Assembly (NCBI RefSeq): GCF_003173335.1
Contig: NZ_QGMZ01000001.1
Location: forward strand, 62,001 to 126,000
Origin: Methanospirillum stamsii
GTDB lineage: Archaea > Halobacteriota > Methanomicrobia > Methanomicrobiales > Methanospirillaceae
Reading direction: 5' to 3'
Length of the DNA stretch: 64,000 bases
Shown here: positions 1-64,000 of the stretch, piece after piece
Layout: each line of letters begins with the position of its first letter
How positions within the stretch are numbered: the stretch's first letter is position 1
Program-made: the position numbers and the translations under genes
The notes under the pieces: model-generated
The model's input: the letters and a program-made list of their open reading frames with translations, nothing else
Database searches by the model: none
What the model was told of the DNA's origin: nothing

Positions 1-376
1 CCTGAACTATTTCTGCGATAGAGGTCACCGTCTTTGTCCGGTCACGGTCAGTAATTCCGGTAAAGGTATCGCGGTGATTTACCCATAGTGAGAAGGACGA
101 ATTATTAGAAGGATCGTACGGGATGTCTCCGAGTTTTTCGACCATGGCACAATTCCGGAGGACTTCCCGTGCAAAGGGAAGACCTAAGGTTTGTGCTGCA
201 AGGAACGGAATTGCAGTGCAGATAAGCCCACCGGCTTCATTTCTCATCCGGCAGATATCCGGAGCGGTTATCATATCCGAACGGATGGCGAGATCTGTTT
301 CACGTTCACGGTCATCAAAATCATACAGCAGGACCATTTCACCCTGCCTGAGTGCAGAATATGCGTCAATATTCAT
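1..376 (-). CDS. ribB: 3,4-dihydroxy-2-butanone 4-phosphate synthase, partial (3' end outside window)
   Basis: The reverse strand from 376 reads MNIDAYSALRQGEMVLLYDF, then DDRERETDLAIRSD, with a later RMRNEAGGLICTAIP segment. This is the RibB pattern: an acidic metal-binding stretch near the N-terminus, then the RxxxGGLIC segment. RibB converts ribulose 5-phosphate to the four-carbon unit of riboflavin. About 125 residues are present; the remainder lies beyond the left edge. The start overlaps the stop of the upstream kinase gene as ATGA (373-376), so the two genes are translationally coupled in one operon. This is an archaeal-size monofunctional form as far as can be seen. Confidence 0.85.
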   Translation of the reverse strand, partial: MNIDAYSALRQGEMVLLYDFDDRERETDLAIRSDMITAPDICRMRNEAGGLICTAIPFLAAQTLGLPFAREVLRNCAMVEKLGDIPYDPSNNSSFSLWVNHRDTFTGITDRDRTKTVTSIAEIVQ

Positions 377-1038
377 AATGTCACCTCTATTGATACTTCA
401 TCCCCGTCTTCAAGAGAGAACCTCTTTCGAAGCCCTTCAGGGGAGATAATTTCAAGGAGTTCTTCCGGGTAATGAGTCCGGCCAGGAATGACAATTCCAC
501 ACGGAACATCCCGAAAAAAACAGGGCAGACATTTAACATTCCCAAATGTCCTGCCTTCTGATTCAAACCCCTGGGCTATCTTCCAGTCAGCTCCGGAGAG
601 TCGTTTTCGCTGGAGTGTTGAAGTCTGATGTAGTCTGACGTTCAGGGTTCCGGGAAAGGGAGTAAACCCAAGTAATCCCTGAAACTGATCAGTGTACTTA
701 GGAAGGCTCATATAATATGCACCTTCACCAAGTCCGGACTGGACTATCCCGCAAAGAATAATGGTCTTTTCCTGTCTGCCAAACAGCCGGTAATAATCAC
801 AGTATTCCTGCCGGAGTGCATCTTCTCCGGTATTTGTAATGGTTACCTGTTGTCCGTCGGTTCCAAGCACCCGGGTTATCAGTTGCTGCTGCTCTAACGA
901 GCGTAATCTTCGGGATGCGGTCTGGGGACTAAAGCCTAATTCGGATCCAAGACTTAATGTTTTGAGGAAAACAGGAGCATTCAGACCACCCATGAGGGCA
1001 ATCCGTTTGATACATTCCAGATCCTCCGGAGCAACCAT
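373..1038 (-). CDS. rbkR: HTH regulator fused to CTP-dependent riboflavin kinase (RbkR type)
   Basis: This 221-residue protein has two parts. Residues about 1-90 form a winged helix-turn-helix (GFSPQTASRRLRSLEQQQLI). Residues about 95-221 match the archaeal CTP-dependent riboflavin kinase: GIVQSGLGEGAYYMSLPKY near the domain start, GFTPFPGTLNVRL, then CLPCFF and an EDGDEVSIEV end. The enzyme uses CTP to phosphorylate riboflavin to FMN. In the family, HTH-fused forms also regulate riboflavin genes. It overlaps ribB by four bases, so a regulator-kinase and a biosynthetic gene share a transcript. A perfect palindrome lies 37 bp upstream of the ATG and is the natural candidate for self-regulation. 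Confidence 0.9.
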   Translation of the reverse strand: MVAPEDLECIKRIALMGGLNAPVFLKTLSLGSELGFSPQTASRRLRSLEQQQLITRVLGTDGQQVTITNTGEDALRQEYCDYYRLFGRQEKTIILCGIVQSGLGEGAYYMSLPKYTDQFQGLLGFTPFPGTLNVRLHQTSTLQRKRLSGADWKIAQGFESEGRTFGNVKCLPCFFRDVPCGIVIPGRTHYPEELLEIISPEGLRKRFSLEDGDEVSIEVTL

Positions 1039-1074
1039 ATAATATCATATCTGGGATGGATCCTATTAATGTGT

Positions 1075-1088
1075 TTCCATATATGGAA
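1075..1088. promoter_or_regulatory. Candidate RbkR operator, 14-bp palindrome
   Basis: TTCCATATATGGAA is a perfect palindrome 37 bp upstream of the rbkR start. A further half-site ATGGAA follows at about 1103. Position and symmetry suit a dimeric winged-helix regulator. That RbkR binds it is inferred. Confidence 0.5.
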
Positions 1089-1212
1089 GAGATCCCACAA
1101 ATGGAAGGTGAGGTATCACTGGTCATCGGGGAGATTCAGATTTTACTTTGAAAAGATAATAGATATGGAGTAGTTGTAAACGTCTGGATAAAAACGCTGA
1201 TCCGGGATAATA

Positions 1213-1503
1213 ATGAAAGATATTTGCAATAGATGTGGGTATTGCTGCAGTTACATGGCCGATGTTTTTGGTATTGTGGAGCAGACGGGCCCCTTTGAAT
1301 ACCGGATACAGTATCTTATAACCGGAGTAGAGCAGATTGTCACCATCGATCCGGATAAAAAAGATCTTTTTACCAATACGACCATCCACGATAAACGTCC
1401 ACTTGCATGTCCCTTTCTCCGATTTGATGGTGATAACCTTGCTGTCTGCACCGTTCATCAAACAAGAACGGATCTCTGCCGGATGTATTTTTGTGGGAGA
1501 TAA
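1213..1503 (+). CDS. YkgJ-family cysteine cluster protein
   Basis: This 96-residue protein begins MKDICNRCGYCCSYMADVFG and later has CPFLRFDGDNLAVCTVHQ and CRMYFC. The spaced cysteines (CxxCGxCC, then C-x13-C-x8-C-x3-C) are the signature of the YkgJ/UPF0153 putative zinc- or iron-chelating family. The biochemical role of the family is not settled. It is divergent from rbkR and no operon partner is seen. It is about the minimal length for this family. Confidence 0.75.
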   Translation: MKDICNRCGYCCSYMADVFGIVEQTGPFEYRIQYLITGVEQIVTIDPDKKDLFTNTTIHDKRPLACPFLRFDGDNLAVCTVHQTRTDLCRMYFCGR

Positions 1504-1533
1504 TCTAAATTCTTACTCCCACCCGACCCCGAG

Positions 1534-1656
1534 TCAGTTGAGCTGCTGCTCCAGATCTCCAGCATGCCAGACATCGTCAGCATCATAATATCCTTCAAGA
1601 ATATGCCAAAGGTTCAGACAGAGCGGGCAGCGGATCTTCTTCTGCTCCGGATCCAT
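1534..1656 (-). CDS. Small zinc-ribbon-like protein, possibly 5'-truncated
   Basis: The frame reads MDPEQKKIRCPLCLNLWHIL and ends DLEQQLN, 40 residues from the ATG at 1656. One CPLC knuckle is visible. The frame stays open upstream to about 1750 with coding-like sequence (GFSGNSIIVWSRDSLRPDEF) but no ATG, GTG or TTG. The gene may therefore have lost its 5' end, or the short form may be the real one. No function is recognised. Confidence 0.4.
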   Translation of the reverse strand: MDPEQKKIRCPLCLNLWHILEGYYDADDVWHAGDLEQQLN

Positions 1657-1801
1657 CAGAAATTCATCCGGACGGAGAGAATCCCTACTCCATACTATAA
1701 TGCTATTGCCCGAGAATCCGGATGAGGATACCGAAATCTCCTTTTGCAGAGATCAGATTCACAGGAGATTGATAACATATCAGAACTAATAGGAATATAC
1801 T

Positions 1802-1963
1802 ATGACTGGCGAAGGAATTACGAACGCCCCCGCTGCCCTAAAAGATCCAGTCTCGTACCCGATACCTCCCAGTTCAAGCCTTACCAACCGGATTTATGGG
1901 GTATTTCAGATTCAGGACGAATCAGTAATTGAAGAGATTGCTGAAAGTGACATCCTTGAATAA
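1802..1963 (+). CDS. Small protein upstream of a PIN toxin, candidate antitoxin
   Basis: A 53-residue frame starts MTGEGITNAPAALKDPVSYP and ends in an acidic tail (ESVIEEIAESDILE). It lies directly upstream of, and in the same frame as, the PIN-domain gene. Gene order and size fit VapB-like antitoxins, but no AbrB, RHH or Phd motif is visible. The antitoxin role is inferred from position only. Confidence 0.45.
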   Translation: MTGEGITNAPAALKDPVSYPIPPSSSLTNRIYGVFQIQDESVIEEIAESDILE

Positions 1964-2014
1964 TATCAGAGACTTGCCCTCCGGCCCAGGGTAATTGTTG
2001 ATACCAACATTTTT

Positions 2015-2458
2015 GTGTACCTCACGGCTCCTCACCCACGGTTGGGACCAGTTTGCAGAGATCTCGTCTATCGTGTTGAAACCGGAGATATTCAAGGGTA
2101 CATTCCTCATCCGGTTGTGTATGAAATCCTGCACCGCCTGATGATAGAAGAGATAATCAGGTCAGGAGAGGCACCTGAAGGTATTTCAGCGGTGAGATAC
2201 CTGAAAAATAAACCTGAAGCGATTCAACACATGACCCTGGCATGGGATGTATTCTCTGTCCTGAGGAGTATCGGATTTGAACTGATACCCGATAGCCCGA
2301 CCACGCCGGATCGCACCTTCCATCTCTCACGTACCTGTCAGCTCCTTGCGAAAGATGCTGCAATCGCAGCGATTGCACAGGAAACAGGAATATGCAACAT
2401 TGCGACAAATGATCTCGATTTTACAAGAGTTCCATTTTTAACCGTATGGAGACCCTGA
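2015..2458 (+). CDS. PIN-domain ribonuclease toxin; N-terminus lacks a normal start
   Basis: The protein has the PIN (VapC-type) layout: an N-terminal strand RVIVDTNIFVYL carrying the first catalytic Asp, VVYEILHRLM carrying the second acidic residue, and a C-terminal DAAIAAIAQETGICNIATND with the last two. Such proteins are metal-dependent RNases. The given GTG start at 2015 would delete the first strand and its Asp, which lie at 1991-2014. The frame is open back to 1964, just after the TAA of the upstream small gene, but has no ATG, GTG or TTG there. Either an unusual start is used or the gene is damaged. Confidence 0.6.
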   Translation: MYLTAPHPRLGPVCRDLVYRVETGDIQGYIPHPVVYEILHRLMIEEIIRSGEAPEGISAVRYLKNKPEAIQHMTLAWDVFSVLRSIGFELIPDSPTTPDRTFHLSRTCQLLAKDAAIAAIAQETGICNIATNDLDFTRVPFLTVWRP

Positions 2459-2580
2459 ATCCAACGGAGAAAAGATTTCAATGAAATATCCTGATAAAAA
2501 AATGTCACTCGCCTCAAACTCACCCTACTGATCAGTAAATCTCATACCCGCTTTTCCTGAAAAATGCAATTGTGAGTGTA

Positions 2581-2837
2581 ATGGATATACCTATGACGGA
2601 TAAACAAAAAACCAGGGTAATTGAAGCCGAAAAAAACAGAGTGGTGAGGTTACCATCACCCAGATATCCGAGTATCTGATTTCAGCAGGGGTTGAGAGTT
2701 GTCCCTTGTTCAATACCCTAAATGAACTAATCCGGACCAATAAAATGATTATTGATAACCAGGGACTTCTCTGCTGGACCTATAATCCCACTCTAACAGC
2801 CCATTATCGAGCCCATCCAGAACTCCGTGTTCGATGA
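2581..2837 (+). pseudogene. Small gene split by a -1 frameshift at A-AAA-AAC
   Basis: The frame from ATG 2581 reads MDIPMTDKQKTRVIEAEKN and soon stops. The -1 frame continues as SGEVTITQISEYLISAGVE to a TGA at 2835-2837, giving about 85 residues if joined. The switch point is the run at 2630-2637, and 2631-2637 is A-AAA-AAC in the zero frame, the classical slippery heptamer. This is either a one-base indel in a homopolymer or programmed frameshifting. The downstream part (TITQISEYLISAG, NTLNELIRTNKMIIDNQG) looks like a small winged helix. Confidence 0.5.
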
Positions 2838-2995
2838 AACAGTTTAGTACAAGAATTATAGAACCTGACCAATTCCTTCTCCTTCGGATGTCAGGGTCAA
2901 TATTTAATTTAAATCTTGAAAAATCTCAACAGGCCTGACATTGAAAATATCAGACAGTATGTGTGATAAACAAAGTTCCCGATAAGTTATCTGAC
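2838..2995. other. Non-coding spacer
   Basis: No open frame, stem-loop or repeat was found here. It is the gap between two converging transcription units. Confidence 0.4.
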
Positions 2996-3145
2996 TCATT
3001 CGCTTGGATGTGACCGATACAGGCGGATCGCTTCTCTGATGAGTTCACGGCCCTTATTGGTTATTGTTGGATTTTCCATGTATCTATAGAACTTTTTCGC
3101 ATCATCCCCTTCCAGGACAAGGCCGATATCTATTGGTTTTGCCAT
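2996..3145 (-). CDS. Small conserved-looking protein, copy 2 of a tandem pair
   Basis: This 49-residue protein starts MAKPIDIGLVLEGDDAKKFY and ends EAIRLYRSHPSE. GGGGGTGAG lies upstream of the ATG as a strong ribosome site. It shares a pattern with its upstream neighbour: MA[KE]P, an I-L/V-[LT]-x-x-D-D-A-[KR]-[KR]-F core and a basic C-terminal helix. The pair looks like a local duplication. Size, charge and context with toxin genes suggest antitoxin-like proteins, but the family is not recognised. Confidence 0.6.
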   Translation of the reverse strand: MAKPIDIGLVLEGDDAKKFYRYMENPTITNKGRELIREAIRLYRSHPSE

Positions 3146-3255
3146 AAATACTCACCCCCTGTAAGATATGATAGGAATTGTAAGAATAAATAATTGATCT
3201 GATAAGGAAAGGAGAAATATATTAAAACAATCCCAGTAGAATCAAGATCCATTTA

Positions 3256-3408
3256 TTAGATTTTGAGATTTTGAGCAATTTGTCGGGCCCGTCTGGCTGC
3301 AGCTTTGCTCCGGTCATTTTCATATTTAAACGGATCACTATCGTATTCATGAAAACGCCGGGCATCATCCTTTGTGAGAATTATTAATGTATTGAAAGGT
3401 TCTGCCAT
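3256..3408 (-). CDS. Small conserved-looking protein, copy 1 of a tandem pair
   Basis: This 50-residue protein starts MAEPFNTLIILTKDDARRFH and ends in a basic helix (AAARRARQIAQNLKI). AGGAGGT sits a few bases before the ATG. It parallels the 49-residue protein downstream on the same strand: same length, DDA-[KR]-[KR]-F core, and basic C-terminus. The two genes are separated by about 110 bp. No function is assigned. Confidence 0.6.
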   Translation of the reverse strand: MAEPFNTLIILTKDDARRFHEYDSDPFKYENDRSKAAARRARQIAQNLKI

Positions 3409-3638
3409 TTTCTACCTCCTAACAGATATGAAATTTCGAAAAACCTGAAATTTACATTATTTATGTATTGTAATACATTAATTCATTCCTCTCATCCTTT
3501 TGATAGATGAAGAATTTTAGGTCAATTCGGGCAATTGGATACGTGGATGGAAAACCAAGTCCTGACAGAAAAGGGAAAAGACAGGCATGGGCCATATAAC
3601 ATGCAATCTCCCAGGATATCAGTTAATTAATACACATA

Positions 3639-4799
3639 TCACGATGACTTACGAATATACGCCTGATCCGGATGAGTCTTCTTTTCAGGATACCGGGGAA
3701 CCAGAAGGCCCCTTTGCACCATGGTCCGGATATAATTATTCCGAATCACTCTTTCACTCCGGTTTAATATCAATGCAATATCACCAAGGGTCTGAAAATG
3801 ATCAGAGCAGATATCAAGAATGAATAATTCCATCTCTTCCTTGGGGATATTTTTCCGCCCCCTCATTCCTTTTTCAATCCTCTCTGCCAAGGGAACAGAA
3901 CCGGTACTTATGAGCGAAAGAGACAGGGCATTCTCTGAATGTGACAAGCTGGGATCCAAATGTGACAAGCTCCCCTCTGAATGTGACAAGCCGGACTCCC
4001 CTTTATCATCGGTAAGATGACTCATGGTGATGGTACCCTGAGGCCGTTTCTTCGGATAATAGACTCTTCCTCGTGACTCTCCTTCCGGAACGAGAAACCC
4101 CTGATCCACCAGAATCTTCAGATCTTTTGTCAGATCAGAAGGATGGATCCCTGACATCTTCCGGATCCGCTTATGAGTTACTTCACCATCAGAATAGGCC
4201 AATGCAAGAGCGATCTTCTGCTCATGGGAGAGTGCATGAAATAATACTCCATAAGTAGAATCAAGATATGACAGAATATTCTCTGGGAAGAGGTGTATCA
4301 TGCAGAGGGTCAGGGTCGTCGTATCCGGTCCGAATGACTCGACATAATGAGGATTGCGGTACTGCTCCTGTGCCCAGTTTGAAAAGATACTGGGAATACC
4401 TGATCCTGCCTGGTCCCCAAATCCTACCATCCGGAACATGACCTGCAATGCACGGTTCCGGCAGTCACTTGTACCACCATGAGCTGCCAGTTCGAGAGGG
4501 ATCCGCATTGTTCCAGGATTTCTGAATATGATCCGGTCCACCCGCTTTTCAACAAGGATAGAGACTGAACTTGAATAGTCTGCATGAATGAGAGCATTTA
4601 CTAATGCTTCCCGGATGGCTGCCTCTGCCGGGGTATCTTCCACCCGTTGCCCATCATGGAGATGAAACCCTGATCCGGGTGAATCAAGCACGAAAGGATT
4701 ACAAGGAAGGGAAATGTCAGACACTTTCGGAAGTAATGGCAGAACTTGGAGACTCTTTTGAGTAAGTTCACGGTTTTTATCTCTCCCGGAGCAAAGCAC
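3639..4799 (-). CDS. AlbA/HATPase-type ATP-binding regulator, N-terminally truncated
   Basis: The protein (386 residues from a GTG) carries an HATPase_c_4 region: EAAIREALVNALIHADYSSS, then RIIFRNPGTMRIP, and GDQAGSGIPSIF. This matches RecG-C-like Schlafen AlbA_2 ATPases. Winged-helix segments follow (GEVTHKRIRKMSGIHPSDLTKDLKILVDQGF). A low-complexity stretch with repeated LSHxxxSLSHxD units separates them from a last HTH. The usual N-terminal AlbA_2 domain is absent. The frame opens only 14 codons further upstream (to 4841) before a TGA, so the 5' half appears deleted. It abuts a truncated relE on the other side of 4850. Confidence 0.65.
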   Translation of the reverse strand: MLCSGRDKNRELTQKSLQVLPLLPKVSDISLPCNPFVLDSPGSGFHLHDGQRVEDTPAEAAIREALVNALIHADYSSSVSILVEKRVDRIIFRNPGTMRIPLELAAHGGTSDCRNRALQVMFRMVGFGDQAGSGIPSIFSNWAQEQYRNPHYVESFGPDTTTLTLCMIHLFPENILSYLDSTYGVLFHALSHEQKIALALAYSDGEVTHKRIRKMSGIHPSDLTKDLKILVDQGFLVPEGESRGRVYYPKKRPQGTITMSHLTDDKGESGLSHSEGSLSHLDPSLSHSENALSLSLISTGSVPLAERIEKGMRGRKNIPKEEMELFILDICSDHFQTLGDIALILNRSERVIRNNYIRTMVQRGLLVPRYPEKKTHPDQAYIRKSS

Positions 4800-4866
4800 G
4801 ACCTGGCAAAGCTTCCTTGGACCTGCACGAAGACCCTCTAATCAACCCTTGCGGAACTGGAACTAA

Positions 4867-5037
4867 TTAGACAATTCCAGAGAAAAACTGGGACCGTTGA
4901 AAGGGAAAGGAAAAGGATTGTACTCAATCCGGACCGGTGAATACCGAGCGATATTAGAGATTATAGACGAGAAACTGGTGCTCCTGGTCATCGAAGCAGA
5001 TCGCCGGAAGACGATATACCGTAAATACCAGAGTTGA
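4867..5037 (+). pseudogene. RelE/ParE-type toxin remnant
   Basis: The frame LDNSREKLGPLKGKGKGLYS continues IRTGEYRAILEIIDEKLVLL and ends RRKTIYRKYQS. This is the C-terminal two thirds of a RelE-family mRNA interferase (LKG...GLYSIRxGEYRAI, then DRRKxIYR). A TAA precedes it in frame (4864-4866), no start codon is available, and the N-terminal helices are missing. No antitoxin gene is adjacent. It lies against the truncated 5' end of the AlbA/HATPase gene, suggesting one deletion removed parts of both. Confidence 0.65.
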
Positions 5038-5369
5038 TTGGACAATCTTTCTTATCTCTTGTAATCTTCATACTCTCTGATACGAGGTAAATTGACCTTA
5101 TTTCCGGGTATAAATCCGAGACCAGTATGGGACCGGAACTTGTTACAGAGATATCGGCAGTAAGAGAATCATCTCCCCTCATAGACCGAGTGATCTCTTA
5201 AGCATCCGCAGCCATAACCCGAGAGGCATATGTCCCGTTGTCGGTCTGCCCTGAACTCGCAAACAGGAAAGATCCATCGGTGGTGAATAGTAGAGACATA
5301 ATCAGCAGCATCGAACAGACCGGCGAGAACCAGGAGCAAACCCCCGGAAACAACAAATTTCCAATTCAT
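4988..5369 (-). pseudogene. Secreted-protein gene with frameshift and nonsense codon
   Basis: A signal-peptide-like start (MNWKFVVSGGLLLVLAGLFD) runs in one frame. The next frame then carries TTDGSFLFASSGQTDNGTYA, RVMAADA-stop-EITRSM and LTADISVTSSGPILVSDLYP. Joining them needs one frameshift near 5280 and reading through a TAA, probably once CAA. The 3' end runs into the relE remnant. The composition is that of an exported archaeal protein; the original function is unknown. Confidence 0.45.
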
Positions 5370-5492
5370 TTTCCCGCCTCGGCTCTGAAAAAAGAAAAGG
5401 GATTATGCGAGAATACCACCGTTGTCAGGTATTGGCACAGGTTTCGATAGCAGTGACAATTGCATCTGCTTCGTAAGTAGACGGTGATAGAA

Positions 5493-5958
5493 TCACGTAT
5501 CCGTAACGGTATATTTCTCCCCGCTCGGGTGATTGAACTTGATCTGAACACTGAACCCATCCTCATAATTGTCATGGATGGAATAAACCATTGCCGAGTT
5601 CAGGACTGCGGTCCTGAAGACGGTTCTGATATGAGTGTTTAAACCTGCCAAAGTATTGTCAGTGACACTGATCCCTCCAACCGTCTTGGCCAGGGCATTT
5701 TCATAGACCACTTTTCCGGAATACCGCTCGGTTCTTTTCAGACAACCATCAATGGTTGCCCCGTATGACATAATCCATACAACCCCAGGGGTTGTTGGTG
5801 ATAATGTCAGTGATGAGATTCTGGAACGTGGTCATGTTCTCAATCGGTGCGGTGAGCATCCGTACAGAACTCTTTACGGTGCTCTTTGCAACAAAGTCTG
5901 ACCCTTTTTGCCTTCCTCCATCCGGATAAACCGGTGATAGTAGATTTGGTTTAAGTAT
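5493..5958 (-). pseudogene. Frameshifted fragment of a NPWGC-motif secreted protein
   Basis: One frame carries NLLSPVYPDGGRQKGSDFVA, NMTTFQNLITDIITNNPWGC and then shifts near 5775 to SYGATIDGCLKRTERYSGKV, ending GEKYTVTDT. No start codon exists in the first frame, which opens at a stop at 5959. The NPWGC segment recurs in the truncated gene at 8148-9833 (IIAENPWGC), so these are relatives. The gene is both 5'-truncated and frameshifted. Confidence 0.5.
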
Positions 5959-6175
5959 TTAAATACCTAAAAAAGAAGAGAGAAAGGAGGAGAGTTTGTT
6001 TTTAATTTAGAGAACGGATAGCGTGTATGTGTGGGTAGCTGAGATAATTGAACATGCAACAGAAAGTGATCCCATTTTTGTGTCACGATAGTTTGGGGTG
6101 TTTCGTCATATTCATCTCACAAATTCAATTCTTTGCTTTCCCATTGAAATTGAACGATATTGTTGAAGAATGAGG

Positions 6176-6185
6176 TATTTATATT
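6176..6185 (+). promoter_or_regulatory. TATA-like box for the Shedu-like gene
   Basis: TATTTATATT lies about 28 bp before the ATG at 6209. That spacing would start transcription at or next to the ATG, consistent with a leaderless archaeal mRNA. No Shine-Dalgarno sequence is present. Confidence 0.4.
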
Positions 6186-6208
6186 GAATGTGAAATTGAA
6201 AAGATATT

Positions 6209-6862
6209 ATGCAAAATGATAATCAACGAAATTTATTAAGTAAAACATATAACATGGCTACTCCTCCGGAAATGGCAATGAGATGGGAAGAATATGAAAA
6301 CCTTATTTTCACTCAATGGCAAGAATTACTCAATCATAATCCTAAACCATCAGAAATAGAAATACAATCATTTTTAGAACAATATCCTTCTTTGGTCCCT
6401 GGTGCATACAATATTGTTGGTGGTGAAAGCGGACACCCACCTACCCCTCATGGATTAATTTCTCAACCAACGCTTCCATCCTATCATAGTTACATACCTG
6501 ATTTTCTGTGGATATCTCATAATAGCTCATGTGTTGAGCCTGTTTTTATTGAAATTGAATCCCCTAAAAAAAGATGGTTCACAAACAGTGGGACTTTTTC
6601 ACAGGATTTTAATCAAGCATTAGGTCAATTAGAAGATTGGAGAGTGTGGATAAAAGAACCCATTAACCAGATTTCTTTCAAATCATTTTATGGATTAGAT
6701 AAATATCCATATAATGAGAGAGCTTTTGTCCCATATTTCGTATTAATATATGGGCGGAGGGAGGAAGCCACATCGAATCCAAATTGGAATAAAAAGCGTC
6801 ACGAAAAAGAAAAGGATGATCTCAAGATTATGACATTTGATAGATTAACACCACATTATTAA
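6209..6862 (+). CDS. Shedu-like (DUF4263) nuclease, ends at an in-frame stop
   Basis: The protein contains a PD-(D/E)xK-like core: SYIPDFLWIS, then PVFIEIESPKKRWF, and QDFNQALGQLEDWRVWI. It also has the FLEQYPSLVPGAYN segment typical of DUF4263/Shedu proteins. Shedu acts in anti-phage defence as a nuclease. The frame ends at TAA 6860-6862 but coding continues in the same frame for 83 codons. The gene is A+T-rich (AAA, ATT, TTA codons), unlike its neighbours, which points to recent acquisition. Whether the 217-residue product is active is unknown; the proposed catalytic residues are all upstream of the stop. Confidence 0.65.
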   Translation: MQNDNQRNLLSKTYNMATPPEMAMRWEEYENLIFTQWQELLNHNPKPSEIEIQSFLEQYPSLVPGAYNIVGGESGHPPTPHGLISQPTLPSYHSYIPDFLWISHNSSCVEPVFIEIESPKKRWFTNSGTFSQDFNQALGQLEDWRVWIKEPINQISFKSFYGLDKYPYNERAFVPYFVLIYGRREEATSNPNWNKKRHEKEKDDLKIMTFDRLTPHY

Positions 6863-6865
6863 ACT

Positions 6866-7114
6866 CGTCAATGTGTCTGTCTTAAAGTACTTGAGGTAAA
6901 CGGGAAGAAAATCTACAAAACGATATCTGTTCCCGCTACCTTAACATGGTCTCCTGGACTCGCTCAAGAACGATCATACTATTCAAATTTAGATTCTGCA
7001 ATTTCTGATAATATCCACATACCAGAAGCACGAAAGGAGTTCTTAATTCAAAGACTTGATTATTGGAATGAATGGTCAAAAAATCCAAGTGTCTATGGAT
7101 TTGAAGAAGAGTAA
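6866..7114 (+). pseudogene. 3' continuation of the Shedu-like gene after the stop
   Basis: Directly after the TAA at 6860-6862, with 6863-6865 as the next codon, the same frame reads CVCLKVLEVNGKKIYKTISV, TLTWSPGLAQERSYYSNLD and ends SVYGFEEE at TAA 7112-7114. Codon use matches the upstream part. One nonsense change would explain the break. No own start or ribosome site is visible. Confidence 0.55.
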
Positions 7115-7168
7115 AATCGCTTGACCAATTCCATAGGGCAATTATTTTATTCCTAATTTTTGGATTCT

Positions 7169-7987
7169 TTAAGTAGGTTGAATTTTTCTTTCTAAATTTA
7201 GAATTTTTTCTTGATTCTTTAGAGATGGATAGGCATTTTGTATCAATTTAACCAGATTTAACGATTCTAAAAAGAAATTTTCAGTATGATAAATTTTTAA
7301 GACTGGAGTTATTCTCTCAATATAGATTTCTCTGTAATTATCAGGTAATTCTCGACCATATCCTAAATACTGATTCTCTAACTCCTGAATTTTAATGTTA
7401 AGTAAATCAAACTTGAAATACGTTTTAGCAACAATCTCCCGCATTCCTTCATTAAACCCTTCAGACATATCAGATCCAAAGAATCCCTTAGTGATAAAAT
7501 AGTAATACGCGGTATTTGGGAGATATTTAAGATAGAAATTATTGCCAGACCCCCAATTAGTGAACGATGATAATTTATCAAATCCAATCCAATCGCGATT
7601 TGTTGCTCTATCCCTAACTCTTTCAAACTGATGATTTAATCCCTCATCAGATAACCGTTCTAAATTATCGAATAATTCATCGACAAGATTAGACAAAGCT
7701 TCAAAAAATTCTTTTTCTTGGTTTTTAGAAAAAGTATAGTTTATGAATGCAAGCGACAAAGTAACGGTAATGAGAACCTGGATTACTAAATTAGGAATTT
7801 CGCGAGCATTTTGATCTATCGTAAATAAATGATATGTAATGAAATAGTACAATCCCAAAATAATGAATATCACAATTAGATAGATAATTAAATTCCATAT
7901 TGCAGAGGATTTCATCCATATATTAGAAAGGTGCATAACATTATTCCTTTTTTGATTAATAAAAATAAGACGCAATACTGTTTTCAT
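7169..7987 (-). CDS. Two-helix membrane protein of unknown function
   Basis: This 272-residue protein has two hydrophobic segments near residues 31-53 (IWNLIIYLIVIFIILGLYYF) and 68-86 (IPNLVIQVLITVTLSLAFIN). A soluble C-terminal domain of about 180 residues follows, rich in aromatic and acidic residues. No family is recognised. It is A+T-rich like the convergent Shedu-like gene. Its ATG overlaps the stop of a broken HTH gene as ATGA, so the two were once an operon. Start may also be the internal Met at residue 18 (MHLSNIWMKSS). Confidence 0.6.
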   Translation of the reverse strand: MKTVLRLIFINQKRNNVMHLSNIWMKSSAIWNLIIYLIVIFIILGLYYFITYHLFTIDQNAREIPNLVIQVLITVTLSLAFINYTFSKNQEKEFFEALSNLVDELFDNLERLSDEGLNHQFERVRDRATNRDWIGFDKLSSFTNWGSGNNFYLKYLPNTAYYYFITKGFFGSDMSEGFNEGMREIVAKTYFKFDLLNIKIQELENQYLGYGRELPDNYREIYIERITPVLKIYHTENFFLESLNLVKLIQNAYPSLKNQEKILNLERKIQPT

Positions 7988-8136
7988 GCATACCCCCTGC
8001 CATCCCGATCCGGGATAACAAACTGATTCCCATCTTTCTCCAGCCTCCCATCTTCAAGCAACCGGGCGACATGCCGGGAAACCCTCTGCCGGGCAATGTT
8101 CAGGTTCGCAGCTACAGTAACTTAACTTGCACTCAT
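7984..8136 (-). pseudogene. Winged-helix regulator fragment with a stop at codon 5
   Basis: ATG at 8136 reads MSAS then TAA, and the same frame continues VTVAANLNIARQRVSRHVAR and LLEDGRLEKDGNQFVIPD to a TGA at 7984-7986. The helix-turn-helix (NIARQRVSRHVARLLEDG) and a beta-wing are clear. The base composition is higher in G+C than the overlapping downstream membrane gene, suggesting different origins. Confidence 0.5.
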
Positions 8137-8147
8137 TTTTTAATCAA

Positions 8148-9578
8148 TTATACAACTGTTTCTGGACCAAAGGCCAGGGATGGAAAATTTCCATACCATT
8201 CAAATAATCGCATAAATTTTAGTTTGTGAATAAGTGGGGGATTCGCTCCGCTCTTTGTTGTTGAGAGAACGATCTTATTCAGATTTCCCGAATAGGTATC
8301 AGTACAGATCAACTTGTGATCAACATCTTGTGATGCTGAGTTAGTAAGATAGATTTTCACGGTTCCGTTTAACCGGGTGATATAGTACTGATTCCTGCTC
8401 CAGCTTCCGGTTAATCTCATTGCAGTATTCTTTCTTCCTTCGATATTTGTGATTAAGAGCGGGCCAGTAGGGCTTCCACTTCCTACCGCGTAATCCTGCA
8501 TGCCTACAATAATCTTCGCTCCGGTCCCATCCCCTAACATGACGAAGGCTTCGCCCATATTCTGATTTGCATTCGAGGATGAATATCCCGATACAAATTC
8601 AAGAAGAAAATTATCTGGAAGTAGAAGATTTTTAGAAATTCCATTTATCCACGGATAATTAATGCTTCCTTCTTTCGGGATGAGATCCAATCTATCCCCA
8701 TTTATCGTTGTAGATGCAACACCCGAGAGATCCCAATCCGGGAGCGGTTGGGTAAATATCGTTGTTATCCCGCACTGACTAGTATCGGCATCGCTCCACA
8801 ACGCCGGAGCACTTGGATTATTGTAGTACAGGGTTGCAGTGATTCCTTCCGGAGGGAGGGAGGGGACCACAACGGAAAACCTTCCCCAATAGGAAGAGCT
8901 AAACTCTTCCCGTTCAATTTTAAATAGTGTATTACCAGGACCGACAATTCTGATATCGTCAAAACTCGCTTTCATATTACCGGTATTCACAAAAATTGTT
9001 GAGACTCCCTTCTTTGGATCTAAATCGTATCCAGTCTGCCATCCTAAATAAATTTTAAACGGTACAAGATGATTTTTTAAGGTTGCACCTGGAACACCGT
9101 TTATGGTGATGGTTCGCTTTAAGAGAAACCCTACTGCCGGATTTGCCGGAGGAAGAATCGTAAATCCATCAGAAAGTATCGATTGTCCGTTGTTCTTGTT
9201 TTTTACTTTGATATCACAAACTCCCGCATACCCGGCAGGATAACTAAAGTTTGCGCTCATTTTGCCTGGTGAAACGATCTCAACATAATTTGGCATTAAA
9301 GGCGGCTTTGTATCATGAATAATTTGAGTGACAACACCGGATTTAAAATTAGTTCCTGATATCTCAAGAGTTGAGGTCTCATTTTCTGTCACGATATTAG
9401 GGGAAACTCCCGATATCGTTGGGGGGAGTGCCGATAATGTTGTTACCTGGGAAGCTGCAGCGGCTACGGGAGAACTCCAGGAATACCCTCTTAATCGTAT
9501 TTCGGTCGGAGAAATATCGGCATAATACATTCCGGATGTCGGATCATTGCATCGAAGCACTACGAGCCCGGAGTTCAT
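8148..9578 (-). CDS. DUF2341/IPT-domain surface protein, 5'-truncated
   Basis: From the only ATG the protein has 476 residues. An IPT/TIG-like repeat comes first (PTISGVSPNIVTENETSTLE). It is followed by a DUF2341-type beta domain (FDDIRIVGPGNTLFKIEREE, then GITATLYYNNPSAPALWSD). A lectin-like C-terminal region completes it. This is the composition of an extracellular protein, but no signal peptide is present. The frame remains open without any start codon to 9833, adding about 85 coding-like codons (IAAYIIAENPWGCIPYTDG and a coiled stretch). A TGA at 9834-9836 closes it, so the true 5' end appears to be lost. Confidence 0.6.
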   Translation of the reverse strand: MNSGLVVLRCNDPTSGMYYADISPTEIRLRGYSWSSPVAAAASQVTTLSALPPTISGVSPNIVTENETSTLEISGTNFKSGVVTQIIHDTKPPLMPNYVEIVSPGKMSANFSYPAGYAGVCDIKVKNKNNGQSILSDGFTILPPANPAVGFLLKRTITINGVPGATLKNHLVPFKIYLGWQTGYDLDPKKGVSTIFVNTGNMKASFDDIRIVGPGNTLFKIEREEFSSSYWGRFSVVVPSLPPEGITATLYYNNPSAPALWSDADTSQCGITTIFTQPLPDWDLSGVASTTINGDRLDLIPKEGSINYPWINGISKNLLLPDNFLLEFVSGYSSSNANQNMGEAFVMLGDGTGAKIIVGMQDYAVGSGSPTGPLLITNIEGRKNTAMRLTGSWSRNQYYITRLNGTVKIYLTNSASQDVDHKLICTDTYSGNLNKIVLSTTKSGANPPLIHKLKFMRLFEWYGNFPSLAFGPETVV

Positions 9579-9873
9579 TTTCTTTTCAAGATCTGTCTGT
9601 TGTGCTCGAAACTTCCGTTTTGTTGTAGCAGAAGCCCTCTTCGCTCCGGTTGTGGCCTCTAATATTTTTTTACTAATTTCTGCATATAGGTCATTCGAAT
9701 CAGAAAGAATTTTTATCGCTTCTTGTGGTCCGGTACCATCTGTATAAGGAATACACCCCCATGGATTTTCAGCAATAATATATGCGGCAATATCTCCAGG
9801 GGATTCATTAAAAGGTAGAGGAATTGACGCGGTTCATAAAATATATTTGAGGTCTGTTGTTGGCGATCCCATT

Positions 9874-10074
9874 CTATACCGCCTTACCGGAAATCCAGTG
9901 AATAATATGACGGTTCACGGCACCATCTTCACCGAAGATCACATGAGATTCAAAACAAGTATTCATGTACCGAAGTACCAGGGCTTCCTGGGTGAAACAC
10001 CCGAGACACCGGAGATCAACAATAGCCTCTTTTGTTTCAAGGTTCAGTTCCTCAAATGGGATATCCACTTCCAT
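9874..10074 (-). CDS. Small acidic protein of unknown function
   Basis: This 66-residue protein begins MEVDIPFEELNLETKEAIVD and contains LRCLGCFTQEALVLRYMN. GAAGG lies upstream of the ATG. It is third in a line of three same-strand small genes (11046-9874), suggesting one transcript. No family is recognised. Confidence 0.45.
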   Translation of the reverse strand: MEVDIPFEELNLETKEAIVDLRCLGCFTQEALVLRYMNTCFESHVIFGEDGAVNRHIIHWISGKAV

Positions 10075-10220
10075 CAGGTTGCCTTCAATTTATCACAGTT
10101 TGGACAGTTATCCATCGTGTTCACAATTATAGAACTCATATTTTTCCCCGAATTATGGTAACATGAAAAATTTTGTCAATTCTGGATTTCAATATCAAGG
10201 TCGGGGCCGTTGTACCTCAC

Positions 10221-10496
10221 TCATGATGTGGCCCCCTGGGCAGAGGAAATATAATCAAATGCCCACGAAACCGGATACTTTCCAAAAACTTTGGTGCCAG
10301 GTCGCCGGTTCACCAGTTCAGAGATCACCATCCGAAGTGGAATCTCCGGAAGTTCTCCGGCTCTCGGGTACTTATGCCGGTTCTCACGGATCTCCTCCTC
10401 GATCACATACCGGGGGATAATCGTCCGGTTCATGGTCTGAACACTCCGTATCGCTTCATCAATCTCGTATGAATACACCGAAACATCTCGTGCCAT
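10221..10496 (-). CDS. Small protein, possible winged helix
   Basis: The product (91 residues) begins MARDVSVYSYEIDEAIRSVQ. Later PEIPLRMVISELVNRRPGTK and FGKYPVSWAFDYIS suggest a helix-rich domain with a short wing. GGATGTGAG precedes the ATG at 10496. The gene begins 32 bp after the zinc-finger gene and is probably co-transcribed. An upstream in-frame ATG at 10586 exists but overlaps the zinc-finger gene and has no better ribosome site. Function unknown. Confidence 0.5.
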   Translation of the reverse strand: MARDVSVYSYEIDEAIRSVQTMNRTIIPRYVIEEEIRENRHKYPRAGELPEIPLRMVISELVNRRPGTKVFGKYPVSWAFDYISSAQGATS

Positions 10497-10527
10497 ACTC
10501 ACATCCTCCCGAAAATAGCAGAGGTAC

Positions 10528-11046
10528 TCATGGAGACTCCTCCGGGATGGTCCCGGTTCCTCCGGCATTTGCATAACAGGAATCACAGATCGAGATCTGG
10601 TTCTCGGGATCTTTCCAGACAGCTTTCCCGGTATTACAAACAGAACACCGACCTACATCCACGAAGATCCGCTCCATCCCGGCGGTGTTCAGGGTTCCTG
10701 GAAGAGTCCGGAATGATCTCTCCTTCTTCTTCTCAGCGTTCTTGTAGCACTTTTTACAGATTCGCCGGGATGGTTCGTTCTTCCTGGCAAGCCTTCCGGG
10801 AGTTATCCGTTCAATATACTCGACATACCGGGCATTGCACCGGTCACATGGCTCCCGGATAGGAACATCAAGCTTCTTAAAATCAACCGAATCTACCTCA
10901 TATGGCTCAGGCTTCCTTTGTTCTGCTTTTGAAGAAGAAGGATCTATGAGAGCAGAATATGGAGAATGAGCGGATCCCTTCGCATCTTTCTCATTAAATA
11001 ATATGGAGGTTAAGCGTTCGAAATGGAATAGGCATATGAACCGGAT
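10528..11046 (-). CDS. Double zinc-knuckle protein without a visible start
   Basis: The frame reads KKLDVPIREPCDRCNARYVE, RRICKKCYKNAEKKKERSF, then RCSVCNTGKAVW and SICDSCYANAGGTGT, ending PEESP. There are four CxxC knuckles, enough for two zinc ribbons. The frame is open from 11046, yet contains no ATG, GTG or TTG before an internal Met at about residue 125. Either the 5' end has been lost or there is a frameshift near 11010, where an out-of-frame ATG follows TTA. Such proteins are common in archaeal plasmids and viruses; that link is inference. Confidence 0.45.
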   Translation of the reverse strand: MRFICLFHFERLTSILFNEKDAKGSAHSPYSALIDPSSSKAEQRKPEPYEVDSVDFKKLDVPIREPCDRCNARYVEYIERITPGRLARKNEPSRRICKKCYKNAEKKKERSFRTLPGTLNTAGMERIFVDVGRCSVCNTGKAVWKDPENQISICDSCYANAGGTGTIPEESP

Positions 11047-11250
11047 TTATAATGAAATAGTTTGATCTTTTACGTCTTGGAAGACATCAGAGAAACTTGT
11101 CCGGACATAATGAATACTGTTTATTTCTAAAATTCTAAACAAATTGTCCTGAATATTAAACCATGATCCATCAATTTCAAACATCAATAGAGAATTTGTC
11201 AAACAGAAAATGATTGTGCCAAAAACAGCTTTTATCCGGACACTGACCTT

Positions 11251-11628
11251 ATGAGCGGGGATGAAACCAGTAAACCCCATCATCCCCGGATTGATATGAA
11301 AACAAAAACAACCCCACAGATTACCAGGATCATAATTCTTGGAATTCTTTTAACCATTGGAGCAGCACTTACAGGCGTTGCAATGGCTACAGTAGAAGAA
11401 GAGATTACTATAACAGCAACAACCAAGCTCGAATGTACTGATTCATTGTGCACCGTCAGCAATGCTGACACCGGAGAAATTCTGGAAACGATGACTCCTG
11501 CCGAGTTAGAAATTCAGGTAGTTGAAACAAAAAAAGATTTCCGGATAGAAGGTCCGGATGCAAGCGGAAAATTCACATTTTACGATAAACAAACTGGAAA
11601 ACCGGTTGGTTATGGATATAAAGGGTAA
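11251..11628 (+). CDS. Small secreted or membrane-anchored protein
   Basis: The product has a hydrophobic N-terminal segment (ITRIIILGILLTIGAALTGV) ending in AMA, a typical signal-peptide site. A 75-residue mature part follows, with CTDSLCTVSNADTGEIL and a C-terminal GKFTFYDKQTGKPVGYGYKG. The ATG at 11296 (MKTKTTPQ) gives a more ordinary signal peptide than the one at 11251. Neither has a clear ribosome site. No family recognised. Confidence 0.6.
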   Translation: MSGDETSKPHHPRIDMKTKTTPQITRIIILGILLTIGAALTGVAMATVEEEITITATTKLECTDSLCTVSNADTGEILETMTPAELEIQVVETKKDFRIEGPDASGKFTFYDKQTGKPVGYGYKG

Positions 11629-11713
11629 TTCCCTTAATAGCCCTCCCCCTTTTTTTTCAGGGAAAAGAGATGTGCCAGAACAATTCAATATAAATAGGAC
11701 AAATTAGTTAAAC

Positions 11714-12289
11714 ATGATGTTCAGGAACCGGCAAACATTATCTTTCCTCATACTCCTGATCCTTATCAGTTTGGCCGTTATCTCTCCTGTTCATGCTAAT
11801 TCTGATTCAAACTATGCTTTTGCCTCTAAAGATACTAATAGTAATGAAGTAACCGTCATTGCAATAGGAGACAAAGATAACAATTCGCAAATAAAATATG
11901 GGACCATTCAGGCAACCTCTTTTGGAACAGAGAATATTGTTATAACAATTATATCAGATGAACCTTTCTCAACCGGAAACATATCTCCCGTGTATGAACT
12001 ACTAAATCCCGGAGAAACCAGGTTTTTTTCTGATATCATATCAAAGGATCAGACTAAACAATATGTCCGGGTGACATATGACAAACCTGCACCGGTATCA
12101 CTGCAGATTTTAACCCCGGATGGTGAGTACGGAACATACTCTGATATCGATGATGGTATCGAAGACAACGCAATATTCATGAGAATTTATTCAGAAACCG
12201 GCCTTGATCCGGGAAGATGGTATTACCAGGTTCATCTGCCGGATGATGCAAGCCCGGCATCCTTTCAGATAGAATCATGGGATGAGTAA
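11714..12289 (+). CDS. Secreted protein of unknown function, partner of a membrane regulator
   Basis: This 191-residue protein has a signal peptide (LSFLILLILISLAVISPVHA) and a mature beta-rich region of about 165 residues (TVIAIGDKDNNSQIKYGTIQ, PVYELLNPGETRFFSD). It overlaps the following regulator gene by a few bases, so the two are expressed together. An extracytoplasmic protein coupled to a membrane-bound HTH protein suggests a sensing role; this is inferred from context. Confidence 0.65.
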   Translation: MMFRNRQTLSFLILLILISLAVISPVHANSDSNYAFASKDTNSNEVTVIAIGDKDNNSQIKYGTIQATSFGTENIVITIISDEPFSTGNISPVYELLNPGETRFFSDIISKDQTKQYVRVTYDKPAPVSLQILTPDGEYGTYSDIDDGIEDNAIFMRIYSETGLDPGRWYYQVHLPDDASPASFQIESWDE

Positions 12290-13016
12290 CATGAGAATTT
12301 TACCCATTTTTCTGTTCATACTTCTTCTCCTTCCGGTCCAGGTCATGGCAGACCGGTACATCGTTACCAGTGCATACGAGGATTTGCCGGATACACAGTC
12401 AAAAAATCCGGATAAGGTTCAGATATGGGAGCTTCCCCTCTGGTTATTTATTACCCAGGTTGTGCTCTTAAGTCCCATCTTTATGTTAATGAAACAGATC
12501 CTCTTTCTTGGGTACCGGGTAATCAGTAGAAATACCCTGTTTGAATCCAGGTCGAGAAGAGAGATTTATGAATTTATCGTTCAGAACCCGGGAATTCACC
12601 TTCGGGGAATTGCTACAACTATGGAAATGGAACTTGGAACTGTCCGGTATCATCTTGATCAACTGACACGGTTTTCCAAGGTGACAAAACTCCACTCCGG
12701 AGGGTTTGCAAGATATTATCCACCCGGATACTCTGCGGATGAGAAAAGATCCTTAAACCTTACCGCTTCCCCATCAAGGCACCGGATTATGTTGATGTTA
12801 AAGGAGAGTCCGGGTCTTACCAGGCAGGAGATAGGAGAGAGATTAAAAATTTCAGCCCAGGCTGCAGGCTGGCACCTTTCACAACTTTTGGATGAAGAAT
12901 TAATACGGACACAAAAAACCGGTAGAACCGTGAAATACCAGGTAACAGAAGGATCAGATCCTGCGTTCCGGACAAAAAGAGAAGACGGAAAAGTGTGCCC
13001 ACCACAGACCATATGA
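12282..13016 (+). CDS. Membrane-anchored double winged-helix transcriptional regulator
   Basis: The protein starts with a signal or TM segment (ILPIFLFILLLLPVQVMA) and has a second TM at about residues 52-78 (LWLFITQVVLLSPIFMLMKQ). Two winged helices follow: one near 90-150 (IYEFIVQNPGIHLRGIATTM, then LGTVRYHLDQL), one near 165-225 (LTRQEIGERLKISAQAAGWH). This TM plus tandem wHTH arrangement is common in Methanomicrobia. It probably carries external signals to DNA. The second ATG at 12291 may be the true start; GGGATGAG lies just before it. Confidence 0.75.
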   Translation: MSNMRILPIFLFILLLLPVQVMADRYIVTSAYEDLPDTQSKNPDKVQIWELPLWLFITQVVLLSPIFMLMKQILFLGYRVISRNTLFESRSRREIYEFIVQNPGIHLRGIATTMEMELGTVRYHLDQLTRFSKVTKLHSGGFARYYPPGYSADEKRSLNLTASPSRHRIMLMLKESPGLTRQEIGERLKISAQAAGWHLSQLLDEELIRTQKTGRTVKYQVTEGSDPAFRTKREDGKVCPPQTI

Positions 13017-13687
13017 CAGAATATATGGTGATACGCAAAGAGGAATATTAATTGCTGATTGTTTACGTAAACCAGCAATGATACCACAAAGATACGGAGA
13101 ATTACACCCCGAAAAATATCAATTGATTTCACACCTCCAATTTTTGTCAGACCTGCTGCGAAATATTCAATCAGAATCGACACACCCGCCCTTCTTTCCA
13201 GGATCTCCATGATTTCACAACATTTTTCGACGTACTTTCCCCCAGTTTAAATAGATAGAGATGTCTCTAATATACCCCCTAAAAGAGCCTATCATTGTAA
13301 TCATCATGCCATCCATTGCCTCATCTACAGGCATTAATAGCGACCCCTTGAGAAATCGATTTTTAACACCTAATCCGAAAATGAAGCCCAAAATAGTAAG
13401 ATAAATATTTCCTCCCGACAGATAGGTAGAAAATTTAGGTATTTTCACAAATTAAGGTAAATTTAGGGTATTTCAGATATGTACCTCTGACCACATATTG
13501 ACCATACTCTTCTTAATTTATTACTGTTTCATTCACCAGTTGATTATGATAATAACCTAAATTTCCTTCTCGCCAGTTTCCGAATTGTGGTTTTCAATAA
13601 ATCAGATTCCATAAAGTTACACTGACGATTTTTCAGATCCATTTATCTCCTATTGAACCGGAAAGATTCACAGAGTTTTGTGATCGT
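13017..13687. other. Long spacer with doubtful reading frames
   Basis: No convincing gene is seen in this 671-bp stretch. A reverse-strand frame at 13215-13448 encodes 77 hydrophobic residues (ILGFIFGLGVKNRFLKG) but lacks a start with a ribosome site. An imperfect direct repeat (AATTTAGGTATTTTCA / AATTTAGGGTATTTCA) lies near 13430-13475. The last 60 bp are A+T-rich and must carry the exporter promoter. Confidence 0.35.
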
Positions 13688-15463
13688 ATGACGATATCAA
13701 ATTACAAACGATTATTCACAATTTTTTATGGATACAGGCGATGGCTGCTTCTATCCATTATTTTGAATATCATCGTTGCCGGAGGCACCCTGGCAATTCC
13801 TGCCCTCAGTGCTGCCTTGATAGATTATGGAATCCTCACCGGAGATTTTGAAAATGTCCTGGACATAGGGTTTCTCATGCTGATAGCGGCAATCATCGCC
13901 GGAATTTGCCAGATTGCAAACGCATCCATTGCAGTGTGGTTTGCAGGATATTGTTCTCACATTTTGCGAAAACAGACATTTGAAAAGATCCAGACCCTTT
14001 CGTTTGGGAATATTGACCGGTTCAGGGCAAGTGATCTCCTGGTCAGACTGACAACCGACATCATGAACGTGAAAACAGCGGTCATGCAGTCTATTATGCA
14101 ACTGATGCAGGCACCACTTCTCCTTATCGGGACCATTATCATCCTGCACTTCATGGCACCAAGCCTTATGTGGATCATGATAACCCTCCTTATCCTTCTC
14201 ACCATATCACTTCTCATCTATTTTGTAATCGTGGAGCCTGCATTTTCACAGAAACAAAAGAAGATAGATGGCGTTAATAATGCCCTCCGGGAAACACTCA
14301 CCGGAATCAGGGTAGTAAAGGCATTTGTCCGGCAGAATTATGAAATCGAAAAATTCCAAAATGCAACAAAAGAATTACGGACTGCAGCCCTTCGCCCCCA
14401 GCATGTCATGGCGTACCTGATGCCGGCCATCATTGCCATCTCCATCATGGGTTTTGGAGCGGTGTATTATTTTGGTGGAATGGAAGTTATTACCGGAACC
14501 GGCCTTCAGATAGGGAATGTAACATCTGCAGCCCAGTACATCCTTATCCTGATGATGCCGCTCCTAATCATTGCAATCGTGCTGCCGTTTATCACCCAGG
14601 CAAATGCTTCATTGGTTAGGATTTTCGAAGTACTGGACTCAACTCCGGAGATCAGGGATCCGGAAAACCCTGCCTTGCTTAATCCCGAAACAGTAAAGGG
14701 GAGAGTGGTCTTTGAGCATGTATCTCTTTCATACCGGAATAATGCTGGTGAGCCTGAAGGAGAAGTACTCAAAGATATCAACCTGGTGGTAAACCCCGGA
14801 GAGACAATAGGTTTTCTCGGTGCTACCGGCTCTGGGAAATCATCACTCATATCACTCATTCCCCGGTTCTATGACGTAACTGAAGGAAAAGTCACTATAG
14901 ACGGAGTTGATGTCAGGGACATTACACAAAGTGTTCTCAGAAAAATCGTGGGAATCTGCCTGCAGGAACCAGTTCTCTTTTCCGGAACCATCAGAGATAC
15001 CATCACATTCGGAAACCGGGAAATGACCGATGATGATATGCTTGTTGCATCAATGGCTGCAGATGTGGATGGGTTTGTAAAAAATATACCGGAAGAATAT
15101 GACGGAAAGGTCGCCAGAAGGGGATCGAATTTTTCCGGAGGGCAGAGACAAAGACTTGCCATTGCACGATCTCTGGCAACAAAGCCAAAAATACTCATCA
15201 TGGATGACAGTACCAGTGCCTGTGATGTAGCTACAGAAGCCAGGATTCAGGATGCAATTGTAGACATGATGAAAACCGCAACAAAGTTCATCGTTGCCCA
15301 GCGGATTAGCTCGGTCATCACGGCAGATAAGATTGTCCTGATGGAGCATGGCAGAATCATTGCCACCGGAACACATGCAGAGTTACTAGAGAGTAATGCC
15401 CTCTACCAGGAGATCTATGAATCACAACTGGGCAGGGGTTTTCGTGCCGGAGGTGCTTCATGA
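13688..15463 (+). CDS. ABC exporter half-transporter with degenerate ATP site
   Basis: This 591-residue protein has six TM segments (about 1-310) and an ATPase domain. Walker A is GATGSGKSS near 376 and the signature is FSGGQRQR near 483. Walker B reads LIMDDSTS near 502, with Asp in place of the catalytic Glu. The H-loop reads VAQRISS near 535, with Gln in place of His. Such changes mark the non-catalytic partner of a heterodimeric type IV exporter, as in TM287/288 or BmrCD. The next gene overlaps its stop and supplies the other half. The substrate is unknown; drugs, lipids or peptides are typical for the family. Confidence 0.85.
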   Translation: MTISNYKRLFTIFYGYRRWLLLSIILNIIVAGGTLAIPALSAALIDYGILTGDFENVLDIGFLMLIAAIIAGICQIANASIAVWFAGYCSHILRKQTFEKIQTLSFGNIDRFRASDLLVRLTTDIMNVKTAVMQSIMQLMQAPLLLIGTIIILHFMAPSLMWIMITLLILLTISLLIYFVIVEPAFSQKQKKIDGVNNALRETLTGIRVVKAFVRQNYEIEKFQNATKELRTAALRPQHVMAYLMPAIIAISIMGFGAVYYFGGMEVITGTGLQIGNVTSAAQYILILMMPLLIIAIVLPFITQANASLVRIFEVLDSTPEIRDPENPALLNPETVKGRVVFEHVSLSYRNNAGEPEGEVLKDINLVVNPGETIGFLGATGSGKSSLISLIPRFYDVTEGKVTIDGVDVRDITQSVLRKIVGICLQEPVLFSGTIRDTITFGNREMTDDDMLVASMAADVDGFVKNIPEEYDGKVARRGSNFSGGQRQRLAIARSLATKPKILIMDDSTSACDVATEARIQDAIVDMMKTATKFIVAQRISSVITADKIVLMEHGRIIATGTHAELLESNALYQEIYESQLGRGFRAGGAS

Positions 15464-17262
15464 AAACATATGCTGGAACAGCGGACAAAACCGAATCAGA
15501 ATCCGGTTCCATGATAAAGACACTAAAGCGAATGCTCTCATATCTCACCTATTACCGGTATCGACTTATCTATGCCCTCATTCTGATGCTTGGTTTTTCC
15601 ATCGCCATGGGTCTTCTTCCGACATTAATGGGAACTGCAACCGATATTATCACCCAAAAACAGTCCATTGCTGACCTTCAGAAGGTTTTCCTGTTATTTA
15701 TCCTTGATGCCGTAGCACTATTGATTTGTGGTCATTTTTCACAAAAACTCCTCTCCGACATATCCCAGGATGCCCTCTATAACCTGCGAAATGATCTGTT
15801 TACCCATTTACAGATATTATCCCTGGGATTTTTTGATCGTCAGCCAATCGGAGAATTGATGAGCCGGATATCCAATGATACTGATGTTATTGATCAGTTC
15901 TTCTCAAACGGTATCCAGCAGGTCCTCCAATCCCTAACCACGATAACCGTTCTGACGGTTGTAATGCTTATCATAAACCCGTTCCTGGCCTTACTTGTAT
16001 ATCTGGCGGTTTTTTGTATTATCTGGATCTCTACAACCATCGCCAGGGTTTCCGGCCCGGCATTTGAACACATGCAGGAACAACTCGGTGAAATGAATGG
16101 CTATGCAGAAGAGCACCTGGCCGGACAGAAGGTGGCTATTGCGTATAGGCAGGAACAGTCATCTGTCAGCGCTTTTTCAGTTCTTTCTGCACATGTTGCG
16201 AGGACCGGAGGCAGGGCTGAATTTGTTGCACTTACCTCCATGCCTGCTGCAACCATCATGGCAAACCTCCAGATGATCATTCTTTTGATAGTAGGTGGAG
16301 CCATGATCATTCATGGAAATATCACTCTTGGTGAACTAGTTGCATTTCTTGGATTGTCATCAAGTATATCTTCGCCTCTCTCCCAGATCTTCTCATCATA
16401 TGCAGTCATCATGAATGCATCCGCCGGAGCAGTGCGGGTATTTAAAATCCTTGATGAAAAACCCGTGGTTGCAGATAAACCTGAAGCAGGACCAATGCCA
16501 TCAATCACGGGAGATGTCAGATTTGATAACGTTGATTTTGCATATGTTCCTGGCCGGACCATTCTCCGAAACAACACATTCAATGCTCTTCCCGGACAAA
16601 TTTTCGGCCTATGCGGACCTACCGGAGCAGGAAAAAGTACCATTATTAATATCCTGACCCGGTATTACGATATCATGTCCGGATCCATAACGGTTGATGG
16701 AACCAGTATAGATTCGGTGAAACAGGACAGTCTTCGGTCCCAGATTGCCCAGGTCCTTCAGGAACCGTTCCTATTCTCAGGGACAATCATGGAAAACCTC
16801 CGATATGCCCGGGAGGGTGCAACGGACGATGAATGTATTTCTGCTGCAACAAAAGCCGGGGCATACGAGTTCATCATGGCTCAACCTGAATGTTTTGATA
16901 CATTTCTCAGTGATGGCGGTGCTAATCTTTCTCAGGGTCAACGGCAGATGCTGACCATTGCAAGGGCCATGGTAGCCCATCCACGACTTCTCATTCTTGA
17001 TGAAGCAACCAGTAATGTGGATACCAGAACCGAAAAGATAATCCAGAATGGACTATTGCACCTGCAGGAGGGAAAAACGTCATTCATCATTGCTCACCGT
17101 CTTTCAACAATCCGGCATGCAGACTGTATCCTTGTTATTAACCAGGGAGAAATTATCGAACAGGGAACCCATGATGAACTCATGAAAAAAGAAGGGTTTT
17201 ATTATAACCTTTTCATGAGTCAGTTCAGAGGGAAACTGAGTATTATTACCGGTATCTCATAA
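15460..17262 (+). CDS. ABC exporter half-transporter with catalytic ATP site
   Basis: The 600-residue protein is the partner of the preceding gene, overlapping it by ATGA. Six TM segments precede an ATPase domain with Walker A GPTGAGKST (near 385), Walker B LILDEATS (near 510) and H-loop IAHRLST (near 543), all canonical. Its own signature is altered to LSQGQRQ (near 490). In the heterodimer this signature faces the degenerate Walker site of the partner, so both defects fall in one composite site. An internal Met at residue 18 or 25 could be the true start, since about 20 polar residues precede the conserved region. Confidence 0.85.
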   Translation: MKTYAGTADKTESESGSMIKTLKRMLSYLTYYRYRLIYALILMLGFSIAMGLLPTLMGTATDIITQKQSIADLQKVFLLFILDAVALLICGHFSQKLLSDISQDALYNLRNDLFTHLQILSLGFFDRQPIGELMSRISNDTDVIDQFFSNGIQQVLQSLTTITVLTVVMLIINPFLALLVYLAVFCIIWISTTIARVSGPAFEHMQEQLGEMNGYAEEHLAGQKVAIAYRQEQSSVSAFSVLSAHVARTGGRAEFVALTSMPAATIMANLQMIILLIVGGAMIIHGNITLGELVAFLGLSSSISSPLSQIFSSYAVIMNASAGAVRVFKILDEKPVVADKPEAGPMPSITGDVRFDNVDFAYVPGRTILRNNTFNALPGQIFGLCGPTGAGKSTIINILTRYYDIMSGSITVDGTSIDSVKQDSLRSQIAQVLQEPFLFSGTIMENLRYAREGATDDECISAATKAGAYEFIMAQPECFDTFLSDGGANLSQGQRQMLTIARAMVAHPRLLILDEATSNVDTRTEKIIQNGLLHLQEGKTSFIIAHRLSTIRHADCILVINQGEIIEQGTHDELMKKEGFYYNLFMSQFRGKLSIITGIS

Positions 17263-17530
17263 TTTCCCAGCATATCTTTTTATCATCGCCTTCATACGAT
17301 TAAGGGAATCAAAAACCGTTAAAGGTTATTTGAACCCTAATAATTCAAAAATAGATACTTTCTTGAGATTCATTCTATTTCTACTAAATAAATAGAACCC
17401 AACATTGCCACTAACAAAAAATTAATGTGTTCTTCGTGACGTATGAATCGAGCAAAATAAAAAATAATAGCACGATTGTGGATGATCTCGTTGAGAGTCT
17501 ATTGTCAAAGTGGCAAACGGAGGATCTAAC

Positions 17531-18142
17531 ATGGATTCATATCGAAAAAAACATATCGTATACAGAGCGAGAAGAATAATGAATCGTTACCTATCATCTG
17601 GATTCATATGTTTATTCATCCTGGTTTTACTGGCAGGAGTCTGTACAGCTGATGAATCTCCCCGGTACGTAATATACGTTCAGGGCGGTGAAAGTTCCAT
17701 CATTCATGGATCAGAAGGGATAACGGATATTATTGTGAAGGATATCATTCCATATGCCCATTTTTCAGATGGAAAGAAAAGTCTTTTGATTCCTGATAAA
17801 CTATTACGGTATATCACCTGTCCGGTAAATGCAGCGGTTGTCTTTTCCGGTGCTGGCGGTGAATCAGTATCTCTTATAGGGATATCTAATCTGTCGTTGT
17901 CTTATGAAAACAAGGATCTTACACTTCGCGTAAATCCGCTCGGTTTTTACGAAGGAGAGGCTCTGAAATCTTTTGCTAGTGAAAAGAATGAACTTGATGC
18001 TATCAATGTCGAAAAGTTTGAAACCACTGGTTTTTATCTTGAAATAATCGAGACAGGACCTGAAAATAATAACTGTCTGGCTCAGGAAATTGCATGTCTG
18101 AACGCCGATGATATGAAAGCTTGTTTAGGAGAATGTGGTTAA
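17531..18142 (+). CDS. Secreted protein of unknown function
   Basis: ATG 17531 has GGAGGATC eight bases before it, so it is preferred over the in-frame GTG at 17510. The 203-residue product has a TM or signal segment (LSSGFICLFILVLLAGVCTA). A beta-rich mature domain follows (YVIYVQGGESSIIHGSEGI), and the C-terminus has four Cys (NNCLAQEIACLNADDMKACL). The regular Cys spacing suggests disulfides or a cluster outside the membrane. No family is recognised and it stands alone. Confidence 0.6.
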   Translation: MDSYRKKHIVYRARRIMNRYLSSGFICLFILVLLAGVCTADESPRYVIYVQGGESSIIHGSEGITDIIVKDIIPYAHFSDGKKSLLIPDKLLRYITCPVNAAVVFSGAGGESVSLIGISNLSLSYENKDLTLRVNPLGFYEGEALKSFASEKNELDAINVEKFETTGFYLEIIETGPENNNCLAQEIACLNADDMKACLGECG

Positions 18143-18330
18143 GGCCAGAGGAGAGAATAAACCTCATCTTCTCGAAATGGCAAAGTTTTTTCCTGATGGG
18201 ACTAAAAAAAATCCTAATATATCCAGCAATAATTATAGATGAAGGAGGGGTATATTTTCACTTATCATCCGGTTCAAAGAATGATGATAAATCTGTTCCA
18301 GGATAATGATATACAAACCAGACAAAAGAC

Positions 18331-19005
18331 GTGAGTATTATTAGCATATTCTCATCAGTTACCGGAAAAAAACCTGATAAAATTTTAATACCGATGACCT
18401 GTGACATGCTTTCAGGTTTAGAGTCCAGACGTGACCTTGGAGAGGCAATTGCAGATCTGGTTCTTGATTACTCCCCAAGATACCTGACAAAAATGAAGGT
18501 AAATTTTTCTGATAAGATTGATTCTTTTCCGGATGATTATAAAAGAGAACTGGAAGAAACAATAGCATCTTTTTTAGACGGCACATATCAGAAGATCCGG
18601 CTCATGAAGCAACAGGGTAGTTTTTCTACACTTGATACAGCAGTTTCAGAGCATGCAAAAAAGTACTGGGGGATGGTGGCTATTAAATGTCCGGGTGATG
18701 ATATCGGATCCAGGATTCGGTTTTTAAAATATCTGCTCTCCGGGTTTTGTATGTTTGTCCAGGAGATACCCGGTCATCCGGTTGGTATGCCTTTTCCCGG
18801 AGGAGACAAGGTAAATTACATCGACGGGGTATATTATTGTCCGGTCAGAACAAAAGCCCATGATGTTGATGCAGCCCTCTGTCCTTTTTGTCCGGCAAAG
18901 CAGACTCCGGAGGTTGGGTATCTGAAACCTCCGGTAAAGGGAAGTAAACATAGAAAACAGGAGTACATAAAAGATATGTACGATTATCACCATTTTAACG
19001 GATAA
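18331..19005 (+). CDS. DUF2115 (UPF0305) protein
   Basis: The 224-residue product has the features of the archaeal DUF2115 family: an N-terminal helical part (KILIPMTCDMLSGLESRRDL), a C-terminal region with HPVGMPFPGG, VNYIDGVYYCPVR and CPFCPAKQ. The four conserved cysteines suggest metal binding. Function is unknown; the family is largely confined to methanogens. The start is a GTG at 18331; no ribosome site is clear. Confidence 0.7.
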   Translation: MSIISIFSSVTGKKPDKILIPMTCDMLSGLESRRDLGEAIADLVLDYSPRYLTKMKVNFSDKIDSFPDDYKRELEETIASFLDGTYQKIRLMKQQGSFSTLDTAVSEHAKKYWGMVAIKCPGDDIGSRIRFLKYLLSGFCMFVQEIPGHPVGMPFPGGDKVNYIDGVYYCPVRTKAHDVDAALCPFCPAKQTPEVGYLKPPVKGSKHRKQEYIKDMYDYHHFNG

Positions 19006-19275
19006 AACCAGGCACACATAATAATGGCCGGATAAAAATATAATTAAGAGGGAAATTTGATTTTCATCTGCAAAAACCATAATTATCAGTGATATTTCCT
19101 GACTCAATGAAACATCAGTTTTTCTTTATAAGTAACAGAAATAGGTCTCCCCTCATATGGACCTTTCCAGTAAATAGATTTTCAGAAATATTTTACCGTT
19201 CCAGATACATAGGGATATTCACTATCTAGAACCTAAATCTCCTCTCCGTGAGAAGAAAAAATTCAGCGAATTATT

Positions 19276-22200
19276 ATGGAAATCAGCCCAATATCAGTAT
19301 TATATGTAGATGACGAATCTGACCTTCTGCGTATCGGGAAGATTTTTTTGGAAAAAAATGAAGATATCCGTGTTGATATTTCGCCTTCTGCCAAAGATGC
19401 CTTGAAACTTTTACAGTCCGGATCATATGATGCCATTATATCTGATTACCACATGCCCGGAATGGATGGCATTGCATTTTTACAGGAAGTTAGAAGAATG
19501 CCTGGTGATATCCCTTTTATTTTGTTTACGGGGCGTGGGCGGGAAGAAGTCGTAATCCAGGCAATAAATAATGGTGCTGACTTTTATCTCCAGAAAGGAG
19601 GGGAACCAAAGTCTCAGTTTGCCGAGTTAGCCCATAAAATCCGGCAGGCAGTACGGAGAAAGCAGGCAGAACGAGCCGTCCGTAAATCAGAAAAACGCCT
19701 CTACGATATCATTGATTTTCTCCCGGACCCTACTTTTGTTATTGATACATCAGGAAAAATCATCTCCTGGAATAAGGCAATGGTTGAAATGACCGGTATA
19801 TCTCCCGATGAAGTCCTTCTGAAAAATAGTGGAGATGTAGCTTCTATTTTTTATAATTCACACCGTCCGCTACTGATTAACCTCATTGATGAATCAGAAG
19901 AGCATATTCAGAAATACTATTCAAATGTCAGAAGGACTGACAACGCTCTCATGGCAGAGACCGATTTGATCATAGTAAAAGGAAACCGGATAAGTGTATT
20001 CATTAAGGTCAGCAGGCTCTATGATGAAAACGGTGAGGTCTCTGGTGCCATAGAATCCATACGTGACATCACCGAACTAAAAAAAGCCGAGAAAGAGCTC
20101 AGGAAAACGGTCCATGAACTCGCCCTTGCTCAGGAGATCAGTCATATTGGATCCTGGGAATATAATCCTGCAACAGAGGTTTACCGTGGTTCTGTCGAAG
20201 CTCTCAGCATATTTGGATTTCCTCCCAATATAAAAGAGAATCAGCTTGATGAAATCTATCGTTGTATTCCGGACCATGAAAAATTGAACATGGCATTAGT
20301 AGATCTCATCAGAGAGAATTCGGAGTACGATCTTGAATACACTGTGGTTCCGGCTGATGGTTCACCTCCCCGGATTGTTCACTCCCTTGCCCGTGTTGAA
20401 AGGGATGAACAGGGAAATGCCACCCGGATAATCGGAGTTATCCAGGATATCACCAAACGAAAACAAGCTGAAGATGAATTAGCATTTAAAAATCTCATCC
20501 TTACTACCCAGCAGGAGGTCTCTCCGGATGCTATTCTCATTGTTGACAAAAACGGAATTATTCTTGGATATAACCGGAATTTTGTTACGATATGGAACAT
20601 TCCTGAAGAAATTTTGGCATCAGGTGAAGATGAAACAGTGCTTTTGTTCGTTGCTTCTCAAACACTCAATTATGAAGCATTCCTCTCACGAGTCAGGTAT
20701 CTCTATTCACATCCAGAGGAAAAAAGTTTCGAGGAGATACTTCTCACTGATGGAAGGACCCTGGAACGGTTTTCTTCCCCGATGACAGGAGAGGACGAGG
20801 CCAATTTTGGGAGAGTTTGGTTTTTCAGGGACATTACTGAACGAAGGCAGGCAGCTCGTGAACTGGAACAAAAAAACCAGGATCTTGTTGCATCATATGA
20901 ACAACTGGCAGCTTCTGAAGAAGAACTGAAAGCCCAGTTTGATGAACTCGTGGAACGTGAGCAGACCATCCGGATACATGAGACCAGACTTCTCATGGCC
21001 CAGGATATCGGAAATACCGGATGTTGGGAGTATAATTTACAAACTGATAAGATCTGGGGTTCTGCAAAAGGACTCTCTATTTTTGGATTTCCCGGAGTAG
21101 CCGGCGATTTTCCTATTGAGGAGATAGAAGATTGCATTCCTGATCGAAAACGGGTTCACCAGGCCCTGGTAGACCTTCTCATTCGGGAAAAACCCTATGA
21201 TCTTGAATATGAAATAAACCCTGCAGACGGTTCTCCTCCCCGGTTTATTCATTCGGTGGCAAGACTCGAGAAAGATTCAGATGATCATATCATCCGGGTG
21301 ATGGGAGTTATCCAGGATATTACCGAGAGGAAAAAGAGAGAACTGGTTCTGAAAGAGATCAATGAAGCATTTATCCAGGCTCAGAAGATTGCCCGGGTGG
21401 GTAGCTGGATTTGGAACCTGAAATCCGGTACCCTTACCTGTTCAGATGAGTTATACCGGATATTCGGTTTTGAACCGGGAGAAATTGTTCTTGATCTTAA
21501 AATCATCAGGGCACGAATTCATCCGGACGATCAAAAAGATCATGAAATTGTGCTTGAACATGCTATCAGGACAGGATTATTCAGGCCTGAAGAGTACCGG
21601 GTGATATATCCTGACAATTCCATTCACTTTGTAAATGCAAATGGTTCGGTTGAGATGGATGCAGATGGTACGGCACTTCGAATAATCGGCGTTTGTCAGG
21701 ATGTAACCGAACAGAAACAAGTGGCACAGGAACGAGAACGGCTCATCGAAGATCTCGGGGAAACAAACGAAGAACTCAGTGCAACATATGAATCATTGCT
21801 TGGAACAGAGCAGGAACTCAAAAACCAGTATGATGCCTTAGCCATATCTGAAGAGAACCTGCGTCAGACAAATGCCTATCTTGAAAACCTGTTCGCTATT
21901 GCAAATGTTCCGATTGTTATCTGGGATCCCTCATTCCGTATTACCCGTTTTAATCATGCCTTTGAACTTCTTACCGGCAGAACCGCAGAAGAAGTAATCG
22001 GTCAGTCTATCCGGGTTCTCTTTCCTCCTGACCAGGCAGACCATATCATGGAACTTTTACGTTCCACTCTTAAAGGAGTTCGCTGGGATACCACAAAGAT
22101 AGATGTCATATGTAAGGATGGAACGCTCCGGACATTGATCTGGAATTCAGCCACTTTGTTTTCTCCGGATGGAAAAACTCCGGTGGCAACCATTGCTCAG

Positions 22201-24405
22201 GGTCATGACATCACTGAGGAAATACTGCTTGAACAGGAAAAAAATACGGCATTAAAACAGATTCAGAAAAATCTTGCATACCTTGCAATCCTCAATGACG
22301 AGATTCGAAATCCTCTCTCTATTATTGTTGCGTATACAGAAATGCTGGATGATTCGAAGAGCCTTGATCTTATAACCGAACAAGTCCACCGGATTGATCA
22401 GATTGTTGGACATCTGGACCAACGCTGGATGGAATCTGAAAAGGTTCTGAATGCAATTCGTAAACATTATAATCTTCATATCCCTTTTTTGGATGATAAA
22501 AATGTCAACGCTCAGGTTGATAACAGATGGATTTCTCCTGAAACTTTTCTGAAATCGGGTAAGTTGGATGAGAGAGGGGTAAAAGAAGTCCAGGCACAAC
22601 TGTACACAATTCTTGATAGTTTTGTTTCGGTGATTTATATTGCGGATATGGATACCAATGAGATCCTGTATATCAATTCATATGGGAAGGATCATCTTCG
22701 AAAATTCTCCGATCTTCCTTATTATTCAGATATCACCATAGGTCGTGAGAAATCTTTTCTTTCGTGTATGAACTCTTCATCAGATGAATTAGATGCTCCG
22801 GATAAGATTCACCAATGTGAATTTTTCAATCCTCACAATAAATTATGGTATGACTGCCGAAACCGGATAATCCGGTGGAATGACGGCAGGATGGTCAGAC
22901 TGGTGATAGCAACAGATATTACCCCACGAAAACGTTCTGATAAAAAACTTCAGGAATTACATGAGTTTCAGAATGCGGTTATTTCTGATGCACGGGTCTG
23001 GATCATGGCGGTAGATAAAAAAGGAGTAGTCCTCTTATGGAACGCTGCTGCAGAAGAGATAAGCGGGTATTCTTCAGATGAGGTAGTGGGAAATGATAAG
23101 ATATGGGTTCTCCTGAATCCGGATAAAGAAAATTTACAACAGATTATTCAGATTGCAAAAGAGAGCATTGACTCTGAAAGGGGTGTGGATCAATTTGAGG
23201 CTGCTATCCGGACAATTGATGGAGATCGAAAGATAATTTCCTGGAATCTGAATGCGATTCGTGATGATACCGAAGATATTACCGGATATGCCATAATCGG
23301 GATTGATATTACTGATTGGAAGCTTGCCCAATCGGCACTTGAGCAGCAGTCTTCCTTCCTTCAGGTTCTCATAGATACTCTCCCGGTACCAATTTTTTAC
23401 AAAAACCGTGATGGTGTGTATTCCGGATGCAATGCTGCTTTTGAAAAATATTTCGGAAGAACGCGAGATCAGGTAATCGGTAGAACGGTTTATGAATTCT
23501 GGCCTAAACGTGAAGCAGATGTTTTTTATAAAGCAGATATGTCTGTTTTTAATTCCCCCCATATTCAACAGTATGAGACGGAGATGCAGTACGCTGACGG
23601 ATCAGTTCACCAGGTGATGTTTTACAAGGCACCGTTTTTTGACGATACCGGCCAGGTATCCGGACTTGTCGGGACCATTATTGATATTACCGATCAAAAA
23701 CGGGTTGAAGAATCTCTTCGTGAATCAAATCAGAAACTTCGTCTTCTGACCGGGCTGACGCGTCACGATATTTTAAACAAACTCTCTGCAGTACAGCTCC
23801 TTTTGGATATGGCTCTTCAATCATCGGATATTGCCTTCATTCATAAGAACATATCATATGCTCTTGAAGCTGAGGAAATAATTGAGAAGACTATCGGATT
23901 TACCCGGGAATATGAAGAGTTTGGAACTGTCTCTGCAGGGTGGTATCATGTAAGGCCGATTATCGAATCAGCAAAAAAAGAGGTTACTCCTGGTGACATT
24001 TTTATCGATAACCAGATTCCAAAAGGCCTTACCATCTATGCAGACCCGATCGTACGAAAAGTATTTACTACGCTTCTTGAGAATGCAATCCGTCATGGAG
24101 GAAAAATCACCCGTATTTCTATTTCCTGTGTCCTGGAATCAGGAAATCTTATTATTGTCTGTGAAGATGACGGAATCGGAATTCCAAAAGAAGAGAAAGA
24201 ATTGATATTTGATCATGGATACGGGATGAATACCGGAATTGGTCTTTTCCTTTCACAGGAAATTCTCTCAATTACACGGCTCGCTATTCGTGAGAGAGGA
24301 GTTTTTGGAAAAGGTGCCAGATTTGAGATTTTCGTTCCAGCAGATAAGTTCAGGTTTTCTGATCCGGATACTCCATCATACCACAGTCCGGGAAATGGGG
24401 TATGA
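19276..24405 (+). CDS. Giant REC / nine-PAS / histidine kinase
   Basis: This 1709-residue soluble sensor starts with a receiver domain (residues 1-125; D12, D13, phosphoacceptor D57 in IISDYHMPGMDG). Nine PAS/PAC modules follow, each closing with a DIT-like motif. The kinase core lies near 1485-1700: TRHDILNKLSAV with the phospho-His near 1496, then ENAIRHGG, DDGIGIP and GMNTGIGLFLSQ. PAS modules 2 and 4 are near-copies (YDLEYxxxPADGSPPRxxHS). Around residue 1005 a second dimerisation-like helix reads LNDEIRNPLSII, lacking the His. No TM is present, so signals are cytosolic. No response regulator is adjacent. Confidence 0.85.
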   Translation: MEISPISVLYVDDESDLLRIGKIFLEKNEDIRVDISPSAKDALKLLQSGSYDAIISDYHMPGMDGIAFLQEVRRMPGDIPFILFTGRGREEVVIQAINNGADFYLQKGGEPKSQFAELAHKIRQAVRRKQAERAVRKSEKRLYDIIDFLPDPTFVIDTSGKIISWNKAMVEMTGISPDEVLLKNSGDVASIFYNSHRPLLINLIDESEEHIQKYYSNVRRTDNALMAETDLIIVKGNRISVFIKVSRLYDENGEVSGAIESIRDITELKKAEKELRKTVHELALAQEISHIGSWEYNPATEVYRGSVEALSIFGFPPNIKENQLDEIYRCIPDHEKLNMALVDLIRENSEYDLEYTVVPADGSPPRIVHSLARVERDEQGNATRIIGVIQDITKRKQAEDELAFKNLILTTQQEVSPDAILIVDKNGIILGYNRNFVTIWNIPEEILASGEDETVLLFVASQTLNYEAFLSRVRYLYSHPEEKSFEEILLTDGRTLERFSSPMTGEDEANFGRVWFFRDITERRQAARELEQKNQDLVASYEQLAASEEELKAQFDELVEREQTIRIHETRLLMAQDIGNTGCWEYNLQTDKIWGSAKGLSIFGFPGVAGDFPIEEIEDCIPDRKRVHQALVDLLIREKPYDLEYEINPADGSPPRFIHSVARLEKDSDDHIIRVMGVIQDITERKKRELVLKEINEAFIQAQKIARVGSWIWNLKSGTLTCSDELYRIFGFEPGEIVLDLKIIRARIHPDDQKDHEIVLEHAIRTGLFRPEEYRVIYPDNSIHFVNANGSVEMDADGTALRIIGVCQDVTEQKQVAQERERLIEDLGETNEELSATYESLLGTEQELKNQYDALAISEENLRQTNAYLENLFAIANVPIVIWDPSFRITRFNHAFELLTGRTAEEVIGQSIRVLFPPDQADHIMELLRSTLKGVRWDTTKIDVICKDGTLRTLIWNSATLFSPDGKTPVATIAQGHDITEEILLEQEKNTALKQIQKNLAYLAILNDEIRNPLSIIVAYTEMLDDSKSLDLITEQVHRIDQIVGHLDQRWMESEKVLNAIRKHYNLHIPFLDDKNVNAQVDNRWISPETFLKSGKLDERGVKEVQAQLYTILDSFVSVIYIADMDTNEILYINSYGKDHLRKFSDLPYYSDITIGREKSFLSCMNSSSDELDAPDKIHQCEFFNPHNKLWYDCRNRIIRWNDGRMVRLVIATDITPRKRSDKKLQELHEFQNAVISDARVWIMAVDKKGVVLLWNAAAEEISGYSSDEVVGNDKIWVLLNPDKENLQQIIQIAKESIDSERGVDQFEAAIRTIDGDRKIISWNLNAIRDDTEDITGYAIIGIDITDWKLAQSALEQQSSFLQVLIDTLPVPIFYKNRDGVYSGCNAAFEKYFGRTRDQVIGRTVYEFWPKREADVFYKADMSVFNSPHIQQYETEMQYADGSVHQVMFYKAPFFDDTGQVSGLVGTIIDITDQKRVEESLRESNQKLRLLTGLTRHDILNKLSAVQLLLDMALQSSDIAFIHKNISYALEAEEIIEKTIGFTREYEEFGTVSAGWYHVRPIIESAKKEVTPGDIFIDNQIPKGLTIYADPIVRKVFTTLLENAIRHGGKITRISISCVLESGNLIIVCEDDGIGIPKEEKELIFDHGYGMNTGIGLFLSQEILSITRLAIRERGVFGKGARFEIFVPADKFRFSDPDTPSYHSPGNGV

Positions 24406-24672
24406 ACCCAGGATATTACTCCTCATACAATAGGTCACCATATTTTTCATCTGATGATCCGAAAGATACCTGTTGATGATATCAGGCAGATCTTAAATTC
24501 ACACAATTGTTGAACTGAGTAGCAGTATCACAGGCAATTTCATCGCGTGGGTAACAATTGAATAAAAAAATGGTTTAATGGATTTTCCATAAAAACTGTA
24601 ATTTTTCTTCGAGTAACCCACCAGATATAAATCTGAATACGTTTTTTTACTTGACATTTAGAGATAGAAAAT

Positions 24673-25647
24673 TTAATCACTATATATTTTTTCTTTCTCT
24701 ATCGCCTCATTTATCCGGACATCTATCAGGGAACTTACATTTTCGAACCGAATATTTGGCACCAGAGATGTACCCTCATCAACCAGTGATAGAGCCTCTG
24801 ATCCCGGAGAGAATTTCCCGGATACACATTCTTCTATCTCATTGTATACTACGGTGTCAAGACTTTTTACTGCAGAGGCAATCACCGTATCAGATGCAAG
24901 TCCGGACTGGTCGGCATCGGTTGCAATGATGAAAAGACCGGAGAGATTTTGTGCCGTGCTGATTATTCCAAGTCCGGAACCTCCGGAAACAGCATATATC
25001 ACATCGGTATTATTCCGATACATTTCACGGGTAATTTCTCCGGCCTTTTCCGGCATGGAAAATCCGGAATAATCATCAGCAATATAGGATATTGTAACAT
25101 TCACATCAGGATCTTCAGCCCTGACTCCATCCTGAAATCCTTCGGTAAAACTCTGAATGACCGGAGCATTCACACCAGCAATCACTCCGACATTTCCGGT
25201 TGTTGTCTGATTTGCAGCGAGAACTCCGGCAAGATAACTAGCCCCGTACATAGAAAAGGATATAGATTTAACTGACGAATCTAAAATCTCCGGCCCGTCT
25301 ATCATTACAACAGGAACATCAGGGTTTATTTGTGAGATTTCCTGTTCATACCCGTTCATGATGTCCCCCATAACAAGAACCATTGAGGATCTGTTTCCGG
25401 CCCTATCGATAACCGGATCTTCCGGGGCTGAAGAATTCCAAAGAATCTCTCTGACGGTGAGATTAAAACCATCCCTCGCTTTTTCAAGACCTGAAAACGC
25501 CTTCGAGAGATAACTGTAATCACCTTTATCTCCGACATAGACCATGGAGACAATTGTTGGGTCTGACCCGGATACCGGGAAAATGATAAATATAGATAGG
25601 AAAAGGCACATGAGGAAAACAGAAAAAGAGTAATACCGTACTGTCAT
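24673..25647 (-). CDS. BMP-family (PnrA-like) periplasmic binding protein, orphan
   Basis: The protein (324 residues) has a signal peptide (YSFSVFLMCLFLSIFIIFPV) and the two-lobed BMP/Med fold: VSMVYVGDKGDYSYLSKAFS, SFSMYGASYLAGVLAANQTT, GNVGVIAGVNAPVIQSFTEG, and VIYAVSGGSGLGIISTA. Relatives bind nucleosides for ABC import. No permease or ATPase is nearby, so it may deliver to a transporter elsewhere or act as a sensor. It is convergent with the giant kinase gene. The signal peptide has no clear lipobox cysteine. Confidence 0.8.
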   Translation of the reverse strand: MTVRYYSFSVFLMCLFLSIFIIFPVSGSDPTIVSMVYVGDKGDYSYLSKAFSGLEKARDGFNLTVREILWNSSAPEDPVIDRAGNRSSMVLVMGDIMNGYEQEISQINPDVPVVMIDGPEILDSSVKSISFSMYGASYLAGVLAANQTTTGNVGVIAGVNAPVIQSFTEGFQDGVRAEDPDVNVTISYIADDYSGFSMPEKAGEITREMYRNNTDVIYAVSGGSGLGIISTAQNLSGLFIIATDADQSGLASDTVIASAVKSLDTVVYNEIEECVSGKFSPGSEALSLVDEGTSLVPNIRFENVSSLIDVRINEAIEKEKIYSD

Positions 25648-25863
25648 GGAAATATGCTCCTGAAATTGTACATATAATCAGTGATATAAAGAGAAAAATG
25701 GAACGGATTTTTCTTCATGGCAATTTAATACAATCGACAGGTATAATCAATCCCCAAGATGAAATAAGTAGAGATGAGTAAGTATCCACCTTATTTTGAA
25801 AACACAATTGATATAGCAGCAGATATCTTCCGATCCATGCATCACTATTTCTAAAGGTGTCAC

Positions 25864-26871
25864 ATGACAATACAATGTGAATACTGTCCAAGAGGATGCA
25901 GTATTTCAGAAAATAAAACCGGATATTGTCAGATGTATACCGTTCAGAACGGAGTAATCATTGAGCGGTTTCCTTATTCATGGTCAGGGCTAAACCAGAG
26001 TCATATTGAACAATTCCCATTTTTTCATGTCTATCCGGGAAGCCGGTCACTCATGATTGGAACGGCAGGATGCACCATGGATTGTAAATATTGCTCCAAT
26101 GCATACATCGCCAAATGTCCGGTTGAAGAAGTTCCATTAATGAACCTCTTTCCGGAAAAGGTTGTGACCATCGCAAAAAAGTCAGGCTGTCAAAGTATTG
26201 TTTTTGCAATAAATGAACCTACAGTAAGTCTTCCCTCCTTTCTCGAACTTGCAGCTACCGCAAAAAAAGAGGGAATTCTGGTAGGATGCCTTACAAATGG
26301 GTACCTGACTAATACTTCATTGCAAAAATTATGTGAAGCATGTGATTTTCTGAATATCAGCCTAAAAGCTTTAACAGACCAGGAATATGCTGATTTAACA
26401 GGCGTTACATCAATATCACCAATTTGTAATTCAATTACATATGCATCCTCTGTCTGCCATCTGGAAATTACAACCCCGGTATTAGAGCCGATCTCATCAG
26501 AAAAACTCGGGAAAATCTGCCGTTTCATCGCACAAATTAATCCGGAAATACCATGGCATGTATTGCGTCTCCTTCCGGAGTATATGCTTAAAGATGCTCC
26601 ACCGCCAGACATTCAAAAAATTGAACAAATTTTGCATGATCTTAGAAAAATGCTCCCCTACACCTATTTTGGAAATTATGTAGGGGCTCAGGGTCTCTCT
26701 ACGATATGTCCGGTATGTGGAAATATTGTCATAGAACGGATAAACACCGGAACCTGTGGTGGAAGACTTATCGGGTATAATTTATCGAATGGAAAATGTC
26801 CTCATTGTAATACCAAAATCCCCATAACCGGAAATTATGTAGATTGGGAACATTTGGAGAATGGTTCATGA
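25864..26871 (+). CDS. Radical SAM enzyme, AmmeMemoRadiSam/PflA-like
   Basis: This 335-residue enzyme has an N-terminal cysteine set (CEYCPRGCSISENKTGYCQM), the radical SAM motif GCTMDCKYC near residue 70, and INEPTVSLPS. A C-terminal zinc ribbon follows (CPVCGN with GTCGGR and CPHCN). The layout is that of COG1180-type proteins. The Memo and AMMECR1 partners are absent. Its stop overlaps the next gene's start (ATGA), and a BtuCD-type importer follows, so the reaction probably serves that uptake or modification pathway. The substrate is unknown. Confidence 0.75.
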   Translation: MTIQCEYCPRGCSISENKTGYCQMYTVQNGVIIERFPYSWSGLNQSHIEQFPFFHVYPGSRSLMIGTAGCTMDCKYCSNAYIAKCPVEEVPLMNLFPEKVVTIAKKSGCQSIVFAINEPTVSLPSFLELAATAKKEGILVGCLTNGYLTNTSLQKLCEACDFLNISLKALTDQEYADLTGVTSISPICNSITYASSVCHLEITTPVLEPISSEKLGKICRFIAQINPEIPWHVLRLLPEYMLKDAPPPDIQKIEQILHDLRKMLPYTYFGNYVGAQGLSTICPVCGNIVIERINTGTCGGRLIGYNLSNGKCPHCNTKIPITGNYVDWEHLENGS

Positions 26872-28013
26872 GAGCAGGAATTATCAATGCAGGAGGGTGG
26901 CAGACTCATGTAGATATGAAATCCGGCAGGCAAATATCATTATCCGGGTATCTGCCTTCACTTCTCAGCCCTATTTTGGAATCTCACCGGTATCCGGGAG
27001 ACAGGGATTCTGGTGCCATCCCTTGGGTAACCGATGTTGCTCAAGAGATCGTGAATGCCTATGAACCAGAATTCCTCATGCTCGATTATGCTACCCCTTA
27101 TTTTCTCCGGTTTAATGAAGGTATGGAGGGAAATGAATGGAATGAAATGATTTCCGGACTTCTGGATCATGTGTCTGGTTTTTGCGAAATAAATGGATAT
27201 AACCCGGTAATTGTAGGTACCGGAGCGATGATAAAGCACCAGGGAATTATTGATCTGACGGGATTATCCGGACTAGCAGACGCAGGAGGACCAGTTCATC
27301 ACCTGGCAACGATCATGGAACCCTCTGGTAAGGACCTGAATTATCTCCATGCTCATCCACATGTTTCCGGAGTATACTCAAGAGAAGAAATTTTGGAAAC
27401 ATTCCAAATGTCCTTGGAAAATAAAAAAGACATCCCTGACCTTCTCGTAATTGCAAAACCGGGATATACGTTCAGAGCTCTTGGATCCTGCATCAGGCCA
27501 TATCATTTTCTACCCGGACAGAATGAAAAAATTCCGATATCTGGACTTGATTCTTCTGTGCATGATATCACGGATATTTCCGGAGGGGTATTACGATCAC
27601 TTGAATCAGAAAAAACTGCTCTTATCATAATCGAAGGATTAGGTACCGATGATCTTCCCTGCAGAATGGTATCTAACTCCGATCATTGGTACCGGTACAC
27701 CATGTCCTGTGAGCAATACCTGGCAATAACGACGGGTAAACATATAAGTAGCCAGCCCTGGCCTCCGGGATACAGGGGATTCATTCACGACGGAATGAAA
27801 AAAGCCTATCCATTCTCCGGCATAATAGATCAAATTCCTCATGGAACCATCGGAGAAATTTGGCCAGGAAAAAGTGCAGCTGTTGGAACCAGAAGTGTAT
27901 TTACTCATGTCAGTTCCGGAGCGGATATAACAATTGAATGTAAGGTATGTAATCAATATAACCACGGTACCATGGCAATCTTCTCTGAAAAAGGAATATC
28001 CCAACAGGAATAA
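26868..28013 (+). CDS. Unrecognised protein coupled to the radical SAM gene
   Basis: The 381-residue product starts MRAGIINAGGWQTHVDMKSG. It has no TM segment. Blocks that look conserved include DVAQEIVNAYEPEFLMLDYA, NPVIVGTGAMIKHQG, DAGGPVHHLATIMEPSGKD, LLVIAKPGYTFRALGSCIRP and KTALIIIEGLGTDDLPC. Several His, Asp and Cys residues in these blocks could bind metal. It lies between a radical SAM enzyme (4-bp overlap) and a BtuC-type permease (2-bp gap), so it belongs to that operon. I do not recognise the family; a resemblance of IIIEGLGTDD to alkaline-phosphatase-fold enzymes is too weak to use. Confidence 0.7.
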   Translation: MRAGIINAGGWQTHVDMKSGRQISLSGYLPSLLSPILESHRYPGDRDSGAIPWVTDVAQEIVNAYEPEFLMLDYATPYFLRFNEGMEGNEWNEMISGLLDHVSGFCEINGYNPVIVGTGAMIKHQGIIDLTGLSGLADAGGPVHHLATIMEPSGKDLNYLHAHPHVSGVYSREEILETFQMSLENKKDIPDLLVIAKPGYTFRALGSCIRPYHFLPGQNEKIPISGLDSSVHDITDISGGVLRSLESEKTALIIIEGLGTDDLPCRMVSNSDHWYRYTMSCEQYLAITTGKHISSQPWPPGYRGFIHDGMKKAYPFSGIIDQIPHGTIGEIWPGKSAAVGTRSVFTHVSSGADITIECKVCNQYNHGTMAIFSEKGISQQE

Positions 28014-28015
28014 CC

Positions 28016-29080
28016 ATGAAAAAATTGCCACATACAAACGAAGAAACATTCACAAATCATATTGAACATATAAAAAAATCTCAAAAAAAACAATTATTAA
28101 TCCTCTGTCTGATTCCTGCGGCTCTTTTTTTTGTTTCCCTCTCACTTGGAAGATATGACATATCACCCTGTACTGCTGCAATGATAATGATATCGCAGAT
28201 CTGTTCTCTTCCGGTCACATGGACCGATGTGCAGGAGACTGTTCTGCTTCAGATCCGATTGCCAAGAGTGATAGCAGTTATGCTTGTCGGAGCAGGACTT
28301 GCTGCATCTGGATCAGCCTTTCAGGGATTATTTCGTAACCCTCTGGTCTCATCAGATATTCTGGGAGTTGCAGCGGGAGCCGGTTTTGGTGCAGCACTCG
28401 GTATATTGATCTCCGGAGATCCGATAATTATCCAATTACTGGCATTTGTATGGGGTGTTATTGCAGTTGGTATTGCATATGGACTGAGCAGAGTGTACAA
28501 GGGAGGATCATCCCTGATTCTGGTACTGGCAGGAATAATTGTCGGATCGTTTTTTTCAGCCATGATATCACTCGTGAAATATGTGGCAGATCCCTATCAG
28601 AAACTACCTGCTATTGTTTTCTGGCTGATGGGCAGTATGTCATCAACTAACTGGAAGGATGTGTATGCCGTTTCAATTCCTATCATCAGTGGATTGATAA
28701 TTCTGATTCTCCTTCGGTGGCGGATAACAATTCTTGCATCCGGAGAAGAGGAAGCTCATTCACTTGGCATAAATACCACCAGAATGGCCCAGATTATTAT
28801 CATCATCTGTACAGTAATTACTGCATCTGGAGTATGTATCAGCGGAATAATCGGATGGGTAGGATTGGTTATTCCCCATCTTGGCAGAATGATAGTCGGA
28901 CCGGATTACCGACATCTCCTACCAGTATCAGTAATCCTTGGAGCTTCATACCTGGTTGTAATTGATGATTTAGCCAGAACACTCACCACTCAGGAGATAC
29001 CACTTGGAATTCTTACATCAGTCATCGGAGTTCCTTTTTTTGCATACTTGCTAAGCCGAAAAAAAGTAGGGTGGGCCTGA
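28016..29080 (+). CDS. FecCD/BtuC-family importer permease
   Basis: The protein has 354 residues and about ten TM segments. Diagnostic segments are LLQIRLPRVIAVMLVGAGLA, SGSAFQGLFRNPLVSSDILG, SLGINTTRMAQ and GIIGWVGLVIPHLGRMIVG. These match type II importers for iron-siderophore, heme or cobalamin. The start at 28016 follows the previous stop by two bases, and the TGA overlaps the ATPase ATG. A hydrophilic N-terminus of about 25 residues is unusual. The substrate cannot be read from this subunit. Confidence 0.9.
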   Translation: MKKLPHTNEETFTNHIEHIKKSQKKQLLILCLIPAALFFVSLSLGRYDISPCTAAMIMISQICSLPVTWTDVQETVLLQIRLPRVIAVMLVGAGLAASGSAFQGLFRNPLVSSDILGVAAGAGFGAALGILISGDPIIIQLLAFVWGVIAVGIAYGLSRVYKGGSSLILVLAGIIVGSFFSAMISLVKYVADPYQKLPAIVFWLMGSMSSTNWKDVYAVSIPIISGLIILILLRWRITILASGEEEAHSLGINTTRMAQIIIIICTVITASGVCISGIIGWVGLVIPHLGRMIVGPDYRHLLPVSVILGASYLVVIDDLARTLTTQEIPLGILTSVIGVPFFAYLLSRKKVGWA

Positions 29081-29871
29081 TGATTGAGGTAAATCATCTC
29101 TCTTTCGCATATGAAAAAGATAAACCAGTATTTTCAGATATTTCCTTTCATCTTCAACCAGGGAAGATATTTACGATTCTTGGACCGAATGGAACTGGAA
29201 AATCCACCCTGATAAAATGTCTGGTGGGACTTCTTTCACCTGAATCCGGAGATATTCACCTTTCAGGTGAAAAAAAGGAATCAATATCACATCGTAAACA
29301 GGCACGAATAATGGCCTATGTTCCCCAGGCTCATCAGATAATTTTTCCATTTCCAGTCCTGGATTATGTACTGATGGGAAGATCACCTCATTTACCGGTC
29401 TTTGGACAGCCTGGATCAAAAGACTACCTGAAGGCAATGCAGGCATTAAAAAAGGTTGGTGTAGATTATCTGGCAGACCGGCCAATATCAGAAATTTCCG
29501 GAGGAGAATTCCAACTGGTTTCCATCGCACGGGCTCTTACTCAGAGTCCATCCTTGTTGATTCTTGATGAACCTACCTCTCATCTTGATTTTGGAAACCA
29601 GTTTAAAGTTTTATCAATTATTGAGGAATTAGCCGGAGAAGGATTGTCAGTTGTTATGAGTTCTCATTTTCCGGACCATGCATTTCTGATATCCCACCTT
29701 GTAGCAGTTATGCAGGAGACCAGGTTTATTGGTATTGGAACTGCAGACGAAGTAATTACAAAGGAATTGATGGAACAAGCGTATGGTATTGATGTAGTAA
29801 TCAGCACCGTTTCAGAATGCGGGCGCACTGTCTGTCTTCCGGTCAGGAAAAACAATCAGGTAATGAATTGA
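29080..29871 (+). CDS. FecE/BtuD-family importer ATPase
   Basis: The 263-residue ATPase begins MIEVNHLSFAYEKDKPVFSD. It carries Walker A GPNGTGKST, Q-loop VPQAHQ, signature ISGGEFQL and Walker B LLILDEPTSHLD, then an SSHFPDH switch His. ATG 29080 overlaps the permease TGA; a GTG nine bases earlier is also possible. It pairs with the upstream permease. Confidence 0.9.
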   Translation: MIEVNHLSFAYEKDKPVFSDISFHLQPGKIFTILGPNGTGKSTLIKCLVGLLSPESGDIHLSGEKKESISHRKQARIMAYVPQAHQIIFPFPVLDYVLMGRSPHLPVFGQPGSKDYLKAMQALKKVGVDYLADRPISEISGGEFQLVSIARALTQSPSLLILDEPTSHLDFGNQFKVLSIIEELAGEGLSVVMSSHFPDHAFLISHLVAVMQETRFIGIGTADEVITKELMEQAYGIDVVISTVSECGRTVCLPVRKNNQVMN

Positions 29872-29940
29872 CCTGTTATACCAATTGGAATCGTCATTCA
29901 ATTCAATATTTAAATATGTGTAAAATGTGATGATGCTATA

Positions 29941-29965
29941 CCAGCAGATTATACTTTACTGCTGG
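29941..29965 (+). other. Intercistronic stem-loop before the first binding-protein gene
   Basis: CCAGCAG (29941-29947) pairs perfectly with CTGCTGG (29959-29965), leaving an 11-nt A/T loop. It sits 13 bp before the binding-protein start and after the ATPase gene. Such a hairpin could protect the 3' mRNA or block 3' exonucleases, raising binding-protein levels relative to the permease. No T-run follows, so a terminator is less likely. Confidence 0.5.
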
Positions 29966-29978
29966 ATATTTCGAGGGA

Positions 29979-31031
29979 ATGAATATGAAAATGAAAGTTG
30001 GTTTGTGTGTCATATTATGCTTTATTCTTCTCAGTTTTCCGGTTTCTTCTTCTGATAATCCGGAAAAATTTGTTGTTGATATGAGTGGGAACGAGGTCAA
30101 AATTCCTGAATCGGTCTCATCTGTTGTATGTCTGGATCCCTTTGCCACCCAGATGGTTCTTACAATTAATGGCGGAGAACTCTTATCTTCGATATTTTTA
30201 GGCCCTGCGGATAAAAAAATCCTGCATGAAGTAAATGCAAAAGTTGCCGAACTGAAAAGTGTTGGAGGCCCTTCTGGGACAAATCTTGAATCACTCACCG
30301 CAATAAAACCAGACCTGGTAATCTCCCAGGTTGGGAGTGATGAGATGAATCAGAATATCCGTGATCTTGGTTATTCAGTTATTGAGATAGATTCAGAATC
30401 ACCGGACAAACTGATTGAGGGCATCAGACTTATCGGAGATGCGATTGGAAAAGAAGAGCAGGCCGATGATTTCATTTCATGGTATTCTGAAAAGATGGAG
30501 TACATACAAAACCAGACAGCAGATATTCCAAAAGAAGAACTTAAGACGGTCTATATTGGGGGGCTTGAACCTCTCTCAACGGTTGGAGCAGATTATTATC
30601 AGCACTATTTAATTGAAAATGCTGGTGGAAAAAATATTGCCGGAGAATTTTCAGGAGGCTGGAATGATGTATCATTAGAACAGTTATATACCTGGAATCC
30701 GGATGTAATTCTTTTTGCTCCGTATTCAAAAATTTCTGTTGACGATCTCCAGGCTGATCCGTCATGGCAGAAACTGAGTGCAGTAAAAGAAGGAAAGGTG
30801 TACCGGATGCCCAAATATATCTCATCATGGGATGTTCCAGCACCCGAATCAGTTCTCGGAATGATGTGGCTTTCTGAAAAAATTTATCCGGAGAAAGTAA
30901 ATTTTGAAATTGAAGATGAAATGCGATCTTTTTATAAGAAATACTATGGGTACGATATTGCAGATGCAACAATCGCATCCATACTTGAAAAACAGGATCT
31001 GTTGGATGTAAATCCAACCATCATCAATTAA
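29979..31031 (+). CDS. BtuF/FepB-family substrate-binding protein 1
   Basis: The 350-residue protein has a signal peptide (VGLCVILCFILLSFPVSSS) without a lipobox. Two Rossmann-like lobes are joined by a long helix. Typical blocks are SSVVCLDPFATQMVL, SLTAIKPDLVISQVGSDEM, LSTVGADYYQHYLIENAGGK and WNPDVILFAPYS. The second ATG at 29985 has GAGGG at better spacing. It completes the importer: permease, ATPase, then this gene. Its last bases overlap those of the convergent second binding protein. The class binds metal chelates or corrinoids. Confidence 0.85.
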   Translation: MNMKMKVGLCVILCFILLSFPVSSSDNPEKFVVDMSGNEVKIPESVSSVVCLDPFATQMVLTINGGELLSSIFLGPADKKILHEVNAKVAELKSVGGPSGTNLESLTAIKPDLVISQVGSDEMNQNIRDLGYSVIEIDSESPDKLIEGIRLIGDAIGKEEQADDFISWYSEKMEYIQNQTADIPKEELKTVYIGGLEPLSTVGADYYQHYLIENAGGKNIAGEFSGGWNDVSLEQLYTWNPDVILFAPYSKISVDDLQADPSWQKLSAVKEGKVYRMPKYISSWDVPAPESVLGMMWLSEKIYPEKVNFEIEDEMRSFYKKYYGYDIADATIASILEKQDLLDVNPTIIN

Positions 31032-32127
31032 TTTTTTCTCCTAGTCCTGGAATTTCTTCAAAAAAATTTTGCATTTTGGACTGATCGGTAATAATTTGTT
31101 TGATATCTGCATTTGTTAAATCTAATCCATAAAATGTGGAATAAAAATCTTTAAACTCCTCATTCAAATCATATTGAACATTATCCGGATAGAGAATGGT
31201 TGCCATCCACATAATTCCCAGTATCGACTCAGGTCCAGGCATATCATATGCCATAATATATTCAGGTAACCGGTAAATCTGATTATTTTTTACTGCATCA
31301 ACCTTTTGCCAGGCAGGATCCTGTGCAATTTCTTCAGGGTTTGCACTGGTATAAGGCATCATGATTATTACATCCGGATCCCAGGAATAGACTTCTTCTA
31401 GTGATATACTATTCCATCCTCCGGTAAGGTAGCCAGCAACATTGATACCTCCGGCTGCGGTAACCATGTAATGCTGATAATAATCAGAACCCGCGGTATC
31501 AAGAGGGCTGCTGCCCATAAGATATATTTTCTTTTTATCGTTCTCGGGGATTTTTTCTGTTTTCTCCCGGATTTGATTCAAGGTTTTTTCAAAATAAGAG
31601 ATATACTCATTGGCTTTATCTTCCTTATCCAATGCTTCTCCTAATAAAGAGACACTTTTTAACAGTTCTTCAGGATTTTCCGGATAAATTTCCACTACAT
31701 CTAAACCGATATCCCGCATTGATTGAGTACTTTCATCGTACCCGACTTTTGATATGACAAGATCCGGGTTCTCCTTTAACAGTTCTTCAAGATTAACACT
31801 ATTTGGATCACCAGGCCAGGGCAATTTTGAAAAAACCGGATTTATTTTTTTCAGAAGTGTCCGGTTCGCCCATCCGGTACAGGCACCGGTGAGTTTATCC
31901 TCCTCATCAATAATAATTAAAAACTGATAACCAACCGGTTCAATAGTCGCAATTCTTTCGATGGAATCCGGAAGAAAAACCTCAGTGCCGCCCAGATCTG
32001 TTACCGTCTTATCAGCGAAGCAACAGGAAACTCCCATCACTATACTCAACAGAAGTAAAAATGAAATCAATGATTTGATAGAGAAGGGGTACACAAATAC
32101 CCTTCCTTGAGAATTCATATGATCCAA
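31024..32127 (-). CDS. BtuF/FepB-family substrate-binding protein 2
   Basis: This 367-residue paralogue of the preceding protein shares DYYQHY, GG-[KI]-N-[IV]-AG, GGWN and PGPESILGIMW blocks. Its signal peptide ends VMGVSCCFADK, which could be a lipoprotein site, unlike the first. It is on the opposite strand, and the two stops overlap by 8 bp (31024-31031). It thus uses a separate promoter, shared as a divergent region with the DUF4430 gene. It may bind a related ligand for the same importer. An internal Met at residue 4 is an alternative start. Confidence 0.85.
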   Translation of the reverse strand: MDHMNSQGRVFVYPFSIKSLISFLLLLSIVMGVSCCFADKTVTDLGGTEVFLPDSIERIATIEPVGYQFLIIIDEEDKLTGACTGWANRTLLKKINPVFSKLPWPGDPNSVNLEELLKENPDLVISKVGYDESTQSMRDIGLDVVEIYPENPEELLKSVSLLGEALDKEDKANEYISYFEKTLNQIREKTEKIPENDKKKIYLMGSSPLDTAGSDYYQHYMVTAAGGINVAGYLTGGWNSISLEEVYSWDPDVIIMMPYTSANPEEIAQDPAWQKVDAVKNNQIYRLPEYIMAYDMPGPESILGIMWMATILYPDNVQYDLNEEFKDFYSTFYGLDLTNADIKQIITDQSKMQNFFEEIPGLGEKIN

Positions 32128-32271
32128 TATGCACTCTGAATTTATCTATGATATGAAAAAGGTTCTGCGAATTATCTGATATACCAGATGATATATCAAT
32201 CTAATGAATCTTTGTGACTTTTACAATGAAATAGATATTTTTAGATTTAAGAAAGGATAACAATACCATGT

Positions 32272-33228
32272 ATGTACGAAGTGTTTTGGAGTGTGACCAC
32301 GAAATTACTTTTCCTTGTCACATTAGGTGTATTTCTTATCTCACCGGTTATTGCAGATGAGAATGAAGAATGGACAATTGATCTTATAGGAGTGATTAAT
32401 AAGACATTATCCAAATCAGATTTCGAAGAACTGGCTGCTACATCATCAGCGTCATTCACCGATGAAGCAGGAGACATTTTTTCAGGAGTTCCATTGATCA
32501 CTCTGATTGGTCTTGTTGATGATGGAGAAGGAGATGCATCATTTAACAGTGACGCTGCAAAAACAGGATATACCGTGGAAATTATTGGGGGAGACGGATA
32601 TTCTGCAGAAATTGAAAGTGCAAACATCTCTGAAGAAGCAGAAATAATTGTATGCAATCTCCAGAACAACGAATCCTTTGCCTCAAGTGATGTACCTCCA
32701 TATCCCCTTAAAGTGTATGGCGCTGATATCACCATGGGACAAAGCGTTGGAAATATTGCGGTTATCGAATTAAAAGGCATATCAGTTTCTGAACCTGAAC
32801 TGAATGATGAAGAAGATGTTTCAGAAGATAACAGCACAATGTTTGCAGGAGAGATCGAATTATCTGATGGAACCATTGCAATAATTACGGGATCCGGAAA
32901 AACCTATGATGTAAATGAAAAAACTCCTCTTGGAGCCCTTGCTAAAGCAGCCCAGGATGGAGGATATACCTTTGAGGTTGCAGATCATTCCTATGAAGAC
33001 CGGGAAATTCTTCTCTTAGATGCCATCAACGATAACCGATGGGAAAAGGATACATCTGACCTTGTTGTTGCAATTAATGGAGAAATCGTAGAAGATTGGG
33101 GAACAGATACTGAAAAGTTTTACAACATGTTACCACTTATGAGCGGAGATGTCGTTACATATCTTGTCGGAGTTCCCCCGGTCACTTTAGAGAACGGAAT
33201 TAAAATTGTAGAATTAACAGTGTTGTAA
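32272..33228 (+). CDS. Secreted molybdopterin-like domain plus DUF4430 protein
   Basis: The 318-residue protein has a signal peptide (LLFLVTLGVFLISPVIA). The N-terminal part (SKSDFEELAATSSASFTDEA, FSGVPLITLIGLV, VYGADITMGQSVGNI) resembles the molybdopterin-binding fold of sulfite-oxidase relatives without obvious cofactor residues. The C-terminal part (VVAINGEIVEDWGTDTEKFY, PLMSGDVVTYLVGV) resembles DUF4430, a transcobalamin-like domain. DUF4430 next to BtuCDF genes hints at corrinoid handling. It is divergent from binding protein 2. Function inferred only from context. Confidence 0.6.
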   Translation: MYEVFWSVTTKLLFLVTLGVFLISPVIADENEEWTIDLIGVINKTLSKSDFEELAATSSASFTDEAGDIFSGVPLITLIGLVDDGEGDASFNSDAAKTGYTVEIIGGDGYSAEIESANISEEAEIIVCNLQNNESFASSDVPPYPLKVYGADITMGQSVGNIAVIELKGISVSEPELNDEEDVSEDNSTMFAGEIELSDGTIAIITGSGKTYDVNEKTPLGALAKAAQDGGYTFEVADHSYEDREILLLDAINDNRWEKDTSDLVVAINGEIVEDWGTDTEKFYNMLPLMSGDVVTYLVGVPPVTLENGIKIVELTVL

Positions 33229-33235
33229 CACCATT

Positions 33236-33469
33236 TTACTTCTCTTTTTTCATCACCGACAATAATGTGAAAATATCAGGAATGTCCTGATCCATTGAAA
33301 CAAAAAACCAATTTTCTTTTTCTTTAATAATTAATGCAAGAGGATTTCCTGACAAGAAAAATCCATTCTCTAAAGACCACACAGTGGTTCTGACAACCGG
33401 ATAGATCTCCCTTTCACCAAGAAAAACAGGATGTTGTATTATCCTGATTTCATGACAAACATTTTTCAT
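33236..33469 (-). CDS. Small protein at the end of the GerW/DUF2953 operon
   Basis: From ATG 33469 the product has 77 residues (MKNVCHEIRIIQHPVFLGER), rich in beta strands (VVRTTVWSLENGFFLSG). It overlaps the DUF2953 gene by 20 bp, so is translated from the same mRNA. The ATG at 33481 is an alternative start. No family recognised. Confidence 0.5.
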   Translation of the reverse strand: MKNVCHEIRIIQHPVFLGEREIYPVVRTTVWSLENGFFLSGNPLALIIKEKENWFFVSMDQDIPDIFTLLSVMKKEK

Positions 33470-34100
33470 CTGATTTACCATTTACTCGAGTCCTGATTAT
33501 TGCTGGGATAAATAAACGACAGGCAAAAATTATCAAAGAAACAGGAGTTCGTATCAGAATATTCATTCCAACCTCACCTCGAAGAGCAGGCTTTTCAAAA
33601 TCCGGGAAAATAGAAATATCATGGCCTTTTTGCCCAAGTATCGGAACGAATGCCTGGATATATCCATAGGTAATTCCGGTTGTAAACGGGTCTCCACATC
33701 CAAAACAAACATGACAGGATAACCGGTCAATGGAGATAAACCGGATAATCCTTCGGATGTATCTGATAAAAAGAGGTAACCAATCAATTACATCACCAAC
33801 AGAGTTATCAAACATACTGGTTTCAGATTTTTCTTCTTTCTCCGGAACTTCCGGTGAACTCACAGGAAAAGACCAGAGAGGTTTGGAAAAAAACTCAATT
33901 GTCCCTTCCATGGATCTATTTATCGGTAAAATAAACCGGATAACACCAAACTTTATCGCAACATTTCCAGCCAGGTGAAGATTATCACGACTGAAAAATA
34001 ACGACAACGCAATAGGAATCGTAAACAAAAACCAAAATATAAAAATAAAGAAAAAAACAATACCGACCGGTATAAGTATTGCACCAGTCGTCTGGATCAT
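33450..34100 (-). CDS. DUF2953 membrane protein
   Basis: The 216-residue product has an N-terminal TM (IPVGIVFFFIFIFWFLFTIP), a basic/aromatic central region and the family segment CHVCFGCGDPFTTGITYGYI. A FPDFEKPALRGEVGMNILIR segment and C-terminal hydrophobic helix follow. DUF2953 is known from Bacillus YtfI, whose gene is next to ytfJ (GerW). The same pairing occurs here with the upstream gene, 12 bp away. The function is unknown. Confidence 0.75.
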   Translation of the reverse strand: MIQTTGAILIPVGIVFFFIFIFWFLFTIPIALSLFFSRDNLHLAGNVAIKFGVIRFILPINRSMEGTIEFFSKPLWSFPVSSPEVPEKEEKSETSMFDNSVGDVIDWLPLFIRYIRRIIRFISIDRLSCHVCFGCGDPFTTGITYGYIQAFVPILGQKGHDISIFPDFEKPALRGEVGMNILIRTPVSLIIFACRLFIPAIIRTRVNGKSDEKCLS

Positions 34101-34112
34101 ATGATATTCCTG

Positions 34113-34508
34113 TTATTCACTTTTTTCTTCTTTGCTTGTTTCATTGCCAGCAAAATCTTTGTCCTTGATAAGACCGATTACCTGGGGAACCAGTGATTCA
34201 CTCAGAGCAGTAATCACCTGTGCCACCGGGTTTTCCTTCCGTAATGAAAAGACCTGAACCCCTTCTGCTCCGGTGATCTCTTTATGAGATACCAACAATG
34301 CAATCGGTTCAAGGCCACCACCAACACCTGCCCCGCTCCCATCGCCATCTTTGCCCTTCCCGCTTCCAACTCCAAAACCTACGCCAAACCGGGTGACAGG
34401 AATCACTACCTTATTACCAAGATCCACAGGCTCTCCAAGAATATTATTTGCATTCATGAGTTTACTCAGCTCATCTGCTGCCTCGTGAAGAATTTCTTCC
34501 GTTGTCAT
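34113..34508 (-). CDS. GerW/YtfJ-family protein
   Basis: The 131-residue protein from ATG 34508 begins MTTEEILHEAADELSKLMNA. It has the family pattern: LGEPVDLGNKVVIPVTRFGV, a Gly/Ser-rich stretch (GSGKGKDGDGSGAGVGGG) and PIALLVSHKE. In Bacillus the homologue is a spore protein, but the family is widespread in non-sporulating microbes. An earlier in-frame start at 34553 adds residues not typical of the family. It heads a three-gene operon with DUF2953. Confidence 0.8.
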   Translation of the reverse strand: MTTEEILHEAADELSKLMNANNILGEPVDLGNKVVIPVTRFGVGFGVGSGKGKDGDGSGAGVGGGLEPIALLVSHKEITGAEGVQVFSLRKENPVAQVITALSESLVPQVIGLIKDKDFAGNETSKEEKSE

Positions 34509-34628
34509 ATAAGAGATGAGTATATTTCTTATTACATAAAGTTGTCTCTCCAAAAAGCAGATGAAAAGATAGAATAGAGAAAAAACTGAACACAGACATC
34601 TATCTTAAAAATCCTAATTACCCCTTTA

Positions 34629-34738
34629 AATCTCTATTTTTAAAAAATATGAGATTAAAATTGAGATTAAGAAGTCAAGAGGATTTCAATTTTGATTTTA
34701 AAGCCCCACACCCCTAAAATTTCATTTTAAAGAGATTA
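34629..34738 (+). promoter_or_regulatory. Repeated GAGATTA motif upstream of the opuA operon
   Basis: GAGATTA occurs at 34651, 34663 (12 bp apart) and 34732, and AATCTC in reverse at 34629. The region is A+T-rich and lies 93-200 bp before the transporter start. A regulator-binding cluster for osmotic control is possible. Inference only. Confidence 0.3.
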
Positions 34739-34830
34739 TTTGCAAAAATGAGCCTACAAAACAGTTATATCACCTCAACCCTTAAGTGTAACAGGAATGG
34801 GAAGATTCTTAACATGGACGGTAAGATAAC

Positions 34831-36039
34831 GTGGAGACTGATGATACATCAGAAGAAATTATCGAAGTAAGAAACCTTACAAAGATATTCGGTCCAAGAC
34901 CCCAGAAAATGTTGACTCACTTGCAGAAAGGATGTACAACAAAAGAGATCCGGGAAAGAACAGGTCATGTCGTAGCATTAAAAAATATCTCATTTTCTGT
35001 AAAAAAGGGCGAGATATTTGTATTAATGGGGCTTTCCGGTTGTGGAAAATCCACACTACTCAGATGCCTGAACCGGCTAATCAGCCCTACAGCCGGATCA
35101 ATTCTTCTTGATGGTGAAGATATCGCTTCAGTATCAACCGAGCGGATGAGAACCATCAGGAGATCCCGGATGGGAATGGTTTTCCAGAGTTTTGCACTTC
35201 TCCCTCATAAAAATATCCAGGATAATGTTGCTTTTGGCCTTGAGATCCAGGGAATTTCAGCAGAAGAGAGGGCCGGTATTGCAAAAGAGACATTAGACCT
35301 TGTCGGACTTTCAGGATATGAGAATTCGTACCCGGACCAGTTATCAGGCGGAATGAAACAACGGGTGGGTCTTGCACGAGCTATTGCAAGTTCACCGGAT
35401 ATCCTTCTAATGGATGAGGCTTTCTCAGCACTCGATCCCATGATCAGAAGAGATATGCAGAATGAACTTCTTGACATTCAGGATCGTCTTGAAAAAACCA
35501 TTATCTTTGTCTCCCATGATCTTGACGAAGCACTAAAACTGGGAACACGAATCGGTCTTATGAAGGCTGGAGAAATTGTTCAGATAGGAACGCCTGAAGA
35601 AATTTTAACTCAGCCGAAAAATGAATTTGTTGAACGATTTGTTGAGGACGTGGATTTATCACGTGTCCTTACGGCGAAAGATGTCATGAAAGTTCCGGAT
35701 CCCATGATCCATGCATCATCAGGACCACATGTTGCCTTAAGAATGATGAAGGAAGCCGGAATTTCAACGATTTTCGTAGTTGCAAAAAATCGTGAACTAA
35801 AAGGTATCATAACTGCAGATGATGCATTACGTGCAGGAAAAGAAGGACTGACACTTCAGGACATTATCATTCCGGATGTTGTAACACTTTCTCTTGACAC
35901 ACCGGTGGCAGATATCATTCCGGTTATTGCTGACAGTAAATTCCCAATTGCCGTAATTAATGAAGAAAAACGACTGAAAGGGGTTATTGTAAGAGGATCA
36001 GTTCTTGCAGCTCTTGGCCGGACAGGAGCATCGCTATGA
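34831..36039 (+). CDS. opuAA: Glycine betaine ABC importer ATPase with CBS pair
   Basis: The 402-residue protein starts at a GTG. The N-terminal ATPase has Walker A GLSGCGKST, signature LSGGMKQRVG and Walker B ILLMDEAFSALD. The OpuAA-type insertion before Walker A is present (QKMLTHLQKGCTTKEIRERT). A tandem CBS domain follows from about 280 (DVMKVPDPMIHASSGPHVAL, GIITADDALRAGKEGL, LKGVIVRGSVLAAL). CBS pairs in this family sense ionic strength and gate transport. It overlaps the permease gene by ATGA. The complex takes up compatible solutes under osmotic stress. Confidence 0.9.
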   Translation: METDDTSEEIIEVRNLTKIFGPRPQKMLTHLQKGCTTKEIRERTGHVVALKNISFSVKKGEIFVLMGLSGCGKSTLLRCLNRLISPTAGSILLDGEDIASVSTERMRTIRRSRMGMVFQSFALLPHKNIQDNVAFGLEIQGISAEERAGIAKETLDLVGLSGYENSYPDQLSGGMKQRVGLARAIASSPDILLMDEAFSALDPMIRRDMQNELLDIQDRLEKTIIFVSHDLDEALKLGTRIGLMKAGEIVQIGTPEEILTQPKNEFVERFVEDVDLSRVLTAKDVMKVPDPMIHASSGPHVALRMMKEAGISTIFVVAKNRELKGIITADDALRAGKEGLTLQDIIIPDVVTLSLDTPVADIIPVIADSKFPIAVINEEKRLKGVIVRGSVLAALGRTGASL

Positions 36040-36926
36040 CACCTTCGCCTTTCCCACGTCTTCCAATTGGTTCGTTTATCGAAGAACTGGTAGAATGGAT
36101 TAGTGATAATCTGGGCTGGCTGCTTGATGCCATTACTGATATTCTCAGTGCAATGGTAAGCACATTATATGGACTTCTTAGTGCGATTCCACCAACTGTG
36201 CTCATCATTCTCATTTCAATTATTGCATTTGCCCTTAAATTCAAGGCAATTTCAAAGAAAAAACATATTAAAAAGAGAATCCTGGGATCTCTGGACCTTC
36301 CCATTCTCTGTATTGCCGGCCTTTTATTAATCTGGGACCTGGATTTATGGGACCATTCAATGGAGACACTGTCACTTGTTATTGTGTCAACTGTGGTGGC
36401 CCTTATCATTGGAATACCCTTAGGAATTATTGCTTCACATTCAAACAGATTTAACCAGATTATAAGGGTTTTTCTGGATTTGATGCAGACAATGCCTTCA
36501 TTTGTCTATCTTATCCCCGCGGTTATCTTCTTTGGGCTTGGAAATGTTCCGGGAATTATCGCCACCGTGGTGTTTGCGATGCCTCCTGCAATCAGGCTCA
36601 CGAACCTTGGCATCAGGCAGATCCCGGTAGAACTTATTGAAGTATCAGATGCTTTCGGAGCTACACCAATCCAGAAACTTGTAAAAGTTGAACTTCCGGT
36701 TGCCCTTCCCACCATTATGGCCGGGGTAAACCAGTGTATTATGTTAGCGTTATCCATGACGGTTATTGCTTCCATGATTGGAGCAGGAGGTCTTGGATAC
36801 CAGGTGCTTTATGGAATACAGCGTGTGGACATTGGTTCCGGATTTGAGGCAGGCCTTGCCATTGTAATTATTGCAATAATTCTTGACCGGCTGAGTCAGA
36901 ATCTCGTGCCGGTCAGAGAGAGATGA
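36036..36926 (+). CDS. opuAB: Glycine betaine ABC importer permease
   Basis: The 296-residue protein has an amphipathic N-terminus, then about seven TM segments. Typical blocks are VIVSTVVALIIGIPLGIIAS, LDLMQTMPSFVYLIPAVIFF, GNVPGIIATVVFAMPPAIRL and the EAA loop VSDAFGATPIQKLVKVELPV. These match ProW/OpuAB. It overlaps the ATPase gene by four bases and the next gene starts within 40 bp, so all three are one operon. Confidence 0.9.
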   Translation: MTPSPFPRLPIGSFIEELVEWISDNLGWLLDAITDILSAMVSTLYGLLSAIPPTVLIILISIIAFALKFKAISKKKHIKKRILGSLDLPILCIAGLLLIWDLDLWDHSMETLSLVIVSTVVALIIGIPLGIIASHSNRFNQIIRVFLDLMQTMPSFVYLIPAVIFFGLGNVPGIIATVVFAMPPAIRLTNLGIRQIPVELIEVSDAFGATPIQKLVKVELPVALPTIMAGVNQCIMLALSMTVIASMIGAGGLGYQVLYGIQRVDIGSGFEAGLAIVIIAIILDRLSQNLVPVRER

Positions 36927-36964
36927 ATGAATTTAGGAAAAAATTATATTATAGGAGGAAAAAC

Positions 36965-37855
36965 ATGAAATTTACAAACCAGGCAATTTTGTTATTAACA
37001 GGAATATTCCTTGCCGGATTTATCTTTTTGGCAGGATGTACCGGGAGTGAACAATCAGCATCAATGCAGAAAGGAAAAATCATTGGGATTGAACCAGGTG
37101 CCGGCATCATGCAGAACACCGAAGATGCCATCACCGATTATGATCTTGATTACACCCTTGTCTCAAGCAGCAGTGCCGGAATGGCATCCGAACTGACAAA
37201 GGCAATCAAAGACAACAAATGGATAGTCGTTACCGGATGGACACCGCATTGGAAGTTTGCACGATTTAATCTCAAGTATTTAGACGATCCAAAAGGTATC
37301 TACGGCGGTGAGGAATACATCGGGGCTCTTGCAAGAAAAGGATTTGAAGCTGATAATCCGGGTGCATACGAGATATTGTTTAGATTTAAATGGACTCCGG
37401 ATGAAATGGAATCAGTAATGCTTGCTATCGAAGATGGAAAAACCGATGAAGAAGCAGCAAATGAATATATTACTACTCACCCTGACCAGGTATCCAATTG
37501 GATAGGTAATGTTACCGGAGACGGTTCACTCGTGAAGATCGGATATGTCCTGTGGGATTCAGAAATCGCAAGTACCAATGTCCTCAAAAAAGTTTATGAA
37601 CAGGCAGGATACAAAACAGAACTCATCGCAGTTGATGCCGGACCACTTTACCAGGCAGTTTCAACCGGAGATATAGACTGCACTATATCAGCATGGCTTC
37701 CCAAAACCCAGGCAAATTACATGGATAAATATGGTGATGACCTGGTTGAAGTAGGTAAAACTCTTGAAGGAGCAAAGATAGGGCTTGTTGTTCCTGATTA
37801 TGTGACCATCAGTTCCATTGATGAACTGAATAGTGTAAAGGATAAATTCCAGTAA
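36965..37855 (+). CDS. opuAC: Glycine betaine-binding lipoprotein, OpuAC domain order
   Basis: ATG 36965 has ATAGGAGG nine bases upstream and gives a lipoprotein signal (GIFLAGFIFLAGCTGSE). An in-frame ATG at 36923 would put 14 hydrophilic residues in front and is disfavoured. The lobe with GIEPGAGIMQNTEDAI and VVTGWTPHWKFARFNLKYLD comes first, and the lobe with IGYVLWDSEIASTNVL and TISAWLPKTQANYM second. This is the B. subtilis OpuAC order, swapped relative to E. coli ProX. Tryptophans of the ligand cage are kept (TGW, VLW, SAW). Confidence 0.9.
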   Translation: MKFTNQAILLLTGIFLAGFIFLAGCTGSEQSASMQKGKIIGIEPGAGIMQNTEDAITDYDLDYTLVSSSSAGMASELTKAIKDNKWIVVTGWTPHWKFARFNLKYLDDPKGIYGGEEYIGALARKGFEADNPGAYEILFRFKWTPDEMESVMLAIEDGKTDEEAANEYITTHPDQVSNWIGNVTGDGSLVKIGYVLWDSEIASTNVLKKVYEQAGYKTELIAVDAGPLYQAVSTGDIDCTISAWLPKTQANYMDKYGDDLVEVGKTLEGAKIGLVVPDYVTISSIDELNSVKDKFQ

Positions 37856-37872
37856 TTTTTCTCTCTTTTTTG
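37856..37872 (+). terminator. T-rich terminator after opuAC
   Basis: TTTTTCTCTCTTTTTT follows the stop directly. Oligo-T tracts without a hairpin are the usual archaeal terminators. Confidence 0.45.
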
Positions 37873-37957
37873 ATCTGAAAAACTGTTTCAGAAACCTTGC
37901 GGTAACAAAAAAAATGGAAACTATTATCCATTCGCTCATGGATATTTCCATGATATT

Positions 37958-38515
37958 ATGAGTAATGAAGTACCATCGAATGCAGAAATCGCTGCTTCAG
38001 TAGGAAGTATGCCCTGGTGGCTTGTACTTGTCTGGGGCCTTATGGCAATTATCATCGGAATCATGCTTATCACAACTCCGGTGATTACAACATATTACCT
38101 GGTCCTGTTCATGGGGGCTTACTGGTTTGTCGGAGGAATTTTCACTCTGGTCAGTTTATTCCAGGACAAATCAAACATGGGATGGAAGATATTTCTGGCG
38201 GTTATCAGTATCCTTGCCGGAATTGCCATTATGTCATATCCATTATGGGGTGAGGTAATTGTCCTGACCATGCTCGTATTCCTCATCGGGTTCTGGGGTC
38301 TTTTGATCGGAGGAACAAAGCTCTATGAAGCATACCGGTCAAAGGATGCAGGTTCAGGTATACTGGGTATACTGAGTATCATTTTCGGTATTATCCTGCT
38401 CATCTTCCCCTATGGAGCGGCATTAGCCCTGCCACTTGTTGCCGGTGTATTTGCACTTCTTGGCGGAATTAGTGCAGCGGTTATGTCATTCCAGATTAAA
38501 AAAGCTCAGGCTTAA
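37958..38515 (+). CDS. HdeD/DUF308-family membrane protein
   Basis: The 185-residue product has six predicted TM segments in a two-fold pattern: LVLVWGLMAIIIGIMLITTP, YLVLFMGAYWFVGGIFTLVS, IFLAVISILAGIAIMSYPLW, VLTMLVFLIGFWGLLIGGTK, and ILSIIFGIILLIFPYGAALA. The repeated GxxxxxxG-x-xxxxxP pattern is that of HdeD, an acid-stress membrane protein in E. coli. Its role in archaea is unknown. It stands alone between terminators. Confidence 0.8.
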   Translation: MSNEVPSNAEIAASVGSMPWWLVLVWGLMAIIIGIMLITTPVITTYYLVLFMGAYWFVGGIFTLVSLFQDKSNMGWKIFLAVISILAGIAIMSYPLWGEVIVLTMLVFLIGFWGLLIGGTKLYEAYRSKDAGSGILGILSIIFGIILLIFPYGAALALPLVAGVFALLGGISAAVMSFQIKKAQA

Positions 38516-38523
38516 TTTTACCA

Positions 38524-38536
38524 TTTTTCTTTTTTT
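38524..38536 (+). terminator. T-rich terminator after the HdeD-like gene
   Basis: TTTTTCTTTTTTT lies 9 bp after the stop and before the next gene's promoter region. Confidence 0.45.
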
Positions 38537-38597
38537 AAAGCTCTGCACCCTTATTTACCATAAAATATAATTATAAGAGACTCTCCGGAGACATGGA

Positions 38598-39896
38598 ATG
38601 AATAAGGATAAGTTAATAAAACGAAGGATTCAGGACGCAGAGAAATTTCAAAGCAGGGGACACCATGACCGTGCCCTGACTCTCTACGAACATGTTCTCC
38701 GGCTTGAACCGAACCATGAAACAGCCCTTTTAAACCGATACAAATGCCTTATTGCCACAAACCCACCCAAATATGCTATTAAAGAAGGTGATGAACTGGT
38801 AAAATTAATTCCGGAAAATGCAGATTTCTGGATGAGCCATGGTATTGTATGTTCTCAGGCCGGTGAATATGACAAAGCAGAACATGCATACAAAAAATGC
38901 ATTAAATTAGAACCGGATAATTATCGTGCACTCCACAATCTTGGATCCCTTGTTTTTCAATCTGGAAAAGATGATGAAGCAATTTCGCTCCTTGAACAAT
39001 CAGTAAAAATCAGGCCGGATTATCAGATTGGGTATGTCACATTGTTTACAATGCATCACCAAAAAGAGAGATATGATAAAGCAATATCCGCAGGAGAGCA
39101 GGCTTTTGAACTTATCGAACCTGAAATTAATCTCCTTCACTGTCTTGCTGATTGCTATTTTGAAGTTGGTAATTTTTCCAGGGCACGTACATTATATTCG
39201 GATGTAATCATTCGTTTAAAAGAGGAAACTCAGAAATTCGGCCTTCATTTCCCAATCGTTGATGATAGTATGAATTACGATCATATCGGAGAGTACTCCG
39301 GAGATGATCAAGAACAATTAATTGCGTCATATTATCGTATTGTCCTTACGTTACTGAGAAAAAGAACGTTTGAATCTGATGAAATACATGAACTGGAATC
39401 AGCCATTACACATATTCTTCAAAAAAATCCCAATCATGTTTACGCAACCCTTGCTATGGCTGAGTTACTGGTAAAAAACAAGAAATATGATGAAGCTCTT
39501 TCATTTGTCAAAAAAGCAGAGGCTATCATGTCTGAGGACAATACGTTCCTTCTGCAAAAAGCAACAATACTCATGGAATTGCATCAATATGAAGAAGCTC
39601 ATCAGATTTATACAAAAATATTAGCGAATGATCCCGTTCATTTTGGAGCTCTGCTTGGGGAAGCTATTGCTTTAAGCCAATTAGGGAAAAAAGATGAAGG
39701 TATTAAGTTAATGGAAACTATTGCAAAAATTAATCCCTCTTTCATCGATCGTATAATTGCGGGTAGTAATATGGCAGCTCAGGGATCTGAAAACCAGATG
39801 CCGGATCTTTCTTTGCAGAAAAGACCAAATAGAGTTAGTTTTAAAGAGAAGAGAGATGAAAAAGGCAATATTACCTTTGAATCTCAAGGTTTTTAG
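38598..39896 (+). CDS. TPR-repeat protein
   Basis: The 432-residue protein is built of tetratricopeptide repeats: ALTLYEHVLRLEPNHETALL, DKAEHAYKKCIKLEPDNYRA, DEAISLLEQSVKIRPDYQIG, ARTLYSDVIIRLKEE and EEAHQIYTKILANDPVHFGA. It has no TM or enzymatic domain, so it is a scaffold for protein interactions. Its 3' end overlaps the convergent QueG-like gene by 26 bp. Partners are unknown. Confidence 0.8.
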   Translation: MNKDKLIKRRIQDAEKFQSRGHHDRALTLYEHVLRLEPNHETALLNRYKCLIATNPPKYAIKEGDELVKLIPENADFWMSHGIVCSQAGEYDKAEHAYKKCIKLEPDNYRALHNLGSLVFQSGKDDEAISLLEQSVKIRPDYQIGYVTLFTMHHQKERYDKAISAGEQAFELIEPEINLLHCLADCYFEVGNFSRARTLYSDVIIRLKEETQKFGLHFPIVDDSMNYDHIGEYSGDDQEQLIASYYRIVLTLLRKRTFESDEIHELESAITHILQKNPNHVYATLAMAELLVKNKKYDEALSFVKKAEAIMSEDNTFLLQKATILMELHQYEEAHQIYTKILANDPVHFGALLGEAIALSQLGKKDEGIKLMETIAKINPSFIDRIIAGSNMAAQGSENQMPDLSLQKRPNRVSFKEKRDEKGNITFESQGF

Positions 39897-40620
39897 AAGA
39901 GATAGATTTTCCTCGTTTTTTTCGTCCATATGGACAGATATACATACACAAACCGCAGACGGGTTTTTCATTCCGGATTTTCAGATCATCAAAGTATTTA
40001 TCACACAACTGTGCGTTAAATCTGACTTCCCTTGGTTCTCGCTCCCGGAATGGTTCTCCGGTATATGCCCCGACCGGACAGATATCAACACATGCCCGGC
40101 ATTTCCCGCATTTTTCTTTCATTGGTGCAGAAATTGCAGGAAGCGGTGCATCTGTCAGAACACTTCCCCACCGGACTCGCGGACCATGTTCGGGAGTGAT
40201 AAGCATACAACTTTTCCCAATCCATCCAAATCCGGCCTGCCTAGCTGCTAATTTATGGGAAAATATTGAAGAGATATTTTCTTTGTCATACCTTTGGGAT
40301 GCAGGAAGAGGGAATGCAGTATATCCATTATTCTGTATTATATCGGCGATTCGTGAACTCAGAAGATCAATCCGGTTGTTGATTACCTGATATCCGTGAT
40401 GACTATAGAGATTTTTCAACCCCGGATTTTTCAGGGGCAGCATATCCACAAGGCTATTCTGCAGGACGATACCAAAGACCACAGCCTTTGAATATGCCCG
40501 GAGTATCTCCCCTCCCTGTCTTATTACTTCATCACGGAGAGGAACAAGATCCGCAATTCCACTATATGTTGCGTCATGATCCCTGCAAAGGGATAATATT
40601 TGATCATGTAGTTCTTCCAT
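39871..40620 (-). CDS. QueG-like double [4Fe-4S] protein
   Basis: The 249-residue protein from ATG 40620 (AGGGATATT upstream) has a conserved central block (FSHKLAARQAGFGWIGKSCM, RVRWGSVLTDAPL). Two cluster motifs follow: CGKCRACVDICPVGAY and CGLCMYICPYG. The layout follows epoxyqueuosine reductase and related corrinoid iron-sulfur reductases, but it is about 100 residues shorter than QueG. An upstream in-frame start at 40659 adds 13 residues. A tRNA-modifying role is therefore uncertain. Confidence 0.65.
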   Translation of the reverse strand: MEELHDQILSLCRDHDATYSGIADLVPLRDEVIRQGGEILRAYSKAVVFGIVLQNSLVDMLPLKNPGLKNLYSHHGYQVINNRIDLLSSRIADIIQNNGYTAFPLPASQRYDKENISSIFSHKLAARQAGFGWIGKSCMLITPEHGPRVRWGSVLTDAPLPAISAPMKEKCGKCRACVDICPVGAYTGEPFREREPREVRFNAQLCDKYFDDLKIRNEKPVCGLCMYICPYGRKKRGKSISSKNLEIQR

Positions 40621-40777
40621 AATATCCCTAAAAGAACTATTGTTTTTAAGTAAAATCATTCTATTGGTAATACCCGGATGATTAACCCGCGGTTCTTATT
40701 ACCCATTCCTTTCATCTGGTGCAAGAAAGGAACTAAATTCCCAAAATCTGTTATAGTTTTTTTATGAAACCACTTAT

Positions 40778-41881
40778 ATGAATAAATCATCAGAAATTAT
40801 TGAAAACCCACCAATTACTTTAAAAGATCTGGGATGGGATGAAGACTGGAATTTTCTTTTCTCTTCCTTTAAAGGGCCATATATTCCCGGAAGAGTAGTC
40901 ACTGCCCATAAAACGAGGTATGATGTTATAACTCCTGATGGCATCATATCACTTCCCATATCAGGAGCGATGAAGACCAAAAAGATGATTCCCGTTGTAG
41001 GGGACTTCGTCGTGGTACTCTCGGACCCGGATACCGGAACAAAGATGATTGTCTCGATATTGGAGCGAAGAACTACAATCTCACGAGGCGGCTCTGGTGA
41101 ACATACCGGAGAACAGGTAATCGCTGCAAATATAGACATGGTTTTTATCATTACTGATCCCGGACATGATTTCAGTATTCCCCGACTGCTTCGGTACATG
41201 CTCATCGTCAGGGCATCAGGAGCACACCCGGTGATTCTCCTTAATAAAGCCGATACCTGTGATGATATCTCACCCTTTATTAATCAAATTCAACGGGAAA
41301 TAGGAGATGTCTCTGTTTTTCCGGTCAGTGCCCTACAGTCCTCGGGTCTTGATGTACTAAAGCCCTACCTGGGTTCACAAAAAACCGTGATATTCCTTGG
41401 TTCATCCGGAGTTGGAAAATCCACCCTTATGAATGCCCTGACCGGATCCACGGATCAGAAAACCGGAGAAATTCGTGAAGATGACGGGAAAGGAAGACAT
41501 ACCACGACGGTAAGACATCTGACAACACTTCCCTCCGGATGCTGCATCGTGGATACACCAGGTATGCGGGAAATCAGGGTATGGACTGCCGGAGAACATC
41601 TGAGTGAAGAATTTTCAGATATTGAAAGTATTGCAGTCGGATGTAAATTTTCTGACTGCACTCATCAGAATGAACCGGGGTGTGCGGTTATTCAGGCAAT
41701 AACAGAAGGAACTCTGATGCCCGGTCGCCTGGAACAATATCTGAAGATACAAAAAGAGATTGCTTTTGAAAAGGACAAGGCCAATATCGGATTAAAACGG
41801 ATGGAAAAAGAAAGATGGCAGGGAATTTGTGAACTAGGGAAAAATTATCGTGAGAAAAAAAGATGGATTCAAAACAGGTAA
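40778..41881 (+). CDS. rsgA: RsgA/YjeQ circularly permuted GTPase
   Basis: The 367-residue protein has the permuted GTPase order: N-terminal OB domain, NKAD near 154, SALQ near 176, then GSSGVGKST near 207, RHTTT near 240 and DTPGMRE near 259. A C-terminal zinc region has CKFSDCTH and EPGC (near 288-303). RsgA helps mature the 30S ribosomal subunit in bacteria. It is essentially a bacterial gene, so its presence here suggests acquisition in the archaeal lineage. Length and motifs are complete. Confidence 0.85.
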   Translation: MNKSSEIIENPPITLKDLGWDEDWNFLFSSFKGPYIPGRVVTAHKTRYDVITPDGIISLPISGAMKTKKMIPVVGDFVVVLSDPDTGTKMIVSILERRTTISRGGSGEHTGEQVIAANIDMVFIITDPGHDFSIPRLLRYMLIVRASGAHPVILLNKADTCDDISPFINQIQREIGDVSVFPVSALQSSGLDVLKPYLGSQKTVIFLGSSGVGKSTLMNALTGSTDQKTGEIREDDGKGRHTTTVRHLTTLPSGCCIVDTPGMREIRVWTAGEHLSEEFSDIESIAVGCKFSDCTHQNEPGCAVIQAITEGTLMPGRLEQYLKIQKEIAFEKDKANIGLKRMEKERWQGICELGKNYREKKRWIQNR

Positions 41882-41902
41882 ATTCAGGGACTTTCAAGGC
41901 TT

Positions 41903-42709
41903 TTAGAGAAATTCACCTTGTCCCTGATTCATATCAGTAACACTCACCTCCGGATGGTGATATCTTCCCCTTCCTTTTGTTCCCCGGAGGAGTGAGAGAT
42001 CAATTGCCTGGACCGGACAATAATTGAGGCATGCACAACAAAGTTCACAATGATGATGGTAAACCGGCCGTTCATTCTCAAATGAAATATTTTTCACCGG
42101 ACAGACTTTCACGCAGGCTCCACATCCGGTACATGCATCTGACACTGAAAATTTCTCATCCAGGGTGTGAACACTTTTTGCAAAACCTCCGTATAATGCA
42201 GCCTGCATGAGTGACGAAAGAATAAACATCCCAATCTTCTGATGTTTCTCTTCACGGATGCTTTCTGCAATTCGTTTGATCCGGATATCTGCATCCTGAA
42301 GGATCTTTGTAACTTTTAGTCCGGATGGAGGAACATAGAGCGGCGGAAAATTCCCTGGCATTTTTACAAGAAACCCTGCATCAAGACCTTTTGTATTATG
42401 TTCGAGAAGGTCGTTATTCATCATCTTAAGAGCAGAACCCCCTGTTCCTGCAAATGTTGCAATGCCAAAGACATAGGATGAATTCCGGATATTCAGACGG
42501 GATAAAAATTCTCTCACCAGAACAGGTATTCCAGCATCATATACCGGACAGATAATACCAACTTTCCCGGAAGGAGGAATAACTTCAGAACTCTCTTTCA
42601 TTACCGACGGAATGGAAATAATATTGGTATCTCCAAGAATTGACGCAAGGTTTTTGGCAACTGAAAAAGAATTTCCGGTGCCTGAAAAGTAATAAAGAGT
42701 GGTGTTCAT
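41903..42709 (-). CDS. EFR1-type flavodoxin-like / ferredoxin protein
   Basis: The 268-residue protein starts with a flavodoxin-like fold whose FMN loop reads YYFSGTGNSFSVAKNLA. Two [4Fe-4S] motifs come near 193-235: CTGCGACVKVCPV and CELCCACLNYCPV. Such EFR1 proteins are predicted intramolecular electron carriers. Its ATG overlaps the stop of the upstream flavodoxin (42706-42709), so it is second or third in a redox operon. Confidence 0.85.
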   Translation of the reverse strand: MNTTLYYFSGTGNSFSVAKNLASILGDTNIISIPSVMKESSEVIPPSGKVGIICPVYDAGIPVLVREFLSRLNIRNSSYVFGIATFAGTGGSALKMMNNDLLEHNTKGLDAGFLVKMPGNFPPLYVPPSGLKVTKILQDADIRIKRIAESIREEKHQKIGMFILSSLMQAALYGGFAKSVHTLDEKFSVSDACTGCGACVKVCPVKNISFENERPVYHHHCELCCACLNYCPVQAIDLSLLRGTKGRGRYHHPEVSVTDMNQGQGEFL

Positions 42710-43197
42710 GTCTTTTCACCGGCAGACCGAATAAGGGAACTCAGATTTTCTATCATTTCAGGATTCTGAACATCTTTTTTATCAAGAACTGCATCTCCTG
42801 ATACCTGAAGACCCATATCATTCATTCGTTCTCTGAATGAAGAAACTGCTTCCAGTCCGCTATTTTTTGCCCCACATGTCAAAAAAAGAAATGCCTGTGA
42901 CCCTTTACACCCATTAAGAGCACGGATAGCTCCGTTTATTACCGGAGTTGGTTTTCCTGCCCAGACCGGAGATGCCATTACCACCATGTCATACCCGGAG
43001 ACATCAATTTTTTCAGGAGTCACTTCATCCACCTCTCCTTTCATAGCCCGATAGCACCCTTTCGGATAAACCATTAAGGATGAATAGGGATGTTTTGGCA
43101 CTATTTCAATAGAGTCAGCAGAAAGAATGCTCTTAATTTTTTCCACAACAGCTTTTGTAATTCCTGAATAGGAATGATAAATTATAATCGTTTTCAT
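42706..43197 (-). CDS. Flavodoxin-family protein
   Basis: The 163-residue product has the flavodoxin phosphate loop IIYHSYSGITKAVVEKI near the N-terminus. The YDMVVMASPVWAGKPTPVIN segment covers the second FMN loop. It is closely related to the C-terminal domain of the upstream ArsR fusion (shared GC-x3-[KR]-x-E, VTPE-x-IDVS-x-YD, PVWA-x-KP). It probably binds FMN and shuttles one or two electrons to the EFR1 protein it overlaps. Confidence 0.85.
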   Translation of the reverse strand: MKTIIIYHSYSGITKAVVEKIKSILSADSIEIVPKHPYSSLMVYPKGCYRAMKGEVDEVTPEKIDVSGYDMVVMASPVWAGKPTPVINGAIRALNGCKGSQAFLFLTCGAKNSGLEAVSSFRERMNDMGLQVSGDAVLDKKDVQNPEMIENLSSLIRSAGEKT

Positions 43198-43237
43198 ATA
43201 GTCACCTGCACAGCAAATTATTCATAAGATTTTTTCG

Positions 43238-44095
43238 TCAAAATTTGTATACATCAAGAATCCGGCTTACAAATTCATTACGCTTTTCATGATCAAAGGC
43301 ATCTTTTCCAAGAAACACCTCTTCATCCACAACCGTAACTCCCCGTTCTTCTAAACTTCTTCTCAGGATAGGAAGACAATCACCTGGATTATTGCAACAG
43401 GTTGTACATATCACCACTTTTTTTCCTTCACATCCGATAAGGCCTGAAATAATGCTATAGGAAGCAGGGGCCGGTTTCCATGCCCATACCGGAACTCCAA
43501 GAACTAAAAGATCGTAATCCGAGACATCGATTGATTCCGGAGTAACCGGATCCGGCTCTTCTTTTCGTGAACTGATACATCCGGTGGTATAAGCAGTAAA
43601 AGTCCCATACTTTTTCTTTGTTTTAACAAGAACAAAATCACCTCCACAGACTGCATGAAATCCCTCCATCAAGGCTTTTGTTGTCCCGGTATAAGAGAAA
43701 CAGATAAACACAATGTTCAAAGGATTTTCAATCTTCTTCTCCAGAATAATCTGTTTATCACACCTGGACTGCACCAGCGACTGCATGTCATGAAAAAGAC
43801 CGTCAATCTCTGCCAGACGACTCCGGTTAAATGAGAAGAAGACATGAAATCCTATCCTCTCCGATTCCACGATACCTTCATTTTTTAGAATTTTCAAATG
43901 CTGGGATACCGCAGGTTGGGAGATCCCAAGCTCTCTGGCAAGGTCCCCGACACCAAGTCTTCCGGTCTCATCCATCGCCAGAAGATACACAATACAGAGT
44001 CGGTTGTAATCACCGAGGGCTTTGAATACCGGTGCCATTTTTTTTGCTACCCGGCATTCATCAGGACATGATTCCGGATATGGTAACTCAGTCAT
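43238..44095 (-). CDS. ArsR-family HTH fused to a flavodoxin domain
   Basis: The 285-residue protein has an ArsR/SmtB-like winged helix at about 20-110 (VFKALGDYNRLCIVYLL, ELGISQPAVSQHLKILKNEG). A flavodoxin-fold domain follows from about 125 (IVFICFSYTGTTKALMEGF, YDLLVLGVPVWAWKPAP). The second half resembles the adjacent free flavodoxin. Cysteine-rich CTTCCNNPGDC lies near 225-235. Direct coupling of a DNA-binding and a flavin-binding domain suggests a redox- or flavin-responsive repressor of this operon. No known family was named with certainty. Confidence 0.8.
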   Translation of the reverse strand: MTELPYPESCPDECRVAKKMAPVFKALGDYNRLCIVYLLAMDETGRLGVGDLARELGISQPAVSQHLKILKNEGIVESERIGFHVFFSFNRSRLAEIDGLFHDMQSLVQSRCDKQIILEKKIENPLNIVFICFSYTGTTKALMEGFHAVCGGDFVLVKTKKKYGTFTAYTTGCISSRKEEPDPVTPESIDVSDYDLLVLGVPVWAWKPAPASYSIISGLIGCEGKKVVICTTCCNNPGDCLPILRRSLEERGVTVVDEEVFLGKDAFDHEKRNEFVSRILDVYKF

Positions 44096-44100
44096 AAAGG

Positions 44101-44130
44101 CTTATAGCTAATTACTTATAATCTTATAAT
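44101..44130. promoter_or_regulatory. Triple CTTATA motif before the ArsR-flavodoxin gene
   Basis: CTTATA occurs at 44101, 44115 and 44123, and TTATAATCTTATAA (44116-44129) contains two TTATAA palindromes. The site is just upstream of the ATG at 44095. It could combine a TATA element and an operator for the fusion regulator. Binding is inferred. Confidence 0.35.
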
Positions 44131-44205
44131 ATGTTTTTGATCTAAAACAGAAAAAAATTCAGGTAAAACCAGCCAATACAAAATTTTGAAATATCCTCTG
44201 AAAAA

Positions 44206-44865
44206 TTATGAATATCCGGCCAGTAAGGAATTCATGATCCGGTTTTCAGCTTTACGAAGATGCTCGGCAACCGTTGCCTTTGAAAGACCGGATAGGCGGG
44301 AAATATCTTCCAGGGTAATTTTCCGGGGATTTTGATAATATCCCTGTTTCTTTGCGAGCATAATTACTTCCTGTTGTTTTTTTGTGAGTGTCTGCATGAG
44401 ATCATAGGGACCGAATGTTGCCTTTTCATAAGAAATATCCCTGATCTCACCGAGTAATGTTTTTGTAAGCCGGAGCATATGATTCAAAGATTTTTCATCA
44501 CCAATCACGCTGTAAATAATTCTATCATTCGTCAGGATTGTTGGAGTTGTCCAGATAATTTCATGGAGTAAAAAACCGCTGAAATACTGATATGAAGAAG
44601 GGGCGGTTCCACGAAACAGGAGGATGGATTCTTCTCCTGATTCCTGAAATACCGAAAGAATATCAGCTCCGGGAGGAAATTCAATATCATTTAAGGAGTA
44701 TCCCGGATTACAGATAAATTTTGCAATGCCAAGTTTGGTTCCTTTTTCTACATCAAGTCTTATGATTCTGATAAGTTCAACTGATTTTACCACCTCGAAA
44801 AATTTTTTATTATAAAATCTTCTTACAATGCCGGATAACTGGCATTCTACTATCATCTTCCTCAT
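44206..44865 (-). CDS. HTH-10 (bacterioopsin activator-like) regulator
   Basis: The 219-residue protein ends with the archaeal HTH-10 domain: LTKKQQEVIMLAKKQGYYQN, PRKITLEDISRLSGLSKATV, AEHLRKAENRIMNSL. The N-terminal 150 residues form a ligand or interaction domain of beta-strand type. It diverges from the export operon starting at 45031, with 165 bp between them, and is the likely regulator. The signal is unknown. Confidence 0.75.
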   Translation of the reverse strand: MRKMIVECQLSGIVRRFYNKKFFEVVKSVELIRIIRLDVEKGTKLGIAKFICNPGYSLNDIEFPPGADILSVFQESGEESILLFRGTAPSSYQYFSGFLLHEIIWTTPTILTNDRIIYSVIGDEKSLNHMLRLTKTLLGEIRDISYEKATFGPYDLMQTLTKKQQEVIMLAKKQGYYQNPRKITLEDISRLSGLSKATVAEHLRKAENRIMNSLLAGYS

Positions 44866-45030
44866 AAAATCCCTTCAGGGTTTCCTCACGGATATACTAT
44901 GTTCATTGTACCTCATGGTAATTGAACCATACATGTATGGCAAAGCCCCTATGTATCCGGAGCATAGATTCTTGTATACTGGTGCTGATACTTCCATTTA
45001 TCGAATAACCACCCCAAAACGACCAGGAGT

Positions 45031-46260
45031 ATGACATTTAAAATGTATATCAAAATTTGTATAATCAGTATTGCTCTCCTCTTCCTCATGGGAGTTTTTC
45101 CGGTGCAGGCAGCAGACCCTGCTATTGTCATCACCGATTACGAAGTGACTCCTTCGGTTCTTATGCCGGATGAAAAAGGTATTGTTACAGTAACACTTTC
45201 AAACACCCAAGTCACCGGAACCACTCCGGTTTTATCACCAGATGAATCAGATTCGGATTTTAGTTATCTTACTTCATCTTCGATAATTGACAGCGTATTT
45301 CTTGATGGAAAAAAAGATATTGATGTTCTTGCCGGAAACGGCCAGTTTGAAGGTAAGATAGGAGAAGGACAATCAATTAAGATATCTTTTGTGATACGGG
45401 CACCACCACAAAGTGGCCTTTATTTTACTCAGCTCCTGATTAGGATCAGAGACCATGAATACATAAAATATCCAATTGCAATAAATGTCAATACTCCGAT
45501 TTCCACTGTAAGGCAACCGGCACTCATCCTTTCTCAATCATCTTCAGGACCTATTAAACCAGGAGAATCATTTCCGGTGAAAATTACCCTGACAAATATG
45601 GGCATCAGTCAGGCAGAAGATATCACCCTCCGGGTCAAAGAAACCGGTTTAAATATCGCTCCCCTGCAGACAAATGCATTTCATATTGCAAAACTCCGTC
45701 AGGGAGAAGAATCTTCCGGAGAAATTACCTTTAACACAGATAAAAAAACTACATCAGGTATACACAAGATTCCAGTTGAAATTGCATTCACCACTCCGGA
45801 TAAAGGTGAAACCCAGGTCACCGAAACCATATCCCTTGATATCAGGGGAGAAGCTGATGTCTCCATCATGTCACTGGAGACCGACCCGGAAAGAATACAG
45901 GAAAACTCTCCATTCGATCTGGTAATCAGGCTGGACAATTCAGGGACAGGAGATGCAGAGTCGGTTCGTGCCTCTCTTGACCTTCCGTTTCAGGGAACAA
46001 AAGAAGCGTTTGTAGGAAGAATTGAACCATACAATGATGCTCCGGCGGTATTTGTCCTCGAATCCGGAGAACCCGGAGATTATACCTATAACCTGAATAT
46101 TGAGTATAAAGACGACTGGGGAGAACACCAGAGAACAGAAAACCTGACACTAGCGGTCATAAAGCCCCCGGACAACACAGTATCGTATATAATTTTCCTC
46201 ATTCTGGTTATCACATGCCTTGTCGGGTACCGGTTCTGGTCACGGAGAGGAGACGTGTGA
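45031..46260 (+). CDS. COG1361-type extracytoplasmic adaptor of a MacAB-like exporter
   Basis: The 409-residue protein has a signal peptide (ICIISIALLFLMGVFPVQA), three CARDB/NEW3-like beta domains (ESFPVKITLTNMGISQAEDI, PFDLVIRLDNSGTGDAESVR) and a C-terminal TM (YIIFLILVITCLVGYRF). This S-layer-like, membrane-anchored adaptor commonly precedes MacB-type permeases in archaea and replaces MacA. It is immediately followed by the permease gene at 46261. The alternative start at 45043 also gives a good signal peptide. Confidence 0.75.
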   Translation: MTFKMYIKICIISIALLFLMGVFPVQAADPAIVITDYEVTPSVLMPDEKGIVTVTLSNTQVTGTTPVLSPDESDSDFSYLTSSSIIDSVFLDGKKDIDVLAGNGQFEGKIGEGQSIKISFVIRAPPQSGLYFTQLLIRIRDHEYIKYPIAINVNTPISTVRQPALILSQSSSGPIKPGESFPVKITLTNMGISQAEDITLRVKETGLNIAPLQTNAFHIAKLRQGEESSGEITFNTDKKTTSGIHKIPVEIAFTTPDKGETQVTETISLDIRGEADVSIMSLETDPERIQENSPFDLVIRLDNSGTGDAESVRASLDLPFQGTKEAFVGRIEPYNDAPAVFVLESGEPGDYTYNLNIEYKDDWGEHQRTENLTLAVIKPPDNTVSYIIFLILVITCLVGYRFWSRRGDV

Positions 46261-47466
46261 ATGCTCACCGACTTCAAAATTTCTTTTTTTCTGGCTGTCC
46301 GGATGCTCAGGCGTTCAAGTAAGACCGGCACCCTGCTTACCATTTTTATTATCGCGATGGTCTTTACCAACATGATCTTCCTGTCCTCGGTGATCGGAGG
46401 TTCTATTGAACTCATGAACGAACAGACAGTAGATTTCTATATTTCAAATATTATTATCAAACCAAAAGAAGATATCCGGTTCATTGACAATACATCAAGT
46501 CTTGTATCAAAAGTGAACCGGATTCCGGGAGTTTCTCATGCATCTGCCAGGTATGAACTTGGTGCATCATTAAACCATAAGTCAAACGAGATAGCTCTTC
46601 CTGTCATAGCATTTAATCCGGATGATGAGAAACTGGTAACTAAAATCCATGAGATGATGAAAGAAGGCCAGTTCCTGACCAGGGAAGACAGGGGTCAGGT
46701 AATCATCGGGAACTATGTCGCCGGAAACGTGGATGAAAGCAAAGACTTTTTTGAATCACTCGGAGGAGTAAAAACCGGAGATTCGATTACAGTCAGTTTT
46801 GTGAACGGAGTGTCGAAGGATTACCGGATTAAAGGAATATTCCAGACAAAATCATACCAGACCGACTACAAGGTATTCATCTCCTGGAATGAAATGGAAG
46901 AAGTCCTTGGGTATCCCCTTGACCAGTCAAACGAACTATTGGTAAAAACCGAAGCAGGAACAACTGAAAAGGAAGTAAAAAGGACCATGCTTTCCTATGG
47001 GATACAGGAACAAGTGAAAACCTGGAAAGAACAGGCAGGTGGTCTTTTTGATGAATCTATTGAAAGTTTCCAGATAATAAATAATATTACCCTGATTGTC
47101 AGCCTTATCATTGCAATTATTGTCCTCTTTATCATCATCATGATAAAAACACTCCACAACAAAAGAGAGATAGGAGTGCTCAAGGCAATCGGAATTGATG
47201 AAGACATCATCATCCAGAGTTATGTAATACAGACACTAATCATCGGAATACTAGGCATTACCATTGGGTTTTGTATCATCCAGACACTTATTGCATATTT
47301 CCTTGCCTACCCTATAGAATTTCCGGACGGAAATGTATCACTCTATGTTGAAACCGGGATCATGATTGAAAGTGCTGTCCTGCTTATCATAGCTTCTATT
47401 ATCGCCGGATATCTTCCGGCTTCACGGATTGCCAAAGAAGAGATACTTACCGCCATGAGGGGATAG
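46261..47466 (+). CDS. MacB/FtsX-type ABC permease
   Basis: The 401-residue permease has an N-terminal TM (GTLLTIFIIAMVFTNMIFLS), a large external MacB_PCD-like domain of about 230 residues, then three TM segments (NITLIVSLIIAIIVLFIIIM, TLIIGILGITIGFCIIQTL, SAVLLIIASIIAGYLPASR). The REIGVLKAIGIDEDII coupling loop is the FtsX signature. It lies between the adaptor and the ATPase. It probably moves lipid, peptide or surface molecules outwards by a mechanotransmission mechanism. Confidence 0.85.
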   Translation: MLTDFKISFFLAVRMLRRSSKTGTLLTIFIIAMVFTNMIFLSSVIGGSIELMNEQTVDFYISNIIIKPKEDIRFIDNTSSLVSKVNRIPGVSHASARYELGASLNHKSNEIALPVIAFNPDDEKLVTKIHEMMKEGQFLTREDRGQVIIGNYVAGNVDESKDFFESLGGVKTGDSITVSFVNGVSKDYRIKGIFQTKSYQTDYKVFISWNEMEEVLGYPLDQSNELLVKTEAGTTEKEVKRTMLSYGIQEQVKTWKEQAGGLFDESIESFQIINNITLIVSLIIAIIVLFIIIMIKTLHNKREIGVLKAIGIDEDIIIQSYVIQTLIIGILGITIGFCIIQTLIAYFLAYPIEFPDGNVSLYVETGIMIESAVLLIIASIIAGYLPASRIAKEEILTAMRG

Positions 47467-47469
47467 AGA

Positions 47470-48144
47470 ATGGCAGTAATATCTGTTAAAGATCTCTACC
47501 GGGTGTATAAACTTGGAAAAGTGGATGTACATGCATTAAACGGAGTTACCCTTGACATAACAGAAGGCGAATTCGTCGGAATTATGGGGCCTTCCGGAAG
47601 CGGAAAATCCACCCTTCTCTACCAGATGAGTCTGCTTGACAGGCCGACATCAGGCTTAGTTACCATACAGGGCAAGAATGTCGGAGGACTTACTGATCAC
47701 CAGAGAACGCGATTCCGCTTAAACCATTGCGGGTATGTATTCCAGGATTATGCCCTTGTTCCGGAACTGACAACCGAAGAAAATGTGTACCTCCTCCCCA
47801 TGGCCCAGGGAAAACCGGATACTGAAAGTATTGATACAGCCAGGGAAATACTTGGAAAGGTCGGACTTTCAAACCGGCTGTCACATCTGCCTCGTGAACT
47901 TTCCGGCGGAGAGCAGCAGCGGGTTGCGATTGCCCGTGCCATGGTAAATAAACCGGATATTATTTTTGCTGATGAACCCTGTGCAAATCTTGACAGTGTG
48001 AATTCAAAGCGAATTCTTGAGTTGTTCAAAGAACTCAACCAGGAAAACGGTCAGACTATTGTCATGATCTCACATGAAGATGAAGATATTGAGTATTTTG
48101 ACCGGGTAATCCGGATATTTGACGGGAAAAACCGAGAAAGATAA
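47470..48144 (+). CDS. MacB/LolD-type ABC ATPase
   Basis: The 224-residue ATPase has Walker A GPSGSGKST, signature LSGGEQQRV and Walker B IIFADEPCANLD with an SHEDE switch. It starts three bases after the permease stop and is the third gene of the adaptor-permease-ATPase operon. Length and order fit LolD/MacB-like stand-alone ATPases. Confidence 0.9.
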   Translation: MAVISVKDLYRVYKLGKVDVHALNGVTLDITEGEFVGIMGPSGSGKSTLLYQMSLLDRPTSGLVTIQGKNVGGLTDHQRTRFRLNHCGYVFQDYALVPELTTEENVYLLPMAQGKPDTESIDTAREILGKVGLSNRLSHLPRELSGGEQQRVAIARAMVNKPDIIFADEPCANLDSVNSKRILELFKELNQENGQTIVMISHEDEDIEYFDRVIRIFDGKNRER

Positions 48145-48149
48145 AATTT

Positions 48150-48557
48150 TTAGGTTTTTTTCTTTCTTTTAACAGGCTCTTTCACCCGTTGATCAACCGG
48201 ACCAGTTTTACTCTTTTCTTCTGAAGCAATTTTTTCTATTTCATCCTGGTAGGTTTTACCCCAGCTAAAAAGAGCACATAATACCGGAAACACCGTTTTT
48301 CCCAAATCAGTAAGACGGTAGTCCACCCGTGGAGGGATCTCCGGATACATGGTTCTGATAATTATCATATCTGATTCCAGTTCCCGGAGCTGTTTTGTCA
48401 GCATCATCTGAGTAATACCTGGGATACACCGCTGCAATTCTGAAAAACGCTGAGGATTATCTCTGATATGCCAAAGGATCAGCGGTTTCCATTTCCCACC
48501 GATTACTGACAAAGAAATTCTGATAGGAGATTCATCTTTTGGAAGAAATGAACTCAT
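48150..48557 (-). CDS. HxlR-family transcriptional regulator
   Basis: From ATG 48557 the product has 135 residues (MSSFLPKDESPIRISLSVIG). The HxlR signature is clear: GGKWKPLILWHIRDNPQRFS, ELQRCIPGITQMMLTKQLRE and PPRVDYRLTDLGKTVFPVL. The C-terminus is basic (KRKKKT). A start at 48605 would overlap the candidate operator and adds an atypical N-terminus. It is divergent from the nitroreductase gene, the usual kind of HxlR target. Members often sense thiols, quinones or metals. Confidence 0.85.
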   Translation of the reverse strand: MSSFLPKDESPIRISLSVIGGKWKPLILWHIRDNPQRFSELQRCIPGITQMMLTKQLRELESDMIIIRTMYPEIPPRVDYRLTDLGKTVFPVLCALFSWGKTYQDEIEKIASEEKSKTGPVDQRVKEPVKRKKKT

Positions 48558-48571
48558 ACTATAATTAGTAT
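48556..48571. promoter_or_regulatory. Candidate HxlR operator, 16-bp inverted repeat
   Basis: ATACTATAATTAGTAT has 6-bp perfect arms (ATACTA/TAGTAT) around TAAT. It touches the hxlR start codon and lies 69 bp before the nitroreductase gene. Symmetry and place suit autoregulation plus control of the divergent gene. Inferred. Confidence 0.5.
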
Positions 48572-48639
48572 GATATTGCAGTGTATATATGAAATTGCAG
48601 ACCACTCAATTTTTCATACCGCTTCACACATAATAAGTA

Positions 48640-49494
48640 ATGATAAACAACGTACCGGATAAAGAAAAACTGGTAAAAATTTCAACAGATCTTTGTAATG
48701 GGTGCGGAATATGCAGCACCGTATGTCTGTTTCAGATTATCACCATGAATCCGGATACTCATCTTCCGGAAGTAACCTCACCGATTGATAAGGCTTGTAA
48801 CAGGTGTGGGCAATGTGAAGCATTTTGTCCAAATTCCGCTATAATAATCTCTGATTCTCCTGATGAAAAAATAAGAAGAACAGATTATGCCCTTTTACCA
48901 AAAGAAAAAGAGATCCGGGAACTTGTGCAAAACAGACGTTCCATCAGACATTACATGAATAAACAGGTTCCAAAAGAGACCATAGAATCTATACTTGATA
49001 TCGTCCGGTATGCCCCAACAGCAATGAATCTGCAGGAAGTCAGATGGCACGTGATTTCAGAGCAGGAAACAAAGGATGAAATTATTTCTCATACAGTCAA
49101 CTGGATGAGAAAACTCATTTCAGAGGAACGAACAGGTGATTTCAAAGCCGGAGAATTATTCTCAAAATTTGTAGAGAGGTATGACAGGGGAGAGAACATA
49201 GTAACCCATAATGCACCTCATCTCCTTGTTACACATTCACCACAGGAAATCACAACCGCGTTCCAGGATGCAGTTATTGCGACCAGTTATCTTGATCTCA
49301 TAGCTCCGGTCTTTCATTTAGGGACATGCTGGGCCGGACTCATAAAAAGAGCAGCAGATAATTCCCCTGATGTCCTGAAATCCCTGGGACTTCCACAAGA
49401 TAACATTCCTCACACCATCATGATGCTGGGATATCCCCGTTTAAAGCCTGTGAATATTCCAAAGCGAAAACCAGTATCAATAACTTGGAAATAA
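48640..49494 (+). CDS. Ferredoxin-nitroreductase fusion protein
   Basis: The 284-residue protein starts with two [4Fe-4S] motifs (CNGCGICSTVCLF and CNRCGQCEAFCPN, residues about 17-70). A nitroreductase-family FMN domain then follows (LVQNRRSIRHYMNKQVPKET, VRYAPTAMNLQEVRWHVIS, HLGTCWAGLIKRA). Such proteins pass electrons from ferredoxin to flavin for reduction of aromatic or quinone substrates. Divergent from an HxlR gene. The natural substrate is unknown. Confidence 0.85.
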   Translation: MINNVPDKEKLVKISTDLCNGCGICSTVCLFQIITMNPDTHLPEVTSPIDKACNRCGQCEAFCPNSAIIISDSPDEKIRRTDYALLPKEKEIRELVQNRRSIRHYMNKQVPKETIESILDIVRYAPTAMNLQEVRWHVISEQETKDEIISHTVNWMRKLISEERTGDFKAGELFSKFVERYDRGENIVTHNAPHLLVTHSPQEITTAFQDAVIATSYLDLIAPVFHLGTCWAGLIKRAADNSPDVLKSLGLPQDNIPHTIMMLGYPRLKPVNIPKRKPVSITWK

Positions 49495-49561
49495 CATACC
49501 CTTTTAGATTCCATTTTATGCCAGGAATGCATTGAAAGGAAAAAAGCCTTTAAAGGAAGAT

Positions 49562-50629
49562 TTACATTTCCCTACCATAATGCAGGGTGAAAAGCCCACA
49601 ATACTCATCCGCATAACAGGTTGAATCAGACCGGAGTGTAAAATCAGGACATAAGACATTTTTAAATAACTCAATCCATTGTGAACGGAGCATGTGATAT
49701 TCAGTTCTTGTGCCCCGTGGTTCAGTCAATAGTGAAACCAGTTCTGTCATCAGGAACGAATCAATGCAATCAATCACGATTTCTACCGGAGCATCATAGG
49801 AGAAAACAAAATCCATGATTCTGCCATACGATTGGTATACAGATAATGCAAGTTCAGGAGAATCTAAATCCGGAGTGTCATTATTTGCATCCATTTCAAA
49901 AAGAAGAAAATTATCAATCCAGGGTTTAAGTCTTGAAAGATGGACCTTTTTGTCTTCTATGGGCATATGGTGATAGGCAAGAGAACTCATCGCAATATCA
50001 AAATGCCGGTCTATTGATTCTGAACAGTCCTGAATTCGTGCATTATCAGTTGTAATTAAAACATCAGGAAATGCAGCGGATACTTTTTCCCGTGCCATTG
50101 AAATCATGGCTGATGAGGGATCGATAAGCAGAATTTCTAAAAAACCAGGAACTTTTCCTGTTTCTAAAAGATGTTTTAAAAGCCGGACCGTAAGGGCTCC
50201 ATCCCCACACCCGATATCCATATACCGGGTTTTCTCAGAATATTCCGGCAATGAATGAGCGAATTGTTTTATCATGTTAGTCCGGGCCAGTTCCATGACC
50301 GGAACAGTAGAAAAATGAATAAACGGACGTGGATCTTCAAATGCCACGGCAGGTTTTTTCATCATCCCATTATGACGTTTTAAAAACCCGAGCAAAAAGG
50401 TAGACGAATAAAGCCCGGCCTCTTCACACAATGTTCCGGCATACAGCCAATCTCCGGTCCGGTCATATTGTCCCTTACTTGCAAGCAGAGTTCCGATATA
50501 ATAATAAAATGCAGAACGAAGATTTGACCGGATCAACGATTCATAATCCGATGGGGCTTTGGAATTTTGAAGAATGCCCTGTGCATATTCATTCCAGAGA
50601 GTTCTTTCACGATCTGATAAGAATAACAT
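49562..50629 (-). CDS. Class I SAM-dependent methyltransferase
   Basis: The 355-residue protein has motif I YMDIGCGDGALTVRLLKHLL near residue 137 and an acidic strand end (LEILLIDPSSAMI). The AMSSLAYHHMPIEDK segment follows. An N-terminal helical region of about 110 residues and a long C-terminal domain are not typical of a short methyltransferase, so the substrate may be a larger molecule. It is divergent from the CO dehydrogenase operon. No operon partner. Confidence 0.7.
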   Translation of the reverse strand: MLFLSDRERTLWNEYAQGILQNSKAPSDYESLIRSNLRSAFYYYIGTLLASKGQYDRTGDWLYAGTLCEEAGLYSSTFLLGFLKRHNGMMKKPAVAFEDPRPFIHFSTVPVMELARTNMIKQFAHSLPEYSEKTRYMDIGCGDGALTVRLLKHLLETGKVPGFLEILLIDPSSAMISMAREKVSAAFPDVLITTDNARIQDCSESIDRHFDIAMSSLAYHHMPIEDKKVHLSRLKPWIDNFLLFEMDANNDTPDLDSPELALSVYQSYGRIMDFVFSYDAPVEIVIDCIDSFLMTELVSLLTEPRGTRTEYHMLRSQWIELFKNVLCPDFTLRSDSTCYADEYCGLFTLHYGREM

Positions 50630-50815
50630 GATGTATTCATTCCCATTTCAGAATATGAATTATCACCGATATCAAAGATCCGGTTTTCACAATCATGATT
50701 TTCTATATGCAAAAAACTTTATAGTGCCTCATAACAGATTGAACATATTCTCACGTAAAAAATGGGATTTCTAGGTTTCTGTACATTTTATAGGGCGAGT
50801 ATCGAGGGATCATGA

Positions 50816-51421
50816 ATGAAAACCATCTATGTCCGGCAGGAACGGTGTGTCGGGTGCAGACATTGTGAAGTAGCCTGTGCTATTGAACACTCTCATGGAA
50901 AGAGTTTGCTTTCAGCAATCCATGAAGAAACAAAGTCAAACCCACGCATCTTTGTAGAGGTCATCGACAATTACCAAAAATTCCCAAATCGGTGCAGACA
51001 TTGCGACCCTGCCCCCTGTATGCAGGTCTGTCCGACCGGATCACTACACCGGGACGAAAATACCGGTTCTGTCCTTGTAGATTACCTGAAATGTATCGGA
51101 TGTGCCGTCTGTGCAATGGCATGTCCCTTTGGTATCATCCAGTTTCGAAAAGTCCCGGGACTGGAACTTTCCCGGGAAGTCAATGCAAAATGTGACAACT
51201 GCATCGGCAGACTTGAGGAAGGACAAATTCCGGCATGTGCAGAGGCATGTAAAACATCTGCACTTGAATTTGGCGAGGTAAATGACCTAATCCGGGTAGC
51301 CAGAACTGATTTTACCACCCGGATTATTACCTCACGGGGAGCTGAAACCGAAGTTCCCGTAATTCCGGAAAATATCAAGGCATTTCAGGCAGTAATGGAA
51401 AAACTTGCAACATTATCATAA
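50816..51421 (+). CDS. cooF: CooF/HycB-type four-cluster ferredoxin
   Basis: The 201-residue protein has four [4Fe-4S] motif sets: CVGCRHCEVACAIEH, CRHCDPAPCMQVCPTG, CIGCAVCAMACPFG and CDNCIGRLEEGQIPACAEAC. This is the HycB/CooF layout. It lies 18 bp before cooS and is the expected electron acceptor from the CODH B/D clusters. An ATG four bases upstream is out of frame; GAGGGATC precedes the start. First gene of the CODH operon. Confidence 0.85.
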   Translation: MKTIYVRQERCVGCRHCEVACAIEHSHGKSLLSAIHEETKSNPRIFVEVIDNYQKFPNRCRHCDPAPCMQVCPTGSLHRDENTGSVLVDYLKCIGCAVCAMACPFGIIQFRKVPGLELSREVNAKCDNCIGRLEEGQIPACAEACKTSALEFGEVNDLIRVARTDFTTRIITSRGAETEVPVIPENIKAFQAVMEKLATLS

Positions 51422-51439
51422 TCAGGGGAGGGAAAAAAC

Positions 51440-53326
51440 ATGACTGGAAAGGAGAGTATTGAGATAGCACAGCAGAGAGCAATGGACAGAACCGACCAGG
51501 AGATCATCACAAAGACGATTGAAGAAGGAGTGGAAACTGCATGGGACCGGTTTGCATTACAACAACCCCAGTGTGGATTCGGACAACTTGGTGTCTGCTG
51601 TAACAATTGTGCCATGGGACCATGCAGGATTGATCCTTTCGGAGGAAAAACATCACGGGGAGTCTGTGGTGCAGATGTCGATACCATTGTTGCAAGAAAC
51701 CTGCTCGATGATCTCTGTGTCGGAGCTGCTGCTCACTCCGACCATGGAAGAGAAGTTGTGGAGGTTTTACTTGAGACTGCTGAAGGAAAAGCACAAGGAT
51801 ACCAAATTACCGATGTTGAAAAACTAACGGTACTGGCAAAAGAATATGGCATAAAAACCGATGGCAGAGATCCAAAGGATGTTGCAAAAGATCTTGCAAT
51901 CGGAATACTGGAAGAGTTTGGAACGGTTAAAAACAGGCTCCAGCTCTCCGAGAGAGCTCCAGAACCGACCAGGGAAATCTGGAAAAAAGCAGGAGTCATG
52001 CCCCGGAGTATTGACCGAGAAATCGTGGAGGCAATGCACAGGATTCACATGGGAGTCGATGCTGATTATGTAAACATCCTCCTTCACGCCATGAGAACCT
52101 CACTTTCCGACGGATGGGGGGGATCAATGGCTGCAACAGAGTGTTCAGACATCCTCTTTGGAACACCTACACCCATTACATCCATCACAAACCTTGCAAC
52201 ACTCAGCAAGGATAAAGTCAATATTGTCCTTCATGGCCACAATCCCCTGCTCTCTCAGATAATTGTTAACACTGCAGAGGATGCTGAGCTGAAGCGACTT
52301 GCCGAAGAAAAAGGTGCAAAAGGCATCAATCTTGTCGGCATGTGCTGCACGGGCAATGAACTCCTGATGAGAAGTGGTATCCCTATTGCCGGAAGTTTCC
52401 TGGACCAGGAACTTGCAATTGCAACCGGTGCAGTCGAGGCAATGATCGTTGATTACCAGTGTATTTTCCCCTCGGTTCCGGCTACTGCAAGCTGTTACCA
52501 TACAAAAGTGATTACCACCAGTTCCAAGGCCAAGATAATCGGGGCCAGTTACATGGAGTTCAACCCGGAAAATGCCGTGGATACTGCAAAGAGTATCATA
52601 AAGCTGGCTATTGAGAACTTCCCGAACAGAAATCCGGACCGGGTCAGGATCCCGGAACGGCCCATGAAACTGATGGCAGGATTCTCCGAAGAGACTATCA
52701 GGAAAGCTCTCGGAGGTTCATATAAAGCACTGATTGATGCCATTGTTGCCGGAACCATCAAGGGATGTGTCGGAATTGTCGGCTGTAACAATCCACGGAT
52801 TAAACAGGACTATGGACACATTACCCTTGCAAAAGAACTTATTAAGCGAAATATTCTGGTTGTTGAGACCGGATGTTCTGCAATTGCCTGTGGAAAAGCA
52901 GGCCTCTTAGTCCCTGAAGCTGCTTCCCTTGCAGGAGAAGGGCTTGCATCGGTATGTAAACTCCTGGGAATTCCACCGGTCCTTCACATGGGATCCTGTG
53001 TTGACTGTTCAAGAATCCTGGTGCTTGCTGCAAATATTGCAAAAGAACTCGGAGTAGGAATCGGGGATCTCCCCATTGGCGGAGCCGCTCCGGAATGGTA
53101 TTCACAAAAAGCCGTATCAATCGGGACCTACTTTGTCTCTTCCGGAGTGTACACGGTCCTTGGAATCCCTCCAAAGATCTTCGGAAGCAGCAATGTATTG
53201 AACCTGCTTGCAGACGGGCTTAAAGGAATCACCAACTCTGCCTTTGCGGTGGAACCGGACCCGGTAAAAGCTGCAGACCTGCTTGAAGCTGAGATCAACC
53301 GGAAGAGAAAGGCACTGAACATCTGA
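51440..53326 (+). CDS. cooS: Ni-Fe carbon monoxide dehydrogenase catalytic subunit
   Basis: The 628-residue protein is full length. The N-terminal D- and B-cluster cysteines read CGFGQLGVCCNNCAMGPCRI and GVCGAD. C-cluster ligands are present: His in LHGHNPLL (near 264), Cys in GMCCTGNELL (near 301), DYQCIFPS (near 338), VGCNNPRIKQ (near 447), VETGCSAIACGKAG (near 479) and MGSCVDCSRI (near 518). The enzyme interconverts CO and CO2 using a NiFe4S4 cluster. It is the monofunctional CooS type, not the ACS/CODH CdhA. Flanking genes supply electron carriers and the nickel-insertion ATPase. Confidence 0.95.
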   Translation: MTGKESIEIAQQRAMDRTDQEIITKTIEEGVETAWDRFALQQPQCGFGQLGVCCNNCAMGPCRIDPFGGKTSRGVCGADVDTIVARNLLDDLCVGAAAHSDHGREVVEVLLETAEGKAQGYQITDVEKLTVLAKEYGIKTDGRDPKDVAKDLAIGILEEFGTVKNRLQLSERAPEPTREIWKKAGVMPRSIDREIVEAMHRIHMGVDADYVNILLHAMRTSLSDGWGGSMAATECSDILFGTPTPITSITNLATLSKDKVNIVLHGHNPLLSQIIVNTAEDAELKRLAEEKGAKGINLVGMCCTGNELLMRSGIPIAGSFLDQELAIATGAVEAMIVDYQCIFPSVPATASCYHTKVITTSSKAKIIGASYMEFNPENAVDTAKSIIKLAIENFPNRNPDRVRIPERPMKLMAGFSEETIRKALGGSYKALIDAIVAGTIKGCVGIVGCNNPRIKQDYGHITLAKELIKRNILVVETGCSAIACGKAGLLVPEAASLAGEGLASVCKLLGIPPVLHMGSCVDCSRILVLAANIAKELGVGIGDLPIGGAAPEWYSQKAVSIGTYFVSSGVYTVLGIPPKIFGSSNVLNLLADGLKGITNSAFAVEPDPVKAADLLEAEINRKRKALNI

Positions 53327-53352
53327 CCTTCTCTCCCCTTTTGGAGAAAATA

Positions 53353-53835
53353 ATGGATGAAAAGATCCTTGACGAGATTATTGCACACTATCCATCCCAA
53401 TCCGGGAAAACCCTCGGAATATTACGGGAAATCCAGATCAGGGAGAAACATATTCCGATGGACACCCTGAAACTGCTTTCAGGAAAAATCGATGTTCCGC
53501 TATCCAGGCTCTACGCACTTGTTACCTTTTACTCATTCTTCAGTCTCAAACCGGTCGGTGAACACCTGATTACCGTCTGCATGGGCACTCCCTGTCATGT
53601 GAAAGGAGCAGAAAAAATCCTGGAGTCCCTGGAGGAGCATCTTGGGATATCCGAAGATACACAGGATGGTAAGTATCTGCAGACGACGCCGGATAACAAG
53701 TTCACGGTCGAGATTGCACGATGTTTTGGTGCATGCAGCATGGCTCCGGTCCTCCGGGTAGACGGAGAACTCCACGGGTATGTAACACCCGAGATGATCC
53801 CGAAAATCCTGGAAAAATACGGGTGGAAACGATGA
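53353..53835 (+). CDS. NuoE-like [2Fe-2S] subunit
   Basis: ATG 53353 has TTTTGGAG upstream; the in-frame TTG at 53341 is less likely. The 160-residue protein has a helical N-terminus and a thioredoxin-like [2Fe-2S] domain, with ligands in CMGTPC (near 75) and CFGACSMAP (near 122). It is the 24-kDa/HndA/HydC type subunit. It overlaps the NuoF-like gene by ATGA, so the two form a flavin-module pair as in NADH-linked hydrogenases. Confidence 0.9.
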   Translation: MDEKILDEIIAHYPSQSGKTLGILREIQIREKHIPMDTLKLLSGKIDVPLSRLYALVTFYSFFSLKPVGEHLITVCMGTPCHVKGAEKILESLEEHLGISEDTQDGKYLQTTPDNKFTVEIARCFGACSMAPVLRVDGELHGYVTPEMIPKILEKYGWKR

Positions 53836-55523
53836 TCATCACATCACATGAAGACCTCGAATCTGTCCGGAAGAGAGGACTTACAAAAATTCAGCCCAAA
53901 CACCCGAGAATAGGAGTCGGCACTTCATCATGCGGGATAGCAGTCGGAGGCATGCAAATCTTTGACCGGATGCAGGAGTTAATACAAAAAGAAGGCTATG
54001 ATATCACGCTTGTAAAGACCGGATGCATCGGTTTTTGCAAAGAGGAACCGATTGTCTCGGTCACTATCCCGGGAAAATCACAGGTACTGCTTCACAAAGT
54101 CCGGCCGGATGATGCTGAACGGATAATCGCCCTTGCACTAAAAGGAGAAATCCCGGAAGATCTTGCTCTTTGCAGAATTCCTGACTGGGATCATATCACC
54201 GGAAACCTGGTATATGGAGACGGGTTTGAATCAGTTCCGGACTATGGAGAGATACGATTCTTTTCCCACCAGAAAAAAGTAATTCTCCGGGATTCCGGGC
54301 TCATTAACCCTGAGGATATCGATGAATATATCGGCATTGGCGGATATTCTGCTGCCTTTAAAGCCCTCAACAGTATGGATCCGGATACTATCATCGAAGA
54401 AGTGAAAAAATCCGGGCTTCGGGGACGGGGAGGTGCAGGTTTTCCTGCAGGTCTGAAATGGGAGATCACAAAAAAGGCCCCCGGAACTGAAAAATTCATC
54501 GTGTGCAATGCCGACGAAGGAGATCCCGGTGCTTACATGAACCGGAACGAGATGGAGAGTGATCCCCACATGCTCCTTGAAGGTATGCTGATCGGGGCAT
54601 ACGGGATGGATGTCCATGAGGGACTTATCTATATCCGGGCAGAATACCCGCTTGCTATCGAGCGACTCACCCTTGCTCTTGACCAGGCACGGGCATACGG
54701 ACTGCTTGGAAAAAATATCCTGAATTCAGGGTTTGATTTTGATATCCAGATCGCAACCGGTGCAGGAGCATTTGTATGTGGCGAATCGACAGCCCTTGCA
54801 GCATCCATCGAAGGAAAAACCGGCAGACCAAGGCTCCGTCCCCCAAGACTTACCGAGAAAGGAGTCTTTGGGAGACCCACTGATCTCAATAATGTTGAGA
54901 CATGGTGCAATGTTCCGGTTATCATCACCAAAGGAGCAACCTGGTATTCTGATATCGGGGCAAAAGGGAACACCGGTACCAAGGTCTTTTCCCTTGTTGG
55001 GAAGGTTGAAAATATCGGCATGGTTGAAGTGCCTCTTGGTACTTCTCTTCGGACTATCATTTATGATATTGGAAGCGGGGGTGCAGGAGGTAAAGAAGTA
55101 AAAGCGGTCCAGACCGGAGGGCCGTCTGGAGGATGTATCCCGGTCAGGCTCTTTGATACCCCGGTTGATTTTGAAAACCTGAACATGGTGGGTACTATGA
55201 TGGGTTCCGGTGGCCTCGTTGTTATGGACGAGGATACCAACATGGTTGATATTGCCCGGTATTTTATCAACTTTGCTTCAAGTGAATCATGCGGTAAATG
55301 CGTCCCATGCCGTGAAGGATTAAAGCATCTGCTCCTCATCCTGAACCGGATCGTATCCGGAAAAGGAACACGTGATGATATCGAAATATTGAAAGAATTG
55401 TCTGATACCGTTCAAAAAACATCCCTCTGCGGATTAGGCCAGACCGCACCAAACCCGGTCCTGACAACGCTCCAGTATTTTGGAGAAGAGTATGAAAAAC
55501 TCATTGCACCGGAGGGGAAGTAA
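53832..55523 (+). CDS. NuoF-like FMN/NAD(P)-binding flavoprotein subunit
   Basis: The 563-residue protein has an N-terminal thioredoxin-like [2Fe-2S] extension (GTSSCGIAVGGMQIFD, TGCIGFCKEEPI). The complex I 51-kDa core follows: GRGGAGFPAGLKW (near 196), NADEGDPGAYMNR (near 224) for FMN, GAGAFVCGESTAL (near 310) for the nucleotide, and the N3 cluster SCGKCVPCREG...CGLG (near 483-531). A C-terminal 2[4Fe-4S] tail as in HydB is absent. It should reduce NAD(P)+ with electrons from CooS, or run in reverse. The ATG at 53832 overlaps the previous TGA. Confidence 0.9.
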   Translation: MIITSHEDLESVRKRGLTKIQPKHPRIGVGTSSCGIAVGGMQIFDRMQELIQKEGYDITLVKTGCIGFCKEEPIVSVTIPGKSQVLLHKVRPDDAERIIALALKGEIPEDLALCRIPDWDHITGNLVYGDGFESVPDYGEIRFFSHQKKVILRDSGLINPEDIDEYIGIGGYSAAFKALNSMDPDTIIEEVKKSGLRGRGGAGFPAGLKWEITKKAPGTEKFIVCNADEGDPGAYMNRNEMESDPHMLLEGMLIGAYGMDVHEGLIYIRAEYPLAIERLTLALDQARAYGLLGKNILNSGFDFDIQIATGAGAFVCGESTALAASIEGKTGRPRLRPPRLTEKGVFGRPTDLNNVETWCNVPVIITKGATWYSDIGAKGNTGTKVFSLVGKVENIGMVEVPLGTSLRTIIYDIGSGGAGGKEVKAVQTGGPSGGCIPVRLFDTPVDFENLNMVGTMMGSGGLVVMDEDTNMVDIARYFINFASSESCGKCVPCREGLKHLLLILNRIVSGKGTRDDIEILKELSDTVQKTSLCGLGQTAPNPVLTTLQYFGEEYEKLIAPEGK

Positions 55524-55524
55524 C

Positions 55525-56349
55525 ATGTCACTGCTCGGAAATGGCAAACGAATGGTTACGGTAACCATCAATAAAAACCAGTACCTGGCAGAGGAGGGCG
55601 AAATATTCCTGCTCACTGCTAATCGACTTGGTATTGACATTCCTCACCTCTGCTATGAAAAAGCCCTTGAACCCTATGGAGCCTGCCGGCTCTGCATGGT
55701 TGATGTGGTGACCTGTGGAAAGACCGATATGACTCCGGCATGTACGATTCGTGTCCAAAACGGCCTTGAGATTCTTACCGACACCCCGCAGATCATAAAA
55801 CATAGAAATCTGCTTTTCGAACTCTACCTGGCAGAGGCTCCAAAGTCAGAAGTCATCAAAGAGATGGCTGCAAAATATGGTGTCACAAAAACACGGTTCC
55901 TGAAAAAAATCGTCCATGATGATCCTCTACAGGGAAAATGTATCCTTTGCGGGCTTTGTGTCCGGGTCTGTGAGGAGATAATGGGAGCGAGTGCCATTAG
56001 TTTCATTAACCGGGGGCCATACACGGTAATAAACACCCCGTTTTATGAACATAATCCGGACTGTGAAGGGTGTGCTGCCTGTGCCAAAGTTTGCCCCACG
56101 AATGCAATCGTTTTTGAAGACATCGGAACAAACCGGGTCATGCAATCCTGGTCAGATACCACGGTTCCCCTGATGATCTGTCCGGAATGTGGAAAACCCT
56201 TTGCACCACAACGGCTGATGGAAAAGGTTCTGACAAAACCTGAATCCGGATTGATCGAAGAAATAAAAGACCTGTGTCCTGAATGCAGGAGAAAATATTT
56301 TACATTAAGAGAAATCCGGAAGATACCAACAAATGGAGGTCAGGCATGA
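55525..56349 (+). CDS. NuoG/HoxU-like ferredoxin subunit lacking the His-Cys cluster
   Basis: ATG 55525 follows GGAGGGG by a few bases. The 274-residue protein has a [2Fe-2S] domain (CYEKALEPYGACRLCMVDV, PACTIRVQNGLEI), then two [4Fe-4S] motifs, CILCGLCVRVC near 138 and CEGCAACAKVCPT near 179. The HxxxCxxC[4Fe-4S] segment normal between them is replaced by RNLLFELYLAEAPKSEVIKE, without Cys. Two further CPEC pairs near 218 and 250 suggest a zinc or rubredoxin-like site. No H-cluster hydrogenase domain is present, so the subunit links CooF/CooS to the flavin module. Confidence 0.85.
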   Translation: MSLLGNGKRMVTVTINKNQYLAEEGEIFLLTANRLGIDIPHLCYEKALEPYGACRLCMVDVVTCGKTDMTPACTIRVQNGLEILTDTPQIIKHRNLLFELYLAEAPKSEVIKEMAAKYGVTKTRFLKKIVHDDPLQGKCILCGLCVRVCEEIMGASAISFINRGPYTVINTPFYEHNPDCEGCAACAKVCPTNAIVFEDIGTNRVMQSWSDTTVPLMICPECGKPFAPQRLMEKVLTKPESGLIEEIKDLCPECRRKYFTLREIRKIPTNGGQA

Positions 56350-56387
56350 AGATTGACGATTCAACCACTACTTGGAGACAAATATAG

Positions 56388-57206
56388 ATGAGCGGACAGG
56401 GATTCAGGGTAGTGATTACCGGAAAAGGAGGAGTCGGTAAAACCACAATCACCTCGCTCCTCTCTCATCTTTTTGCACAAAGAGGATATTCAGTCCTTGC
56501 AGTGGACGAAGATCCCCAGATGAACCTTCCCTATGCTCTTGGTGTTCCTGCTGAAGATACTGAATTAATTGTTCCGCTCTCAAAGAACCTTGACTACATT
56601 GAAGAAAAAACGGGAGCAAGACCTGATTCCGGGTATGGCCTGATGCTCTCCCTAAACCCGGACGTATCAGACGTAGTGGAGAGATTTGGCATGAAAGGTC
56701 CGGACGGGGTGAATATCCTGGTGATGGGCACGGTGGTAAAAGCTGCAACCGGTTGTCTTTGTCCGGAAAACACCCTTCTGGATGCAGTCATGAGGCATAT
56801 CAACCTCCGGGAAGGAGAGATTATTCTGATGGACACCCAGGCAGGGGTTGAGCATTTTGGAAGAGCACTTGCAAAAGGATTTAACCAGGCGATACTGGTT
56901 GCCGACCCGACATTTAATTCATTACAGGTCGTGAAACATGCCGCAGAACTTGCCAGGGAACTTGGTATTCCGGATATTCACCTTGTCATAAACCGGGTCA
57001 GGTCTCCGGGTGATATCAGGAAAGTGAACCAGTTATTAACAGGCTTCGAAGAGTTATTTTCAGGAAAATACTTCATACCCTATGATGAGATGATGATTAT
57101 GTATGATCCGGATGTCCGTCCCATGCTCAGCGAGCAGTCTGAATTTGTGGACGGAGTCAGGGAACTCCAGATGACGCTTGAGATGCATGGGCTGATGAGA
57201 AATTAA
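56388..57206 (+). CDS. cooC: CooC-type CODH nickel-insertion ATPase
   Basis: The 272-residue protein begins with a deviant Walker A (ITGKGGVGKTTITSLLSHL). It has the dimer-interface metal motif GCLCPEN near residue 123 and ends with a MinD-like fold (VADPTFNSLQVVKHAAELAR). CooC ATP hydrolysis drives Ni incorporation into the C-cluster of CooS. It is the last gene of the operon, 38 bp after the NuoG-like gene. CooJ and CooT are not present. Confidence 0.9.
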   Translation: MSGQGFRVVITGKGGVGKTTITSLLSHLFAQRGYSVLAVDEDPQMNLPYALGVPAEDTELIVPLSKNLDYIEEKTGARPDSGYGLMLSLNPDVSDVVERFGMKGPDGVNILVMGTVVKAATGCLCPENTLLDAVMRHINLREGEIILMDTQAGVEHFGRALAKGFNQAILVADPTFNSLQVVKHAAELARELGIPDIHLVINRVRSPGDIRKVNQLLTGFEELFSGKYFIPYDEMMIMYDPDVRPMLSEQSEFVDGVRELQMTLEMHGLMRN

Positions 57207-57289
57207 AAATCGATTTCAGATTGTGGATTAAATGGAATTCTAAATGAGATGAAATCATATATCATGAGAGGTATTATATTTGATACCTT

Positions 57290-57571
57290 ATGTCCTTCAT
57301 CTCTCCATCGGATGACATTCGATCAATTACAGATCTAAAACATCATACCCGTGAAATTTTAGACCAAATCCATAAAACAGGCCGCCCAATTTTTCTTACC
57401 GTAAACGGCCGTGCCGACTCAGTACTACTTGATGTAAAGCAATACGAAAAATTAGTCCAGGCAGGAACTATTGCCGGATTACTCAAAGCTGCTGAAGAAG
57501 ATATTGAACAGGATAAAACCAGGCCGTTTAAATCCTTTATCCAAGAGTTCAAATGTCTGAAAAACATTTAA
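57290..57571 (+). CDS. Phd/YefM-type antitoxin
   Basis: The 93-residue protein has the Phd/YefM fold: RSITDLKHHTREILDQIHKT, GRPIFLTVNGRADSVLLDVK and a C-terminal region (AEEDIEQDKTRPFKSFIQEF). Such proteins bind DNA and neutralise a ParE/RelE toxin. The toxin frame follows by overlap but is broken. The gene looks intact, so the antitoxin is an orphan here. Confidence 0.85.
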   Translation: MSFISPSDDIRSITDLKHHTREILDQIHKTGRPIFLTVNGRADSVLLDVKQYEKLVQAGTIAGLLKAAEEDIEQDKTRPFKSFIQEFKCLKNI

Positions 57572-57752
57572 TGTTGAAATCACTCAATCAACAAAGACTG
57601 ATTTGGAAAATATCTGGGAATACATCCAACAGACTGATCCAGAAGCAGCACTAATCTTCATCCATACCCTTGAAAAGCATATTTCTTCATTAGAGCAATT
57701 TCCTTTCCGGTGTCAACAGATTCCGGTAAAGACTCGTCAGAGTGACTGTTAA
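57553..57752 (+). pseudogene. ParE-type toxin with frameshift and truncated C-terminus
   Basis: ATG 57553 reads MSEKH, then the frame must shift by one base to reach FNVEITQSTKTDLENIWEYI, PEAALIFIHTLEKHISSLEQ and FPFRCQQIP. This is a ParE toxin. The shift point is CATTTAATG near 57565, where one T seems lost. After RCQQIP the usual 30-40 residue C-terminal strands are missing and the frame ends VKTRQSDC. Both changes should kill the toxin. Confidence 0.65.
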
Positions 57753-57764
57753 AACAGGTGAAAC

Positions 57765-58931
57765 TTAGCTTGTCTGGCCGGAATCCGGATTAATCATCAG
57801 TGAAGAAACATCGACTGCTTCAAAATCCGTCCCTTTGATATCCCGGAGTGTCTTTAATGCTTCATTATCCCACCGTTCATCCGGAGTACCAGATAAATCC
57901 CATGATCCACCTGCATTATCAGCAACAATGACTCCGTATTTCTTCATTGCCTCCATGATGACTTTTGCCTGGTCCGGATAACCGGAGGTATCAAATGATG
58001 ACTTCAATCTGAATCTCTGTCCCATAGGCGGGTATTCGGGACTTGTAATGTCAGAAGCATAATGTCTGGCCGGCCAGACAAAGGCTTTCTGTGTTGATAT
58101 TGCTGTTGTTCTAATAGCATGTCTGATCTCTCCGGAAGCTACTTCATCATATTTTACAAGGCCCGGGAGAATGGGCAGACCAGCAGCATCCGCCGAAGTG
58201 TAACAGATCGGCCGGAGCGTATTACTTAAGAGATCGTAGACTGCTCCGGCTCCTGCGGTCCAGGTACCGTCAGGATTTTGAATTGCTTTATAGAGTTCAT
58301 ACAGGATTGCATTATCCTTGTCAATAATGAGCATATGATAATCATGATCCTGTTGAATGAGCGGGTTTTCCGGGATCGGGTATGGCCCACAATCACTTTC
58401 AGTATAATAATGAATACTGACATCGACCTTTGGCTGATCTCCTGATACTACATTATAGGGTATTCCCCAGGGGACACCATTTTTGAATCCTGAATAAAAT
58501 TGTGGTTTTACCGTCTGGTCTTCTCCTCCCATAGTCCGGATATAATCTACCGAACGATCATCGACCGGAAGAGTGTCAATCGGAACATTCCAGATATTGT
58601 CACTTGGAAATATCGAAACTCCCTGAATTGATGGTCCGGAAGTTGTGCTGAAAGCAGTTACCTGATTTGTATCAGTTATTGTCGGTGAAACCGGATCTGT
58701 AATAAGATCACTCACAAGTGGCTGAGATACTACCGGAACGGACTTATCCATGGAGGGTTTTGAAATAGTTGGTGTTTGTGAAGAAGGTATCGAGGGTTTT
58801 GGTATGTTTAATGAAACACTGGTGGAAATTGGTGAAGATGATCCAGTATCCGTGGCAGTCGCTACGTTTATGGTCATACCCACAAACAGGAATAACATAA
58901 TAATAATCACGGTAATCTTTTTTGATATCAT
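57765..58931 (-). CDS. Secreted protein with a conserved extracellular domain
   Basis: The 388-residue protein has a signal peptide (ITVIIIMLFLFVGMTINVATA). A Ser/Pro/Thr-rich linker of about 70 residues follows. The conserved domain has blocks IFPSDNIWNVPIDTLPVDDR, WGIPYNVVSGDQPKVDVSIH, LRPICYTSADAAGLPILPGL and PPMGQRFRLKSSFDTS. The domain resembles a widespread secreted family also found in bacteria, whose function I cannot name. Ser/Thr-rich linkers suggest glycosylation. It stands alone. Confidence 0.7.
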   Translation of the reverse strand: MISKKITVIIIMLFLFVGMTINVATATDTGSSSPISTSVSLNIPKPSIPSSQTPTISKPSMDKSVPVVSQPLVSDLITDPVSPTITDTNQVTAFSTTSGPSIQGVSIFPSDNIWNVPIDTLPVDDRSVDYIRTMGGEDQTVKPQFYSGFKNGVPWGIPYNVVSGDQPKVDVSIHYYTESDCGPYPIPENPLIQQDHDYHMLIIDKDNAILYELYKAIQNPDGTWTAGAGAVYDLLSNTLRPICYTSADAAGLPILPGLVKYDEVASGEIRHAIRTTAISTQKAFVWPARHYASDITSPEYPPMGQRFRLKSSFDTSGYPDQAKVIMEAMKKYGVIVADNAGGSWDLSGTPDERWDNEALKTLRDIKGTDFEAVDVSSLMINPDSGQTS

Positions 58932-59266
58932 AAATGTGCCTCAAAAAACACCGATAACCATCATCCTGATCTTAATTCATCATATCAGGGAAATTTCCTA
59001 AAAAAAGCAATGAATGCACTACAGATTTTAAAAAATGAAAATAAAAGCCGGACAAAAGATCACAACACATAGATAGAGCATTGCAGCCACAAGTTATATA
59101 TATTACTAATTTTTGCTCTTCATTATCGAATACTTACAGAAAATATCTACCTCAAATTCAAATATTGCTTAAAATAAAATTCCTCTTATTATCGCTTTTA
59201 TTCCAAAATCTCTGAAACCTTACCAAAAACATACACAATTATCTATTACCCCGGTTATTCTCTATC
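58932..59266. other. A+T-rich spacer with a TATA-like element
   Basis: This divergent region holds no gene. TTATATATATTA near 59094-59105 resembles an archaeal TATA box, but it lies about 160 bp before the GH3 start. That would give a long leader. No ribosome site is seen just before the GH3 ATG. Confidence 0.35.
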
Positions 59267-61096
59267 ATGAAATGGCACTCCTGGATAGGAATAATATCAC
59301 TCATTTTTTATATGGTTTTTTTATCTCCGGTACTGGGCGTATCAGTGGTTTCACCCGAAACAGAACAAATATTCCAGAATATGACCCCGGAAGAGAGAGT
59401 AGGACAACTCTTCATGCCAGCAATATCATCCGGATCCTCAAACGGAACACAGGAGATGACTCCGGAATTAGAAGAAATGCTAAGCCAAGTCCATCCCGGA
59501 GGAGTTATCCTGTTTGCACGGGACATCTCTTCAGTAGAACAACTGGTAACTCTCACCGATAATCTCCAGAATGCTGGATCACTTCTTGAAAGCGGAGAAG
59601 AGGTTCCGTTATTCATTTCAATTGACCAGGAAGGAGGACAGATTACCAGACTTCCCTTTGGTCCCCGGATGCCCGGAAACATGGCCCTTGGTGCCAGCCG
59701 GTCGGCAGAAACCACCAGGGAAGTTGCCCGGACCATTGGGGATGAAATCTCTTCACTAGGAATCAATATGAACTTTGCTCCGGTCCTTGATGTTGAAACA
59801 AACCAGAACAACCCGGTTATCGGGATCAGATCATTTGGTGCTGACCCGGAGTTGGTCTCAACACTTGGAGATGCATACATCACTGGAATGCATGATGCAG
59901 GAATCATCTGCAGTGGAAAACATTTTCCCGGTCATGGTGACGTTGATATCGACAGCCATCTCGGACTTCCACTTGAGAACCATACAAAAGCCAGGATGAA
60001 CGAGGTAGAACTGGTCCCGTTCAAATCTGCCATTGGATCAGGAGTGGATGCCATCATGACCGCCCATATCATATTCCCGGCGTATGATAATTCCACCAAC
60101 ATTCTCGAAGACGGCACAGAAGCCAAAACTCCGGCAACTCTTTCAAAACCCATCCTTACCGGACTGCTCAGGGATGAACTCTCTTTTGACGGACTTATCA
60201 TCACCGATGCCATGATGATGAAGGCCATCGTAGATAATTTCAAAACCGGAGATGCAGCAGTGCGGGCCATCCGGGCCGGAGCAGATATCATCCTCTTCCC
60301 GGACCCGGCTATTGAGGCATATACTGCAGTTCTTACATCATATAAATCAGATCCGGAGATACGGACCAGAGTAGATGATTCGGTAAAACGAATCCTTGCC
60401 ATGAAAGAGAAATATGGAATTATTGATCTCTCACGTTCCGGCAATACCAGTGATTTGAATAACGATTCACGAATTGCATATGCACAGAAGATATGTCTGG
60501 GAGAAGAGGCCTTTATGGTCGAACAGGAGGAAGCAGATAAAACCGTCACCCTCGTTTCAGACAAAAATAATCTCATCCCCCTTTCCGGAGAGAATCTCCG
60601 AAGTATCATCATATTCTCTCCGACAACCTCATTTACTAATGAAACATCAGAGGCTGTGAATGAAACTTTACAACGTCAGGGTTATTCCCCGGAAATATTC
60701 TCATTTACATACCAGAACCAGGTAAATCTTTCAACTGACCAGAAAATTGCTGTGACGAATGCTTCACTAATAATTCTTGGAACAAGTTCATCCAATGCAA
60801 CACAACGGACTGATAACTATTTCATCCCACTGTTTTCACGTGATTTACTTGACTTCGCCAGAGACTATGATCTTCCGGTAATAGGCCTTTCATTAAACCA
60901 GCCTTATGATATCATGTATATGCAGGACATCCCGGTGTATTTTGCTACCTATGCAGGAAGAACCGGAGGTCAGAATGTCCGGTCTGCAGTCAGGGCAATA
61001 TTTGGTGAGATCCCAATAACCGGCACTCTTCCGGTTGATATTTCAGAGGAAAATGGGACCATAATTTATCCAATGAACTCCGGAATCATTGAATAA
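59267..61096 (+). CDS. Secreted glycoside hydrolase family 3 protein
   Basis: The 609-residue protein has a signal peptide (IGIISLIFYMVFLSPVLGV). The N-terminal GH3 barrel of NagZ type follows: LFISIDQEGGQITRLPFGPR, GINMNFAPVLDVETN, KHFPGHGDVDIDSHLGLP with the acid/base His, and FDGLIITDAMMMKAI with the nucleophile Asp. A second domain of about 200 residues contains the GH3_C-like fold. NagZ-type enzymes release N-acetylhexosamine. In a methanogen without peptidoglycan, the substrate may be its sheath glycan or foreign cell wall. Alone in its operon. Confidence 0.85.
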   Translation: MKWHSWIGIISLIFYMVFLSPVLGVSVVSPETEQIFQNMTPEERVGQLFMPAISSGSSNGTQEMTPELEEMLSQVHPGGVILFARDISSVEQLVTLTDNLQNAGSLLESGEEVPLFISIDQEGGQITRLPFGPRMPGNMALGASRSAETTREVARTIGDEISSLGINMNFAPVLDVETNQNNPVIGIRSFGADPELVSTLGDAYITGMHDAGIICSGKHFPGHGDVDIDSHLGLPLENHTKARMNEVELVPFKSAIGSGVDAIMTAHIIFPAYDNSTNILEDGTEAKTPATLSKPILTGLLRDELSFDGLIITDAMMMKAIVDNFKTGDAAVRAIRAGADIILFPDPAIEAYTAVLTSYKSDPEIRTRVDDSVKRILAMKEKYGIIDLSRSGNTSDLNNDSRIAYAQKICLGEEAFMVEQEEADKTVTLVSDKNNLIPLSGENLRSIIIFSPTTSFTNETSEAVNETLQRQGYSPEIFSFTYQNQVNLSTDQKIAVTNASLIILGTSSSNATQRTDNYFIPLFSRDLLDFARDYDLPVIGLSLNQPYDIMYMQDIPVYFATYAGRTGGQNVRSAVRAIFGEIPITGTLPVDISEENGTIIYPMNSGIIE

Positions 61097-61167
61097 ATTC
61101 TTTTTTTGGATTCGGTCGAGGTATAATACAGCTGGATAATCTGACATATGAATTGTTTAAAAAAAGA

Positions 61168-61842
61168 CTATTCCAGGTCCTCATCATATGACCCACCTTC
61201 ATATGCACACATACCTGTCCGGGGAGAATTACATATCGGGAGCAGATAGCATTCATCAAGATCTTCGTCAGAGCTGCAATCAAGACACAGGACCGTATCA
61301 TCATCGTTTTCAAGATAGTGATAAACCGCAGGTTTTCCACATTCAGAACAGGCGATTTCCGGCTTAATGTTCATGGCTAACATGAGCATTTTTTTCGGAT
61401 CCTTTTCCCAGAGAATAATATCGGCAACTTTCAGCCTGAGTTCAGTTGTAGTGCCAAAATCATACTCATAGGAAAAAAACATCCCCGGACAGAGAACCTT
61501 CTCGAGTTTTACTTTTGTAGATTTTGTCGGGTAAAATGAATCATCCGGATCTGAAGATGGTGCCTGGTATTCAATTCCCTCAATAGTAAAAGCACTAAGG
61601 TGACCACAACATTCTACCCATATGTCACGTAATGCCTCGTCCAGATCTGCAAGGATTGCATTGGGTTTTGCGAGAAGAATCATCCAATAGGGAGATGAAT
61701 AAGGAGTATCAACCAGAATGATGAACCGTTCTTCACCTGATGTCACCGCATGTTTTTTCTTCAGATGTGTCGCAGAAGTTCGTTTCGTTAATGGCTCCTC
61801 ACAGAGATAACATCTTCCGGGTGTCGGGATCTGTTTTGCCAT
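61168..61842 (-). CDS. pRiA4b ORF-3-like domain protein with zinc ribbons
   Basis: The 224-residue product has an N-terminal Cys pair with His (CYLCEEPLTKRTSATHLKKKH). The central domain (LADLDEALRDIWVECCGHLS, FFSYEYDFGTTTELRLKVAD) is the plasmid pRiA4b ORF-3-like fold. A C-terminal zinc ribbon (CSECGKPAVYHY and CLDCSSDED) and a final Cys pair follow. It may be a nucleic-acid- or protein-binding protein. No partners in the operon; convergent with the GH3 gene. Confidence 0.75.
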   Translation of the reverse strand: MAKQIPTPGRCYLCEEPLTKRTSATHLKKKHAVTSGEERFIILVDTPYSSPYWMILLAKPNAILADLDEALRDIWVECCGHLSAFTIEGIEYQAPSSDPDDSFYPTKSTKVKLEKVLCPGMFFSYEYDFGTTTELRLKVADIILWEKDPKKMLMLAMNIKPEIACSECGKPAVYHYLENDDDTVLCLDCSSDEDLDECYLLPICNSPRTGMCAYEGGSYDEDLE

Positions 61843-62086
61843 AGTAAATTATATGGCTGATAAGTTATTTGAATTTTCGAGATTTCTTATCATTGATTCT
61901 CCTGGCCGTCACGACCTCTGACATCATAACCCGGAAAATCGCTCCCCGTTGCTATTGTCCTTTAAAAGCTCATATCTAAACTTTTTCAGTACGGTGAACT
62001 GAACCGCTGAATATGGAGAGACGCAAGATTGATGCAATTCTGACCATAAATAGGAGAGTAAAAAAAGTTAAGTAATGGAAAGCAGT

Positions 62087-62224
62087 TTACTTTAATTTTT
62101 TCTCGAGCTTTTTGAGTTTTTTCTTAGCTGAATCACTACCTGCTGCCGCCTGCTTCGCAAGTTCTTCTGCCTTAACCTTTTTCTCTCTATTGAGCTTAAC
62201 CAGTTGTTTTTTACTTGTTGGCAT
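62087..62224 (-). CDS. Small Lys-rich coiled protein
   Basis: The 45-residue protein starts MPTSKKQLVKLNREKKVKAE and ends KKKLKKLEKKLK. It is a continuous charged helix with heptad-like leucines. TGAGAAG lies just before the ATG. A role in binding RNA, DNA or protein is possible but not shown. Confidence 0.55.
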   Translation of the reverse strand: MPTSKKQLVKLNREKKVKAEELAKQAAAGSDSAKKKLKKLEKKLK

Positions 62225-62398
62225 ATTACTTCTCACTAGGATTTAGGCTGATCGTATTTGGTTTTATCCCTCTTCACAATATATTCGGGTTATGGAATCA
62301 GATGAAATCAGTTTCTCTGATTCACCTATCACTTCCTGATCCGGAATTGACTTCAACCATTCAGAAAAATGGAGTGAACATATAAAGACCAATATTAC

Positions 62399-63283
62399 TC
62401 ATTTTCTTTCATCACTATTACAAACAGAATTGGCATATGAAACAATACGAGGATACAGTCCGGAGATTATATCTGCTAGGTTTTTCTGTCCATACGAGTA
62501 GGGAGCTTTCCCAAGCAGGCTTATCGGAATAACCTCCTGACCATTACATTGAACTGGCTCAACCGGCCCATCTCCTTCAAAAGTAAAAAATCCTACAGGA
62601 TTTTCTGTTTTTGGTATCGTGATTCCTGAAGAAAGGAACCCGGATTGCACAGTTTGAGGAACACTTATCTTTGGCAAATCAGATCCGGGACGGATCTTTT
62701 TCACCGCCTGGATTATCTCTTCCCTGCTTTTCCCCCGGATATAAAAAAGAAGCCAGGGATTTTCATCCAGGGCCTCTGCAATAAAGTAACATGCAGCGAT
62801 GACATGAATACAGGAGTTATTCACATCACCACAACTACAATAGGCATAAAAACCGGTAGAGATTGAGGGAATAAAATAAAATTTGTGATCTTGTAATATC
62901 CGGACAAAAGTCTCTGATAACTCTCCGGAGATCAATGCCCCGCTAAGTGCCGTATCTGCAGCGATGATTCTAACCAGATTTACCCACTCTGCGTCTTTTA
63001 ACTGAGATACTACAAAATCAACGTCACGAATAGTATATCCGGAACAACTGATACCGATCTTAATCCGTCCGGGCTCAATAATCAGTCTGCATGCTTCTCT
63101 TTTCCTTGCACATAAAAGCCCCTTTGAAAGTCTTTTGTTCTCAGCTGAAGACTCCATTATCCGGATAAATTCCCGTGAACACCATGTTTTACCTACCGGT
63201 TCAATCTGAGCTTTGAGTTTAAGTTTTCTTTCAGGAGGAACATCATTGATGGTTTTAATCCACCAGCGGTTTTTCCGTCTCAT
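62399..63283 (-). CDS. SWIM zinc-finger protein, partner of SNF2 helicase
   Basis: The 294-residue protein contains the SWIM motif CxCx8CxH (YCSCGDVNNSCIHVIAACYF) near 155-175. The N-terminal 150 residues and C-terminal domain have no recognised fold. Its ATG overlaps the stop of the SNF2 helicase gene (63280-63283), so the two form an operon. SWIM-SNF2 pairs occur widely in prokaryotes and may remodel nucleoprotein or take part in DNA repair or defence. Confidence 0.85.
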   Translation of the reverse strand: MRRKNRWWIKTINDVPPERKLKLKAQIEPVGKTWCSREFIRIMESSAENKRLSKGLLCARKREACRLIIEPGRIKIGISCSGYTIRDVDFVVSQLKDAEWVNLVRIIAADTALSGALISGELSETFVRILQDHKFYFIPSISTGFYAYCSCGDVNNSCIHVIAACYFIAEALDENPWLLFYIRGKSREEIIQAVKKIRPGSDLPKISVPQTVQSGFLSSGITIPKTENPVGFFTFEGDGPVEPVQCNGQEVIPISLLGKAPYSYGQKNLADIISGLYPRIVSYANSVCNSDERK

Positions 63284-64000
63284 TTATCCTCCTCATCGGA
63301 AAAAACACTATCACGAAGTGAAACAATCTCCAGCAGTTCCTGTGTTGAAAGATTTGTCAGATACTCATCTCCATGAGCCAGCACTTCCCGGGCAAGTGTT
63401 CGTTTTTCCTGATTCATCACATCAATACGTTCTTCAAGTGTTCCGGCTGCAATCATGAGATGAACCTGGACTTTCCTTTTCTGACCAATCCGGTACGTCC
63501 GGTCAGTTGCCTGGTCTTCCACTGCCGGATTCCACCACCGGTCAATATGAAATACATGAGTTGCACGAGTCAGATTGAGACCAGTCCCTCCAGCTTTTAG
63601 TGAGATTACAAAAACGGATGGTTCATCAGTATTTTGAAACTCATCTATCAGTTGTTCACGATTTTTTCGCGTTACTGATCCGGTAAGAAGTAAAACAGGA
63701 ACACCGGTGTGTTTTTTAATCATCTCCGCCAGTTCCTGTGCAAAAGTTGCATACTGACTGAAAATGAGAGTAGAATCTCCTTCTGCAAGAATCTCGTCAA
63801 GCATCTCAAATAATCGCCGGACCTTTCCGGAACGATCTGACTTTTTCTTGTTATCCCCGGTAACAAGTCCGGGATGATTACATATCTGTTTAAGGCGGGT
63901 TATTGCAGCAAGTATGGCTCCTCTCCGGGCAATACCTTCTACCTTATCGACATTTTCTGCAAGTTCCACGACTACGGCCTGATACAGGGTTGCCTGTTCC
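63280..64000 (-). CDS. SNF2-family helicase, partial (5' part outside window)
   Basis: The visible 239 residues are the C-terminal helicase lobe. Blocks are RLKQICNHPGLVTG, STLIFSQYATFAQELAEMIK, VFVISLKAGGTGLNLTRATH, HIDRWWNPAVEDQATDRTYR and IGQKRKVQVHLMIAAGTLEE. These are SNF2 motifs IV-VI, with the ATPase lobe beyond the right edge. The ending LLEIVSLRDSVFSDEED is typical of bacterial RapA/SNF2 proteins. The stop overlaps the SWIM gene. Confidence 0.9.
   Translation of the reverse strand, partial: EQATLYQAVVVELAENVDKVEGIARRGAILAAITRLKQICNHPGLVTGDNKKKSDRSGKVRRLFEMLDEILAEGDSTLIFSQYATFAQELAEMIKKHTGVPVLLLTGSVTRKNREQLIDEFQNTDEPSVFVISLKAGGTGLNLTRATHVFHIDRWWNPAVEDQATDRTYRIGQKRKVQVHLMIAAGTLEERIDVMNQEKRTLAREVLAHGDEYLTNLSTQELLEIVSLRDSVFSDEEDK

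Follow-up and report, generated by a model that had tools for sequence, protein, structure and literature searches.

A radical SAM enzyme and a partner protein of predicted, circularly permuted AlkP-type fold in a type II importer operon of Methanospirillum stamsii, with a possible role in molybdenum or tungsten acquisition

Type II importers usually carry chelates. The uptake of molybdenum and tungsten (Mo/W) is usually described as the import of molybdate or tungstate through ModABC, TupABC or WtpABC. The MolBC-A system is a type II importer of molybdate and tungstate (PMC4031551), and the locus described here resembles it in having a BtuCD-like permease, an ATPase, a binding protein and, through its orthologues, a link to Mo/W. 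A second related context is that of the DUF364/DUF4213 'heavy-metal chelation' loci with ABC importers. The genome context of DUF364 connects it with the transport of tungstate/molybdate and other metals, and the DUF364 loci have been linked to pterin-like chelators, an action on pterin or flavin derivatives having been proposed (PMC2954201). The third is the regulon of the Moco (molybdenum/tungsten-cofactor) riboswitch RF01055 (PMC2408646), since most of the bacterial operons considered below are led by this RNA. The term 'radical SAM' is absent from PMC2954201, as is the word 'radical' from the text of PMC2408646, and among open-licence papers none was found that names the gene pair reported here.

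The window, that is the whole stretch of 64,000 nucleotides that was analysed (G000:C1:62001-126000), is part of a 3.74-Mb assembly. It contains the following features:

25864-26871, + strand: radical SAM (rSAM) enzyme of 335 aa, COG1180/AmmeMemoSam-like but of a separate clade (Pfam PF04055 Radical_SAM, 1.6e-14)
26868-28013, + strand: protein X, 381 aa, partner of the rSAM enzyme, with a predicted circularly permuted AlkP-superfamily fold without metal ligands
28016-29080, + strand: FecCD-family permease (type II, BtuC-like; Pfam FecCD, 1.7e-83)
29071-29871, + strand: ABC ATPase of the importer (Pfam ABC_tran, 6.2e-31)
29941-29965, no strand: perfect inverted repeat CCAGCAG-N11-CTGCTGG, a short way before the gene for binding protein 1
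29979-31031, + strand: substrate-binding protein 1 (BP1; Pfam Peripla_BP_2, 7.6e-30)
31024-32127, - strand: substrate-binding protein 2 (BP2; Pfam Peripla_BP_2, 1.2e-34), convergent with BP1
32272-33228, + strand: probably secreted protein without a Pfam assignment, with an N-terminus that by eye resembles a signal sequence

All the parts of a type II importer are recognised by Pfam: the FecCD permease, the ATPase and the Peripla_BP_2 receptors. The overlap of the rSAM gene with that of an unrecognised 381-residue protein, reported in a preliminary description of this DNA, is confirmed; it amounts to 4 bp, the stop codon and the ATG of X at 26868 being contained in one ATGA. The spacing between X and the permease gene is 2 bp and the permease and ATPase genes overlap by 10 bp, so that the run without gaps described earlier holds from X to the ATPase but not from there to BP1, where 107 bp intervene. 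The second binding protein of that description is also real, although on the opposite strand, whereas the flanking DUF4430 protein could not be upheld: the product of 32272-33228 has no Pfam match above the cut-off, and DUF4430 did not match it even at E<=10. A molybdopterin-oxidoreductase-like domain was considered for the same product and gave no match. Its membership of the system is uncertain.

The rSAM enzyme belongs to the radical SAM superfamily, having the Radical_SAM domain and the cluster motif CX3CX2C (C70-x3-C74-x2-C77), which is conserved among its relatives. It is a distant relative of the enzyme of the AmmeMemoRadiSam system (TIGR04337 rSAM, Memo and AMMECR1) but was not accepted as a member, as it scores 172.9 bits against TIGR04337 (AmmeMemoSam), under the curated cut-off of 220, and the canonical set is found elsewhere in the genome. 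Memo and AMMECR1, noted before as missing, are absent from the locus but present on contigs C78 and C31, and a separate rSAM of canonical type is encoded on C7. A second rSAM type is fused to a Peripla_BP_2 domain, and at paralogous loci of the same genome this fusion lies beside DUF364, FmdE, MoeA and ModBC. In the rSAM tree a 99/99 branch separates the enzymes partnered with X from those fused to the binding-protein domain.

Protein X is rare. The family (A5) has 20 sequences, and of 232 genomes of the archaeal class only this one and four from a single other genus contain X. Scanning 85,000 species genomes with a pattern gave one more relative, from a Lutispora MAG; one further X was obtained from 391 genomes of the class of this MAG and thirteen from 398 genomes of its phylum. 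None was found in plasmids and viral contigs. Every X locus holds an rSAM of one clade, and X adjoins it everywhere except at L122, whose cluster has the two genes on opposite strands; at L124 a second copy of X lies two genes away. The co-occurrence that the preliminary description had proposed to look for is thus present, and since it is conserved across archaea and Bacillota the arrangement is not due to chance. Genes for a FecCD permease, a binding protein and an ATPase accompany the pair, except at L121 and where the contig runs out.

In the archaeal relatives the cassette has the order two-domain binding protein, rSAM, X, UbiE-like methyltransferase, FecCD permease and ATPase, the methyltransferase being missing from that of L006. 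Their binding protein (e.g. at L006) carries two Peripla_BP_2 domains in one chain beside the same cassette, and BP1 and BP2 of the window correspond to it. A class I SAM methyltransferase joins the pair in some relatives. In genome G087 a frameshift and a large deletion inside the gene have disrupted X, but the rSAM, methyltransferase and importer genes are kept, so that X can be dispensable.

The bacterial orthologues are strongly linked to Mo/W. The Moco riboswitch RF01055 was detected with Rfam at 12 of the 15 bacterial X loci. At ten of them (L119, L121, L122, L123, L124, L126, L127, L128, L130 and L131) it is upstream of an operon with the importer and/or the rSAM gene, X itself being divergent from this operon at L122; at L039 and L050 it comes after X and points towards the gene beyond. 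It is missing from L125 and from L120 and L129, both of the latter being truncated where the contig ends. The same genomes supplied 25 further bacterial FecCD loci as controls, five of which carry RF01055 (L151, L154, L164 barely, L167 and L170), L167 being itself a fused-rSAM locus. The difference gives a Fisher p of 3e-4, or 1.3e-3 when two near relatives are removed, values that serve as a guide only because the loci are not fully independent. The cobalamin riboswitch was found by Rfam at none of the 15 bacterial X loci and at five of the 25 controls (L141, L142, L145, L147 and L152), a difference that is not significant alone (p = 0.14). The archaeal window locus differs from the regulon in carrying no RF01055, no Rfam match being obtained there at E<=1; of the cobalamin or metal-responsive element suggested earlier, what was found is the Moco riboswitch of the bacterial relatives.

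Neighbouring genes point in the same direction. When Mo proteins of E. coli were taken as the reference set and FmdE and DUF364 excluded from the count, Mo genes were found near 6 of 18 X loci, 8 of 21 fused-rSAM loci and 4 of 40 controls (p = 0.055 for the X loci, 0.016 for the fused-rSAM loci and 0.008 for both together against controls), a moderate enrichment at the X loci. At L130 the genes for ModA, ModB, ModC, FecCD permease, ATPase, binding protein, rSAM and X follow each other on one strand with one Moco riboswitch in front. Neighbours recognised by Pfam include MobB (L039), XdhC_C with DUF364 (L122) and a molybdopterin oxidoreductase with DUF364 (L131), and among the archaeal cassettes with X, those of L006 and L007 have ModA/ModB and that of L009 has ModB nearby. 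The X loci share their metal-transport context with the DUF364/DUF4213 loci of PMC2954201; DUF364 is a neighbour at L122 and L131 and at the paralogous loci L047 and L167, but not at the window locus, and no Mo gene was found between 19.5 and 38 kb of the window.

These results bear on the corrinoid or metal chelate that was first proposed as the imported and modified substrate. Uptake combined with a chemical step on a metal compound is supported, and so is a genuine rSAM-X pair tied to an importer; the corrinoid is not. Uptake of a corrinoid, or of another tetrapyrrole, with remodelling would agree with the similarity of the permease to BtuC, but the window permease scores 236 bits against NF007081 (cut-off 461) and 192 against NF003001 (cut-off 334), far from both BtuC cut-offs of NCBIfam. 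Moreover all the X-locus permeases, including that of the window, form one 99/94 group in the FecCD tree, which contains no permease with a cobalamin riboswitch and neither BtuC nor FepDG of E. coli, the long E. coli branches being unsurely placed. The cobalamin riboswitch is a common, though not strictly defining, mark of BtuCDF, and its absence from all the orthologous bacterial loci, against five controls that have it and the many X loci with the Moco riboswitch, is a further argument. The importer was accordingly not assigned to BtuCDF, and a corrinoid substrate is very improbable.

No Pfam or NCBIfam family matched protein X, and sequence comparison with the PDB gave no match below E 0.08. 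A relation to the BP_2 domain fused to the paralogous rSAMs was also considered and found no support (hhalign E 0.38). The structure search proposed in the preliminary description was more productive. An AlphaFold2 model built from the 20 sequences of the family has a pLDDT of 90.7 and a pTM of 0.92 (a model from five sequences, with pLDDT 44, was discarded), and it was compared over residues 1-292 only, residues 293-381 being barely covered. The best VIA-align match of the model is phosphonoacetate hydrolase 1ei6 (Z 10.1, rmsd 3.5, 215 aligned), followed by NPP/ENPP enzymes and PafA-type phosphatases; the top Foldseek match is ENPP6 (5ege; E 1.2e-3, probability 1.00, with a low TM of 0.31). 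The predicted fold is thus that of the AlkP superfamily, in an order other than the canonical one from N- to C-terminus. Residues 1-246 of the model align with residues 136-407 of 1ei6, so X would start midway through the AlkP domain. An independent comparison of profiles with hhalign pairs residues 1-247 with the C-terminal portion of iPGM (E 5e-7) and residues 248-381 with its N-terminal portion (E 4e-4), whereas the reverse pairings give E 0.36-0.59, all these being E-values of single comparisons. Because of the offset in the model and this weak but consistent profile similarity, X is most simply read as a circularly permuted AlkP-superfamily domain.

X differs from the phosphonoacetate hydrolase, NPP and iPGM members of the superfamily also in its residues. 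By alignment the motifs NPDxxGH and ADHG and the nucleophile are absent, YATPY and VGTGA being found instead, and the E/D at position 256 is the single remnant of the catalytic metal ligands. Invariant or nearly invariant positions are D45, D156, N270, Y284, R342, H347, E357, C358 and G367; the Asp, Asn, Tyr, Arg and Glu residues are invariant and the His and Cys nearly so. X is unlikely to be a phosphatase. Having lost the metal ligands, it probably uses the old AlkP pocket for binding and not for phosphatase chemistry.

The explanation that we favour, with a probability of roughly 55%, is that the operon serves Mo/W acquisition, the type II importer bringing in a Mo/W compound that the rSAM enzyme and X process. 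The BtuCD-like importer with its Peripla_BP_2 receptors would take up this compound, for which an organic or thio-chelate is preferred to a bare oxyanion given the usual cargo of type II importers. Once in the cytoplasm, the compound would be converted by the rSAM enzyme and X, acting as a two-protein module to which the class I SAM methyltransferase is added in some relatives, and its metal would thereby become available for pterin-cofactor assembly. As the window holds neither the riboswitch nor a nearby Mo gene, the Mo/W link of its own importer comes by orthology of the rSAM, X and permease. We infer the Mo/W substrate in this organism, its chelated form and the reaction of the pair. A more general proposal, that anaerobes import a Mo/W chelate through a BtuCD-type importer and that a rSAM with a permuted, metal-free AlkP-fold partner releases or converts the metal, is put forward tentatively; acquisition chemistry of this kind was found described nowhere. 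If true, anaerobes, some methanogens included, draw on Mo/W compounds that have to be processed by enzymes. The proposal would give the unnamed X family a testable function, with a phenotype under Mo/W limitation as the clear prediction, and would correct the tendency to label BtuC-like permeases as corrinoid importers.

A less probable explanation, although one to be taken seriously, is that the rSAM enzyme, X and the methyltransferase serve the synthesis or modification of a Mo/W cofactor or pterin, or the synthesis of a metallophore, and share the operon through the Mo/W regulon only, with no action on the imported ligand. The pair occurs once without a transporter, at L121, a situation that the preliminary description had named as grounds for refutation, yet there it is directly behind its own Moco riboswitch with no FecCD gene nearby. 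This points to a pair that is concerned with Mo/W without being strictly a part of the transporter, and it keeps a role in cofactor metabolism in play. The methyltransferase of L127 (16922-17764) is also behind a Moco riboswitch, and the action on pterin or flavin derivatives proposed for DUF364 (PMC2954201) would fit as well. Against this, the pair is inside the importer operon at nearly all loci, and no other obvious chelator-making genes were seen.

The preferred reading, import of a chelate that is then processed, must also be weighed against plain molybdate or tungstate import of the MolBC-A kind, in which X would be a cytoplasmic oxyanion-binding protein, with the role of a carrier or sensor, that descends from a phosphatase fold and is modified by the rSAM enzyme. 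AlkP folds bind tetrahedral oxyanions, and X has kept its invariant and nearly invariant polar residues without the metal ligands. As MolBC-A carries molybdate through a type II importer (PMC4031551) this is a live rival, but a rather unlikely one, since ModABC next to several X operons already supplies molybdate. We know of no precedent for the modification of such a carrier by a rSAM enzyme, nor, to our knowledge, is a rSAM, X or methyltransferase part of the MolBC-A system. That X is the target of the rSAM enzyme, with a radical or modified residue near the invariant C-terminal Gly367 or near Cys358, is given only a slight chance.

As to the regulation of the locus itself, a scan for sigma-70-type promoters gave no excess over shuffled sequences, the model being ill-suited to archaea. 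The inverted repeat at 29941-29965 occurs in a single copy across the window and the loci scanned, and it is possibly an operator or a hairpin.

A second type of radical SAM enzyme was found in which a Peripla_BP_2 domain is fused to the enzyme (L046:762-2555, L047:7091-8839 and L080-L099), and this substrate-binding domain is apparently located in the cytoplasm. The fusion occurs at dozens of loci within Methanomicrobia, usually with a gene for a UbiE-like methyltransferase directly adjoining it and frequently in the company of FecCD, DUF364, FmdE, MoeA or ModABC. In Bacillota it is present in at least one locus (L167), where it is preceded by a Moco riboswitch.

Further genes were found behind Moco riboswitches. 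In the bacterial locus L127 (16709-17764) a class I SAM methyltransferase gene directly follows a riboswitch of its own, close to the operon of the 381-residue protein X. In Lutispora-like genomes (L039:10225-14992, L050:3015-7945) the gene for X is followed downstream by a Moco riboswitch that stands ahead of a gene for a 1500-residue surface protein, which in L039 carries SLH and molybdopterin-oxidoreductase-like stretches (Pfam). The divergent FecCD locus L154:2404-10681, with two Moco riboswitches, also encodes a UbiE-like methyltransferase and two proteins that resemble P-loop NTPases.

In the archaeal genome G087 the X gene (L009:8783-9184) is decayed by a frameshift and a large internal deletion, although the importer, methyltransferase and radical SAM genes are all intact.

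The operon in the window is flanked by the following genes:
24673-25647, upstream of the operon and divergent from it, Bmp/PnrA-like substrate-binding protein, with no transporter genes adjoining
34831-37855, adjoining the importer locus, ABC importer of the glycine-betaine type, made up of a permease, a binding protein and an ATPase that contains CBS domains, which looks ordinary
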